Source: Cavenderia fasciculata (taxonomy: Eukaryota; Evosea; Eumycetozoa; Acytosteliales; Cavenderiaceae). From it: a stretch of 64,000 bases of DNA. Made by a program: the position numbers and the translations under genes. How positions within the stretch are numbered: position 1 is the first letter of the stretch; each line of letters opens with the position of its first letter. Location: the NCBI RefSeq assembly GCF_000203815.1, contig NW_004457718.1:248001-312000 (forward strand), given 5' to 3'. Below the pieces are notes generated by a model, which worked only from the letters and a program-made list of their open reading frames with translations, was not told where the DNA came from and did no database searches. Below are positions 1 to 64,000 of the stretch, piece by piece.

Positions 1-1
1 A

Positions 2-1852
2 TTGGGTGACTCTCCTCCAACTTCTCAACCCATACTATTGCCACCTCCATCCCCACAACAGTATCTATCACCACAACAACTATCTCAAAAGCAACAACGA
101 CATCGTCGTACCGTGTCATGGGACACACCAGATTCGATTGAAACATTGAATCAAATCATCAAAGAAAAGAAGGATGCATTATTATTGAGAGAAAGAGAGT
201 TGATGGCTCAACAAAAAGCAATCAATGAGAATATACAAAGAAATAGTCATAGTAGTAGTAGTAGTGGTAGTCATCAAGATGGACATGTTTACTCTGCACC
301 TTCATCACCACCCAATACCATGCCATCCATGTCTATCTTAAATGTATCTTCTTCTCAACAACTTACTTCATCTCCTTCTCTTGGTGGTTTACACCATCAT
401 CTTCATCATGGTTCTTCTTCTTCTTCATCCACTTCATCTACTTCATCATCTTCGTCGTCACCATCATCGATTAAACACAATCGATCCAAATCAGATACAA
501 ACACACTTGTTCAACAATTGTATATAAAGAAACAACAGGCAGCTGCTTATCAACAGCAACATCAACAACACCAACAACAACAATATTATCAACACAACTC
601 GAGTCCACCCAATACTATTCCAGACTCGTCGTTTTATCCAATTAGCGGTGAACAGACCACTGCATCACCACCAAGTCAAGTGTTGGCAACACTACCACCT
701 CTCCACTTGCCACCACAGGGTAGCGGTACTCTTAAAAGTCCAAAGATCATGTCACCTACTAGCTGTGAGGGTAGTGGAACGGGACCACGCAGTCCAAGAG
801 GATCAACTGGATCGTCAACAGGAGGAGTAGGAGGAGGAGGAGATAGCAAGAGACAACACTCAATGTACAGTACGACCACTACCACCACAACCACTTCGAC
901 CACGTCGTCACCCATCCAGCTGCCAACTACCCCTGTCAGCACATATTCACGTCGTCGGTCGGTTGATCCAATGCTCTATGTCGGCGGTCTAAAGCCAATT
1001 AATCCAACTTCTGCAGGGTCTGGTGCAACGGGTGCACCTTCCAACAACAACAACAACAGAGGACCAAATTATTATAATTATAATTCTCCACTTGGTGTAA
1101 ATAGCGCCAGTGGACATTACTATTATGCAAACAGCAGTAACACCAACAATAGATACTATCAACAACAACAACAACACCACCCACAACAATACCCACCACA
1201 ATACTATCATCCTGCTCCACCTCAATCAAGTCCAAGACATTATGTCAATATTGATCTACATGAACTTGAAGAAGAAATTGATAAAGAGATTCAACACGCC
1301 ATTGGTGATATTCTCCAAACTTCAACCATTCAAGACAAAGTTGATCTTTTAGAAAGAGTTAGATGTACTGCACCTGGACCACTCCGTATGTTGTTTGGTG
1401 ATAGTTTTAGAGATCCAAAGGATCAAGCTATAGCCAACAACAATACCACCAATCCCTCCTCTGCCTCTGCCGTTGTTGTTAATAATAATAGTAATAGTAC
1501 AGGTTCACCATTTATAGTACACTATCCCAACTCTTTTGCTGACCATTTACCAAATGAAGCAATGAAAACCACCTCTTCTCGATCAACAACACGCAACTCT
1601 GTGAAATTTACTCCTTCAACTTTTAATGGAACTAATATTGGACACTCTTCTCCATTTAATGTTTATCAACCAACAACAACTTCAACATCATCAACCAGTA
1701 TTCCAAGTGGTGGAGGTGGTGGTGGTATTAGTAGCAGTGGCAGTAGTAGTAATAGTAGTAAAGGACCAGATAAAAGTAAAAGTAAAAATATTTCTTCATC
1801 ACTTCGATCCTCTGCTTTTAGTCCTCCACCTTTTCCAACCACAAGACCCTAA
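2..1852 (+). CDS. Ser/Gln/Asn-rich protein, C-terminal part (5' end outside window)
   Basis: The frame is open from the first bases of the window to a TAA at 1850-1852, so this is the C-terminal 616 residues of a longer protein. I do not recognise a family. Most of it is low complexity: poly-Ser, poly-Gln, poly-Thr, Pro-rich and His-rich runs. Two stretches look folded. One is near the beginning (RTVSWDTPDSIETLNQI, then a Lys/Glu-rich helix around residues 45-75). The other is an acidic amphipathic segment around residues 415-470 (HELEEEIDKEIQHAIGDIL). Repeated SP/TP and RSxS sites suggest a phosphorylated scaffold or regulator, which is inference only. An AATAAA-like signal lies near 1938. 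The neighbouring gene is convergent. Confidence 0.8.
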   Translation: MGDSPPTSQPILLPPPSPQQYLSPQQLSQKQQRHRRTVSWDTPDSIETLNQIIKEKKDALLLRERELMAQQKAINENIQRNSHSSSSSGSHQDGHVYSAPSSPPNTMPSMSILNVSSSQQLTSSPSLGGLHHHLHHGSSSSSSTSSTSSSSSSPSSIKHNRSKSDTNTLVQQLYIKKQQAAAYQQQHQQHQQQQYYQHNSSPPNTIPDSSFYPISGEQTTASPPSQVLATLPPLHLPPQGSGTLKSPKIMSPTSCEGSGTGPRSPRGSTGSSTGGVGGGGDSKRQHSMYSTTTTTTTTSTTSSPIQLPTTPVSTYSRRRSVDPMLYVGGLKPINPTSAGSGATGAPSNNNNNRGPNYYNYNSPLGVNSASGHYYYANSSNTNNRYYQQQQQHHPQQYPPQYYHPAPPQSSPRHYVNIDLHELEEEIDKEIQHAIGDILQTSTIQDKVDLLERVRCTAPGPLRMLFGDSFRDPKDQAIANNNTTNPSSASAVVVNNNSNSTGSPFIVHYPNSFADHLPNEAMKTTSSRSTTRNSVKFTPSTFNGTNIGHSSPFNVYQPTTTSTSSTSIPSGGGGGGISSSGSSSNSSKGPDKSKSKNISSSLRSSAFSPPPFPTTRP

Positions 1853-2334
1853 TCGTATACGATAGATAGATAGATTAACAAACAATGTAAATTTCCTTGT
1901 ACTCTTCAACAACTCCCTCCCAACAAAACCCATTTTTCAATAAATTCTTTCCAAAATACGCAAAGGTGTTTGTGTATATAATTCCTTTCAAAATCTATTT
2001 CTATTAATATCTACAATTTATTATTGAAAAAAGAAATCTTTATAAAAAAAAAATAGGTGATTCCTTTTATAAATCCATAGGAGAGAAAAGAAACCCTTTG
2101 AATCTATCTCATTTATAGTTTTGTTTGAATAAAAACTATCTTGATTGCGGTGTGTTTTGTTTGTTTAATTAACGACAGTGATTTGTTGTTGATGTTGTTG
2201 GTTGATAAAAATAATCATCGTTGATTATAAATTAATATAATTATATTGTTCGTTCTAAAATTTGTAGTAGTTGTGTATAGGTTATATATATATATATAAA
2301 TTGGTTGATTTGGTTGGGGTTGTGTTTTTTTTTT
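1853..2334. other. convergent 3' intergenic spacer
   Basis: AT-rich spacer between two genes that end towards each other. It holds T-runs, A-runs and a short TA microsatellite near 2285-2300, all consistent with 3' ends. I see no further gene or RNA in it. Confidence 0.6.
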
Positions 2335-4055
2335 TTAGAATACTTTAATAAGTGATCTTGGAACATATCTCAAGTCCCAATCAACAAAATAAACGATCGA
2401 CATGATGGTGAATAAACCAATTGCCGAAAAGAAATGCCATGTATCGTGGCTATCAAAGAATCCAAATAATATACATGGTTGGTTAAGTTTATCCGATTCA
2501 TCAATTGGTAGGAACTTATTCGTGACTGCAATTTCAAAGAAATAAAATCCTAATCCCTATATTATATATAAAATAAACTAAATGTTAACACAATGATCAT
2601 TCACATATGTATTTTTAATTTCTAGACTTACCCAAGATACAATCATAACAACAAAAAGTATCCAAACCATAAAATGAATTTTTTCTCTATATTTAATCTT
2701 CATTCCAATATAATAGAATAAATAGATTAAAAAGTTTAATATCATTACTCCCCTAAAAATTAATTAAATCAAATATTAATGATCAATGTTAATTATTATT
2801 ATTATTATTTATACATACAAAATTAAATTTGAAAAATTATTTGATACATTGTCAACGATACCAATGACTGCTGAAGCCAATACAATACTCCAATTTAAAA
2901 TGTTGGCAACAAACAATGCATAGAATCTAAACTTGTCTTCAATCTCTCTTGGTCTATAAATCTTTTTAATGTGTCCCCATAAAACTGAAAATGATGGTTG
3001 AATAGATAATCTCTTGTGTGCCAATAAATAACAAGTTCCTGTAATCGAAATATATCCAAATACTATTATAAATAATATCCAAAATCTAAAATATTATAAA
3101 TTAATTAATTAATACCAACTTGTGATCGTTCTCTTTTTAAAAAAGATGCTATCTATCTACATACACATAAACATTAATATTTGTTAAAGAAAGGAAATTG
3201 ATAAAAATGAATAAAGCAAAGAATGCAAATGATTTAAATGCACCAGCTGTCAATGTTGCGTGTCTCTTTTGATGTAATGTAAAAAACAATAAACCTGATC
3301 CAATTAACATATATGTTGTATCTAAAATAAATAAAGAAATAAAGAGAGATTAATATTAATCTGATTGTTGATACTTTGAATTCAATTGAGTCATACCAAA
3401 TTGAAAATTAATTCTTGATGGGCAAACATGGTATAAAGCAGAAAAGAAACCCTCGCAAAGGATTGTTACACCCATACTATAATATAAAGACATGTCAGTG
3501 TGAAGACCATTAATACCATCCTCATCAGGTTTGGTAAAGTGAAGAATAACTAAAAATGCTGTTCCAGCAAAGATATATGATAAATTACTAATAACTAATA
3601 AATTAAATTAAATTAATAAATCAATGTAACAGATAGATAGTGGTATGATGTGTTAGCTACGTACCATTATTAAAAGCAGTAAGACCAAAATAAGTCTTTG
3701 CACATTTGAAATTAAAGTAACAGGTTACTTGTGGATCGGTATATTGAAAGAATACAAATTGAATCGATGGTAATATATAAAATGCTGAAACTATAAGTAA
3801 AATCTTCCAAAACTATAAATAGAAATAATAATAATAATATTAAATAATGAGTGATAGTGAGAAAAGTGTAATCAACTACTGATTTAGTTTATGTTGTCAA
3901 CTTACATATTTCAAATATACAGGTTGACTTTTTAATTGTCTTCTAACTTCAGATTGTTGTAGTAGTTCCTGAACGTTGGCAGGAATCTGTTCGATGAGAT
4001 GTAATGTCTCGTCATCATTGATACGAGCGTCAACTTCTATTTCCATCTCATTCAT
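2335..4055 (-). CDS. SID1-family multi-pass membrane protein (SIDT/CHUP-like)
   Basis: Seven exons join in phase: 4055-3906, 3812-3665, 3594-3397, 3321-3165, 3085-2819, 2752-2632 and 2556-2335, giving 420 residues. After a 50-residue soluble N-terminus the protein is almost entirely hydrophobic segments. Diagnostic SID1-family signatures are visible: ALYHVCPSRINFQFDT in the middle, HDTWHFFSAIGLF near the end, and a closing DWDLRYVPRSLIKVF. Known members are putative RNA or cholesterol transporters and lysosomal or plasma-membrane proteins related to the CREST hydrolase fold. This protein is much shorter than animal SID1/SIDT because it lacks the large N-terminal extracellular domain, so transport of double-stranded RNA cannot be assumed. 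It is divergent from the POT1 gene across a 1 kb spacer. Confidence 0.85.
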
Positions 4056-5099
4056 ATGTATATTCTATCTATCTATCTATGATTGGATTGATTGGTGATT
4101 GATGATATAGTTGTTGTTTTACTAGTAGGTAGGTAGGTTCTATAAATATATATATAAATATAAACTCTCTCTCGCTTTGATGAATAATAATATATTTTCG
4201 TAATAAGTGTATATTGATTGTTTGATTGATGTTATAACAATAATAGGTAGTATATGTCGTATTGTTATCTATTATATATATATATATATATTATTTATGT
4301 TTGGGGGGTGTACAACTGTAAAAATGAGTTAGGTAATTTAATTTACTGATTGCGTATGGTTCTCGAAAAAGCAAAAAAGAAAATTAATTTATTGGGCTAA
4401 TGCCAGCTGTTTGTCTGTCTGTCCCCTGGTCTTGCTTTTATAGGAAAGTGATGCAACTGATATATTTATAAATAAATATCTGTTTATACCTTCTTTTTTG
4501 ATTGTGATTTGGTGATTGTTGTCTTGTTGTTGACTTGGTAAACCAAGTTTGTTTGATCAATCTTTGTATAATATGATGATCCTTGTTATCTAAATGAACA
4601 AACTAAACAAATTAATTAATTAATAATTAAACAACAATTTGAGAAGAAAGAGATGATAGAAGAAATATTACTACTACTATTGCAATAAAAAGAGAAAAGA
4701 AGAAGTGAATAGAGTAGTAGTAGTAGTCGTCGATAGTCGTATTATTAATAGTTGTAAAAAAACAATTAGTGTAGATTCGCTTGAAAAAACATTTATTCTC
4801 ACCCCCCTATCTATTCTATCACTACCATTTTCTATCCACATAAATCGTGTGGTGTGTATATGACAGGATGTGGGGGGTGTAAACACTCCTATGAATCATA
4901 CCCTCTCTCTTTCTCTATTGATTGCCCTGGGCATTGAATTCAAAATATACTTTTATAAATAATCAATAACCCGATGACGATATCGCGAACTTTAAAAAAA
5001 TGAGGTGAAGTGGCTTTAAACTCGTGTTCAACATTTCAAAGTCAACAGTTTATATTATATTAATATAAAACAATAACAAGAGATAGATAGATAGATAGA
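4056..5099. promoter_or_regulatory. divergent promoter region (SID1-like / POT1)
   Basis: About 1 kb between two divergent starts. It contains TA-rich tracts (for example 4270-4295), a GGGGGGTGTA motif near 4305-4314 that recurs as GGGGGGTGTAAAC near 4872, and tetranucleotide AGAT runs just before the POT1 start. No supported gene is present; the short minus-strand frame at 4677-4886 has no recognisable content. Confidence 0.45.
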
Positions 5100-7159
5100 A
5101 TGGCAAAGAGGAAAAAGGTATGTAGAGAAAGAATAGGAAGAGTAGAATAGATGTTACAAAGAATATAGACTAATGTTATTATTTGTTTGATCAAACAACA
5201 CAAGCAACCTTATACATACCAAAGAATATCAGAGCTTACTCATCAAACTACTTCAAACTTTTATGGAATAGTAACAAAATGTTCAGATCCTATAATACCA
5301 TCAGCTCAGAATTCAGGTATCTATACAAACAAACAAAAATAGCTATGATGAACAATCAAATGTTTACTTTTTCTTTCTTCTTTTTCATTTTAGATCAATC
5401 AATGAGAATGGAGGTAATTGATAGTCCTGAGAATAAAATCAATGTAAATATATTCTTTGAATCACATATCGATAAATTACAACCTGGTACAATCATTAGA
5501 TTCCATCGTGCAAAGGTATATAAAGATCAAACCAACAAGAGATAAATATATATATATAGAGTTATTAATGATTATTTGTTATGTTTTGAATGTTGTCTAG
5601 ATAACAAAAACATATCAATCATTACTTGCAACAGGCAATCTAGATAATGGTATTGCTAGATTTACAATGATTTGGGTCAATGGTAACAAAGGAGATCCTA
5701 TAGTGGTACAATCACGAATAGATTCACCCACCTACACTGAAAATGATGAACATAGAATAGAAGAACTTAGAAATCTTTGGTTTGAAATTAAACATTTATT
5801 TATTTTAGATCAAAATCAAAATAATCAAAATAATCAAAATAATAATAATAATTATCAAAATAATAATCAAAATAATAATTTTATTAATAATTTAAATAAT
5901 AGACAACAAATTAATAATGCAATACCACTTGGAGATTTAGAATCATGTCAAGGTCAATTTGTTGGTGTTCTGTGCAAGATCATTTCAAAGTCGATAGTGA
6001 TTACTAGTAATCAGAAAAAGGTTCAATTTTGTGTTTGGGATGGTACAGGATTCGGTTATGAATTCTTTCACAATCAAACAGATGTTCATTTGGCTCACCG
6101 ACTCGGTGTACTGATGAGTGTCGTTGCATGGGATCCTCAACTCATTCCATCGATAGACAGTCTCACTGCCAACGGGCCAGATCAATGGGCACTGATGAAC
6201 AATGTACTGATTCAAAGATACCAAGGTACTCTTGAAATCAAAATTACAAAGGTTAGTCGTGTCACTCTACTAGATCAAAATAATGATAATGTTAAACGAA
6301 TCATTCAATTACATCATAATCGTATTGATGAATATCTTAGATTAACTCAAAAGACTGATAATAATAATAATGACGAACAACAACAAAATAATAATCAAGA
6401 TCAAATGCAAGTAGACTCTACCAATCCAAATAGAATTTTACCAATCTTTACAAATACTTCAACTCTTCATCCAAGTGTTCCAATTACTTTAATATCTGAT
6501 ATTTTAAAACATGATCAAAAGGTAAGTAAACTAAAATAATCAATCAATTAATTATTCAAAGTATTAATAATATTATTTTTTATTTATTATTTTTTTTAGG
6601 TACCAAACAAATTTAAAATTAGTTGTAAATTAATTCAACATATACCAATGAATATAATGGAATTTACAAGATTTATATGTCGTGGATGTGGACAATGTCC
6701 AAATGATTTACCACATTTTACATTGGCATCACCTATTTGTCCTAAATGTGAAAGTACTGATATTGGATCAATATATATGTTTAAATTAATAGTCAAGGAT
6801 GAATCTGGTGAATTACCAATTATTGTTTATGATAATCATGCTGTATGTATAATTATATTTATAAATAATTATTATTACCACATTTTGATTTAAATTATTA
6901 TTATTATTATTTAAATATATTAATACTTTTTGCTTTTTTTTAGAAACAATTTTTTAATGGAGTTGAAGCATGTGATCTTTATCAACACGTAGATAAATTA
7001 GGATTAATAGAACACAAGATGGTACAATTAAAACAAAAATGTTCACCAGAACTAGGTGATACCTATTTTGATTGTTGTATCATGTCCTATTATATGCAAG
7101 GTTATGAAAGAACTCCTGAAAATATTAGCTATCAACTTTTTGATACAAAATTAAATTAA
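5100..7159 (+). CDS. pot1: POT1-like telomere single-strand-binding protein
   Basis: Six exons join in phase: 5100-5117, 5205-5316, 5394-5515, 5601-6521, 6600-6842 and 6944-7159 (543 residues). The first exon encodes only MAKRKK. The next ones give a Telo_bind OB fold of the POT1 type: YTYQRISELT, SNFYGIVTKC, IIRFHRAKI, then the strongly conserved ENDEHRIEELRNLW. A poly-Asn/Gln linker follows around residues 130-160 of the long exon. The C-terminal exons carry a CxxC...CxxC pair (CRGCGQC, CPKCEST), consistent with the zinc-containing C-terminal region of some POT1 proteins. In the family the role is to bind the telomeric G-strand overhang and control telomerase and end protection. The symbol is given by family resemblance. 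Confidence 0.85.
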
Positions 7160-7258
7160 ATCAAACAATTTATATCATTTATTTATTTTATTTATTTATT
7201 TATATTTTATTTGTATTATTACTTTTTTTATATTATTGTTATATTAAAATATTTTTGT

Positions 7259-10200
7259 TTAATTCATATTATTCATTTTTTGGGTTACTCTTTCCATCTT
7301 TTTCTTGTAGGCAGATTCTTTTAATTTCTTTTTGGTTAAAATGACAGATCCGACACCAAGGGCTACGGCAGCAGCACCACCAATGGTAACACCAACGATC
7401 AATTTCCACTTTGAATCATTTTCAGATGCACATCCATTATCATTGCTTCTATCGACTAGCAATGGTGTAAAGTCTGGATCGAGTTGACACGATTGACATT
7501 GTGGCATACGAACACCCAAGACGATTGATTGTTGTTGTAATTCAGTGTCATTGGCATTGGTACTTTCAAATGGTGTAAATGAAACTAGTTCAGTCTTTGA
7601 ATAGACTTCTCTTCCATCGGATAGTGCAAAATCGATAAATCTACCATTGAATTGAATATTGTCTTTGAGTACTCTTAGATACTCTAATGATCCCAAAGAG
7701 TCATTGGTGAGTGATCCAATTTGTCTTTGTTCACATTGGTACTCTACAGATTGATTTAAATTCATTTGGGTAGCGAATAACAATCGGAGAGTTGCAACAT
7801 TGGATAGATATTGCCAACCAGTTACATTGATGGCAAGTTTAATGGCATTTGGATTAATCTTTAAGACTTGGTTACCAAATGGAACGTCTCTAGCTTTTGA
7901 TGAAAAAGAGATTGTGGCAATAACGTCAAGTGATTGGAATGGGGTGTATCCCTCGGCATCGGTTGAATTGGCGTCAGGGATGGTTGGGTTGACCATAGTC
8001 TTGTTGAGTTGATAAGTTCCAACGGTCAAACCATCAGTTTCAGTGATATTAACAATCCAAGAATAATCTAGAATATTCAATTCATTTAATACTCCATCAT
8101 CCATATCCAATTCTTGAATAGCCTTAAATTCAAATCTAAATTCAATTCCATCAATATTAAAATCAATAGTTGGTGATGTTTCATTTGCTACATTTGTATT
8201 ATTTGTGACTAAAAATAAAAATTAATTAATTTAATATTTGATTCACAATTGTATTATTTTCGACATACATTTTGTTAAACAATAATCGGCAGGATTATAA
8301 TTTTCCTTGCATACACAATCACCATTAACATCACAAAATCCATTTCCATAACAGTCGGATGTATTTTCAGAACAAATTTCTTGTGGTGTTTTTCCTCCTC
8401 CTCCTTGTTCTTGAGAATTATCTTGACTTGATCCATCTCCACTTCCTTGATTGTTGCCAGAATTTTTAAGATTACGAAGCAAGTTTTGAGAAGATGTATT
8501 AAATCCATTGATATCAATTTGAACAGATGATAAACCATATGGTGGTACAATATCAAGTGAACAATTAATAGTAATTGGAGTCGAAGTTTGAACCAAACAT
8601 GGGATAGTCTTATTGACCATAATGATCGTGGGAAGTATAGTTGGTCCAAAATTTCCAAATAATGAAACCATCTTTAGATTATTTGCATCATAATCACCTG
8701 AACTAATTGATGGATATCCTATAAATTAAAAATGTTAGAAAAAATATTAAACTTTAAAATAAAATATATATTTACATACCCTTTGTACAATTATCATAGA
8801 AATTGGCTAGATTACAAAGACAACTGCCATCGGGTTGACAAACACCATTACCATTACAAAAGTTGGTTGATACCTCGCACTCCATTTCAGCCAATGTTTT
8901 GAATAGGTGATAGGCAACACGAGTAAAAGTATTGATTGTAATGGTGACTGTTGTGTTTCCGTATGCTCCTGGTTGACCGGCTGGAATAAAACACATCATA
9001 TAGTTGTCTTGAATTCTGTAAATAGTGGCACTGGATTGCGTGGCAAGACCTTCGTTGAAAACGATTGTTACAGAATTGGAATTAAATCCTCCATTGTTTC
9101 CAGTGATTGTAATCATCGTTCCTGGGGTAGCCTTACGAGAAATAGTTTCAATGGTTGGATAGTTGGGTACAAATAGTGGAAATCTTTGAGTGTAATAACC
9201 ATTGGTAACCTTGGCTGTATACTGGCCGGCAGGGACTGGTTCCACTGTTTCACAAGTAATCATGGTAGCATTGGCAGAATTGGCATTACAAGATACACCA
9301 TTGATATCAACGGTTGGAGCAAATCTGTTGTTGTAGAGTTGCATATGGAACGAGAAGCTAGTTGTAAAGGTGGTTTGTAAAAACTTGATGTAATTGATTT
9401 TGACTCCACCTTCGACCATGTTGGCTTGTACTGTAAGTGAGGGTGTGATTCTTTGCAATTTGAAAGTGGTGGTTTCTGGTGCAGTGAGTGCAGCATAATT
9501 TGGAAAAGTCAATACCATGACTTCATTTGGAATGATTGCAGTAATCGATGGGTTGTTGGCAACTGGTGTAACACCCCACCCAAGAGTGCTTCCAGTGACA
9601 GTAGCGCTACCTAGGTTTGTAACAATCAATGATGCATTGTTTATAACGGGAACTATTTGAATCAAAAAAAAGATTAGAGAAATTAGTTTGTGTTTCTTTA
9701 ATTCATTTTCATTATTTTACTTACTGCAAGATAGACCAGTAGGTTTTGTAATGGTAGTTTGAATAATATTATTATCTCCTTGATAACACCAAAAACAATC
9801 TTGATTAAAAAAAAGAAAGAAAAAAAAGGTTTGTAAGAACGATGGCGGTTATTTGCGATTAAATTTTTTAGATATTGATAGATACCTGGAATAGTTGCTA
9901 TAGATGTGCCATGAATAAATAGTCTATTTCTACAAAAACTAGGTGGAACAGTTCCAACAATCGTATTATTATTGACGGAAAGAGTCAATCCAACATTGTT
10001 TAAAAACAATGTATCGAAATCAATCTGTCCAGATAATGGATTGTTAGAAAGATCAACAATCAAAAGACTGGATGGGAATGGGGTTGTTGGCCAGGTATTA
10101 ATCAGATTGTTTGATAATGATCTAAAAAAAAACAATTAATGAATTGTTAATATTAAATGATTGAATCGATAACTATCTATTGTTAAATATTGATCACTTA

Positions 10201-11709
10201 CAATGTTGATATTTGAGTGGAAGCTAGTTTTGGTATCGTTGTAAGTACTCCATAATTGATTGATCTATGAAAAAAAAAAAGATTAATACCAAATTATACA
10301 AAAAATATATCTGTATATATATATATATATTTCTATTAAAACTACTTACAAAGAAGAAAGAACAGGATATTCTAATGGATCTTCAACCCAAGGAGTGATG
10401 GTTGAAGTTTTTCCTTCCAATGTTCTATAAAAAAATTTAGTTGATTAGTTTTGTTTATGGATTCCTCATCTTTCTTTTTTGTATTGTTTGCAACTTACAA
10501 AGTATTAAGAACTTTGGTATTTGTCATGTTTACATTGCATATAATAACAGGTCCCATACTAGTAGTACCTTTACATGCTCTTTTAAAATAAAGTATAGTG
10601 TCAATATTTTTTTTAGAATAGATTTTATTGATTGATTGATTGATTGTTCTACTTACAGAGTTTGAAAACCAATATCTGTATTGATAGTAATCTTTCCTGC
10701 ATTATTACCAATAACAAATTCTCTAGAAGATTAAAGTTGAAACCTATATTAATATTTTAAATACATATTATGGATTATATAAGGACAAGTTACCCGAAAT
10801 TTAAAACTGGACATAATGCTTTGTTCAAGTTTATAACGTCGTTGGTCGGAGAATAAATAGCCTGTACCATCATCAACTTTGGGTAGGTAAGGGTAATGGG
10901 AGGAAGGTTTGAGAATACTCCATACACATAGAAATGAGAAATATTGGTGTTGGGAATGAATGTTGGGAAGTATCGTAGATTTGGAAGATACATTTTCAAA
11001 GATATTAACTTTGGCATTCCCAATGAAAATGTAGCTGGTATCGTGTCTATTCTATTATCTGCAATATTGAATTGAACCAACTCTGGATAGGTATCGGTAA
11101 AATAATTTAAAATGTTGATCATTGAAGTGTAAGAATTTCCAGAAGTAATGTCCAGTGATACTAATCCAGGAAATACCAATTTTGTAAATGTACTATTTGG
11201 TGCTCCAACATTCATAAATCCATAGTTTGGTGCATTACTTTTAAATTTAAAAAAAAAAAAAAAAGAATTTAGATTCAATCAATAAATCAATCAATTAACC
11301 ATCATCATTTCTCTTCTCTTTTTTTTGTTTGATCAAAAGTACATACATTGTAGTAATGTGATAAGCATTATTAACAAGTTTACAAGTGAAAAAATAGAAA
11401 CCAGCAGCTTCATTACACAGTGCTTGACTTTGTGATGATCTCCATCCAAATTGTTGAATCAAGAAAATAGCTGATTGCACTATAGTAGTAGTTAACAATA
11501 ACATATGTAGATAGATAGATATAGATGATTATAAAAAGTTAATAATAATGATATCTACAATATATATCTATCACTTTTCTTTCTTTCTATCGATACATAC
11601 ACTCATCATCAGATAATACATTTTGTGAAGACACTAAATGATCGCTTCTACTCAAACACAGAGTCGATACCAACAAACACACAAAAATAAAATTTTAAAT
11701 AAATTCATT
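7259..11709 (-). CDS. ComC-like LRR / IPT-TIG / EGF / supersandwich-domain membrane protein
   Basis: About 13 exons on the minus strand. Recognisable parts, N to C: a possible signal-peptide exon (11709-11601, see findings), LQSAIFLIQQFGW plus a Cys-rich segment, leucine-rich repeats across several small exons (11237-9900), a DCFWCYQGD motif near 9800, IPT/TIG Ig-like folds (9665-8900), a CNGNGVCQPDGSCLC EGF-like module near 8830, a second EGF-like module near 8330, then the ComC supersandwich-type domain (ETDGLTVGTYQLNKTMV) and one C-terminal membrane helix (LIVGVTIGGAAAVALGVG) with a short basic tail. D. discoideum ComC and relatives are cell-surface proteins used in cell-cell communication. 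The start is uncertain: exon 1 contains an in-frame stop in this assembly. The first methionine of the following exon is at 11504. Confidence 0.8.
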
Positions 11710-12316
11710 TTTGGGGTATTTGTTTTTTTTATCTCTCTCTCTTTCTGTGTCTCTTTGTTTGTGAGTGTTGTGACTAAGGTGGTGGAATTGAGAAGAATCA
11801 ATTGATTTAATTTTCAACGTCAACGAGACTCAATGATCATACTATCAATCCTTCCAGGGCCAACAACAGAGACAATAAAAGATAATTTTAATATTAAAAT
11901 TATATTCTTGTCTCAAACAGGTCAAAAAAAGAGAACCATGTCGAAAACGAGGTTGGTTGTTATTTTTCGTCAACATTTTTTTTTCGACTTTCGTTTTCAA
12001 TGTCATCTCACATCTCACTGGACGGGGTTTGAGATGGCAAGGTTTCGTTTTTTTCAACGAAGTGTGCACGCCTATATCATGTGACTATCATTCCACGCTG
12101 TTGTCGTTGAGTTTTTTGAGACCTCGCCCCATATCGATCGAAATTGTCGATGGGTTCCGAGTTGTCATTGTCAAATTATATTTGTATGTGTGGCTAGATA
12201 TTTTGTTTGTTTTTGTTTTTAGTGTTAGGGTCGTATGACACATTCAATTGGGAGGGGTTCTCATTATCTGTGAGTTTATTTTTATTTTGATTCTATCTAC
12301 CTTTTATCTTTACGTT
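11710..12316. other. spacer between ComC-like gene and its partial duplicate
   Basis: About 600 bases. The part nearest the ComC-like start (11701-11765) holds a T-run and CT-repeat block that reappears beside the truncated duplicate at 13410-13445, so it is probably promoter DNA. The rest is slightly richer in GC with repeated tcgaaa/ttcgtt words. I see no gene; short overlapping frames on both strands here have no coding character. Confidence 0.45.
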
Positions 12317-13411
12317 CTACCTTGTATTCATAGCAATTGAAGATGATGATTTACGATTCAATAACAAGTGTCTTTTTAATCTTTTGACAGCATAGACGAT
12401 GATGATTGATAGACATACTGCTCCAACTACGCCAACCACAATACCAACAATCAATTTCCATTTGTCATCTAAATCTTGTTGTGAACATTGATTATTGTCG
12501 TTGTGGGTGGTATCAACGATCAATGCTGAAAAGTCTGGGTAGAGTATACACGATTGACATTGTGGCAAACGAATACCTAGTACAATAGATTGTTGTTGTA
12601 ATAAAGTGTCATTGGTATTGGAACTTTCGATTGGTGCAAATGAAACTAGTTCAGTCTTTGAATAGACTTCTCTTCCATCGGATAGTGCAAAATCGATAAA
12701 TCTACCATTGAATTGAATATTGTCTTTGAGTACTCTCAGATACTCTAATGATCCCAAAGAGTCATTGGTGAGTGATCCGATTTGCCTTTGTTCACATTGG
12801 TATTCTACAGATTGATTTAAATTCATTTGTGATGAAAATAATAATCGGAGAGTTGCAACATTGGAAGTGTACTGCCAACCAGTTACATTGACCACTAGTT
12901 TAATTGCATTTGGATTGATTTTAACTACTTGACTACCAAATACAACTTGTCGAGCTTGTTGTGAAAATGATATGGTTGCAATAACTTGAAGTGATTGGAA
13001 TGGAATGTATCCCCCTTGTTCAACTTGACTGTTGGTAGAATTTACCATAGTCTTGTTGAGTTGATACACCCCAACGGTCAAACCATCAGTTTCAGTGATA
13101 TTAACAATCCAAGAATAATCTAGAATATTCAATTCATGTAATACTCCATCATCCATATCCAATTCTTGAATACCCTTGAATTTAAATCTAAATTCAATTC
13201 CATCAATATCAAATGAAACAGTTGGTGATGTTTCATTTGCTACATTTGTATTATTTGTGACTAAATAATAAATAAAAAAAAAATTAACTTTAATGTAATG
13301 TTAATTAATAATATTATTTTTTCGACATACATTTTGTTAAACAATACTCGGCAGGATTATAATTTTCCTTGCATACAAACACACAAAAATAATATTTTTA
13401 AATAAATTCAT
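12317..13411 (-). pseudogene. chimeric partial duplicate of the ComC-like gene
   Basis: A second copy of the 3' part of the neighbouring ComC-like gene. The exon read from about 13260 to 12317 carries the supersandwich-type domain, one membrane helix (WKLIVGIVVGVVGAVCLSIII) and a basic tail, and is mostly near-identical to 8170-7300. Upstream there is only the last piece of the second EGF exon (about 13377-13330). It is joined directly to what matches the first-exon start and promoter block of the full gene (ATG at 13411-13409). All LRR and IPT parts are missing. The leader frame, MNLFKNIIFVCL, does not continue into the EGF frame, so as sequenced it cannot make the membrane protein from that ATG. 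A product starting from the methionine at 13162 would lack a signal peptide. Most likely a pseudogene. Confidence 0.75.
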
Positions 13412-13692
13412 TTACTTTTTTATCTCTCTCTCTTTGTCTCTTTGTTTTTGGGTGGGTAGGTTCGAAATGGATCGAAAAGTTTTGTCTTTTTTTTCAAAGT
13501 TCCCAAGATATTTTTGAAATTTCGGAGTTTTGTTGTTGTTTGGCTTCTAAACTAGCATACATAACGTTGAGGTTGACCTATCTTTCTGAGTTATGGTGGT
13601 AATAAATAAATAAATAAAAGTATTATTAATTTTAGATGATTTTATTATTATTAATATTGTTCTTTTGCTGATTTGATTTGATTTTTTTTCCA

Positions 13693-14711
13693 TTATCTAT
13701 TTGAATTTAAAAGTCTATAATAGATATCTAAAAATGTTGGTCTTTCATCAGAAGAATGTTTCCAACAATCCTGAATGATTGATTTATAAATCTCTGGGCA
13801 ATCATTTGGCAACTCTAATCGCTTGCCACTTTGTAACAAATCTTTTACATAGTGAGGATTCATACCATCAAATGGTATTTGATTGGTTACCAATTCCCAT
13901 AATATTGTACCAAATGAAAATCTAAAAAAAAAAAATTAAAAGATTATTATTATTAATTTCTATATCTATTTTTTTTTTTTTTTTATTATTTCTACATACA
14001 CATCACTTTTTTCAGTAAAAGGTTTTGAAGATAAAATTTCGGGAGCAGCATAAAAGGCATAGGCCAATCGACTACCATCCAATTTGTTGTCTTTATGTTT
14101 ACAAGATGCTAAACCAAAATCACAAATCTTGATCTTTAGGTTGTTGGTTACCAATAGATTCTTTGATTTTAGATCGGTGTGATAGATTGGTGGGTCATAG
14201 GTAGACAGATGGTAACAGCCAAGTGCAACACCAGTAGCAAAGGTTAGAAGCAGCTGATTATCAATCTTGACCAATCCCTTTGTTCCTTCACGATGTAGGA
14301 TGTCATAGAGTGATCCACGAGGTAGGTATTCAGTGACAATATAACTATACTGTCCCTTGGTACATGCTCCATAATATTTTAAAAGGTTTTCGTGTGGTCT
14401 TAGCTTACTTAGCATACCCACCTCTTTTCTAAAATCTTCCAATGCCTTGTAAGATTGTAATTCTATTTGTTTGATTGCTACCTCTTTACCTTGCCAATAG
14501 CCATGATAAACTGTACTAAAACCACCTTGTCCTATTAATTCCCGTATCTCTAATTCTTTATAATCAATTTCCCATTCATAACTTCTTTTTATCATTGAAT
14601 TTGAATTTGAATTTGTCAATGATGTTATAGTTGCAGTAGTTGTATTTGATACATTTAATGATGATAAAGTTAAAGGTTGATTATTATTATTATTATTATT
14701 TATATAATTAA

Positions 14712-14748
<37 letters not shown>

Positions 14749-16585
14749 GGATAGTTTACTTGTTGTTGGTTGTGATATAGGATCAATAAACTCCATACTA
14801 CTATTTATATTAAAACTATTATTTAGACTATTTGGATTGGATGAATTATGTGATGATTTTAAATTAAACATCATATCATTATCACAACTTGTAGTAATAT
14901 AGTTGTTACCATTGGCACTTCCCCCACCACCACCAATACTATTATTACTCGATATTATATAATTTACATTATTCGTACTACTATTATAGTTATTATGATT
15001 ACTATTTTGATTATTTTGATTATTATTATACAATGAATTAAAAGCAGAAGATGATGAAGTTGAAAGTGAAGCAGTAGATGATGACAAGGAAAGTGTTGAT
15101 GATGTTAATGAAGTTGTTAAAGGGTTTGTTGTTGGATATAATGAACGATATGAATTCATATTATTATTATTATTTCCAGTATTACCACCATTTCCAACTC
15201 CTCCAAATAAATTAACACTACCATCAAAATTACGACGAGGATTACTTGTTGTTGGAATACCATGTGATGAACTTAAATCATCGATTCTATTCAACATGGA
15301 TTGATCAATTTCATCACAATCTGGATTCTTTATATGATATCTAATTGCTTTAATGCCAAGATGATAAAATGAAGGTAATGGATTACCATCTACTCCAATT
15401 TCTCTTATTGATCTAAATAAATGATTTAAATAAATATTTAATCTTTTTCTTTTTCTTTTTTTGTTTCTTTTTTTGTTTTTTTTGTTTTAAAACATACCTG
15501 CACTTTAAAAAACTTTTTGGAAAATTTGATATATGATTATTGTATAATTGTAAATCAACCAATTTGGTGAGAAACCCAATTTCAGCGGGCAACTCTTTAA
15601 TGTTGTTATTGCTGACATCTAGTTTCTTAAGACTAGATAGAAAACAAATGGATTCGGGGAGTTGTTCGATAAGGTTTTGTGAAACGTTTAGCTCGATCAG
15701 TGAAGAGAGATAGTTGATGGAATAAGAGATTGATCGGAGTCGGTTGTGTGAAAATGTGACCTTGGCAAGACGTGTCAACTTGACCCACGTCTTTTCAGCC
15801 ATCTCTGTGATTTGGTTGTGGTCAAATGAAAGACTATGCAATTTGGTGAGATACCTTAGTGACGATGGAATCTCTGTTATTTCATTCTTGGACAACGTTA
15901 GAACCTTGAGTGCTGTCAATTTAGACAATGCATTATTGGGAATAACTGATAATCTATTAATGGAAAGATCGAGTGTTTGGAGTTGAGTGAGACGTGCCAA
16001 TCGACTCTCCTCAATGGTTTCAATGTGGTTGTTGTCAAGGACAAGCTTTCTAAGTGATAATGGTACCTTTGGGAATTGAGTCAACGAGTTGCCCGAGAGG
16101 TAGAATTCCCTAAGTTTCCCCAATCCACCTGCCAGATCGTCTGGCAACTGTTCGAGATGGTTGTGACTGAGGTCGAGTATCGTCAGATGCCGTAGCGTCG
16201 ATAGTATAGGTGGCAGCGTCGATAATAGATTATTAAACATAATCAGCTGCTCCAAACGGTCTTTAACCGATATAATACTCGATTCATCAATCTCCATGAT
16301 CGAGTTGTGTGAAAGATCGATAATTTTGTAATGATTTGGTTGAATTATAATTGGAAATTCCTCTAATCCACTCTCTGATAAATCCAATTCAACTTCATAA
16401 TAATTACCATGATGATTATTATTACCATTATAACTATTTGAATCATTAAACCATAATATTTGTTGTCCATTTTGATTATTATTATTATTATTAGAATGAC
16501 CATATGAGTGATGATGATTATGATCATTTGTATTTGTATTTGGTATTGGTATTGATTGTTGAATTGTTTCAGATGTCGTTGATTT

Positions 16586-16633
<48 letters not shown>

Positions 16634-17684
16634 ATCAGGTTGATAATTTGTAATGATTTGAATATTTGATTTGGTTGATAGATATTGTTGATAGAATGTT
16701 TCCATGTCGGATATAGATACATTTCTCGCCAATGACGATGTCATCATTGTCGCAGTTGTTGTCGTCGAAAAAAATATTTGGAGGAGGACGTGATGGAGAT
16801 GATGGAACATTATTATTATTATTACTATCTATTTTCTTTTCAGTTGACGATGATGATGATGACGACGCTGTCATTAGTGAATGTAAAGATGGCGTTTGTT
16901 GTGTTGTAGTTGGTGATAATAATAGTTTGTTGTTATTTACAGTTGGAGAAGAAGAATGAGAATGATCAACACTCCCTCTTATATTGATATGATGAATGAT
17001 ACCTTCACGACTAGCTCTAATATTATCCATTTGTTGTCGTCTATTGTTACTGTTACTACTATTACTTGGTATACCCATATTACCTTCACTGTCTTGTGTA
17101 CTAAATTCAAAGTAGTGATCGATATTTTGTAAATCTGTTTCGTCTAGTTCGTAACAGTCTTCTCCTCCTCCTCCTCCTCCTCTAACACTGCTACCACCTC
17201 TATTACTATCAGTCGTTTTGTAAATATCTTCCAAAGAGTCATCATCTTCTAGATCGTCATCTAGATCGCTGTCGTCGTCATCACCATCATATGCAAATGA
17301 TGATCCCTCCATTATAAAACTTGTATTTGGTGTTTCATTTTGTGTTATATTACTCGTACTACTTATATCAATAGCTCTTGGCTCGTATACTAATCTTGTA
17401 GTCGTTCTATTATTATTATTATTATTATTATTTATTGACAAGGAGTCTAATGTTAAATCATCACCATCATTCCTCCAATTTTGTTGCTGGTTATTATTAC
17501 TATTATTATTATTATTAAAACTATTACTCCTTATCAATATACTATTACTAATATTATTGTTACTATGACTATTACTATAGTTTGAAGATGATGCTATACG
17601 TTGTTGTTGTTGTTGATCGTTATTGTTATCATTTTTATTGTTATTGTTACTGTCAGTATCGATGTATCCCACCGATATGCTCAT
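13693..17684 (-). CDS. leucine-rich-repeat TKL-type protein kinase
   Basis: Exons 17684-15498, 15412-14000 and 13921-13693 join in phase at both introns. The N-terminal third is acidic and Asn/Ser/Gln-rich. About 12 leucine-rich repeats follow between 16390 and 15500 (LDLSHNHLEQLPDDL type). A second Asn/Ser-rich linker precedes the kinase domain at about 14580-13700: glycine loop IGQGGFSTVYHG, catalytic Lys in VAIKQIE, HTDLKSKN in the catalytic loop, DFG in ICDFGLA, and APE in YAAPE. HTD replaces the usual HRD. The kinase group is tyrosine-kinase-like, widespread in dictyostelids. The first exon changes reading frame at a run of seven T (about 16768-16774), which is either an assembly slip or marks two overlapping genes. 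I favour one gene because the LRR frame has no convincing start. Confidence 0.75.
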
Positions 17685-20600
17685 TAGTATCCTATATAAA
17701 TATATATAGATATATATATATAAATATATAGTTTGTGTGTACTTTACAATATTTGTCTTTGTTGAAAAGAAGCGAATGGAGGGCGGGTTTTTTTAAAAAA
17801 GTAGCAACGGACAGTACTTTGATTATCTGAAACGACCGAAGTTCATTCAAATGACCTTTTTATATTTTTATTACTACTAAGAATAATATATCTGTACAAT
17901 AAAAGATTTCACAAGAACTGATCATATAAAATATTAAAATTTTAATTTAATTTTATTTTTATTTTTTAATCTGATGTAAAAGCAAAGAACTAGAAACTAA
18001 CTTGTCCTACTACTTTCATTTTCATTATCATCTTGACACAAAGAGAGAAAACAACTCGCGTATTCATGAATATAACTCATCAATTATCTCATCATCGTTC
18101 AAACTAGAACCTGTAAAGACGTCTTTTCAGCTTCTTCTAGATAGATTCAAGTTATAACAAAAAGGTAGATCACGATCAAGTGTGTTGCAGTTCAGATCAA
18201 TTCAACACACCACATATTATTACAACACAAGTTATCCGATTATTTTTTAAACTTTTAAGCTTGATTACCCCCATCACTCATCACCATCATCAACAACATC
18301 ACAGTCATCAAGATTTTGACAGCATTGATTTTAATTGTGTTGGATCATATCAGGTGGGGGGATTTTAGCAGAGGTTCCTGCTCTACCTCTCTCTCTCTCT
18401 GGGTGGACATTCAATGTGTGGCTGGCTGATGGTGTGCGAGGACAACCCACTAATATTAGCTATTCCCAACCAACCAACCAACAAACATTGTGGATATTTT
18501 AAAGGTGACAATGATGGATGATGGGTTGCATGATGATGATGGTTAAACCCATGAATCAGTTCAACAAAAAACAGGAATTAATGGATTAATGAAAAAAGAG
18601 TTGGTATCAGTGTCATTCACCAACACTCACTGATTCCCACCATCACAACAAAAGGAATTTGCGACGACAATACAAGTGTACCTGTGTGTTCTCTCTCACT
18701 CACCCACGCTCATTCATCTCGATCAACAATCTAGATGAAGCTAGTACTACTAATGAATGGCTACTCTGTTGGTTGCAATACCTGATTAATCAATCGCTTT
18801 TTTGGTTAGTGAGAAGAAAGCGATATATTGTACAAATATATTTATTACATGTAATTATTATTTTTATTATTATTTTATTATTTTTCCTTTTATTATACTT
18901 TTTGCGTCATTGTAGAGAATAGAGTAGAAAGTCACAGTCAGCTTACCAGGATCAAAAAAAAAAAATTGATCAAGAATTGCAAACAAACAAACAGATAAAT
19001 ATCTTTCACTAGCAAATAATAATAGTATTATTAATAATGGATATGGTACTTGACAAACCGTTTGTATCTTCAGTATTGTATAGTATCTCTCTTTTTTTAA
19101 TAGGAATAATCCTTTTTTTTTTTGTTTATTAAATCATTCGTTTTGTTTGTTTCAAAACTATGAATTCTTCTCATTCTTTTTCTGCACCCAAAAACCCAGC
19201 AACAATCCAAAACATTGCCTTCTCCCAACAAAACCGATGATCACCCCCAATAATAATTGAAACATAGATTTAATTTTGCAAACCCGATGAATCCAACCAT
19301 TAAAAACCTTTGGATATTTTTTGAGGTTTCCCAACAACAAACAATTACCCTTTTCTCTATTACACATCTGATGATTTGCCAATATCATCACAAAACATAG
19401 TTAAATTCAATCACACAAAACAGAGAGTAGATAGAAAGAGAGGAAACAATCCACGAACGAAAAAGAGATTTATGTAAGAGACGAATTAGTTAGAGATAAT
19501 AAGTAAATGCACAGAGTCGGCGATCATCATAGACAAAGTAGTGACACCCATCAATCATAGTTTTAAAATACCCAACTATCTTGAAGTGGATGGTAGGGGG
19601 GGGGTGGTTGTTGGGATCGCAAAACAGAAACAGTTATAACTGTCATCTACGATAAAAAGATAAATCTTCAAAAATTAGTTATGTATGATTGATTGATTGA
19701 TGATGACGAAACTACCAACCCAACTCTTTTTTTTTTAACTGATGTTAATTAGTACGACGATGATGATGATGGGGGAGTGAGTACACATAGCAGCTGCCAT
19801 ATATTAACAACACATTATAATATTAATACATCTATGTTTGAAGGAAGCTGCGCACTCTCACATCGCTATGCAGAGTAAAGTAGGAGGGAGTCTCCCTTCC
19901 AATGTGCATAGATGAATAAAGAAAAAATATCTCTTTTTTTTTTAAAATTTTTTTTTTCCTAAAGTGTTTTTTTTGTCAGCGCCCATCAAAAACTATTATT
20001 GTTATTAGAGCATTATTAGCAGCAGAAGAGCAGAGCAGTGTACAGTAGAGAAGGAGGAGAAGAAGAAGAAGAAGAAATATAGTTAGAGTCACAGTGTGAT
20101 TGTATATATATCTGTAGGTTTAGTTTATTATTACTACTATTCTATGTGAAATGATCGCGATCGATCTCACACCACTTGCACAGCAACTAGACACATACAG
20201 ACAGAAAGAATTGGCTTTTATTATTATTATTATTGTTGTTCTTTAGACAAACAACAAACAACAATAATATATTATTATTGCAATGATAAAGTAGAAAAAG
20301 AAGAAGATGGTGATGACGATGACGATGAGGAATGAAATAATAATGAAATGTTAAAGAGGAAATGTACACACCAACATTCAATCAGTTATCAATGAATCAA
20401 TGAATCAATCAATCAATCAATCATACAGAGAAAGAAGGAAAGAAAGAAAGAGTGCAATAAGAATAGGAATAGGAGGAGCAGACATCCATCCATCCAAATT
20501 TGTGGCGACGCAAACATACCAAAGTATCATTTTTGGTGTGGGTTGGGTTATTTTTTATTTAATTTTTTTTAAAACAACAACAAAATTCCTATCTTGTATC

Positions 20601-21163
20601 TATCTCTCTCTCTTTGTTTCATAACCACAATAACAGCAATACTATCCAAAGCAAAAACAACACCAACAACAAAATAACAAATAATCAGTACTTTTTGTTT
20701 AAGAAAAAGAAAAAAGAGTTTGACTCGACAAAGAGAGAGAACAGAACAGGTTTAATTTACATTCATTCCATCTTTGGGAAAGAAAACAACAAAACTATTT
20801 ATCAATTAATGTAATTGATTGTTTGTTGGGTAAGAAAGAAAGAAAGATAGAAAGAAGAACCTTTACACACACTCTCCCTCCCTCCCTCTTACTTCATTTG
20901 TGTTATTTATTTATTTATTTATTTGTTTTTTTTTTTGTTTGTGTGTGTGTTTTGGTTGTGTGTATGGTTTGGTTGGATTCAAAACTCACACTACTCTTTA
21001 ATTTTGTCATCAACTACCCATACCAACAATCAACCAACCAACTAAACCATAAAGATCAATCAATTACTCTCTTTGTTTGTTGTTGTGCACGCGAGATATA
21101 TATATATATATATAACAATATTCAATATTAGTAATACAAGTCAACAAACACTAACATTCAATT
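17685..21163. other. 3.5 kb gene-free spacer between divergent kinase genes
   Basis: The longest non-coding stretch in the window. It holds T-runs, AGA and GAT simple repeats, and CT-rich tracts. Short frames at 18180, 18659, 20400, 20614 and 20823 are low complexity without recognisable motifs. The one structured element I can support is at 19829-19914 (listed separately). It probably contains long 5' leaders and promoters of both kinase genes. Confidence 0.4.
19829..19914. ncRNA. candidate structured RNA (closed multi-stem fold)
   Basis: An 86-base segment closed by a perfect 8-bp stem (CATCTATG at 19829-19836 with CATAGATG at 19907-19914). Inside, GGAAG near 19843-19847 can pair with CTTCC near 19896-19900, CTGC/GCAG and CTCT/AGAG can close a second stem around 19848-19875, and GGGAG/CTCCC forms a small hairpin near 19885-19897. 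It is markedly richer in G and C than its surroundings. It lacks a TPsiC-box sequence, so it is not a normal tRNA. Transcription and strand are unknown. Confidence 0.3.
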
Positions 21164-23910
21164 ATGTTTTATCATATACTTAGTAGTGGCAACAAACAAC
21201 AGCAGCAACAGCAACAGCAACAACAAGACCAAGAACAACAACAACAACCAACAGCAGTAGTAAAACCAAAACCACAACTGCAGATAACTCAACATCACTA
21301 TAACCTTAGCTCGATCAATAAGGATAAAGAGAAAGAGAAAGAAAAAGACAAAGACAAAGAAAAAGATAGTATTAGTAGTAGTAGTACGACAACGACAACG
21401 ACGACGAATAATCAAAATAATCAAAATAATAATACATCTTCATCTTCATCATCAACGGCAACATCACCAACGATTACAAGTTTAAATACTTTTAATACAA
21501 CTTCAACCACGACTACTACAACAGCACCAACATCCTCCACTGCATCATCTCTTGATAGAAAGTCTTGGATGACAGAGGCCTTTTCTAGAAGATCGAGCAC
21601 TTCACTACCTACTACACCAATGAGCAGACCACTAAATAAACTGCACCAAGCCATAGCGGCAAAGGACCTCACCAAGGTCAAGCAGAGACTAGCACAGCCG
21701 AGAAAGGCTAAACTAGAGATGCTAGAACTGGACCACATGGACCAGAACCCTCTCTGCGCAGCCCTTCGTTTCGGTTGCTACGACATTGTTAAAGATATTT
21801 TACAATTCTATCAAACAAACAAGTATGTACAAACAAACAAAAAAAAAAAAAGAAAGACAAGGTAAAGGTAGTATATAGAACTAATTATTGTTGTTACTTT
21901 TAGATTGGATATAAATCAACAAGATAAAAATGGATATACAGCATTACATGTTGCAACAAGTAACTGTGACGATCAAATTTTAATGTTATTACTACGTGAG
22001 GAAGGAGTCAATGTAAATCTAATCAACGACGACAAGAATTCAGCATTACATTACTTTTGTCAAAAGTTTAAATCACCAAATCTTTCAGAACCATTCGAAT
22101 TGTTCCTCAAGAAGGGTGTCAATATCAATCTACAAAATAAGAATGGTGAAACTCCATTACATAAATCTATATTTAATAATTCAGTTCGTTTATTAATGGT
22201 TAATAAATTATTAGAAGTAAGTCAAAAACAAAAAGAAAATAGAAGAAAAAAGAAGAGAAATAAGAACAAGATGTATTAATTATTAATTATTTTAATTTTC
22301 ATAGCATAAAGCAGAAGTAAATGTATTAAATTCAAGAGGTGAGAGTCCACTTCATTTTGCAGTACGTCTTGGTAGAGAAGATTTAGTATCTGTTTTGGTA
22401 AAAGCAGGTGCTGATCCAAATATCAAAGGAAATGAAAAAAAGACATGTTACGAATTATCACTTCAAGGTCAAAATGTAAAAGTAATTAATTTTTTAAAGA
22501 ATGTTCAAGGTAAATATAGAAAATAGAAAAAGAAAAAGATAAATATACAATATATTGTTGGTTATTAATTTATACTTTAATTTAGACGTTTATAATTGGT
22601 TACAATCAATTGAATTGGGAGAATATTGGTTAAACTTTGTGAAAGAAGAGATATTTATGGATTTATTACCGGATCTTGATGATACAACATTGGATTCGTT
22701 AAAGATTGTGACCAAAGGACACAGAATACAAATTACAAAACAATGTAGGCTATTAAAAGAGCAACAACTGCAACCAACACCAACCAAACTACCCAAGCCC
22801 GTCACACCCAAGGGCGACAAATCGACACCACCCGGTGGCTCTTTTGAAAAGGAATCGATACAGTCTGACGAGCTCCGAACAACGTTGGTCAACATACACA
22901 ATGGATCGAATATCATCTACTCTAACGACCTAGAGTATACATGTAAATTGGGCCAGGGATCGAGTGGCAAGGTGTACAAGGGGTTGTATCGCGGCAAAGA
23001 GGTTGCCATCAAGGTGCTAAAGGCCATCACCACGCAGTCGCAGTTGGAAGAATTTAAGAAGGAATTCCAAATCATGGCGTCGATTCATAGTCCGTACATG
23101 GTGCAGTTTTACGGAGCATCACTCGAGCCCAAGCTCTGCATGGTCATGGAGTACTGCAGTCGCGATTCTCTGTACCATGTGATGAACACGGTCAAGTATG
23201 AGATTGGATGGGACCGATTCTTCCAGTTTACCATGCAGATGACACTCGGTATCCAGCAGCTGCACAACAACCAGCCTCAGATTGTTCACCGTGACTTCAA
23301 GTCACTCAATCTCCTCGTCAACGAAGACTGGGAATGTAAAGTATGTGATTTTGGACTCAGTCGTTTTAATACGGCCGACAACTTGGACACGCTCTCCAAG
23401 ATCCGTGGCACGTTTGCCTACTGCTCGCCAGAGGTTGCCAATGGCTCGGGATCGCCCTACACCACCAAATCAGATATTTTCAGCATTGGTATTGTCTTTT
23501 GGGAGTTGTTGGTGCGTGTGCTCACTGGCGAGTACTCTCGACCCTATTCCGAGTATCCACACATCAAGATGGATTTCCAAATCATGCTCAACTCTAAAGA
23601 GGGTCTCCGTCCAACTCTACCCTCTTCTTGTCCTGCCGGTCTCGTCAATCTCTACAAGGATTGCGTACACCAGGAAGCCAGCCATCGTCCAACCTGCGAA
23701 GATATCATCTCGTCGCTAAATATCCTCAAAAAAGAATACGTCGCTCATCGTCAGTCTTGGGACACCCTATTAAAACAACAATATATTCATTCCAACAATA
23801 ATAATTCTGCAAATACTACTTTTTCTTCTTCAAATTCATCAACCTCTACAACTCCAAATAGTTTAAACATTTTTAATAATAATAGTAATCATAGTAATGA
23901 TCATAAATAA
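21164..23910 (+). CDS. ankyrin repeat - SAM - TKL protein kinase
   Basis: Exons 21164-21822, 21904-22216, 22305-22509 and 22586-23910 join in phase (833 residues). The order is: a Gln/Ser/Thr-rich N-terminus, ankyrin repeats from about residue 160 to 390 (NGYTALHVATSN, NGETPLHKSIF, GESPLHFAVRLG), a SAM domain at about 393-455 (YNWLQSIELGEYWLNF), then a kinase domain at about 508-775 with LGQGSSGKVYKG, VAIKVL, VHRDFKSLN, CDFGLSRF, GTFAYCSPE and a final Arg-Pro-Thr motif. All catalytic residues are present, so it should be active. Such ankyrin/SAM kinases are common TKL members in dictyostelids; the specific orthologue is not recognised. GC content and codon choice rise sharply in the kinase exon. 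The tail is Asn/Ser-rich. Confidence 0.88.
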
Positions 23911-25118
23911 TAATTAATTAATTAAATAATAATAAAATAATCATAAATAATAATAATAATAATAAGATAAAAGAGATTGGAAAGAGAGTTGAAAAACAAA
24001 AGATAGTGGAATATTAGAGAAATCCAAACCCCAAAAATGATAAGATAAATAATAAAAAACCCTTTATAAAAAAAAAAATCTAAAAAAAACAAAAACTATT
24101 TTACTTAAAGTTGAGATTTACAATTGTTTTTTGTAGATCCAAAAATTTGTTGTTGTTGTTCTCTCGGGTAGGAGAAATGACAGATACATATAAAAATTGA
24201 AATAATAATTAATTTTAATTCATTTTAAAAATATCTACTTTGCTTTGTCAATCTGCTGTTGTTGAAAATCGATTTGGATTAACAAGGACAGGAAAGGACA
24301 GGGAGGGTCTCACCCCCTCCTTTTATTATCATTTTGGTACCTTTCTGATAATAGAATCTCTCTTACAATCGTCTTTTCGATTTCTTTTACAATTTGTTTT
24401 AATTAATTACTTTTTTTATTTATTTATTTAATACTACTCTATTATTTTTTTCTCTTCTCTTCTCTTGCTCTATTAATTCATTTTTCTTCCTTTTGATACT
24501 TTATACAACATAATAATAATAGATTAATAGTAATACGATTTAATATAGAAAAAAGGTAAGTTCATTTTACTTTAAAAAAAAATATCAAGCGACCAGTCAT
24601 ATCCTTCATCTTTAAAGGGAGATAGAGTATAGAGAGTTTGTACATCCTCATTTATATATTTATATAACCCTTTACGAAATTATTCTCTCTATTCTACACA
24701 CATGCATACATACATACATTCAAACATGCTCGTGAGCATCTGCTATGATGACTTGAATCCGATTTCTTTTTTCTTTTACGACCACACTTCCTTCTCCCAC
24801 CCGTCCTCACCCTCTCTCGAGCTCTCAATGCTATCATCATAATTATACATGGTCATAAATCGATTGATGGATGATGTGATGATGTTCACATCTATCTCTA
24901 TCATCTGTATTCATCCATGTTGTTTGTTGCTTGTTGTTTTAAAATACAATATGATGATGATGAAAGATGAAGATTCAAAAATTATTATTTATTTACTAAC
25001 CAAATTAATAATAATTTAAATCAATCAATTAGAGTTTAAAACATAGAATAGAATAGAGTATATATATATATATAAATCGTTTGAAATATAGAAATAGATA
25101 ATATAGAATATAATAATT
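23911..25118. other. intergenic spacer
   Basis: About 1.2 kb between two plus-strand genes: AT-rich 3' end with A-runs, then a mixed block with CT repeats and GAT-rich words near 24860-24960, ending in a TA microsatellite at 25060-25074 just before the ceramidase start. No gene seen. Confidence 0.4.
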
Positions 25119-26276
25119 ATGGATGATCAAACCAAATATTATTGGGGTAAGAAATTCATTGAGATTGTTCATCACAATCCATTGGCCGATATACCTTTAC
25201 TAATATTAGTATATCTATCTATCTATATAGGAATTCCCAGCGCCTCGATAGACTGGTGCGAACTAAACTATACAGTATCCCCATTCATATGTGAATTCTA
25301 CAATACATTGTCATCGCTCATCATAACATTCTATGCAGTTTATGGAATGTATCTAAATAATATGGTTTCTTTTAGTGGACATAATGCATTTCATTTAAAG
25401 GTCATTAACAAACATGGATTCCGTAATAGATTAAACCTAGGTTTATTTTCACTTGCAGTTGTTGGTTTGTATCCATCCATCCTTCTCCCAAAAAAAAAAA
25501 GAGATAATCTAACAAATAATTATCTTTAATTTTCTTTTATTGTTTTTTTTTAGGAATTGGGTCATCAGCATTCCATGCAACATTATTATACCAAAACCAA
25601 TTATTTGATGAATTACCAATGATCATTACTTCACTCATTATGCTCTACATTCTCATGACTGTCGGTGAAGAGGATTCAAACAAACAATCACCATACAGAT
25701 TCAAGGGGGGTATTTTGGGTAACACTTGGCTTCGTGTAGTCATGCCATACCTTTTAATTGCATATGGTCTCATTGTTTCAGTTTGGATTATCATTATTCG
25801 TGATCAACCAAAGATTTTACAAGTATGAAAAGAAAAACAAAAAAAAAGAAATAAGAAAAGAAATAATTAATTAATAACAATAATATTAATATTTTGTTCA
25901 TTTGTTATTATTATTTTAGCTTAGTTATGGAATATTAATAGTTTATATTATAATTCATTCCTATTATTTGATTAAAAAGAAGGGATTGTCATTGATTGAT
26001 GATCTCAAGTCACCCGATGTCTATTTGTACGTATTTGCATTTATAGCCTTTTTGGTCGGATTTGTATGTTGGGTGACGGAACGTGTATTCTGTAACGATG
26101 GATATGTGGTACGTGGATTACAGCTACATGCAGTGTGGCACGTTGCAACGGGTCTAGGTGTATTTGCTTGGATTCAATTCTTGATTTGTAATCTTTTACA
26201 AGCTAAAAACTATACTGTCTCTCTTCACACTTTTATCGGTATTCCTTCAGTCTATGCTAATCCAAAGGCAAACTAA
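25119..26276 (+). CDS. alkaline ceramidase (ACER / YPC1 family)
   Basis: Three exons, 25119-25464, 25554-25822 and 25920-26276, join in phase to give 323 residues, a normal length for the family. Seven or so membrane segments are visible. Family motifs are present in order: SIDWCELNY near the N-terminus, ICEFYNTLSS, GIGSSAFHATLLYQNQLFDELPM in the middle, and LQLHAVWHVATGLG near the end. The His of SAFH, the Asp of FDELPM and the two His of LHAVWH correspond to the zinc-binding site known for ACER enzymes. The reaction is hydrolysis of ceramide to sphingosine and fatty acid in the ER or Golgi membrane. The start is chosen because it directly precedes the conserved YYWG and fits the family's N-terminus. 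Confidence 0.93.
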
Positions 26277-26439
26277 GTAAAATAATAATAAATTAAAATA
26301 AAAGAGCAAAAAATAGTTTAAATCTTTTAATTTTTAAATTTTACAAATTCTAGAGGAACTACTATTTTTCTCTTTGAGTTTTGAACTAGAGTTGACTTGC
26401 TTTGAGTATGTCTTATTTTTTTTTTTATCAACTATTGTA

Positions 26440-28230
26440 ATGAAACAAAGAAATAATTCAAGGTGTAAGATTAATGATGGAGATGATGATAGTAGTAGTG
26501 AGGAGGTCTCTATAACAAACAATAATAATGTAAATCATGTGACTAAAAGAAGAAAGAATGGTGATGCTCATAATAATGGAACCACTAAAGATACAACAAC
26601 AAAGGAAACATCATACCAGTTTAATAATAATAACAAAAGAGTAATTAACAATGAGGAAGATGATCAAGACGATGAAATTGAAGAAGAAGATGATAATGGT
26701 AAATATATCGACCAATAAATGAATGAATGAAAAAAATTCCCTGGATTACTTACTTATTCTTTTTCCTTTAATTTTAATTTTTAAAAGATGAAAGAGTAGT
26801 ATACAAAGAGAAAGAATTAAAAATTAAACTTAAAAAGGATTTATTATTGATTTGTAAAAGATAATGTAACAGCAACAATGAATCAAACCAAAGATACAAT
26901 CATTCAGAATATTTTAAAAAAGACACAAAACGATAGATTATCAATAATAATTGAACCAACACCCAAAATATTTTAGTGCAACTCAATGTTAGGTATTATC
27001 AATCCAACTCTTCCAATTTGCATCATAGAAAAGATTGTAAGATACTCTTGGAATGGGTATTGGTGTAATTGTTGTAATATTGAAAGTAATCAATATCTCA
27101 TTCAATCAATCGATCAAAAGAATTCCTGCAAGCCAAATCAATGTGTCCCATACACAAAGATTGTGCGCCAAACATAGGTACATACTTTGATAAAAGTATG
27201 ATTGAACTAATCAATCAACTTCGATTTGGAATACCAATGAAATGCAAGAGATTATTTTCATTTGTTTCAAAGTATCTTGTCAAGAGAGTTGTGTTTAATG
27301 ATTCTCCCAACTTTGCCAACCAAGAATCCGAAATATCAGCTATCATCAACATTTTTCAAATCAATATTGCCTTATTGGTAAATCAATAGAAGCTTTTAAA
27401 ATTGAAATGGAGTATACCTCCGGTTCAAGTCATCAAAATTGGGAGTTTCTTCATCTAGATTTCTATTCAAATGTACAACGGTTGAAATTCGTTACGACCA
27501 TGCTACCCCTCTATACTACCTATTTTATACAAAATACAACCAAATTATTCCACTCATTGTCTCGATTACAATCTCTTACTTGATTGGATTTCGGGCAATC
27601 AGTGCTAGACCATGTGGGTCGCATAGAAATCAACCATTTAAAGAATATACCTCTTAGAAAATTATACTATAAAATCAAAGATAATCAATTTCTATTCGAA
27701 CAAGATCATGACAGTGAGATGATCAATGTAAATGGCCACTTACACAATCATTGGAAGCAGTATCTATAAACTCTTTTGATGTCATTCCAAAATTGGATAG
27801 GTTGCCGAAACTGAGACATCTCAGAATTGACATAAATTATGGAATATATGGTACACGCGATGAGCAAATTCAACAATCAATTCTTCCTCCAATGTCACCA
27901 AATTATCATTCTTCAGCCCTGATATGGCTAAAATCAGCAAACACAATCTACATGTGAATCAACTGGTATTGTTACCCACAAACACCAGCTATCATAATAT
28001 CCATCAATTTTATTTACCCTATGACAATGTACAAAGATTACCATCAGAATGGTATTTGGTTCTTCAAACAAAATTCGGCCTTTTATTTCACTTCAAAGCA
28101 ACTTTCAATTCATTGGAACCTTTTATACCGACTCTCAATCAATGTACCATAATCCAAGCTTTGGGGGTGGGAAAACAGTACACCAAAAGTGGGTTTACCT
28201 GAGAAAAGATAGTCACCAATAATTAACAAT
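26440..28230 (+). pseudogene. wrecked copy of the tandem F-box-like/CPMH family
   Basis: A degenerate member of the family found intact at 32526-35635 and 38079-41036. Exon 1 (26440-26699) is acidic with the family's HVTKRRKN and KRVINNEED motifs. The second exon begins with the same ERVVYKEKE segment but soon meets a stop where the intact copies read through (a 2-base loss at about 26870). Most of module 1 is deleted. The sequence then jumps to module 2 (LPICIIEKIVRYSWNGYW near 27010), after which fragments matching module 2 and the C-terminus appear in different frames down to about 28200. It abuts the left end of the piggyBac element. Confidence 0.8.
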
Positions 28231-28285
28231 GATCCACACCATTCAATAAACAAATAAATAATAATAAACAAATATTTTATGTTAA

Positions 28286-28295
28286 CACTTTGAAT
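28286..28295 (+). repeat. left terminal inverted repeat of the piggyBac element
   Basis: CACTTTGAAT, directly preceded by TTAA at 28282-28285. The exact reverse complement occurs at the other end of the element. Confidence 0.85.
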
Positions 28296-28981
28296 AGAGG
28301 GTGTGTCAAGTCGATGGCAGTGCGTAGTGGGTGCTAGGTGCGTCGTTCAGCAGCTATCCCAATTGGGTCGTAAAAAAATAAAAAAAAAATGAATTTCCAT
28401 TTTAGGAATTGTCGGTTGGCAGACTTTAGAGCACCAACCAAGCCACAGTAAGTTTATTATGAGTCAATAAAAGAGATAAAGTATAAGATAAATGAAGAGA
28501 TAGAACATAGTATAGTTAGAACATATAGTATATAGTTATATATATAGATATATCATTGTATTTTGTGGCTCGTTAGTGCCAAATGCACAAGAAAGGATAA
28601 GGAATAAGAGTTCACAATATTGTCAAGTACTGAATCAACACCAAGTCTATTGCTGTTATAACATTCACGAGTTACTTGTACTTATTTGCTCCTCCAATCC
28701 ACTCTTGATGCAGAGAGATACAGAGCTGTTCAAGTAAATTATCATTGTTTAAAGATATTGCCGCAGTTGCGTCTTTGTATGTTTAAATCTGCCACGATTA
28801 TCGATCATAGCATTGGTCCATTTACACTCAACTACCTGACCTGTGTCTCTTATCGCACTAGCTAGTTGCATGTTACTATAGTATAGAACTACCTACCTTT
28901 TTTTTTATCTTCTTTTTTGGTTTTATTTATAACTATTTATTGGTGAATGGATGAATGGATGGATGGATGGAATGAACGGAG

Positions 28982-30758
28982 TTATCCTTGTCGTTGTTGT
29001 TGATGTTGATGTACTATTGCCGATAGAAGCAGTTTGTTTTCTGGGAGATGTGCTATAAGATAGCATTCATCGTGAAAGTTAACTTTACATTGGCAACAAG
29101 TCTTGGTGGTTCTTGTTCTACGCTTTACATCAAGGACTTTGCAATACTGACAAGGATTTAGATCACCTTGAACCAATGCGTGGACTACAGTTTGAGGAGC
29201 AGCAGCAGAAGTGGGAGCATATTGGCCTCCATTTCCACTGGTTACGTATGTGGATTGTGTAGCCAATTCTTGTTCCAGTTGTTTAATCCTATCTCTTTGA
29301 TCCTGGAATACTTTTGATGTAATTGGATTCAAGTGTTCCAATTGTTTTTGAATAGGCTCCTGCAAGCCAAGCTTATCTCTTACCACGTTTTGAGTGAAAT
29401 CACAAAATCGGTATGTGCTATTGCCTTCAAGGGATTTGAAGATGCAATATGCATTCACCATTGCACGATCCAACTGCGCAAATATGTTAACATGTGTGTA
29501 TTTGCTTTTTCGATGGGGATATGACCGACAATTTGATGATAGTTGTCCTGACAGATCGACTCCGTGGGTAGTTGCATTGTATTGAGTCTGCACATCGAGC
29601 TTTGTGAGTTTTCCTTCTTTTAATGTATATGGATTACAGGAATTTGATAAAAAATATGTTACTTTGCTGTCATTGATGGCGGTGGCACAAATGTCCTGGG
29701 GAATACCAGAGTCTTCTTTTGGAAATGCTATAGCAGCCAACTTTTTCTTGTTGTCCTTTTGTACCATGCGTCCTAAACCATCTTTGAAAAGGTACGTTGG
29801 TCTAATGGACCTTACAGTCATTACATAATGAATCTTATTGTTGGGATTGTTATCGTCGTTGTTGGAATTGATGTTTTGACTAAAGTTTGATAATACAGTG
29901 GCAACTTGTAATGATGTGTAATAGTTATCCATTGCAAACAAATAGTGACTCAATGGTCTATCATCTGTAGCTACTTTTTGTCTGACCCACTCTGCAAATT
30001 CGATTGGGATTTTAAGAGGACTATTTGGTGGAAAAGAACTAACCACAGATGGATCTAAATAAGACAATAATAATGATTAGACATATGATGATAATGATGA
30101 TATTTGTAAATTGTTATAAAACAACATACCTATTGTTACAGATTTTGTTGTAGATTCATCACTACCTCTGTAAAGCCATTGGGTCAATATAAAACCATTT
30201 GAGTCAGATAAAACGAAATACTTTAATCCAAATTTGTGTGGTTTATCTGGTTCATACTGCTTGAACCTTACCAAGCCTTTATAAGGGGCCATATATTCAT
30301 CGATTGATAAACGTAATGATGGGATATAGTGGTTGTTTGAATTTTTTTCAATCATTTGAATGACGGAATCTTCGTCATAGTGAAGGAATTTGAGGATGGA
30401 CTTAAATCTTTTTCTTGACATTAATGGGCTGATAACAGATGGAGGATGGAAAGGGCTCTTTCTATTCCAATGGTCTTCCGCCCGTGGGAGTTTGACAAGA
30501 CCCATAAAAAAGGCAATATAAAAGAAATTCTCCAATTGTTTATAGGTAAACAACTTGGTGTTGTCAACCAACTGTATTTCCTCTTGTTCTAACTGTTCTT
30601 GAATAAAGCTAAGCCTATCTTGTGGAGATAATCCTTGTGGCATTGTTGATAGAAACCCACGCTTCCAAGTCTCAAAATCAACCATTCTTCCAACAATTTG
30701 ATTGTACTCAGTTTCTACTGCATTGGTTTGATTTGAGGTAGATGTGGTAGATGTTGTC

Positions 30759-30816
<58 letters not shown>

Positions 30817-32284
30817 TGGTCGATGTTTGCGAGTGGGAGGGTGTGAACAAACGAAGCAGACTGGATCCAAAGCTTGAAGAGGAAGTGGTGGCGGTGGTGG
30901 GAGTTGTTGATGAAGATGTATTAGAAAGAATAGGAGGTTGGAATTGTTCGTTATCTTCATCAATTATTGTAACTGGCTGGCTCTTTCTTTGATTTTTCTT
31001 TTATTTCTTTTTTCTCCTTGGTGTATCAGCCTCTTTTTCTTCATCATTATCATCATCTTCTTCTTCATTGTATCTTCTTCTAGAAGTTGAATATGTAGTT
31101 GTTGTTGTTGATGATGATGATGGAGGCGGCTGTGATTCCTTTGACTTATTCGTGAGAAAAAGTCTTATTTGTTGGTAATGTTGCTTGATGTATTTATAAT
31201 CCCTTGCATATTTGCTTCGATGGATGAGATACAAATTCGATTCCTCGAGTATGTGGTTGATGACTGATTCGTCGATTATCAAGCTTATTACTTGACTAGG
31301 AGTTAATGGTTGATCGATGTTTTTGCTACGTGCTGATGCATTGCTGCTATCCATTTCATAGGTTATTCGATTCGACAATTCTTCTGAGTTTGTATTATTT
31401 AAAATAGTCCATTTCTCTTTGAATAGATCCCCTATAAATGTGATAATTGTTCTAATTTGTTAGCAAGTTGTTGGTGAATCATCTATCTATCTATTTATAT
31501 ACATACGACATGGGCATTTACATTGAGAAGTACAACCATTATTATATAACTTGCATTTGCAAGCAGTACAATTCCCCTTGTTAGCGCATTTACATTCAAA
31601 AATGGTTGTGTCTTGAACAAAATAGTAAGACTTGGATGCACGTTTGTCCAAGTCCGTTAGGTTATTGAATAATGGGATACGACCGACACTTTCTGGTTGT
31701 TTTTTCTTCTTGTTATTCAACTTGTGGACATAAATCAATCTTGTTTGAAGAAATCTATTGAACTTCTGGTGGATTTCCAACTCTTCAGGTGATTCAATGG
31801 CTTCAATAGATTCTTTTGCTTCAAACTTCTTGAATAACTCCATGTGGGCATCGAAAGTCTCTTTGAACCATTCAAATTCCTCTTGTAAATCATCTTCTTT
31901 GTAGTTGGTACGTGGTTTTAGTGGTGGTTGTTGTTGTTGTTGTGAATACTCTACTTCTTTTTCTGGTACAGGTGTATGTGATCTTTGATATTCTGGTTCA
32001 ACAAATGCATCATCTTCTAGATCTTCATCGTCAAGTATAGCATTACCATCAAGTAAAGGATTATCATCAAGTAGATGATTGTCATCAAGTTGATTATTAT
32101 CATCATACTCGGCTTCGATCCCTCCTTTGTATATGCTTCGAAACAATGCTACACCTTTCTTCAAACTTTCAAACATAGTTGTTGCTGCTGCTGATGCTGC
32201 TGATGCTGTTGATGATTTATCTGTAAATACTCGTATTTTTGCAATAAAGAAACATATAATAGATAAATAATGTTGAGCGTACAC
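28982..32284 (-). CDS. piggyBac transposase with N- and C-terminal Cys-rich regions
   Basis: Exons about 32284 (or Met at 32176)-31507, 31431-30130 and 30054-28982 join in phase. The catalytic core has MSRKRFKSILKFLHYDED, then SIDEYMAPYKG, LFAMDNYYTSL and THGVDLSGQL, which carry the three catalytic Asp positions of the DDE_Tnp_1_7 family. The C-terminus has the family's Cys-rich zinc domain (CQYCKV ... CCQCKVNFHDEC). An unusual N-terminal segment near 31590-31510 is very Cys-rich (CKCANKGNCTACKCKLYNNG, then more CxC pairs), CXC-like. Exon 2 is interrupted once by an in-frame TAA at 31003-31001 within a Lys-rich stretch; otherwise the frame is continuous. It is therefore probably recently inactivated, or the stop is an assembly error in an A-rich run. 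A GAT repeat at 30759-30816 encodes poly-Ser. Confidence 0.88.
30759..30816. repeat. GAT trinucleotide microsatellite
   Basis: About 19 uninterrupted GAT units within the transposase, read as a poly-Ser run on the minus strand. It also creates long artefactual frames on the other strand. Confidence 0.9.
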
Positions 32285-32437
32285 ATATTATATGAAGATA
32301 TGTTAAAATATAAATAGATAAAAAAAATTAAAATATTATGTTATTTCTACCACCCGCTACTATAGATCGCTGAGCTATTACCAAATGCGGAATTGTTTTT
32401 TATTTTTTTTTGACTTTGATCTGAAACTGATTTTGGC

Positions 32438-32447
32438 ATTCAAAGTG
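32438..32447 (-). repeat. right terminal inverted repeat of the piggyBac element
   Basis: ATTCAAAGTG followed directly by TTAA at 32448-32451, mirroring the left end. Confidence 0.85.
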
Positions 32448-32525
32448 TTAATATTTCATCGCATACAAACTCGACTTAAGTTTTTCAAATATTCTTGTGG
32501 TCGCATAAATTTCTATTATTCAAAC

Positions 32526-35500
32526 ATGAAAGAAAGAAACAAGGGTACTCATGACAGTAATAATGATGATGATGATGAGGAAGAGGAGGAAGATGATGAA
32601 GAAACAACAACAACAACTACTACAACAAACAACAATCGTATTACTAAAAGAAGAAAGAATGCCGAATCACCTGATAGTAATGATGGTGATACAACATCTA
32701 CTCTTGCTATAGATCAATTACGACAAAGAAAGAGATCATCATCATCAACGTCGTCATATCTGTTTAACAGTAATAACAAGAGAGTAATAAACAATGAAGA
32801 AGGTGATGAAAACGAAAAGAGTAAATATAAACTATATCGTATTAAGATTGATTGATTGATTGCTTGTTATTCTATCTTGCTAATATATATCTTCTTTAAT
32901 TTTTAAAAGATGAAAGAGTAGTATACAAAGAGAAAGAATTGAAAAGTAAACTTAAAAAAGATTTACTATTGATTTGTCAATCATTAGATGTAACAGCTAC
33001 AATGAATCAAACCAAAGATACAATCATTCAGAGTATTTTAAAGATACAAAACGATAGATTATCATTTAAACATAATATGATTGATAATAATCCTTTACAA
33101 GATTACAACAAAGGATCACTTGAATATTCTTTACCGTGGCCAATCATCAGTAGAATACTCGATCTACTATGGACGCAATCATCTATTTGTACTTGTTACT
33201 ATAGCGATCAATTTATTAGTACTGTAAAATCACACTCAACCAATAATGACTTGGGTATTTTTCATTACTATCAAATGTGGCCATTGTATAAACCTCTTTT
33301 GGATCAATACAAAGAATCAAGAATGAAATGTCCAATGCATTCGTACTACTATTCAAATGGTCTAGTTCCGTCAATCATCATTTCAGCGCCATTTGTTTTC
33401 GATTTAAAAGACAAGCCAATTTGGAGAGTACAACTTTTAACACTCTCCAAACGAGTCAACCAGTATTTTTCATTCAAATATTTTACCAATGTTAAACTAT
33501 CATTCAATCAAGATTTATGGAATCATATCAACGGTCAATACTGTCCAATCAAAACACCAAAACAACTTTCAATCAGTAATGCCTATGACTATGATAGTTT
33601 TGGCAATAACAACACATCAATATTTTCGACAGTTGAAAAGTTATCGATCGTTGATCAAACCAACTTTTCAACAAGTCATATCAAGAGTATACAAAAACAA
33701 TTCAAGAATATCAAATCTTTTACTTTAAGAAATTATTGTGCCTTTAAAACACCATTCCTATCACAATTCAAGAATCTTACATCACTCAATTTAATATTTG
33801 CACCATATATTGATGACCAACAACAACTATTAAATATTCTTAAACCTGGGATGATTAAACTTTTACTCCCAAGTGAATGGACAACAGAAGAAATTACCCT
33901 TAAACCTAAACTAGCCAACACCATTCAAATCAGTAATATCACTCCACCAAATCAAATGCCAAACTTGCATACCTTTCATCTTCCCTATGCATCATATGAT
34001 ATGTCATCGTTTGATCATCCAAATGTTACAAAATTGGTGGATCCATGTACCAACTCTCAAGCAATGTCACTCATTGTTCCTCCAACCATTGACACTTTAA
34101 AATTCAGTGCAGATCCAAGTCTTTTTCTAGACATCAATTTAATTACAAAGGCAACATTTTTTAATGAATTGAATGTCAACAAACTCATTATCAACTGTCA
34201 AACTGAAATATCAGATCAAACTATAAATCAAATGAAAAGACATGGATATGAATACGATGGTGCAATAAGAAAGTTATCAACCAAAAGACAACTACATTTT
34301 ATTAAAACAACTACACCATCAACACCTGAAATAATCATTCAAACACCTGATATAGTTGTACACAAACAAGTAGAGATCAATAATCCAACACTACCATTTT
34401 ATTTAATTGAAAAGATTATTGGATACTCTTGGAATAGTTATTATTGTACTTGTGATATTGAAACTACACCAGACAATGAAAATCGTACACACTCTAGAGA
34501 TATTACAGATTACATCAAACAATCTGAAATATTCCTCAAGGCAAAATCAATATGTCCAATGCATAAGAATCATATACCAAATACCGATACATACCATCGA
34601 GATAGTCCAATACAACAAATCAATCAACAAAGATTTGGAATTTCTCAGTCATGCAAAAGACTATTCGAATATGTTTCAAATCATCTTGTCAAGAGATCTA
34701 GTTTTGCTTTTCAAGAATACGAAACATTACTCAGACACCAACACTATTCGAATCAGTATTGTCTAATGGGTAAATCAATTGAAAATCTCATCATTGAAGT
34801 ACCCCATCAAGTCACTGGTAAAGTTTGGGAGTTTCTAAATCTTCATCATTATTCAAATACTCAAAGTTTGAAATTCATGCTAGTGCGCCCATCTCAATTA
34901 CCTAGTGTCCCTGTATTCATCAATTCACTTGGTCGATTACAATCTCTAACTTCATTGGATATATCTCAATGGAGACTACTAGATCAAGAAAGTACATTGG
35001 CTATCAAAGAATTAAAAAATCTACCTCTTAGAAAATTATACTATCAAATGAAAGATAATCAATTTCTATTTCAAGACAATAATGATGGTGACAGTGAAGA
35101 TGATTCAAGTAAATGGCCAATTACAAAATCATTGGAATCAGTATCTATCAACTCTTTTGATGTCATTCCAAAATTGGATAGATTACCAAAACTCAGACAT
35201 CTAAGAATTGATATAGAACGTGAACAAGGACAAAATGGAAATGTAGAGTTGACAGAACAACAAATCCAATCAATTCTTCCATCCACCATCACCAAACTAT
35301 CATTCTCTGATACCAATATTGCCAAAATCAGTCAATACAATCCTCAAGTAAACCAACTAGTCATGTTATCACCCAACAATAACTACTATTTTGACCATCA
35401 ATTCTATTTACCCTATGATAATGTACAAAAGATATCAATTAGAATGGTATCCATTCATCATATCAATCGCCGGTACCCTCACATTTCACCTCAAAGTAAC

Positions 35501-35635
35501 TTTCAATTAATTGGAACCTTTTACACGAGCATAAACACAGATGGCACAGTAAATCATAAATGGGTCTATTTAAGGAAGAATCAACAACCCTACAGTTCAA
35601 CCAACCCAACAGCTACGACTACTAAATATAAATAA
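32526..35635 (+). CDS. tandem-family protein A: SAP-like + two F-box-like/CTC-CPMH modules
   Basis: Exons 32526-32820 and 32910-35635 join in phase (1006 residues). Exon 1 is acidic and disordered with a basic TKRRKN motif (possible NLS) and KRVINNEE. Exon 2 opens with a SAP-like helix-turn-helix (about residues 107-142: LKKDLLLICQSLD ... TKDTIIQSILKI). Module 1 follows: F-box-like LPWPIISRILDLLW, then CTC (Cys190, Cys192) and KCPMH (Cys237, His240), then LSKRVNQYF and LRR-like strands. Module 2 repeats the plan: LPFYLIEKIIGYSW, CTCDIE, ICPMH, SCKRLFEYVS, and LRR-like strands (RLPKLRHLRID). I do not know a named family. By analogy with F-box/LRR proteins a substrate adaptor role is possible, but this is inference. 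Confidence 0.8.
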
Positions 35636-35756
35636 TAAATAATAAAATTAATTATTCCATTTCTTGGAAATACAAAGCTTGTTCTCAGACTGTGTCTCTT
35701 GCTAAAAAATGCTGTGCATATTGTTTATTTAATTATCATCTGTCACTCAAACAACA

Positions 35757-37663
35757 ATGAAAGATAGAAAGAATACATTTCAATTTGTAAACAAGAGTGC
35801 TAAGATAAATAATAAAAATAGTAATAGTAATAGTAATAAAGAGAATGATGTGATATTATTGGATAGTAAGAGTGAGGAAGAAGAAACAGTAGTAAATACT
35901 AAGACTACAACAAACAATCATGTGACTAAAAGAAGAAAGAATAATATGACTGATAGTAATAACAACAACAACAACGATGATACAACAACAACAAAGGACA
36001 TCGATAAAGTAAATAACAATAATAGTGCTACTGATCAATTACAACAAAGAAAGAGATCATCAGCATCAACATCATCAAATCAGTTAAATAATAATAACAA
36101 GAGAGTAATCAACTTTGAAGAAGATGATAATCAAGAAGATGTAAAGAGAAGTAATATATCAAACTTGAATATTGATAGATGTTATTCTCATTAGGTTACT
36201 TACTCTACTTTAAAGTTAAAAAACAGGTAGAGAATGAATTAAAGAGTAAACTTAAAAAAGATTTATTATTGATTTGTAAAAGATTAAATGTAACAGCTAC
36301 AATGAATCAAACCAAAGATACAATCATTCAGAATATTTTAAAGATACCAAACGATAGATTATCATTCATCATTATTGATAATAATCCTTTACAAGTTTAC
36401 AACAAAGGATCACTTGAATATTCATTACCGTGGCCAATCATCAGTAGAATACTCGATCTTGTTTGGACAGATGCATCTATTTGTACTTGTTACTATAGTG
36501 AACAATTATTTATTTCATTGGTATCTAAAGGTCCCCGTTCTCTTTTTGATCACTTTCAAATGTACCCAATCTATCAACAGTTGATGGATGTGTACAAAGA
36601 ATCTAGAATGAAATGTCCAATGCATGCATACTACTATTTGAATGGTTTGTATCCTCCAGTCAACATTGCCATTTCTACACCTTTTTATTCTGAATTCAGA
36701 AATGACAAAAACCGTTGGAGATTTAAACTTTTAACTCTATCGAAACGAGTCAACCAGTATTTATCATCCAATCACTTTACCAATGTTAAACTATCATTTA
36801 ATCAAGATCTTTGGAATCATGTCAACAACCAATATTGTCCAATCAAAACACCAAAAAAACTTACACTTGACAAACACCACCAACTTCAACTATTTTCAAA
36901 CCGCAACTCAATGTTATTTTCAAAGGTTGAAAAGTTATCAATCTTTTATACACCAGGATCCAAAGAAATTCCACAACCTGTTTTCAACAACATACAAAGT
37001 CTATTCAAGAATATCAAATCATTGACTTTAAAATTTTATATAAAATATGAAGTATCAGTCCTATCACAATTCAAGAATCTCACGTCTCTCAATTTAGAAC
37101 ATCCACCTCATCTTTGTAACGATAGACAACAACTATTGGACGTTCTTCAACCTGGGATGATCAAACTTTTACTTCCAAGTCAGTGGTGTACTGAACCAAT
37201 CACACTCGGCACCAAACTAGCCAACACTATTCAAATCAGTAATATCACTCCACCCAATCAAATGCCAAACTTGCACACCTTTTATACTCCCTATGCATCA
37301 TATGGTATTTCCTCATTCTATCACCCAAATGTTACCAAATTGGTAGAATATTACACACGACCAAAATACGGTAGTCCTCTATTACCCATTATCCTTCATC
37401 CTTCCATTGAAACTTTGAAAATAGGGTCAAAGGAAGATCATTTTTATCGTGTTGAAATCAATGTTTTATTCGATAGATTGAATGTCAAGAACCTCATTCT
37501 TTTCTATTATCCAGATATATCAGATAAAATTATAAATGATTTTAAAAGACATGGATATGAATATAAAGGTTCTGTTTTCAAAGGGCCAACAAAAAGAAAA
37601 CTACATTTTATTAAAACAACAACACCAACACCTGAAATAACACCAAAAATATCAAGGGTTTGA
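35757..37663 (+). CDS. tandem-family protein B: shortened, module 1 only
   Basis: Exons 35757-36140 and 36227-37663 join in phase (606 residues). It has the acidic, Asn-rich exon 1 with HVTKRRKNN, the SAP-like segment (LKKDLLLICKRLN ... DTIIQNILKI), and a full module 1: LPWPIISRILDLVW, CTCYYS, KCPMHAYYY, LSKRVNQYLS and LRR-like strands. It stops after the linker (HFIKTTTPTPEI) where paralogues continue into module 2. A detached piece of the family's C-terminus follows at 37691-38008, so module 2 was probably deleted internally. The reading frame of what remains is clean, so it may still be expressed as a one-module protein. Confidence 0.75.
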
Positions 37664-37690
37664 TATAATCATTATAATAAAGATTCAAAC

Positions 37691-38008
37691 ATGGATTGTA
37701 ATCAATGTAGCAAGTACACCAATAACTATTCCAAGAGTACCCAACAAATTGCCAAAATGACTAGATACAATATTCATGTGAGGGAACTGGTATTCTTACA
37801 CACCCTTATAGGCATTGACTATCATAAAGCTATTCAATTTCCAACCTATGACAATATCCAAAAGATTACCGTCAATACATATTCCTTTACCTCTCACCGT
37901 AACTACCCTTTGATTCCCGAAAGAGATCGTAATCATACACATCAAGGTGAGTTTATGCATCAAAAATGGCTTTATTTGAGACGAGATGAATTCCCCAAAA
38001 AAAAATAA
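37691..38008 (+). pseudogene. detached C-terminal remnant of tandem-family copy B
   Basis: Matches the end of paralogues A and C: QIAKMTRYNIHVRELVFL corresponds to NIAKISQYNPQVNQLVML, and KWLYLRRDE to KWVYLRKNQ. It lies directly after the stop of copy B, without module 2 and without its own start signals. Best read as the tail left after an internal deletion of about 1.2 kb. Confidence 0.7.
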
Positions 38009-38078
38009 ATAAAAAGTGTTATTGTTGCAGATCAACGATCACTCTTATTTTTCTTTACAGACAGCATTCTTTTTATCA

Positions 38079-41036
38079 ATGAATAATGAAACAATGAAGG
38101 AACGCAGTTCAAACAACGATGACAATATCGATGAGATGCTGTCGTTTAGCAAAGATCATCTGAAAACAGAAGAAGAAGCACAACATATTACAAAAAGAAG
38201 AAAGAGTAATATAAACACGATGGATTCAACAACTGATAAAGTAAATAATGATGATAGTAGGAAAGATATCGATCAATTTTCATCATCAACTTCACATCAG
38301 CTTAATATAAACAACAAGAGAGTAATCAACTTTGAAGAAGATGAAAATAATCAAGATGGTAAATATAACTAATGTAGATGAATGAAATGAATTCATTGTT
38401 TAGATATTTGTATTTACAATCCTTTTTAAATTTGTAAAGTTAAGCAACAACAAAATGAAAGATCAATAACCAAACGATCTATTTCAATCAAAAACATTAT
38501 GATTGATTATAGTAAAGGATCACTTGAATATTCATTACCGTGGTCAATCGTCAGTAGAATACTCGATCAACTTTGGATTGAATCATCTATTTGTACTTGT
38601 TACTATAGTCATCAATTAATTGATACTTTAAAATCGCAACCCGATGGCGGGGTCTATTCTCCTTTTGATTACTATCAAATGTGGCCAGTCTATCAACCAT
38701 TGATGGATATACATAAAGAATCAAGAATGAAATGCCCAATGCATGCATACTACTATTTGAATGGTTTGTATCCTTCAATCAATATTTCTGCCCCATTTGT
38801 TTCTGAATTGAACAATGACAAAAACCATTGGAGATTTAAACTACTTGAATTATCCAAACGAATCAACCTTTATTTATCATCCAATCACTTGACCAATGTT
38901 AGGCTATCAATCAATCAAGATTTATGGAATCATATCAACAACCAATATTTACCTATCAAGGCACTAAAACGACTGACAATCAATCTTACCTGTACACCTG
39001 AAAACTTTGTCAACACATCAATATTTTTCTCTGTTGAAAAGCTTTCAATAGATGGAAATAGAGATATTTCACCAAAATTTCTAAGGAACTTACAGAGTGT
39101 TTTCAAAAATATCAAATCATTCACATTCAAAATCTTTAGTAAATTTAATTGTAATCTACAGTCCCTTTTCCAATTCAATAATCTCACTTCAATCAATTTG
39201 ACATTTCCACCCCACAATTCTCATCGACAACAACTATTGGATATTCTTCAACCGGGGATCATTAAACTTTTACTCCCCGGCTGTTGGTGTACTCAACCAA
39301 TCACGCTCAAAGCCATTCTAGCCAACACTATTCAAGTCAGTAACATCTCTCCACCAAAACAAATGCCAAATTTGCACACCTTTTATACCCCCTCTTCATC
39401 TTACGATATTTCATCGTTTGATCATCTAAACGTGACAAGGATAGTTGATCAGCCTTATGACTTGCAATCATTACCACCCATCATTGCCCCCTCGACTATT
39501 GAAACTTTGAAATTCAGTGCAAATCCAAATCCAAATTTATTTCTTGATGTTAATTCTATTATTCAAACTCCTGGTTTGTTGGATCAATTAAATGTCAAGA
39601 AACTCATTCTTTACTGTCATTTGGAAATATCAGACAAAACCATTAATTCTTTTAAAAGACATGGATATGAATATCAAGGTGCTATATTTAAAGGACCATT
39701 AAAAAGACAACTCCATTTCATCAAAATAACTAAACCAACACCTGAAATAATAATTGAAACAACACTAGAAACAGTGGTACACAAACCAACAGAGATCAAC
39801 AACCCAACACTCCCCTATTACCTAATTGAAAAGATTGTCAGATACTCTTGGAATAGTTATAGGTGTACTTGCGACATTGAAGGTGAATTAGTTGATCAAA
39901 GCAATCAGCCCCAGTTTCAAATGGGAGATTATATCAAACAATCACAAAAATTCCTCAAAGCCAAATCAATGTGTCCAATGCATAAGCATCGTTTACCATA
40001 TATCAGAATTTATAAAGGAGAAAGTGTAATTAGACAAATCAACCAACTTCGATTTGGAATACCAACTTCATGCAAGAGACTATTTTCATTTGTTTCCAAG
40101 TATCTTGTAAATAGCTCTTGGATTCCCTTACAAGAATCTGAAATATCAAACAGACATCAACATTATTCAAATCCATATTGTCTGTTTGGTAAATCAATTG
40201 AAACTCTCACAATTGAGATCTCACATACTATCAACAAAAGAAAAAGCTGGCGGTTTCTTAATCTCAATCACTATTCAAATTTAAAAAGTTTGAAATTTGC
40301 ACCAGTGGGTACGAACCAATTTTCCCTCCCATGTATCCATAAACTTCTATCACAAAGTGGCCGTTTACAATCTATTACTTCATTGGATCTCTCAATATCA
40401 AAACTTGACACAATCAGTGGGTTATCCATCAGCTCTTTAAAGAATCTACCTCTTAGAAAACTATACTATGTTTTCAAAGAGAACCAATTTCTCTTTCAAC
40501 AACAAAACAGTGAAGATGATGATTCAAGTAAATGGCCAATTACACAATCTTTAGAATCAGTATCTATCAACTCTTTTGATGTCATTCCAAAATTGGATAG
40601 ACTCCCAAAACTCAGACATCTAAGAATCATTATAGATTCAGGTCATGGATTTAACGTAAACATCGAGTTTTCAGAACAACAAATGAAATCAATTCTTCCA
40701 TCCAATGTCACCAAACTATCTTTTGTCAATACCAATATTGCTAATATGTGTCAACACAATCCACAAGTAAATCAACTGGTATTGATATGTACCTATAGCT
40801 ATGATGGTCGTCCATTTTATTGGTTTGATGACAATGTTGAAAAGATTACGATCAAAACACTCACTTATATTCCTCACCGCTCCAAACCTTTTATTTCACA
40901 CCAAAGCAACTTTCAATTCATTGGGGCCTTTTACAAATGCGTCCAAACTCTAGCCAATGGCACAATGCACAAATGGATATATTTGAAAAAGAATGATCAA
41001 TCAACCCAACAGTTACGACTAAACAACAATCAATAA
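38079..41036 (+). CDS. tandem-family protein C: two F-box-like/CTC-CPMH modules, no SAP-like segment
   Basis: Exons 38079-38358 and 38440-41036 join in phase (958 residues). Exon 1 is acidic with HITKRRKS and KRVINFEED. Exon 2 starts with a short basic stretch (QQQNERSITKRSISIKN) in place of the SAP-like segment found in A and B. Module 1: LPWSIVSRILDQLW, CTCYYS, KCPMHAYYY, LSKRINLYLS. Module 2: LPYYLIEKIVRYSWN, CTCDIE, MCPMHKH, SCKRLFSFVS, followed by LRR-like strands ending in KWIYLKKN. Similarity to A is high throughout, including the intron position after exon 1. The next gene is convergent and only 60 bases away. Confidence 0.8.
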
Positions 41037-41097
41037 TAAATCAATCAAATGCGTAGATTCTAATAATTTAAAGTGTTTTATTTAACATGTAATTTGG

Positions 41098-44000
41098 CTA
41101 CCGAGGTGGTTGATGATAAGGAGGATATTGTTGTGGTCTATGTTGATCGTATAAATGAGGTGGATATTGTTGTGGTGTTTGGTGATATGGATGAGCTGGA
41201 GGTTGGTGATGTTGTGGTTGTGGTGGATATCCTTCTCTTGGTGGATGAGATGTTGGAGGTGGTTGGTGATGTGGATGTGGCGGATACCCTTCTCTTGGTG
41301 CGTGAGATGATGGAGGAGGTTGATGATGAGAGGGCAGATGTGGGGGATAATGATTTGGTGGTGGTTGGGCTCTTGGGGGATACGCATAAGCATATCTATG
41401 ATCGCTATATTGATGAAGTGGATGAGAGGATGGAGGAGGTTGATGATGATGAGAGGTGGGTGGTTGGTGATGTGGATGAGCTGGAGGCTGATGATGTTGC
41501 GGTGGTGGATGAGACGCCGCTGGTGCTGGTGGGGGATATGTCTCTCTAGGAACAACATTTGGTACATGTGGTTGATGGTATGGATGAGTCGGGGGATGAT
41601 AGTGTTGTGGTTGTGGCGGATACCCTTCTCTTGGTGCTGGACTATATCTCTCGTCCCTTGGTTGAGTTTGTTGAAGAGGAGGAAGAGGAGCAGGTGGAGG
41701 AGACTGTAGATGTTCCTCTTTAGGTGGGGGTGGTGCTTCGAGTTGTTTTTGAGGTTGATCTTCCTCCAATTGCATTGGCTCTGGTACCTGTATTGGATTT
41801 TGTTCCTCCTCGTCAGGAGACTCAATCTTTGGCCCCTCGGCGCTTGGAAGTGCAAGAACTGGTATGGATGGCGAGGAAAACTCGCCCTCTTCTTTTTCGT
41901 GTTTGTTCTCAATAGCAAGAGTCGGCTCTTGTTCTTCTTTTGCTTCATCTTCCTCTTCTGGCACCAACAATTCTTTCTCTGGTGCTACCACTAGTGCCAG
42001 AGACTCGGTTTCAAGATTCTCCTTTGGAGGGGTAGGCTCTGATTGTTGTTTTTGGAGTTCAGGTACGACTGGCTCTGCTACTGCTGCTGTTGGAGGAGCT
42101 GTATTGGGTGGCTGTTGAGGAGGTTGTGGTGAATAAACATCAGCTGTTGGAGGTGGGTAGGGTTGAGGTGTATGTCGTGTCTCGGGTGCGGGTGGGTGTC
42201 TACCCTCATCTCTTGGTGGTTGTGGTGAATATCCTGCATGTGTAGGAGGAGGAGGAGGAGAAGGATAGTGAGGTGGATAAGGTGGTCTTGTATCTGGAGC
42301 AGGTGGTGGGTTTCTACTTTCATCTCTTGGTGGGTAACTGTGTGCAGGAGGAGGAGGAGAAGGATAGTGGGGTGGATAAGGTGGTCTTGTCTCTGGAACG
42401 GGTGGTGGGTCCCTACCCTCGTCCCTTGGTGGGTATCCGTGTGCATGAGGAGGATAGTGAGGAGGTGGAACATGTCTACCCTCTTGGGTTTCTGGTTGAG
42501 GAGGGTAATGTGATTGTGGTGGATATCTATTGGGATCAGCTTGTGGTACTGCTGGTGGAGGATGTGGGTATCTAGCATGATCATAATGTCCACCTCGTGT
42601 GTCGTGTTGCGGATGATGATGAGGATTTGGTGGATATCCTTGATGTGCAGGAACAGGAGGAGGAGGGTGATGGGGGTGTTGGTATCCATGGGGAGGTGGA
42701 TATGCAGCAGGTACTGGAGGTGGGTGGGGGTGAGAATGGCTCGGTTGATGATGATGGGGGTAAGGGTTTGTATGAGGTGGTTGGGTAGGATGTTGAGGAG
42801 GAGGGTGATGGGGGTGTTGGTATCCATGGGGAGGTGGATGTGCAGCGGGTGCTGGAGGTGGGTGGGGGTGAGCATGGTTCGGTTGATGATGATGGGGATG
42901 TCTTGGATCATCTCTTGTTGCTGGTGGTGGATGAGGATACGGACTCGTATGAGGTGGTGGAGGAGCAAATCGTGGATCTTGGCTACGAGGTGGAGAAGAT
43001 CGATGATGTTGGTAATATCCTCCTGGTGAGGGTTGAGGAGGTGGATGTGCATCTCTTGTTGGAGTTGGTGGATATTGGTGAGCAGGTTGTGGATGGTCAG
43101 GAACAGGTCTATGTTCCTGAGGATGGTGTGGATAATGTTGTGGAGGATAATGATGTGGTTGTGGTGGTGGATGAGGTTGAGATTGATGGTGTTGTTGCTG
43201 ATGTTGAGGAGGAGTATGAGCCAAATGTTCACTTTGATGTCTTCTCGGTGATCTATAAGGAGACTGTCTTGGATCGGCTGATTGATGGTTATTTTCTCTT
43301 GGAGGAGAATCAGCCCAAGGATTTGCCTCGGAATGATCGACTTCTATTATATCACTTCCTCCAAATCCACCTCTATCAAATGAAACTCTACTCGCCGATG
43401 ACTGTTCGTGCATCTTTTCTTCCTTTTCCTTTGGTGTCGTTTGTGAAGGTTTTCTTGCCGTGTTTCGAGTGATGATAACAGCAATCAATGAATTTTTAAA
43501 GGTAGAAGGAGAGGAATCGTCAACCGATGTAGATGACTTTTGCACCCTTAGGAATTCTGGGAATTCATCTTGTTTGCAAGGAAGCAGATAAATGCATTTG
43601 ACATTGATCTTGCCCGAGACGAGAGTTGGCTTGGCAACGAGAACGGGTGCCGTTGACTTTGAAATCTCTTTGAATGCCGTGTCGTACAAATTACGGTCCA
43701 ACTCTGATGATGGATCGAGCATCCAAATACTCTTGGCACGCGTCTTGGAGAGTGACTCCATCTGTACAATAAAATCCGAGAGTGCTGTAACTTCCATCGA
43801 TCCGATAAATCTGATTTGATCCAATTTCTCTGATGCAAATGCTTGGACGACGGATCGATCGCCACCGACATGTGAAAACTTGACCTTGAACGATCTTAGT
43901 TTAGACCCACCCTTTTCGAGCAGTGGAAAAGCAAGTAATACATTTTTGAACAATTGTATTTGTAGTGGTGGTGATGAAGGTACCTCTACATCTGTTGAAT

Positions 44001-47000
44001 TGTTATTATTGTTATTATTATTATTACTATTATTACTTGTACTTGAAATTTCCTCCAATGGTGATGATGGATGATCAATAAATGGATTATCATGACCACC
44101 AACACCTATATCATTATTGTTGTCAAATTGATTATAACTAACAAATACTTCTTCATCATTTTTGTGTTGATGGTGATGAATCTCTGTACCAATACCTTTG
44201 ATGGTTCCAATTGACACCGATGCAGGTTCCTCTTTCTTTTGTGAATCAATGTTGACTTCCACATCACCTTTGTGCGTTTTCTTGATGATTGTCTTTTTAT
44301 CATCTGGCAATACGATTTGATGCATTGACTTTTCCTTTAATTCCTTTCTCAATTCTGCCAATGAATTGGTCGCCCAATCTTGTGGTGACATTTCCGCAAT
44401 CTCTCTTGGTTCAATATCAAAACATAATATTCCACCTCTCAACTCTGGATTTGATTTAATATTAAATACTAATGATCTTGACCTTAAAAAAAATTAATAA
44501 ATTAAATAATTTAATATTAAATATTGATATACATACTTTGTAACATATTCACGACTTTGATGACCATCTGATTTTGAAAATAAAGCAGCTTCAATATTTT
44601 TAGATAATTCAGATATTTTTTCCATGTCTAGACAAGGAAGTTTAGTCAATGGTAACGTAGCATATCTTTTAAAAAAAGAAGCAGGTGCATTCTCTTTGAC
44701 ATAGTCTATCATTTTACTACTGTATCCAATAAAATAAGGTTCCAAATCATCTATAAATCGTGGTTGTTCTAATAATAAAACCGGTGATTTGTTTAGAGCT
44801 AAATGTTGTGCGATAGATTCAATTGGTTGAGATGGTATCTCTTGAGTTTGTTGTGATGATGGGAGTGGTTGTGGTTGAGGTGTTGGCAAGATGATTTGCT
44901 CGCTTGGTTGTGATTGTGGTGGAGGGGTTGGGAAAATGTTTTGCTGGGATTGCTCAATTGGTTGAGACTGTTCAATTGGTTGGGATTGTGATGAATCAAT
45001 CTCCATTTGTGATGATGAATCAATCTCCATTTTTGCCTGTTGTTGTTGATCTAAATTTGTGGTTGTTGAATTATTATTCACATTATTATCTATTGATTGA
45101 TTAAAAGATTGTGAATTGTCTACCAAATGTGTTGGTTGAGATGGGGGAGGTGGAAAAAGATTTGTATCAAAAGATTCGGATTGTTCTGTAAATTTTGAAA
45201 AATCTTGAAGAATGGATGGTGAAATGGGTTGGTTGATTAGAAGTGACTGACTGTACAGATGCAAAACCATGGTGCAATCTGCTCCACCAAACAAATCACG
45301 ATATCCATGTGATGCATCAGCCTTTGTCGCTGAATCTGGTGATTGAGTTTTTGTAGAGGTTGTTTCAGCAGTATTGGGTGGCGGTATTATAGTAGTACTA
45401 TTATTATTATTATCTGCTATAGTAGTTGGTGGTGCAATATCCATTGGATTGGTAATGGTTGATTCTGATGGGACCTGTACAATTGGTTCCTGTTGTTGGT
45501 TAGGGTTAATTTGTGATTTTTCTTCAACTGGTTGTTGTTGACTAATAATATTAACAGGCAACTGGGACGGCTGATCAATTTCTACATTGATTACCTCGAA
45601 TGTCTCCAATTCTTTTGAGATTTTATCCATTTGTGAATTAATTAAATCTTGGAAAAATGAATCACCTATTTAAAAATGAATGTTAGTAACAAATAAATAA
45701 ATATTTCTCTCTTTCTCTATCAATATACATACCAAATGGAGTTAATAAAGATTCATATAATAGATTTTGAACAGTTGATCGATTATCAGAAACAGAATGT
45801 TGTTGTTGTTGTTGTTGTTGTTGTGATTTCGATGGTGTTTCTGGTTGAGTCGATGATGAAGTAGTCGTTGAAGAGGAAGCAGTGGTAGTAGTAGTAGTAG
45901 GAGGTGATGAACTTCCATTTGAAAAAGGTTGACTTGATGAAACGTTGGTGGTTGTGGTGGTGGTGGTGTTGGTTGCGGTGGATGGTGAGGTAGATGATTT
46001 TTGTTTATCTACTGGCCTGCTGGTTGGAGTCGAAGTTGAAGTCGAGCTACTACTACTACTACTACTATTATTAGTAGCAGTTTTAAATTGTGAAGAATAT
46101 GGTTTTGAAGATGAAGTTGGTGGAGGTTGTGATTGATTACTATTCTCTTTTTCCTTTTGCATTCTAAGAGATTCTTCATGAATCATTTTAGCTCTTTCCA
46201 AACTTTTAAGTGCACTTTCGTTGGAAGCTCGGGCTGCCATTTTCTTTTTCTGATTCTTTGGACTGATCAAAATCAATTTTGAAGGATCAGGTATCTTTTC
46301 AATCGGCTGGAATCTACCCTTGTAAAATTGGTGTTGATTGTTATTTTGTTGCAATTGTTGTTGCCATCCTGTTAATCCTTCTGCCGATGATTTGAGTGAT
46401 TTGGGTGATCCAGGTGACGATGTAGAAGTAGAGTTGGTTGATGATTTAAGTGAAGGTGACCTTGATGATGATGATGTAGATGAAGATGTAACCTTTGATT
46501 TCTTCTTTGGTGTTGTAATTAGTTTATCCTTTTCCTTTTCTTTTGGTGATTTGGATGATGTGCTCTTTTTAGAAGATTTTTTACCGCTGTCAGAGTCACT
46601 ACTATTACTACTACTGCTGCTTGTCCAATCACTATCACTATCACTACTACTACTATCACTTGAAATAACCCTACTACCACCACTACTATTGGAATGATTA
46701 CCACTATTCCCATTATTCGTAACCTTTTTCTTTTTCTGTTCATTCATTGGTCCAGATCTGGATGTTGTCGATTTGGGTTGACTATGTTTTTTAGGAGTTG
46801 GAGTAGTAGGAGTAGTAGAAGTCTTTGGTTTCTTTGTTCTATCCTCTTCTGCTGCTGCTGCTGCCGTCATAGTCGTTGATTTAGATGGTTTCTTCTTTAT
46901 TGGAATATTGTCCATTCCACTACCCCGATATTCTCTATTTGTTGTAGTTGTTGTCGTCGTAGTCGTCGTTGTTGATGATGTTGTACTTGTATTGTTGTGA

Positions 47001-48743
47001 CCAAAACTATCACTATCATTGATATCTCTCTTTCTCTTCTCCAATATTTTATTCTTTCCTAAAAAATATTTCAAAAAATAGATTAATATACAATATTATT
47101 AAAGTTGAATTTAATTTTGGTTTACACCATACTTGGAGATAAAATAATTCCTTCCATTTCCTGTTGATGTAATCTAAATGCATATCTTTTTGCATCTCTT
47201 TCATCAAAGTGTTCAATGACAACGCGGCAAGGAACACACTGTTCCTTTGCTTGACATATTGGACATTGAAAGTAATTGACTCGGGCAGCTATATCTTTGG
47301 TGATTCCTACGCACGGTCCGTGGAACCAATCCTCGCATTTTTGACAACAAACCATGAACCCATATTCACCTCTTCTACATATACAATAGATATCCTCTTG
47401 TAATGCCGTCACACTTTGTTGTGATTTGTTTAAATTATTTAGATTACTTAAATGTGTTGTTGGTTGATAAGTTGCATTGATAGAGTTACTACTAATACTA
47501 CTACTACTACCACCACCACTATTACTATCTACTGATAAAGATAATCCGTTATTATTATTATTATTGGTTGTATTATTATGATTATTGTTATTGTTGCTGT
47601 CGGTTGAAGAGGTTGAAGTTGTTGATTCCTCTAATGGAATGTTGTTGCTGTCTCTTGATACATCTAATGGAGTAGTACTACTATCATCTAATCGTCGTGG
47701 TATACTATCCATTGATTCATTCATTATCTATATAAATAATTAAATAATAATAAACAACAATAATATCATAGACAACACAATAGTTAGTATAAATAAATAG
47801 GCGCCATGAACTAAAATTATTTGGTGTGATGAGAGGGGAGAGGGTGATGGTGATGATCAATATTGTGGGGTTTGACTATTTTACATACATCATCATTCAT
47901 TTGACTATTATTATTTAAACTATCATTCATATTGTCACTCATCTGAGTAAAGGTATCATTATTATTATTATTATCCATAATTGTATCGACTGCTGCTCCA
48001 TCGACAATTGTATTATTATTAAAGTTATTTAAATTATTGGTGTCTGGTTGTTGTTGTTGTTCTTGTTGACTATGGTCAATCTCCATATCCTCGGATTGAC
48101 TATTACTATTAACATCAGCGCTAATATCGGGTGCTACTTGTCGTTCAACTTCTATCTTTGATTCTTGTTCTTGTTGTGAAAATGAAAGAGATGATGTTTG
48201 TGTATCTGTAAATGTAAAAGAGGGATCATCACCAACCACCTGACTCTCTTTCTCCTTCTCTTTAATGATATCCTTTTCTATGATGGGTGTTGGTGCTGCT
48301 ATAGGTTGTGGTTGTTGTACTCTATCCTCAATAATCTCTTCTATAATCTCTTCTATAATCTCTTCTATAATCTCTGGATTACTAGAAGAATAAGAAGATT
48401 CAACAATAACAGACGACAACAACGACGACTGATTTGATAAAGTTTGTTCTTGTTGGTTTTGTTGTTCAAGTTCTTTTTCTAAAGGGGACTCTATAATCTC
48501 TGGTACCAATGAATTAAATTGATTATTATCATAGTAGTGATGAAGATGAGGTGGTGTAGTTGTAGGTGTAGTTGTAAAAGATGTAGACACACTAGTATTA
48601 GTTGGTTCAACTATTGATGGTACTTTCACACTTTCAACAAGAACACTATTATCATCATTATTATTATTATTATTAATATGATGATCTAATTCCGATATTG
48701 TTGTTGTTGTTGTTGTTGTTGTTGACTCTGGTTCAGATATCAT
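41098..48743 (-). CDS. PHD finger - TFIIS middle domain - SPOC protein (PHF3/DIDO/Bye1 type)
   Basis: Exons 48743-47889, 47727-47133, 47058-45733, 45665-44537 and 44482-41098 join in phase (2429 residues). An Asn/Thr/Ser-rich N-terminus precedes a PHD finger near 47395-47250 (YCICRRGEYGFMVCCQKCED, FHGPCVG, FQCPIC). A Ser-rich basic linker and Gln-rich stretch lead to the TFIIS central domain across the last intron (REYVTKYKSRSLVFNIKSNP, LRGGILCFDIEP, MSPQDWATNSLAELRKE). The SPOC domain lies near 43960-43560 (SFKVKFSHVGGDRSV, KSIWMLDPSSELD). A roughly 700-residue Pro/His/Tyr-rich tail ends the protein. Relatives bind RNA polymerase II (SPOC on its phosphorylated C-terminal domain) and H3K4me3 through PHD, acting in elongation. 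The first exon is assigned by its GTATGT donor and phase; a start at 47724 is the alternative. Confidence 0.85.
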
Positions 48744-49471
48744 TGTTATTATTATTTATTTAATCTAATCCAATTTAATCTAATCTAATCGGAACAACAA
48801 ATATATATGTATATACAGCTTCATTACCCTTGATTTTGGGTAAGATATATCTAATTAATAAAAGGAGGGGATGATGATATGATATGCCCTTTGATCCTCT
48901 TTTGTTGTCTATCTATCTCTTTTAGACTGACTATATATGTACATATAAAAATGAGATGACTTTTGATGAAGTTTCATCAAAAATGAGAACACCCTTAGAC
49001 CAGCGACGTCGTCCCACAAACTCACTATGAAAATATATTCCCACCCTTTGTTTTTACTAAAATACTCAGAGTAACTTCTATCTTCATAATAATAATAATT
49101 ATACTTTTTAATAATAATAATTATAATAGATTTTTATGACTGATGATAATAATTAAGATAGGGGGTATTTTAATAGATGATTTATAAAATATGATATTTA
49201 AAATCTTTAATTGGTAGGGACTAGAATAATTTTTTATTATTTTCTATTTGGCTGTTTCTAAAAAAGGAAAAAATTACTTTTAGAGAATATTTTTAATATT
49301 TTTTTATTCTATTATTATATAAACGTAGGGATTACACTCTTTATTTCTTCTTAATATCAACCAACTAGAATAAATAAAGTTAGATATAAATCCTACCACC
49401 AAATAATAATAATAATATTATTTAATTAATATATCAAATTAAATTAACAACAATATATATATATAGCAACA
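48744..49471. promoter_or_regulatory. divergent promoter region with a perfect palindrome
   Basis: About 730 bases between divergent starts. Near the minus-strand gene there are repeated taatctaatc words. At 48961-48982 two perfect 10-base inverted arms (TTTTGATGAA / TTCATCAAAA) are separated by two bases. The rest is very AT-rich, with a TA tract just before the start at 49472. No gene seen. Confidence 0.45.
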
Positions 49472-49822
49472 ATGTATAGACGTGGAATGAGACCAATTGT
49501 AGTAGCACCACCCATGAGAAGAGGGTTGGGAGGATTAATCGTTCCAGTTGCAGCGGGTGCTGTCGCAGGCTCAGTCGTTGCAAGTCACAAGAATTCAGCC
49601 AAAAATGCACAACCTCAACAAGCACCTCCACCTCCCACCAATACTGTCTACAGTATGCCACAGCAACAACAACAAATGCCACAAATGGTAGTTGTAGGAT
49701 ACGACCAAGCTGGTAATCCACTCTACCAACCAGCTCAAATGAATACCCAAACTGTCTACCAAGTACAACAACCACAACAAGGTGTTCCAATGCAACAACA
49801 ACAACCAACCCAATATCAATAA
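49472..49822 (+). CDS. small Gln/Pro-rich protein with glycine-alanine hydrophobic segment
   Basis: A single-exon 116-residue frame with a TATATATATA box some 15 bases before the ATG. The N-terminus is basic (MYRRGMRPI, MRRG), followed by a Gly/Ala/Val hydrophobic segment (LIVPVAAGAVAGSVVA), then a Gln/Pro-rich tail with GYDQAGNPLYQPAQ. Base composition is strongly codon-like and clearly above the surrounding spacer. I do not recognise a family. The GYDxxGNPxY motif and a glycine-zipper-like hydrophobic run suggest a membrane-associated or self-associating small protein, which is inference. Confidence 0.7.
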   Translation: MYRRGMRPIVVAPPMRRGLGGLIVPVAAGAVAGSVVASHKNSAKNAQPQQAPPPPTNTVYSMPQQQQQMPQMVVVGYDQAGNPLYQPAQMNTQTVYQVQQPQQGVPMQQQQPTQYQ

Positions 49823-50228
49823 TCAACTAATTCTAATCTACTCTAATCGTCTCTAGATCAGAGCAAACTACTTGTAAATTATTATCAAAAAAAAAAAAAC
49901 TAAATAAATATAATTATAATCACATAATATATGCATGATTCTCGAATATCTTATTGTTCAATAAGTGTTGTGTCAGGGACAAAGAGAGATGAAGTAAAAA
50001 AAAAAAAATCGAAAAAATTCAAAAAAAAAGAAACGAACGAAGAAGAAAAGAATACCACACCGACTGCCCTTCTCTCTTTATCATTGATTGAGTATTGTAA
50101 TACTTGCGTCCATCCTACACATTTATTATTATTTTGTATATAAACAACAACAACAACATATTAACTATATATCTGTATACACAAGTAGAGTAAACAGATA
50201 AACAAAACAAGAAATATATATATAGAAA
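49823..50228. other. intergenic spacer
   Basis: About 400 bases with A-runs, a probable poly(A) region after 49880, and TA-rich sequence just before the LSG1 start. Nothing else seen. Confidence 0.45.
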
Positions 50229-52400
50229 ATGGCAAAAGGAAAACCAAAAAGAGGTAGCAACCTAGGAAAGCAATTGATTAAATCAAAATATAAGAAACAT
50301 ACTTTGAATAAAGAAACACTTGGTGTATGTTATAATGAGATATAGATATAGAGAGATAGAGATATAGAGATAGAATAGATATTTACTTTTGATGATTTGT
50401 ATTGTTTTAGATGTACACAACTGATATAGATGCAAGAGAAGAAAGAAAGAAACAATTTGCATCACAGACAGACAGTGGAAATATGTTGGATCAATTCATT
50501 GAACAATCAGAGATGGAACAAAAGGTATTCGAAGCAGAGAAACAAAACGTCGTCGTCTTGTTAAAGACATCGTCGACCGTCATGACACAAGAAGAACGTA
50601 CACAGAGAACACTCGAACATCAACAAGTGATGGAAAAGAACAAGTTGTTTTGGAACTCTCTCACTATTCCTCGTCGTCCCTATTGGGATGAAACTACAAC
50701 CACCGAAGAATTATTATTAAATGAAAAGGAATCATTCTATAATTGGAGAAAGGGTTTGGCAAAGTATGTGTTGAAAAGAAAAAACAAACTTTAGAAAAAA
50801 AGAAAAAGAAAGACAATATATTGTAAAAGTATACTTATAATATTAATATACTTTTTGTTTTCTTTCTTTTAGATTGGAAGAAGAAGAAGGATTAATTGTA
50901 ACACCATATGAAAAGAATCCAGAAGTTTGGAAACAATTGTGGCGTGTAGCAGAGAGAAGTGATTTGTTGGTACAGATTGTGGACGCGAGAAACCCGTTGT
51001 TGTTTAGATCGCCGGATCTCGAGAAATACGTCAAGGAGATTGACGACAAGAAGAACCTGTTGCTGCTGGTCAACAAGGCCGACTTGCTGACCAAGGCACA
51101 GCGTCGTAAATGGGCCAAGCACTTTGACACGGAGGGTATCAACTTTAGATACTTTTCGGCACACAAGGAGCAGGTGCGTATCGACAAGAAGAAGCAGATT
51201 GAGAAGTTGTTGGCAGCTGCCAGCTTGCGCGGCGACGACGACGACGATCTCGACGACTTGAACAACTTGGAGATCCAAAAGCTCAAGGAGAACCTCATCC
51301 AAGAGGACGACGACGAGCCCGAGGCCAAGAGCACACCCGTGTCGTCGGCACTGCTGAGCAGCGACATGGAGATGGACGAGAAGATCAGAGTGTACACACG
51401 TGACGAGATTGTTGGCGAGATGCTCAAGTTGGCACCCGAGACACTCGACAAGGACAACCGATACGGCGGACGTGTCATTGTCGGTATGTCGGGCTACCCC
51501 AACGTCGGCAAGTCGTCGACCATCAACGTGTTGTACGGCGAGAAAAAGGTCGCCGTCGCACCCACCCCCGGAAAAACCAAGTACGTGCAAACCATCATTC
51601 TCGACGAGCGTATCGTCTTGCTCGATTGTCCGGGTCTCGTCTTCCCCACCCTGCTCTCGTCCAAGGCAGACATGGTGTGCAACGGCCTGCTCCCCATCGA
51701 TCAGTTGCGTGACTTTATCTCGCCGGTCGACTTGATCTGCGAGCGTATCAGTCGTCGCTACCTCGAAGAGTTTTACGCCGTCGGTATCCCCAAACCAAAA
51801 GAGCACGAGCTCCAAGACCGTCCCCCTACCGCCGCCGAACTCCTCTCTGCACACGCCCAAATGCGTGGTTTCCGTACCGTGCATGGTGTGCCCGATCAAT
51901 CGCGTTCCGCCCGTATCGTCCTCAAAGATCTTGTCAACGGCAAGCTCATCTACTGTTGTCCACCACCAGGTGTCGACAGTCACAAGTTCCAACGCAAGAA
52001 CCCAAAGATCAGAGGTGCCAAGACACTCATCAAGGACAGCACCCTCGACCAACAAGAAGAAGAGCAACTCCGTAGCACCGGCGGTATCACTGCCGAATCC
52101 AAGGAACGTAAGGTCACATACGATGTCAGCGTTGAAAGTGAATGTGCCTATGACGAACAACAAGGTGTTGTTGCCCGTCTCAAATCCAAAAAAGGTCAAG
52201 AAGGCCATATTTTCCATCGTCCAAAGTTCCATCATCAAGAAGTTTCTCTTTCTCAAAAATTGGATAAATTAAAATTAAAAGAACAACAATTAAAAGATTT
52301 AGCAATCAAACAAGCTAAAGAAAGAATTTTACAACAAAAATTACAACAACAACAACAAGAACAACAACAACCAGGAATAATAAATAAATTATATATATAA
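50229..52400 (+). CDS. lsg1: LSG1-type circularly permuted GTPase for 60S ribosome maturation
   Basis: Exons 50229-50324, 50411-50763 and 50873-52400 join in phase (658 residues). The short basic exon 1 (KGKPKRGSNLGKQLIKSKYK) is typical of LSG1. The GTPase motifs appear in permuted order: NKADLL (G4) first, then GYPNVGKSS (G1), then DCPGLV (G3), with an acidic insert between G4 and G1. VDARNPLLFRSPDLEKY and FPTLLSSKADMVCNG are family-typical stretches. In yeast and animals LSG1 is cytoplasmic and releases NMD3 from pre-60S subunits. Codons in the middle of exon 3 are strikingly GC-rich (CTC, GTC, GCC, GAC), unlike neighbours, which suggests high expression. The C-terminus is Gln/Lys-rich coiled coil. 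Confidence 0.93.
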
Positions 52401-53174
52401 ATATTAATATTTTTTTTTAAAATATATCAAAAAGAGAGAGAGTGATAGATACATACGATATTGAGTGTAAATAATTGACCAAGAAAGAACACATCAATTG
52501 GGTTGACCCAACTCTATAGATTGGACAGTTTGTGCCAAACCAATTGATGTGTTCTTTTGGAGATAAAGCGGTCGTTCTATGTATCACTTGATGAGATATG
52601 TGGTATCCTATAGTTGTTCTTGTGTTTCGGTCTTTTACTCGTCCAATATCATTAAAATAATAGCTAATAGAATGTACATGCCAAAGATTGAAACCAGTCC
52701 GATATACGTTTAATTCGATGCTGGTTTTTATCTTTGAATAAAGGGTTAAATCATATGTGATTTCATTAACCTTAACATCTTACCTCTGTTGTTGATCTAT
52801 TGTTTCTGTTGGGGCCCACGTCCAATCAATCGATTTGAAACCATCAAGGGTGCATGAGCAGAACAGTGATACTACTAGAAGATTCTTCCTCTTTGTCTTC
52901 TTGATATCTAATGGTTGTTGAATACACGACGTGTACATCAATTGATACTTTTACCACATCCTTGAATACTTTTCAGGAGATCTAGGTATATTTATGTTTA
53001 CTCTTTAATCTTTAAGACTATTTAAAATAGAATAAGTCAAACTGTTGGTTCATGAAGAAACAAAGGATCAAATTACAAAAAAAATGGATAGATCATCAAA
53101 AAAATAAATTAAATACAATGAAATACATTATTTAATTATTAATTCCAGTGATTTATTTGTATAAATATATATAT
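52401..53174. other. intergenic spacer with hairpin
   Basis: About 770 bases between convergent genes, less AT-rich than usual spacers. It contains the 52484-52557 hairpin. No coding frame of note, although the composition (for example GGGGCCCACG near 52812) hints at a decayed sequence or untranslated RNA. Confidence 0.4.
52484..52557. ncRNA. candidate hairpin RNA with 18-bp perfect stem
   Basis: Arms AAAGAACACATCAATTGG (52484-52501) and CCAATTGATGTGTTCTTT (52540-52557) are perfect reverse complements with a 38-base loop. The loop can itself pair (TTGGG ... CCCAA). A related word, TACATCAATTGATAC, recurs near 52936. The size fits a microRNA-type precursor or a transcription-ending structure. 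No transcript data are available. Confidence 0.35.
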
Positions 53175-53726
53175 TTATCTTTTTTTGTGATGATCAATCT
53201 TAATATCATAATAATAAATGATGATACCGATATTGAAAACAGTTACAAATAATGGGAAATAGTAGGGGATGGCAGTACGTGGAGCAAATACATGACTAAA
53301 CCAAACATGGTGTAATAAAGACCATGCAGTTTCAACTAATAATCCAAGTAATAATGATTTTCTATAATTAAATTAAATCAAATATGTTAATATATATATA
53401 AATATATAATATTTCCATTAATATCATTTGTAATATTTTTGATCTATTTATATATTTATATTTTACCTTGAACCTTCAGTATTACCAAGTACAGATAAAG
53501 TAAGAATGAGAGCAGCGACACAGAAATCAATCAATTTTTCATTGGCAGTTGCATAACCATTGATAGATGAGGCAACAATGAAACCGGCAGATGAGGCCAA
53601 CAATGATACTAATAACCCATGTGCAAATCTACCATGTGACTTGTGAATAAGATACCAAACGACTAATCCAACTACTCCCAATGTGATTCCACTAATATCT
53701 TGATCTGATAAAAATAATATACTCAT
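53175..53726 (-). CDS. small four-pass membrane protein of unknown function
   Basis: Exons 53726-53467 and 53361-53175 join in phase (148 residues). I start it at MSILFLSDQD because the upstream in-frame Met is followed by a run of Arg encoded by a CTT repeat, an unlikely leader. About four or five hydrophobic segments are visible: ITLGVVGLVVWYLI, LLVSLLASSAGFIVASS, DFCVAALILTLSVLG, and PLFVTVFNIGIIIYYY, plus a short amphipathic segment with HHVWFSHVFAPR. The tail is basic (DHHKKR). No family recognised. The pattern resembles small integral membrane proteins found in fungi and protists. Confidence 0.75.
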
Positions 53727-54081
53727 TCTTCTTCTTCTTCTTCTTTTAATAATATACAAATATAAATACAAATAATAATAATAATAATAAATAAGTTATC
53801 TCTTTTACTTTTTAGTAAAATTAAATTAATTCATACTTCAAAAGTCTGTTCAACAAAAAAAAAAAAAGCGAACCATTAATTAAATGATTTAAAAATATCT
53901 TTAAGATTATCAGAATGGATCTGATCCTTCATAGTCTGTCTCTTTGTTGTGTGTTCCCCTTTATCTGTATACATCTATCTATCTTATCTATCTATTGTTA
54001 AGGTTGGTTGTTGATGATTCTGATTTGAATATAAATAAGGAGAGGATGGATGGAACGATCATCCTTTTTTGATTAAAAATA
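53727..54081. promoter_or_regulatory. divergent promoter region
   Basis: About 350 bases between divergent starts, with AT-rich tracts, an A-run near 53857 and TCTA repeats near 53970-53995. No gene seen. Confidence 0.4.
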
Positions 54082-54534
54082 ATGTTTAGAGATACACAAC
54101 AGCAACAACAACAAAGAGGAGAAGATGAATTTGTAAACATGATAGAACCAACCAAAATTGATAGTACAATGGTTAATGGAACATATATAATGGATGAATT
54201 GGATGAAGAGTTGGATCAGTTGTTTGTAGAGATTAGTGATTTGTATGATAGTCATTTCCCAGAGCTGGTTACATTATTGGTTGATCAATTACAATACTGT
54301 CAAGTGATTGAAAGGATGGGCGATCGATGTAATGCCAATCAATGTGATCTCACCTTTTTGATACCTAACCACCTTCAAAATGATATTCTTCAATCTGCTC
54401 AACTCTCTAATGGAACCTCCATCACTCTAGAAAACTTGATCAAGTGTCAACAACTATGCACACAATACCTATCCATCAATACCTATCGTTTACAATTAAC
54501 TGATTATCTAATCAATAAATTAATCATTCAATAA
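54082..54534 (+). CDS. mini PRP31-like protein (NOSIC-type helical region only)
   Basis: A single exon of 150 residues. After a Gln-rich start the sequence LDQLFVEISDLYDSHFPELV, followed by a Leu/Gln-rich stretch ending YCQVIERMGD, matches the pattern of the PRP31/NOP56/NOP58 NOSIC region (small acidic residues, FPEL, then LxY and the GN/GD turn). NGTSITLENLIKCQQLC then corresponds to the segment before the PRP31 coiled coil. The Nop (RNA/15.5K-binding) domain that should follow is absent; a stop occurs at 54532-54534. It could be a small paralogue that competes with or regulates PRP31, or a decayed fragment with a surviving frame. The family assignment comes from pattern matching by eye. Confidence 0.55.
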   Translation: MFRDTQQQQQQRGEDEFVNMIEPTKIDSTMVNGTYIMDELDEELDQLFVEISDLYDSHFPELVTLLVDQLQYCQVIERMGDRCNANQCDLTFLIPNHLQNDILQSAQLSNGTSITLENLIKCQQLCTQYLSINTYRLQLTDYLINKLIIQ

Positions 54535-54994
54535 ATATATATATATTGTATCTCTATCTCTATCTCTATAGCTAGTATCTCTTTTCTTTTGAACAATAAA
54601 AAAAATAATAAATAAATAAAATTGGCAACTACTATAATTTTTTTGGGTTGCCCCGAAAACAAAGCTTCAAAGCTGCAACGAAACATATATATTATTATTA
54701 CCAAAAAAACTTTCACAGCAATATTGTTATTATTAGTTTTATCAAACACACACACGCACACATCACACTCAATCAACCACCACTTTCTCACAACCAACCA
54801 ACCAAACCACCAACTTTAATTAAAATAAAGAAGCAAGCTTTTTCTTACACTTGCTTGTGTGAACAAAGTAGTAGAGAGATTAAATGAACTAGTTAGCAAT
54901 AACAATATATACATATATATATATATAACTAGTTATAGAGATAGAGATACAAATACAAATATATATATATTAACAAAGAGAGAGATATAGAGAG
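54535..54994. other. intergenic spacer
   Basis: About 460 bases with TATCTC repeats after the PRP31-like gene, CA-rich words near 54745-54790, and TA/AGAT tracts before the next start. No supported gene; short frames here are composition artefacts. Confidence 0.4.
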
Positions 54995-57047
54995 ATGATA
55001 AGATATCATGTACAAATTATAATATATCTTTGTATAACCATTCTATTGATGAATGATGGTAATGTACATCGACGCGATACAAGAGTTGAATCGATCGATG
55101 TATTGTTGTGGTGTGGATTCTCTTGGACTGGTTTTGGAAATGAACATTTTAAAATACCAAATTATCTAGGTCAATCATTTAACAAGACTCAATGTCCTGT
55201 TGAATGTAAATGGATTGGTATGAGATATACAATAGTAGAAGAAAAAGAATAATAATAATATAACAAATATAAATATTATATTAATTTTTTTAAATCTTTT
55301 TTTTACTTTAGGAGACAAGAATAAAATAGATCAAGTTGATGCAGTTGTATTTGAAGCACAACCATTGGGTAATTTTGGATACGCCTATTTAAAAGAGACA
55401 CCACCATTTCCACAAAAAGATGTTGGTCAAAAGTTTATAAACTTTGGTTTTGAACACGAAGACTATTTCCCCATCCAGACTGAACCGGGATACTTGGCAC
55501 ATATCGATGCCAATGCAACCTTTCGTCAGTTTAATCAGATCCCATTGACATTTACGTGTTCGTGGGGTATGTACGAGAATGGGTCGATTGACAATTTCAA
55601 AGATGCCTATGTACGTCCGTACAATGAAAAGTTGCGTGTCGTGGCATTCATGGCTACCAATTGTATGGGTGGTGGTGCCATCTATCGTACCAACTATATC
55701 AAAGACATGATGACAACCATACAAGTAGATGCAATGGGAGAATGCATACAAAACAAAAAGTTGTCGCCCGAAGAATTCCCCAAACCTGTCTTTGCCGATC
55801 TCGGACTCTCCATGAAGATCAAGAGAGAGGTATTCTCACGGTACCTCTTTTCATTGGCATTTGAAAATAACAACAAGACTGACTATGTATCTGAAAAGGT
55901 CTATACATGTCTACTTAGTGGATCGCTGCCAATCTATATGGGTGCTCCCAACATTGACGACTTTGTACCACGTAATAGTGTCATTAAAACAAATGATTTC
56001 GAATCACCTCAACATCTTGTAAAATATTTAAAATATTTAATGACAAATGAAACTGCTTATAATGAATATTTTGAAGTATGTAAATGGATAGAATATAGAA
56101 TAGAAATAGATATATATACTTACATTTATTCTTTTTACCTATTTTAGTGGAAAAAAGAAGTATATCCAGAAATGTTTAAACAAAAATATTCAAGATGTGC
56201 ATTTTATGCAGGTGATTGTGATATTTGTAAATATGTTCATAAATTGATTGAACAAGACAAGGTAAAGAATGGAGACCATAATGCGACTTTGCAACATAGA
56301 ATTGATTTTGGTGAACCAAAGGAGGTTAAAAAGTTTACACGTGTTGGTAAACTCAAAGCACAGAGTTGTTTGATTGTCAAGCAGACGAGTGATTTGGTGC
56401 CAGAGATTAACGACGAGTTTACATTTGCAGCGTGGATTCATCCAGAGGCGTCACAGTCACGTACTCTATTTGCCATGGGCGATGCTAATAGTGCCGGTGG
56501 CAAGATGATCAATATCAGCATCGTCCAGGTATGGCGGAGATTCTACGTGCAGTATTGTCTAGTGTCCAACGAGGGTGGCGGAGACTACACCAACGGGTTT
56601 GGCGAATTGGACGAGGTGTGTATCACTGGCGAGCGATCCATTACACACGGCGATTGGAAACACATTGCAGTCACCATCACAAGAGAGGATGTCGACGGAC
56701 ACGATATCCAACGCTCCAGTATCTATGTCAATGGCCTACTCGACGTTACCGAGCGTATGCCTGCACACACCACACTCAAAGCCAGCAATGTCATGATTGG
56801 CTGTAAAAACAATTTCGAAGGTTTGATAGATGACATTGTCATTCGTCGCTACGCCATGTCTCAACAAGAAATCTACCAACTCATGTTTGAAAAGCTTCGT
56901 GGTGATGAACCCGGTCTCACCACCTACATCACTTTCTCGGACAATGCCGCCGTCTCTGACTACTCCAAATATAAATCACCTATTCAAAATACCGCCGTTG
57001 AAATTATTGATACTCCACTTCGTAAACTTGATTTAAATAATTGTTAA
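54995..57047 (+). CDS. alpha-fucosyltransferase (GT10) fused to a LamG-like domain
   Basis: Exons 54995-55217, 55312-56075 and 56148-57047 join in phase (628 residues). The N-terminus has a signal anchor (VQIIIYLCITILLM). The GT10 fucosyltransferase domain occupies roughly residues 30-370, with the family's hallmark motif near residues 250-290 (YLFSLAFENNNKTDYVSEKV, then LLSGSLPIYMGAPN). A CxxC-containing bridge (CDICKYVH) follows. Residues about 400-600 form a concanavalin/LamG-like beta sandwich (FTFAAWIHPEASQSRTLFAMGD, HGDWKHIAVTI, SSIYVNGLLD, IDDIVIRRYAMSQQEI). The enzyme should transfer fucose from GDP-fucose to N-acetylglucosamine-containing glycans in the Golgi. The LamG part may bind the glycan acceptor, which is inference. 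Exon 3 is GC-richer than its surroundings. Confidence 0.88.
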
Positions 57048-57100
57048 ACAAAAATAAAATAAAAATAAAAAGAAAAAGAAAAAGAAAAATAACAATATAT

Positions 57101-57107
57101 ATGTACA

Positions 57108-57141
<34 letters not shown>
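57101..57141. repeat. AAAT tetranucleotide microsatellite
   Basis: Some ten AAAT units in the 3' region after the fucosyltransferase gene. Confidence 0.85.
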
Positions 57142-57246
57142 ATTTAATGTTTTTCTTTTTTTTTTTAATTAATAATATACAATATGGATGGATGGATAAT
57201 TAAATAAATAAATAAATTATAAAGATTCTATAGAGTTTTTGTTTTT

Positions 57247-58044
57247 TTAACTCCAATCTTGTTCTTCATCATCATCTTGTTGAAATTCTTTTTGTTTGGT
57301 TGGTTGGAATTTCTTGGATGGTGCTTCATCTTTATCTGCATGTTTCATAATTTGATTTGTCCAACTAGATCCTAATTGTTGATCACCACTAAAATTACTG
57401 ATTTGTTGTGAATCCATCTTTACAACAGATTCTAAAAAGATTGAATTTCCAATTGTTTTAATTCTAATTTCTAAAATTAATAATAATAATAAAATAGATT
57501 ATATTAATATCATGTTGATTATGTATATATATATATATATTTGTATATTGTATTGTATTTGGTATTTACCATCACCAACTTTAGTATCTTTATGAGAAAA
57601 CTTTTCAGCATCAGCCCAAAATTCAAAGATATTGGGAGTTGATGGATGAAGGGAAGGGAGAGAATCATCGTGAAAACCAATAGGGAGAGCTTTACCAGTT
57701 GGTGATCCTACAGCTTTAGCCAAAGCATTTGAATCAACCTTTTCGACGAGTTGTGATTGCACACGTTCAAATTTGTTTAGGTAGCCTTTGGCAATGGCAG
57801 TGGCACGAACCATCTTGGGAGGTACTTCGACACCATCCTTGTAATTACGTTTTATACATTGATCTACTTCAACTGTAATCGATACGAATCTAGTAGGTAG
57901 TGGAGTGTGATGAACAGCAGGCTTTGAAGAGATAAACATTGAATGTACTTTGACCTTTTTAACGGTTCCTTCAATAATGAATCCATCTCCATTACACCAT
58001 TTCTCCTTTGTCCAATCTTGATTAAAATTACTTGATGTACTCAT
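57247..58044 (-). CDS. unrecognised 232-residue protein
   Basis: Exons 58044-57570 and 57470-57247 join in phase. The first part has a beta-rich look ([35 protein letters not shown]), then a helical stretch ([25 protein letters not shown]), and a second strand-rich piece across the intron ([16 protein letters not shown]). It could be an OB-fold or similar small beta-barrel, but I cannot assign a family. The C-terminus is polar and acidic, ending [11 protein letters not shown], which may be a partner-binding tail like that of single-strand-binding proteins. That comparison is inference only. Confidence 0.75.
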
Positions 58045-58823
58045 GTTTGTATGTATTATCTATCTTTTTATCTTTTATCTTTCTCTTCTGTATATATCCT
58101 CTTGTGTACTAAAGTTGTAATGAAGTTGCAAGATTATAATAATATCTAACAAACATCCATTCCATTGCAAAAATATTAATATTTATTTCATTTTTTTTTG
58201 ATCAGACCGTCATTCTCACTGCGACTTCGAATAGAAGACTTTTGAGTTCAAAAACTTCTTCTTCTTCTTCTGATTGAATGGTTGGAGTCGTCGGTCAATA
58301 GATGTCTATATAGCTCGGTTAACTATTCCTCATTTCAGTACTATTCAATATTTATCAATTCAAACAACACTAATTCACTGCTAGAAATGGAAGTGTTTAT
58401 CATGCTATTATAATGCTATTATATTCAGTAAAGAATGCGATAAAAAAAAGTCATGTTTTTTTTATTTTTTAATTATTTTCAAAGCAGATCATTGATACAC
58501 GTCCTCTCGTCAGACCATATACAACTTTAAGTGTATTATGTACACAATAAGAATTAATCTACAACTTTGTATGATAGTTATCTATCTATATCTCTAGGTA
58601 TCATGGGCCCTTTTGTTATCATGTCGTTGTCGTTCAATATCCATGTGGTTGTCGTTTATCTCATACAAAGCAAAGACATGGATTTTGAACGACAATGACA
58701 ATGACTCGAATCTTGCTTGTCGAGACTGTTTATGGTATGTAAATATAATATAATATAAAAGTAAAATGTGTCTATTTTAATTATATATTTATATATATTA
58801 TTTATTTATCTCTCACTCTCTCT
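58045..58823. other. intergenic spacer with long imperfect hairpin
   Basis: About 780 bases between the start of the 232-residue gene and the end of the RBBP5 gene. It holds the hairpin at 58618-58704 and otherwise AT-rich sequence with TTC repeats near 58255-58270. No gene seen. Confidence 0.45.
58618..58704. ncRNA. candidate microRNA-like precursor hairpin
   Basis: The left arm (about 58619-58646) and the right arm (58676-58704) are inverted repeats of 28-29 bases. They pair with two mismatches and one bulged base around a loop of 29 bases (58647-58675). The core of the left arm reads TTGTCGTTCAATATCCATGT. Overall length near 87 bases and stem quality fit an animal- or dictyostelid-type pre-miRNA. 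The element is intergenic. Which strand is transcribed, and whether Dicer cuts it, cannot be told from sequence. Confidence 0.4.
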
Positions 58824-60536
58824 TTAGGGATCAGGAACAGTTCTAAAAATAAAAACCTCTTCCTCTTCATCACTACTAAACTCTGGTATTGGTGCAATCG
58901 TTTCAATATCGACATCATCTTGTTCAATAATTTGTTGCCTTTGTCTAGCTGACCTTGAACCTCCTCCTCCTTTACCTCCAATAATTCCATTACCAGTGGT
59001 GGTTTGATCTGTTGTTGTTGTTGCAGTACTTTCATCATCTGAATCCTTTGCATCAAACTCATCCTCTAATTCTCGATATTCTTCATTCTCCTCCAATTCT
59101 GTAAAGTCTGGTGCAAATGCACTCCAAGTATCTGTATAAATAGTTGACCATATATAAATAATACCAGTTAAACTAATTGTCAATAACATTGGTCTAAGTG
59201 GATGCCACTAAATATTGTACAAAATTAAATTAAATTAGTAAAATAATAATAATAGATTAATTAATCTAATCTTTTTGATAAACATACACAAATAAATTGA
59301 AAACCTTCTTTTGGACCTTCAAGATCTTTTACAAGACCACCAGAAACACTCCAACAAAATATACTATGCATTGATTTATGTTGCATACCTGCAACTAGGT
59401 ATTCAGAGTTGTTGGAGAAACAACATTTCTTCCATTGTGCACGGTTGACACTGTCGTGGTATTCTCTGACCACTGCAAATGCTTCGAGTGAGTATAATCG
59501 GATGACCTTGTCGGTTGCATTAACCAACATGTACTTTCCATCCCTTGAAAATTCAATCTCTTTGATTGCAGCCGACCCAGACGACACCTTTACAACTCTC
59601 TCCAATGGTAACTTGGTTGATGATCTAGTTGAATCTTGTTGATAATTCTTTTTATGTTGTGTTGTACTATTATAAAATAATAGGTTACCTTTTGAATCAC
59701 CAACTACAATATGATCACCTTTCCAACTATAACTTGCTATAATTTCATTTGTACTTGTTTGTTGATCGGTTTGATTGGTTGTTGACGTCGTAGATGTTGA
59801 TGTATTAGATGAAGATGTATTATTATTATTATTTGATTGTTGTTGTAATGGTGGAGAAGTACTATTCAATTCCAAATCACCCATTACATTGATGGGTGTC
59901 ATATTATTAGTCGGTAAATGAATGAGTAAAGGTGGTGATGATTGTAATGATACCAAACATATATCTCTAAATAGAATGTGATTAATAAGTCAGTTCTGTA
60001 TTTATAAACATATAACAATATATAACATACCCATTTCTAGGATGTAATTGAGCACAACTGATAGAACTGTCAAAGTCTAATTTATAAATGATTGATGAGT
60101 TGTTTATATCCCATAGAATGATCGAACCATCACTGCTACCACTTAATAATCTCTGTCCGTCTCTTGTCCATCTTGATAGTATATATATATATATATATAT
60201 ATATAGATTAAATGAAATGAGTATGATGATCAAAATGAATGAATGATTAGATTAGAGTCTGATCAATCATTCTCTTTGATATGGATAGATATCTTTTGTG
60301 TTTACATACGATAAAGAATTAATAGATTGTTTATGTGATGCGAATAATCTAACGATAGACTTTGTAATAAAGTCCCATATAGATATAGTACCCGATTGAT
60401 TGCCGACAGCCAATAGTGTACCTCTTCTATTAAACTTTAAGCAATTAGCCTTTGACCCTAAACTATCCATCAGATAGTCTTCTACTCCTTCGGGAATATC
60501 CCCTATTCTAAAGGGATCTTGAAAGCTAAGGTTCAT
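58824..60536 (-). CDS. rbbp5: RBBP5/Swd1-like WD40 subunit of COMPASS (Set1/MLL)
   Basis: Exons 60536-60310, 60171-60031, 59966-59288 and 59207-58824 join in phase (476 residues). WD40 blades start with CLKFNRRGTLLAVGNQSGTI then SIWDF, WTRDGQRLLSGSSDGSIILW, and continue through YSWKGDHIVVGDSKGNLLFY and FSRDGKYMLVNATD. The family-specific stretch after the propeller is present: WHPLRPMLLTIS, then WSAFAPDFTELEENEEYRE and an acidic segment (DEFDAKDSDDES) equivalent to the part of RBBP5 that contacts the SET domain and ASH2L. The protein is a core subunit for histone H3K4 methylation in the nucleus. A Ser/Thr/Asn-rich insert of about 40 residues is a dictyostelid-style expansion. Confidence 0.92.
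60181..60206. repeat. TA dinucleotide microsatellite in an intron
   Basis: About 13 TA units inside the first intron of the RBBP5 gene. Confidence 0.9.
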
Positions 60537-61056
60537 TCTCTATCTATCTATCCCTTTCTCTCTTTGATCTGTGCACATATATTATTCTTTCTCTTGACTG
60601 AACTTCAAAACCAATTTATGTGTTTGCAAAAATAAATATGAAAAGTGTGGAGGGGTGAGTTCGCAGCACACAGCTGATTTTATACCATCATTGCGATGAT
60701 CATCTTTCATTGCCCATTCCAGTGGTATTGGGGGGGGTTTGGTTTGGTTAGAGATGTGATATAAATAAAAATATAATTTAAATTGGTTCTCTCCTCTTCC
60801 TTTCCTTTCTCTTCTCTATCATCTCTCATCTCATCAACCAACTCTATTTGTATTCTTTACTTTTAATTTTTTTTTTTATTTGTCTATCCACAATTAATTA
60901 ATCTTATCTTTTGACCAACTAGTTATATAAACCTTTATTTTCTATACAGACCTATTGTATGTGTTGTTAATACAAGAGTATACAAGAAAGAGTAACGATG
61001 AATAAATTGTTATGAACTAATTTTTTTTTTTTTTTTTTTAGTATCTTCTTTCAAGA
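60537..61056. promoter_or_regulatory. divergent promoter region, possible 5' leader intron
   Basis: About 520 bases between divergent starts. It contains a G-run near 60730, CT-rich tracts near 60790-60830, and a run of about 18 T ending in TAG at 61021-61041. That looks like a splice acceptor 16 bases before the ATG at 61057, so the downstream gene may have a leader intron. Confidence 0.45.
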
Positions 61057-64000
61057 ATGGAAACTAGAGAAGAAGATCAACTGTTGGCTCATCTGTTTAT
61101 GCCGATGAGAATACAACATGTGAGCATTCTTGAAACAGTTTCTGAAAGTACTCTTTTTCATTCATTCATTCAACATATTATTAGCAGCACTAGCGAAAAG
61201 GGTGGAGGAATAGTATCATCTGCTTTAAATCAATTCAGTGATGATATTAAACAACCACCAAATATCGATCAACTAACTAAAAGAATCAGTCAATCATTTG
61301 TTGATTCAAAAGATAATAATAATAATAATAGTAATATTCCTGTAATAACCTATTTCAAGAAATCAAATTGTATTTTGGTTATTCATAGACCTCCAACTAT
61401 CATCAACCAAAACAACAACAATAATAATAATAGTAATAATAATAATATTATTTTAGATTTAATTCAAATCTATCCAACACTTGATACATTCAATGTTCAA
61501 ACAACAAAACTTCAAATGGCCACTCCTATTTGTTCATTCAACATACAAGATGTCAATCAACTATTAGATCCTGTATTCTTAGAGTATCTAGTTGCACTAA
61601 GAGATACTGATCAATCACCAATCATGTCAATCGTTCATCATGACCATTACATGGTACCAACACCAAATACCATTCTCAATTGGTTAATTCCATCTATTCC
61701 TGGGTGTGAATACAATGATTCAATAGCCAAGTATTCAACACCAATTATTTATAAATCAATTAGAACTGAAATATTAAGTGGTAGTTGGATGAGATCACCA
61801 CTTTGGGTTGGTCTCAAGTCATTGACTCATTTTCTTTTTAAAAGATATGAATCGTCAAGAGCCTATAAAATGGCAATATTATCATTTAAAATCAATACAT
61901 TGGCCAAGTATAAAGTCAACAGTCAAACAACTCTGGAATACATTGCACACATTGCAAGAAGCTGCAACAAATTCAAAATCAAATATCAAAAGAAACATCC
62001 ATCGACTGTATTTGATTTTATCAAATCAATCAAAGAACAATGTGAGACACTCTCTGACAAGGCTCATCAACAATGGGATTCTTTCTGTCAACACGTAGAG
62101 AAAGAATATCAAATCAGTCCATCAATCAACAATATTTGCAATGGGTTGAAAGATTATGGAACTGATCAAGCAAATTTGGTTCATCAAAGTCTTCAACAAA
62201 ACATTCAATCATTTATCAACAATCTCAAGGTAGATGAGAAGAAATCAGGTGTCAAGGATTTAGGCTTATTAAATGACTCGGCATCAAGACCTTCAATAAC
62301 CAATTTGGAGAATTATTCAAAACAATTACATCAACTCAACAATCGTGACGCCTCAGGGTTGGTTTCTATATTAAAAGGAATGATTGATACCCTCAGCAAT
62401 ACCAATGGGTTTACATTGGATTATTACACTGATAATGTAACATTGGTAATCACATTGAATATCATTGAAGAGATGATATTCCAGATGTGGAAAAGTCAAA
62501 TTTTCAGACAATCTCTGTCAAATGGCCAAAAACAAAGTCAAGATGTATTCTCATCTGTTTACAATCTAATGGACATTTATATGAAGTTGTCAAAACCAAG
62601 ATATGATAAAGATGCTATTCTTTACAGTCGTTTTATCTTGACATCATTTACTTTGGTTGCCATTTTGGATAGATTGACACTGGATTATTGTCATCAAAAT
62701 GACAGATATACAACTTTCAGTTTCGATTTATACTCTTCTCTACCACCATATGTCAATTTATCAATATTCTCGGATCTATTACTTCAACACCAATATGAAT
62801 ATGATATCTTGGAATCATTGGAGTCATATTTTGAAGATCAACGTCATTGTAGTAAAACATCAATAGATAATTCAATCTTTAGTGTTGATGACAATGGTTT
62901 TGGAAAGAAATGGGCCCAACAATTTTATCAAGAAGAGTTACAAAAAGAATTGGATGATATAGAGAAAAAGAAGGAGGACAAAATCAAAGAGTATCGAGAT
63001 CTCAAAGCCAAAAAGACAGCAATGATTGAAAAACTCCAAGAGAAGTTGCTTCTGTATCCAAAATATGAAGGGGAAAGCTATTCTTATGCTCAAAAAAGAA
63101 AAAAAATTGAACGTGACATTAAAGATTGTTTTAATACGACCTTGTCAATCTACTACAAATCAATGCCAAAAAACAAAGACAACCAATTCAAACTCATGTT
63201 TGAAATCCATATCCCATTCTACCTCTATTATGTTAGAAACTCGTTTGCTTTGCTTTGCAAATATCTTTATGGTGGACAAAATTATTATAACCTCACTTCA
63301 TGGAGGCTTTCACCCACTTCAAGTATAGTATCATTATTTGGGAGTATGCCTCATGTACCTGAATTCCTTGCTATCTTTAAAAATCCAGAAACATCTTTTA
63401 TTGATTGGAATCATAAGACTATTTCGCGCTACCAATACAAGGAAGCAAGTAGAATCGAGGATATGACATCATCAAACCTCCAAAAGAGTAATTTGCTCCT
63501 TTCAATTCCATCAAGAGTTGAGTATAGTCAACTCAACTGGATGGTTCAATCAAATCATGGAATAGAAGAAAATGATGTTCTCGCAACTCAAAGCAACACA
63601 CCAAAAGGAATGTTACCAAATGAATATATTCGATATGGAATGTTAAGAGTTGGAGCAAGTTTATCAATTAGAAATATGATTAGATTCATGGAAGAAAGGA
63701 ATAATCTCAATGGAATTCATGTTTTGGTTATGTTTTATCAATTGTCAATGCAATGTGGTCCTAGAAAGAATGGTCAGTCAACAAATAGACCATTTAGAAT
63801 TGGTTGGGACGATGAAACTGTTCTTCAAACACTATGTAATACCGTTGAATCTATTTTAACTGAAAGTGAACTCAATTGGGAAAGAAATATTTCAATGATT
63901 GCCATGATTCATTGTTTGACAATTGCATTCAATACAAGAGATAATAAGACGTTGGATGATATCAACAAATCGATTATTAAAGTGTTAGAGAAATGTAGAT
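61057..64000 (+). CDS. N-terminal part of a giant protein, DUF6606/DUF3638-like (runs off window)
   Basis: An uninterrupted frame from ATG 61057 to the window edge (981 codons and one base). The N-terminus reads AHLFMPMRIQH. Asn runs lie near residues 90-130 and a Lys/Glu coiled coil near 63000-63060. Towards the end, YGMLRVGASLSIRNMIRF, then YQLSMQCGP, RPFRIGWDDE and LNWERNISM match, in order and spacing, the pattern I know from the very large fungal/protist proteins annotated DUF6606/DUF3638/DUF3645 (putative ubiquitin-hydrolase-like). Those run to some 3000 residues and have their proposed catalytic part further on, outside this window. The assignment is from memory of the family pattern and needs a profile search. 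Confidence 0.6.
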   Translation, partial: METREEDQLLAHLFMPMRIQHVSILETVSESTLFHSFIQHIISSTSEKGGGIVSSALNQFSDDIKQPPNIDQLTKRISQSFVDSKDNNNNNSNIPVITYFKKSNCILVIHRPPTIINQNNNNNNNSNNNNIILDLIQIYPTLDTFNVQTTKLQMATPICSFNIQDVNQLLDPVFLEYLVALRDTDQSPIMSIVHHDHYMVPTPNTILNWLIPSIPGCEYNDSIAKYSTPIIYKSIRTEILSGSWMRSPLWVGLKSLTHFLFKRYESSRAYKMAILSFKINTLAKYKVNSQTTLEYIAHIARSCNKFKIKYQKKHPSTVFDFIKSIKEQCETLSDKAHQQWDSFCQHVEKEYQISPSINNICNGLKDYGTDQANLVHQSLQQNIQSFINNLKVDEKKSGVKDLGLLNDSASRPSITNLENYSKQLHQLNNRDASGLVSILKGMIDTLSNTNGFTLDYYTDNVTLVITLNIIEEMIFQMWKSQIFRQSLSNGQKQSQDVFSSVYNLMDIYMKLSKPRYDKDAILYSRFILTSFTLVAILDRLTLDYCHQNDRYTTFSFDLYSSLPPYVNLSIFSDLLLQHQYEYDILESLESYFEDQRHCSKTSIDNSIFSVDDNGFGKKWAQQFYQEELQKELDDIEKKKEDKIKEYRDLKAKKTAMIEKLQEKLLLYPKYEGESYSYAQKRKKIERDIKDCFNTTLSIYYKSMPKNKDNQFKLMFEIHIPFYLYYVRNSFALLCKYLYGGQNYYNLTSWRLSPTSSIVSLFGSMPHVPEFLAIFKNPETSFIDWNHKTISRYQYKEASRIEDMTSSNLQKSNLLLSIPSRVEYSQLNWMVQSNHGIEENDVLATQSNTPKGMLPNEYIRYGMLRVGASLSIRNMIRFMEERNNLNGIHVLVMFYQLSMQCGPRKNGQSTNRPFRIGWDDETVLQTLCNTVESILTESELNWERNISMIAMIHCLTIAFNTRDNKTLDDINKSIIKVLEKCR

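Follow-up and report, generated by a model that had tools for sequence, protein, structure and literature searches.

A duplicated Cys/His module with F-box-like motifs and LRR-like tails in a gene family of Cavenderia fasciculata

The closest described systems are the F-boxes (PF00646, PF12937, PF18511) of F-box/LRR proteins such as Skp2, which have in common with the module treated here an LPxx[IL][IL]xx[IV] first helix, an SKR/CKR second helix and subsequent LRR-like repeats. The module differs in carrying 22-71 residues between the second and third of its putative ligands alone, in falling below all Pfam cut-offs and in occurring twice in each complete protein. F-boxes with sequence between their helices are described for Ctf13, Amn1, Ylr352w and Ydr306c (PMC9485057), and the available text on Ctf13 and other inserted F-boxes likewise gives extra sequence near or between the helices and an LRR tail, with Skp1 as the partner in the case of Ctf13 (PMC5771398; PMC9485057). 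However, the zinc there belongs to the Gal4-type domain of Cep3, not to Ctf13, and the available portions of PMC5771398 mention no CxC...CxxH loop. In Dictyostelium, 38 Skp1 interactors are reported to have F-box-like sequence if insertions are allowed, and insertions are said to make the F-box motif hard to detect (PMC9485057). These interactors, with cryptic F-boxes and FNIP/LRR repeats, resemble the proteins of the present locus (A, B and C) in being of LRR type and in having divergent F-box-like sequence with insertions, whereas A, B and C lack FNIP: none gave a match to PF05725 at E up to 10, and FNIP is abundant in the genome. A relative may be found among these interactors. The words 'zinc' and 'SAP' are absent from the main text of PMC9485057, and the accessible text of PMC8535579 has no mention of FNIP or SAP. 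In the mainly open-access literature, no paper was found on a dictyostelid F-box with zinc and a leucine-rich repeat or on a Dictyostelium F-box combined with a SAP domain; Cavenderia fasciculata with F-box gave nothing related, judged by title, and the phrase 'zinc-binding F-box' was not among the matches listed.

The DNA analysed (the window, all 64,000 nt) spans positions 248,001-312,000 of the forward strand of contig NW_004457718.1 from Cavenderia fasciculata (GCF_000203815.1); coordinates below are window positions, and all features lie on the + strand. Three tandem genes, A, B and C, occupy 32526-41036, each with a predicted short exon 1 and an intron. Gene A (32526-35635, 1006 aa) would comprise exon 1 at 32526-32820, a GT..AG intron at 32821-32909 and exon 2 at 32910-35635, with the frame open through the predicted splice. 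Its first module, A1 (33131-33490), contains LPWPIISRILDLLW (33131-33172), CTC (33188-33196), CPMH (33329-33340) and an SKR helix region reaching to about 33490; the second, A2 (34391-34711), contains LPFYLIEKIIGYSW (from 34391), CTC (34445-34453) and CPMH (34553-34564), followed by a CKRLFEYVS helix. Gene B (35757-37663) is truncated. Its predicted exon 1 (35757-36140), intron (36141-36226) and exon 2 (36227-37663) encode a first module only, B1 (36425-36790; CTC 36482-36490, CPMH 36614-36625), the frame stopping at 37663 with the second module missing. An apparent remnant of the C-terminal tail of B lies at 37691-38008, its likeness to the C-terminus of A and C being judged by eye. Gene C (38094-41036) has a predicted exon 1 from 38094 and an intron at about 38359-38439, the remainder extending to 41036; its donor and acceptor were fitted by hand, since the automatic split did not begin with GT. 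It carries modules C1 (38535-38910; CTC 38592-38600, CPMH 38733-38744) and C2 (39810-40127; CTC 39864-39872, CPMH 39972-39983).

An earlier sequence-only reading had proposed a module plan occurring twice in A and in C, and the motifs indeed lie where they had been placed, with two modules in each of these proteins and one in B. All five modules have LPxxx[IV]xxIxxxxW, CTC and CPMH, and their invariant residues include L7, P8, I15, W20, C26, T27, C28, C73, P74, M75, H76, R105, K113, R114 and S120 (numbering of the sequence at window position 33113). The modules had also been described as otherwise low in mutual similarity, which is true when second modules are compared with first ones (22% to A1), whereas the first modules are much closer to one another (66 and 68% to A1). 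The conservation claimed for the four putative ligands extends well beyond the cluster, as they are near-invariant even when the search masks the ligand columns: among rows spanning all four columns, Cys-x-Cys...Cys-x-x-His is present in 31 of 32 first-module rows, the sole exception having CQMH nearby, and C, C, C, H in 18 of 18 second-module rows. In a two-clade set of 38 modules, gathered with a pattern that required CxC but not CxxH, all four ligands are present in every module. At the DNA level, too, the recurrence exceeds chance: TGTCCNATGCAT is found at 42 places in the genome and its reversed control at 3, though several of the 42 matches are unrelated frames outside the family.

No Pfam model exceeds its cut-off for whole proteins, uncut, clade-2 or excised modules, or N-terminal segments, in line with the suggestion that the combination is unnamed. 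The LRR-like sequence likewise follows the module copies as proposed, at 33491-34330 (approximate limits) and 34712-35632 in A. No LRR model passes its Pfam cut-off: LRR_4 reaches E 0.00065 in the first tail of A (20.3 bits against a cut-off of 27), and the second tail is assigned from sub-cut-off Pfam matches and the homology of the two halves. Strand-helix alternation is seen only in a low-confidence model. Judged from sequence, then, the module is recurrent, occurs doubled within the protein and has LRR-like sequence after it; its four putative metal ligands are near-invariant, and none of the libraries searched has a name for it.

A helix of the SxxCKRL/LSKRVN type had been noted after the Cys/His motif. 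It is present, but it looks like F-box-like helices 2-3 and not like an element separate from helix 1. The Cys/His loop would then look inserted into an F-box, not appended behind an F-box-like helix. A contiguous three-helix F-box of about 45 residues is absent, the loop separating the motif halves in 38/38 modules. Helix 1 has invariant L and I across these modules, with P in 37; its LPxx[ILV][ILV]xx[IV] spacing is found in 37/38 modules against 12/18 true F-boxes of the same genome, an agreement that is partly by construction, as the set was gathered with a related helix-1 pattern. With the loop excised, the 38-module profile aligns in F-box register with the 18 same-genome F-boxes (score 17.81, probability 18.4%). 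None of 100 column shuffles reaches this score, and reversed controls give 10.71 and 11.19. For second modules, excised or uncut, 0 of 60 shuffles score as high. These comparisons suggest an F-box identity for the module.

The same comparisons leave room for a helical zinc domain other than an F-box, new and specific to the lineage, in which LPxxIIxxI and SKR would be convergent with F-box helices and the protein would be some other LRR scaffold. Along the two halves (24 and 23 windows), the windows that score best against F-boxes cover the SKR/CKR helix; the one at position 0, on helix 1, comes fourth and third. SKR-helix windows alone score 17.1 against 17.81 for the excised construct, so that helix 1 adds little, which counts against the F-box/LRR reading and in favour of the non-F-box domain. 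Clade-1 first modules fall within their shuffles, 17 of 60 scoring as high for uncut and 3 of 60 for excised sequence. All Pfam F-box models stay below their cut-offs for whole proteins and for uncut, clade-2 and excised modules; the nearest approaches are one of ten excised modules to F-box_5 (E 0.042) and, among 16 uncut second modules, one to F-box (0.039) and one to F-box-like (0.094). Pfam lists no F-box for 19 first modules or for 5 and 6 clade-2 modules. Nor was a PDB sequence relative found, the best match being napin at a chance-level E of 0.054. Against a non-F-box domain stand the order of both F-box motif halves before the LRR-like tails and the failure of any shuffle of the 38-module profile to score as high; we regard it as possible, though somewhat unlikely.

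We put at about an even chance the reading that the genes encode intracellular substrate receptors of F-box/LRR type, with a split F-box, in a family expanded in this lineage. In a complete protein one unit would occur twice, made up of F-box helix 1 (LPxxIIxxIL), an insertion, F-box helices 2-3 (xxLxxxSKRxxxFxS) and LRR-like repeats. A pair of F-boxes in a single chain would be out of the ordinary. The insertion, of roughly 50-125 residues, would hold a metal, most likely one zinc, at a 3Cys-1His site (C-x-C ... C-x-x-H), and this metal would brace the insertion, leaving helix 1 and helices 2-3 still able to pack and dock on Skp1, which the genome encodes at 2 places. The LRR-like tails would select the target for ubiquitination. 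The metal and its identity, the F-box fold, Skp1 docking and ubiquitination are what we infer. If this is right, dozens of genes without a domain name become candidate ubiquitin-ligase receptors, the F-box gains a variant with a metal site of its own, an unusual build for a protein-destruction adaptor, and cryptic F-box proteins can be sought with a profile of the module.

The N-terminus raises another role, that of a nuclear family associated with DNA or chromatin, which would combine a SAP-like N-terminus, metal module and LRR and act on chromatin, not in an SCF ligase. A SAP/Rho_N-like segment is present in A, B and several deep paralogues, in A as a two-helix segment, ELKSKLKKDLLLICQSLDVTATMNQTKDTIIQSILK (32936-33043), and exon 1 of A and B carries basic KRRK and QRKR stretches. 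However, the matches are below cut-off (Rho_N in A, E 0.057, 13.8 bits against 24.9; SAP_new25 in the deep paralogue L067, E 0.1, 12.7 bits against 26.3), and gene C lacks the segment, so this role appears improbable. A chromatin role is compatible with an F-box role.

The AlphaFold2 models are too low in confidence to be used, with pLDDT 39.5 for protein A with three window proteins and 46.1 for A1 with five window modules. At E <= 0.001, a Foldseek search with the first model retrieved nothing. Most of the 50 matches listed were dihydrofolate reductases; an SCF(Skp2) entry stood at rank 18 and an InlB LRR came in at 39, and the list was treated as noise. Among zinc fingers, CHC2 and zf-Nse have a C-P-x-H/C knuckle, and the module has in common with them a Cys-Pro-x-His knuckle; matches to CHC2 (3/16 second modules, best E 0.028) and zf-Nse (1/5 clade-2 second modules, 0.065) are at chance level and were not accepted. 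Searches of viral contigs (profiles A1, A5 and A6) and of prokaryote genomes (profiles A2 and A5) gave candidates by pattern, none confirmed.

The metal could also be used for regulation. In a metal-gated F-box, which we consider a long shot, the site would lie between helix 1 and helices 2-3, and uptake or loss of its metal, either zinc or an Fe-S cluster labile to oxygen, would switch Skp1 docking on and off, while the tandem pair would let one receptor bridge two Skp1/Cullin arms; if true, amoebae would have an SCF class under metal or oxygen control. Less probable still is that the site holds a [2Fe-2S] cluster or other redox metal and that the module thereby senses oxygen or iron. CDGSH proteins have a 3Cys-1His ligand set, which the order CxC...CxxH recalls, but the ligand spacing is very unlike theirs, no CDGSH or Fe-S family is among the Pfam matches of the modules, and zinc is the commoner use of such Cys/His ligands. 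Sensing of this kind would have parallels in FBXL5, described in the text available as an iron-responsive F-box/LRR protein, and in the oxygen-dependent control of Skp1 reported in Dictyostelium (PMC9485057).

The module is wider than the cluster, three protein searches of the genome giving about 60 match clusters on 15 contigs, and the family is, on the sequences recovered, large and fast-evolving, usually with the module twice per protein. First and second modules are homologous (97.3%, E 2e-11), as are the whole halves (module plus LRR-like tail), and therefore one duplication predates the radiation of the family. The family is under purifying selection, with the tails evolving faster: module dN is below tail dN in all 19 pairs compared (36 possible). 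The idea of mostly decayed duplicates of little function draws on the truncation of gene B and on a number of copies that are fragments or have internal stops, but has very little chance of being right given the many copies whose frames stay open over 800-1000 codons, the slower modules, and a whole-frame dN/dS of about 0.30-0.55 in the 19 pairs from nine intact copies. One decayed fragment of another family copy lies in the window itself, at 27329-27718 (contig 275329-275718), where it matches residues 574-697 of the A ORF with 50% identity and one stop.

The module that recurs within the tandem genes A, B and C is real and under constraint, and is unnamed in the libraries searched. Its first-module form has the consensus YSLPWPIIxRILDxxWTESSICTCYYS...KESRMKCPMHxYHYLN...WRxQLLxxSKRVNQFLSS (19 aligned rows), its second-module form TLPFYLIEKIVRYSWNSYYCTCExE...AKSxCPIHKD...QINQLRFGLSxxCKRLFEFVSKxLV (16 rows). 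Since the sequences in both alignments were found by a pattern requiring the Cys and His, conservation was retested by masking the four ligand columns of the profiles and searching 955 open frames taken from the fetched loci. Of the 55 stretches that the first-module profile aligned, 23 fall short of the full set of ligand columns and are left out; among the 32 that cover it, 31 have C,C,C,H, the sole other row (C20:353302, locus L067) having CQMH by eye and seeming to be gap-shifted. The second-module profile aligned 45 stretches, of which 28 span the columns (17 non-spanning stretches left out): 18 second modules, C,C,C,H in every case, and 10 first modules, three with C,C,C,H and seven shifted at the CxC pair, all seven of which the first-module profile aligns as C,C,C,H. 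The conservation of four putative ligands, proposed in the sequence-only reading, is borne out. Because the loci came from protein A homology, a CPMH DNA pattern or regions chosen after these, copies lacking CPMH were discoverable by homology only. CxC and CxxH are each present in all 38 gathered modules (20 first, 18 second), and the spacer separating the second ligand from the third is 22 to 71 residues long. Such conservation in a probably intracellular protein makes putative metal binding by the module likely; no signal peptide was seen on inspection by eye.

That the module is duplicated within one protein, as had been claimed, is confirmed by profile comparison. First and second modules are homologous (97.3%, E 2e-11, both alignments being pre-chosen for Cys/His), as are the halves, each a module plus its LRR-like tail, over their length (99.7%, E 1.5e-25, 340 columns, 15 proteins) and the tails without modules (98.0%, E 2e-13). 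A tree built from the 38 modules parts the first from the second ones at a single branch (support 93/84, recovered in 98% of 200 bootstrap trees, the bootstrap not having settled), with both clades of the family on each side. Homologous halves and this split make a single duplication of the module-plus-tail unit, before the family radiated, the most likely origin.

The family is large. In the 31.0 Mb genome (21 contigs; the window covers 248001-312000 of contig C8), protein A has at least 55 matching places, the deeper paralogue L066 at least 56 and L005 at least 44, many of them weak. Merged at 1 kb, these matches fall into at least 60 clusters spread over 15 contigs, with 43 of the 60 measuring 1.2 kb or more and 23 measuring 2.2 kb or more, and merged at 300 bases into at least 74; the counts include some fragments, and some clusters may match via the tail only. 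Members of the deep clade (L064, L066-L069, L074) are 26-31% identical to A where matched and 31-37% to L066. When complete they run in the order SAP-like segment, first module, tail, second module, tail (L069 has the first half only), and they keep all four ligands, with CPMH varying at its Pro and Met (CPCH, CQMH, CAVH, CPTH). A further CxC...CxxH region in L005, cut off at the end of the fetched stretch, is outside the module counts. Two neighbouring deep paralogues (at locus L068, G000:C21:884700-890200) are near-identical across a long part of the first tail but diverge ahead of that part and again in the second tail, a pattern suggestive of gene conversion or a recent partial duplication. 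FNIP repeats are very abundant across the genome (at least 193 matches), which fits the dictyostelid label; a Pfam search found none in A, B or C. No relative was found in viral collections, prokaryote collections or PDB sequences.

Selection was sampled in 19 of the 36 pairs among nine intact copies, pairs that overlap in membership and hence are not independent. Across whole frames, dN/dS lies at about 0.30-0.55, ratios that are rough because synonymous divergence is high (whole-frame dS 0.69-1.7, two regional values infinite). In all 19 pairs, dN of each module is below that of its own tail. A constant module joined to a faster-evolving tail is in keeping with a common docking partner and varied targets.

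In the module, LPxxIIxxIL is spaced like F-box helix 1 and xxLxxxSKRxxxFxS like F-box helices 2-3. With the Cys/His loop excised, the 38-module profile aligned in F-box register with 18 F-boxes of the same genome (score 17.81, probability 18.4%), a score reached by none of 100 shuffles (best 15.27); reversed profiles gave 10.71 and 11.19. The uncut profile aligned over helix 1 only (7.8%, 0/100 shuffles as high). In window scans along the halves, the top F-box scores lay over the SKR/CKR helix, the helix-1 window ranking fourth of 24 and third of 23, and SKR-helix windows alone reached 17.1, so that helix 1 adds little. Second modules of clade 1, the A-like copies, exceeded all 60 shuffles when taken alone, excised or uncut; clade-1 first modules alone fell within shuffles (as high in 3/60 excised, 17/60 uncut). 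Both motifs together occur in 36/38 real and 0/7600 shuffled modules, the real ones being interrelated and drawn with a related pattern. These comparisons suggest that the module is F-box-like. The earlier description of an F-box-like helix holds for spacing. No Pfam F-box model was passed by any tested module, uncut or excised. AlphaFold2 models built from sequences of the window alone (3 and 5 rows) show helices for helix 1 and in the SKR region, which at pLDDT 39.5 and 46.1 is no evidence.

The reading we favour, and to which we give an even chance, is a split F-box with a 3Cys-1His metal site as its brace: F-box helix 1 and helices 2-3 would be parted by the metal-braced loop, and the family would be lineage-expanded LRR-type substrate receptors. 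PMC9485057 offers a precedent for the split: it names F-boxes interrupted between their helices (Ctf13, Amn1, Ylr352w, Ydr306c) and counts 38 Dictyostelium Skp1 interactors as bearing F-box-like sequence once insertions are permitted. Putative Skp1 docking by the module is a fair guess, and a ubiquitination role would follow only if that docking is true.

The three genes themselves, recognised by sequence reading, occupy 32526-41036 (+). Their splice sites were assigned from frame and GT-AG, without transcripts, those of C being fitted by hand. Gene A (1006 aa in total) has an inferred exon 1 of charged, low-complexity sequence that includes the basic stretches KRRK and QRKR; an intron of 89 nt (GT-AG) separates it from a long exon 2. 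The first exon of gene B is similar, and B's frame ends after the first half, with an apparent remnant of its C-terminus downstream of the stop. In A and B a short two-helix segment lies ahead of the first module; C has both halves without it. A further copy survives as a decayed fragment at 27329-27718, found by protein A homology search. Just upstream of the cluster is a transposase fragment, DDE_Tnp_1_7 (E 1.3e-25; 30077-30685, -), of a family we take to be linked to piggyBac, which may bear on the tandem duplications. A 229-aa frame (31487-32176, -) ends in a Cys-rich tail, ECKCANKGNCTACKCKLYNNGCTSQCKCPC, and has no Pfam match at E up to 0.01. Convergent with gene C is a repetitive, very Pro/His/Gln-rich frame of 1097 aa (41098-44391, -), in whose region (42001-44000) local GC is 0.484 and GC skew 0.401. 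Further off, a kinase-domain frame and an adjoining LRR frame (13966-16810, -) are perhaps a single LRR-kinase gene.
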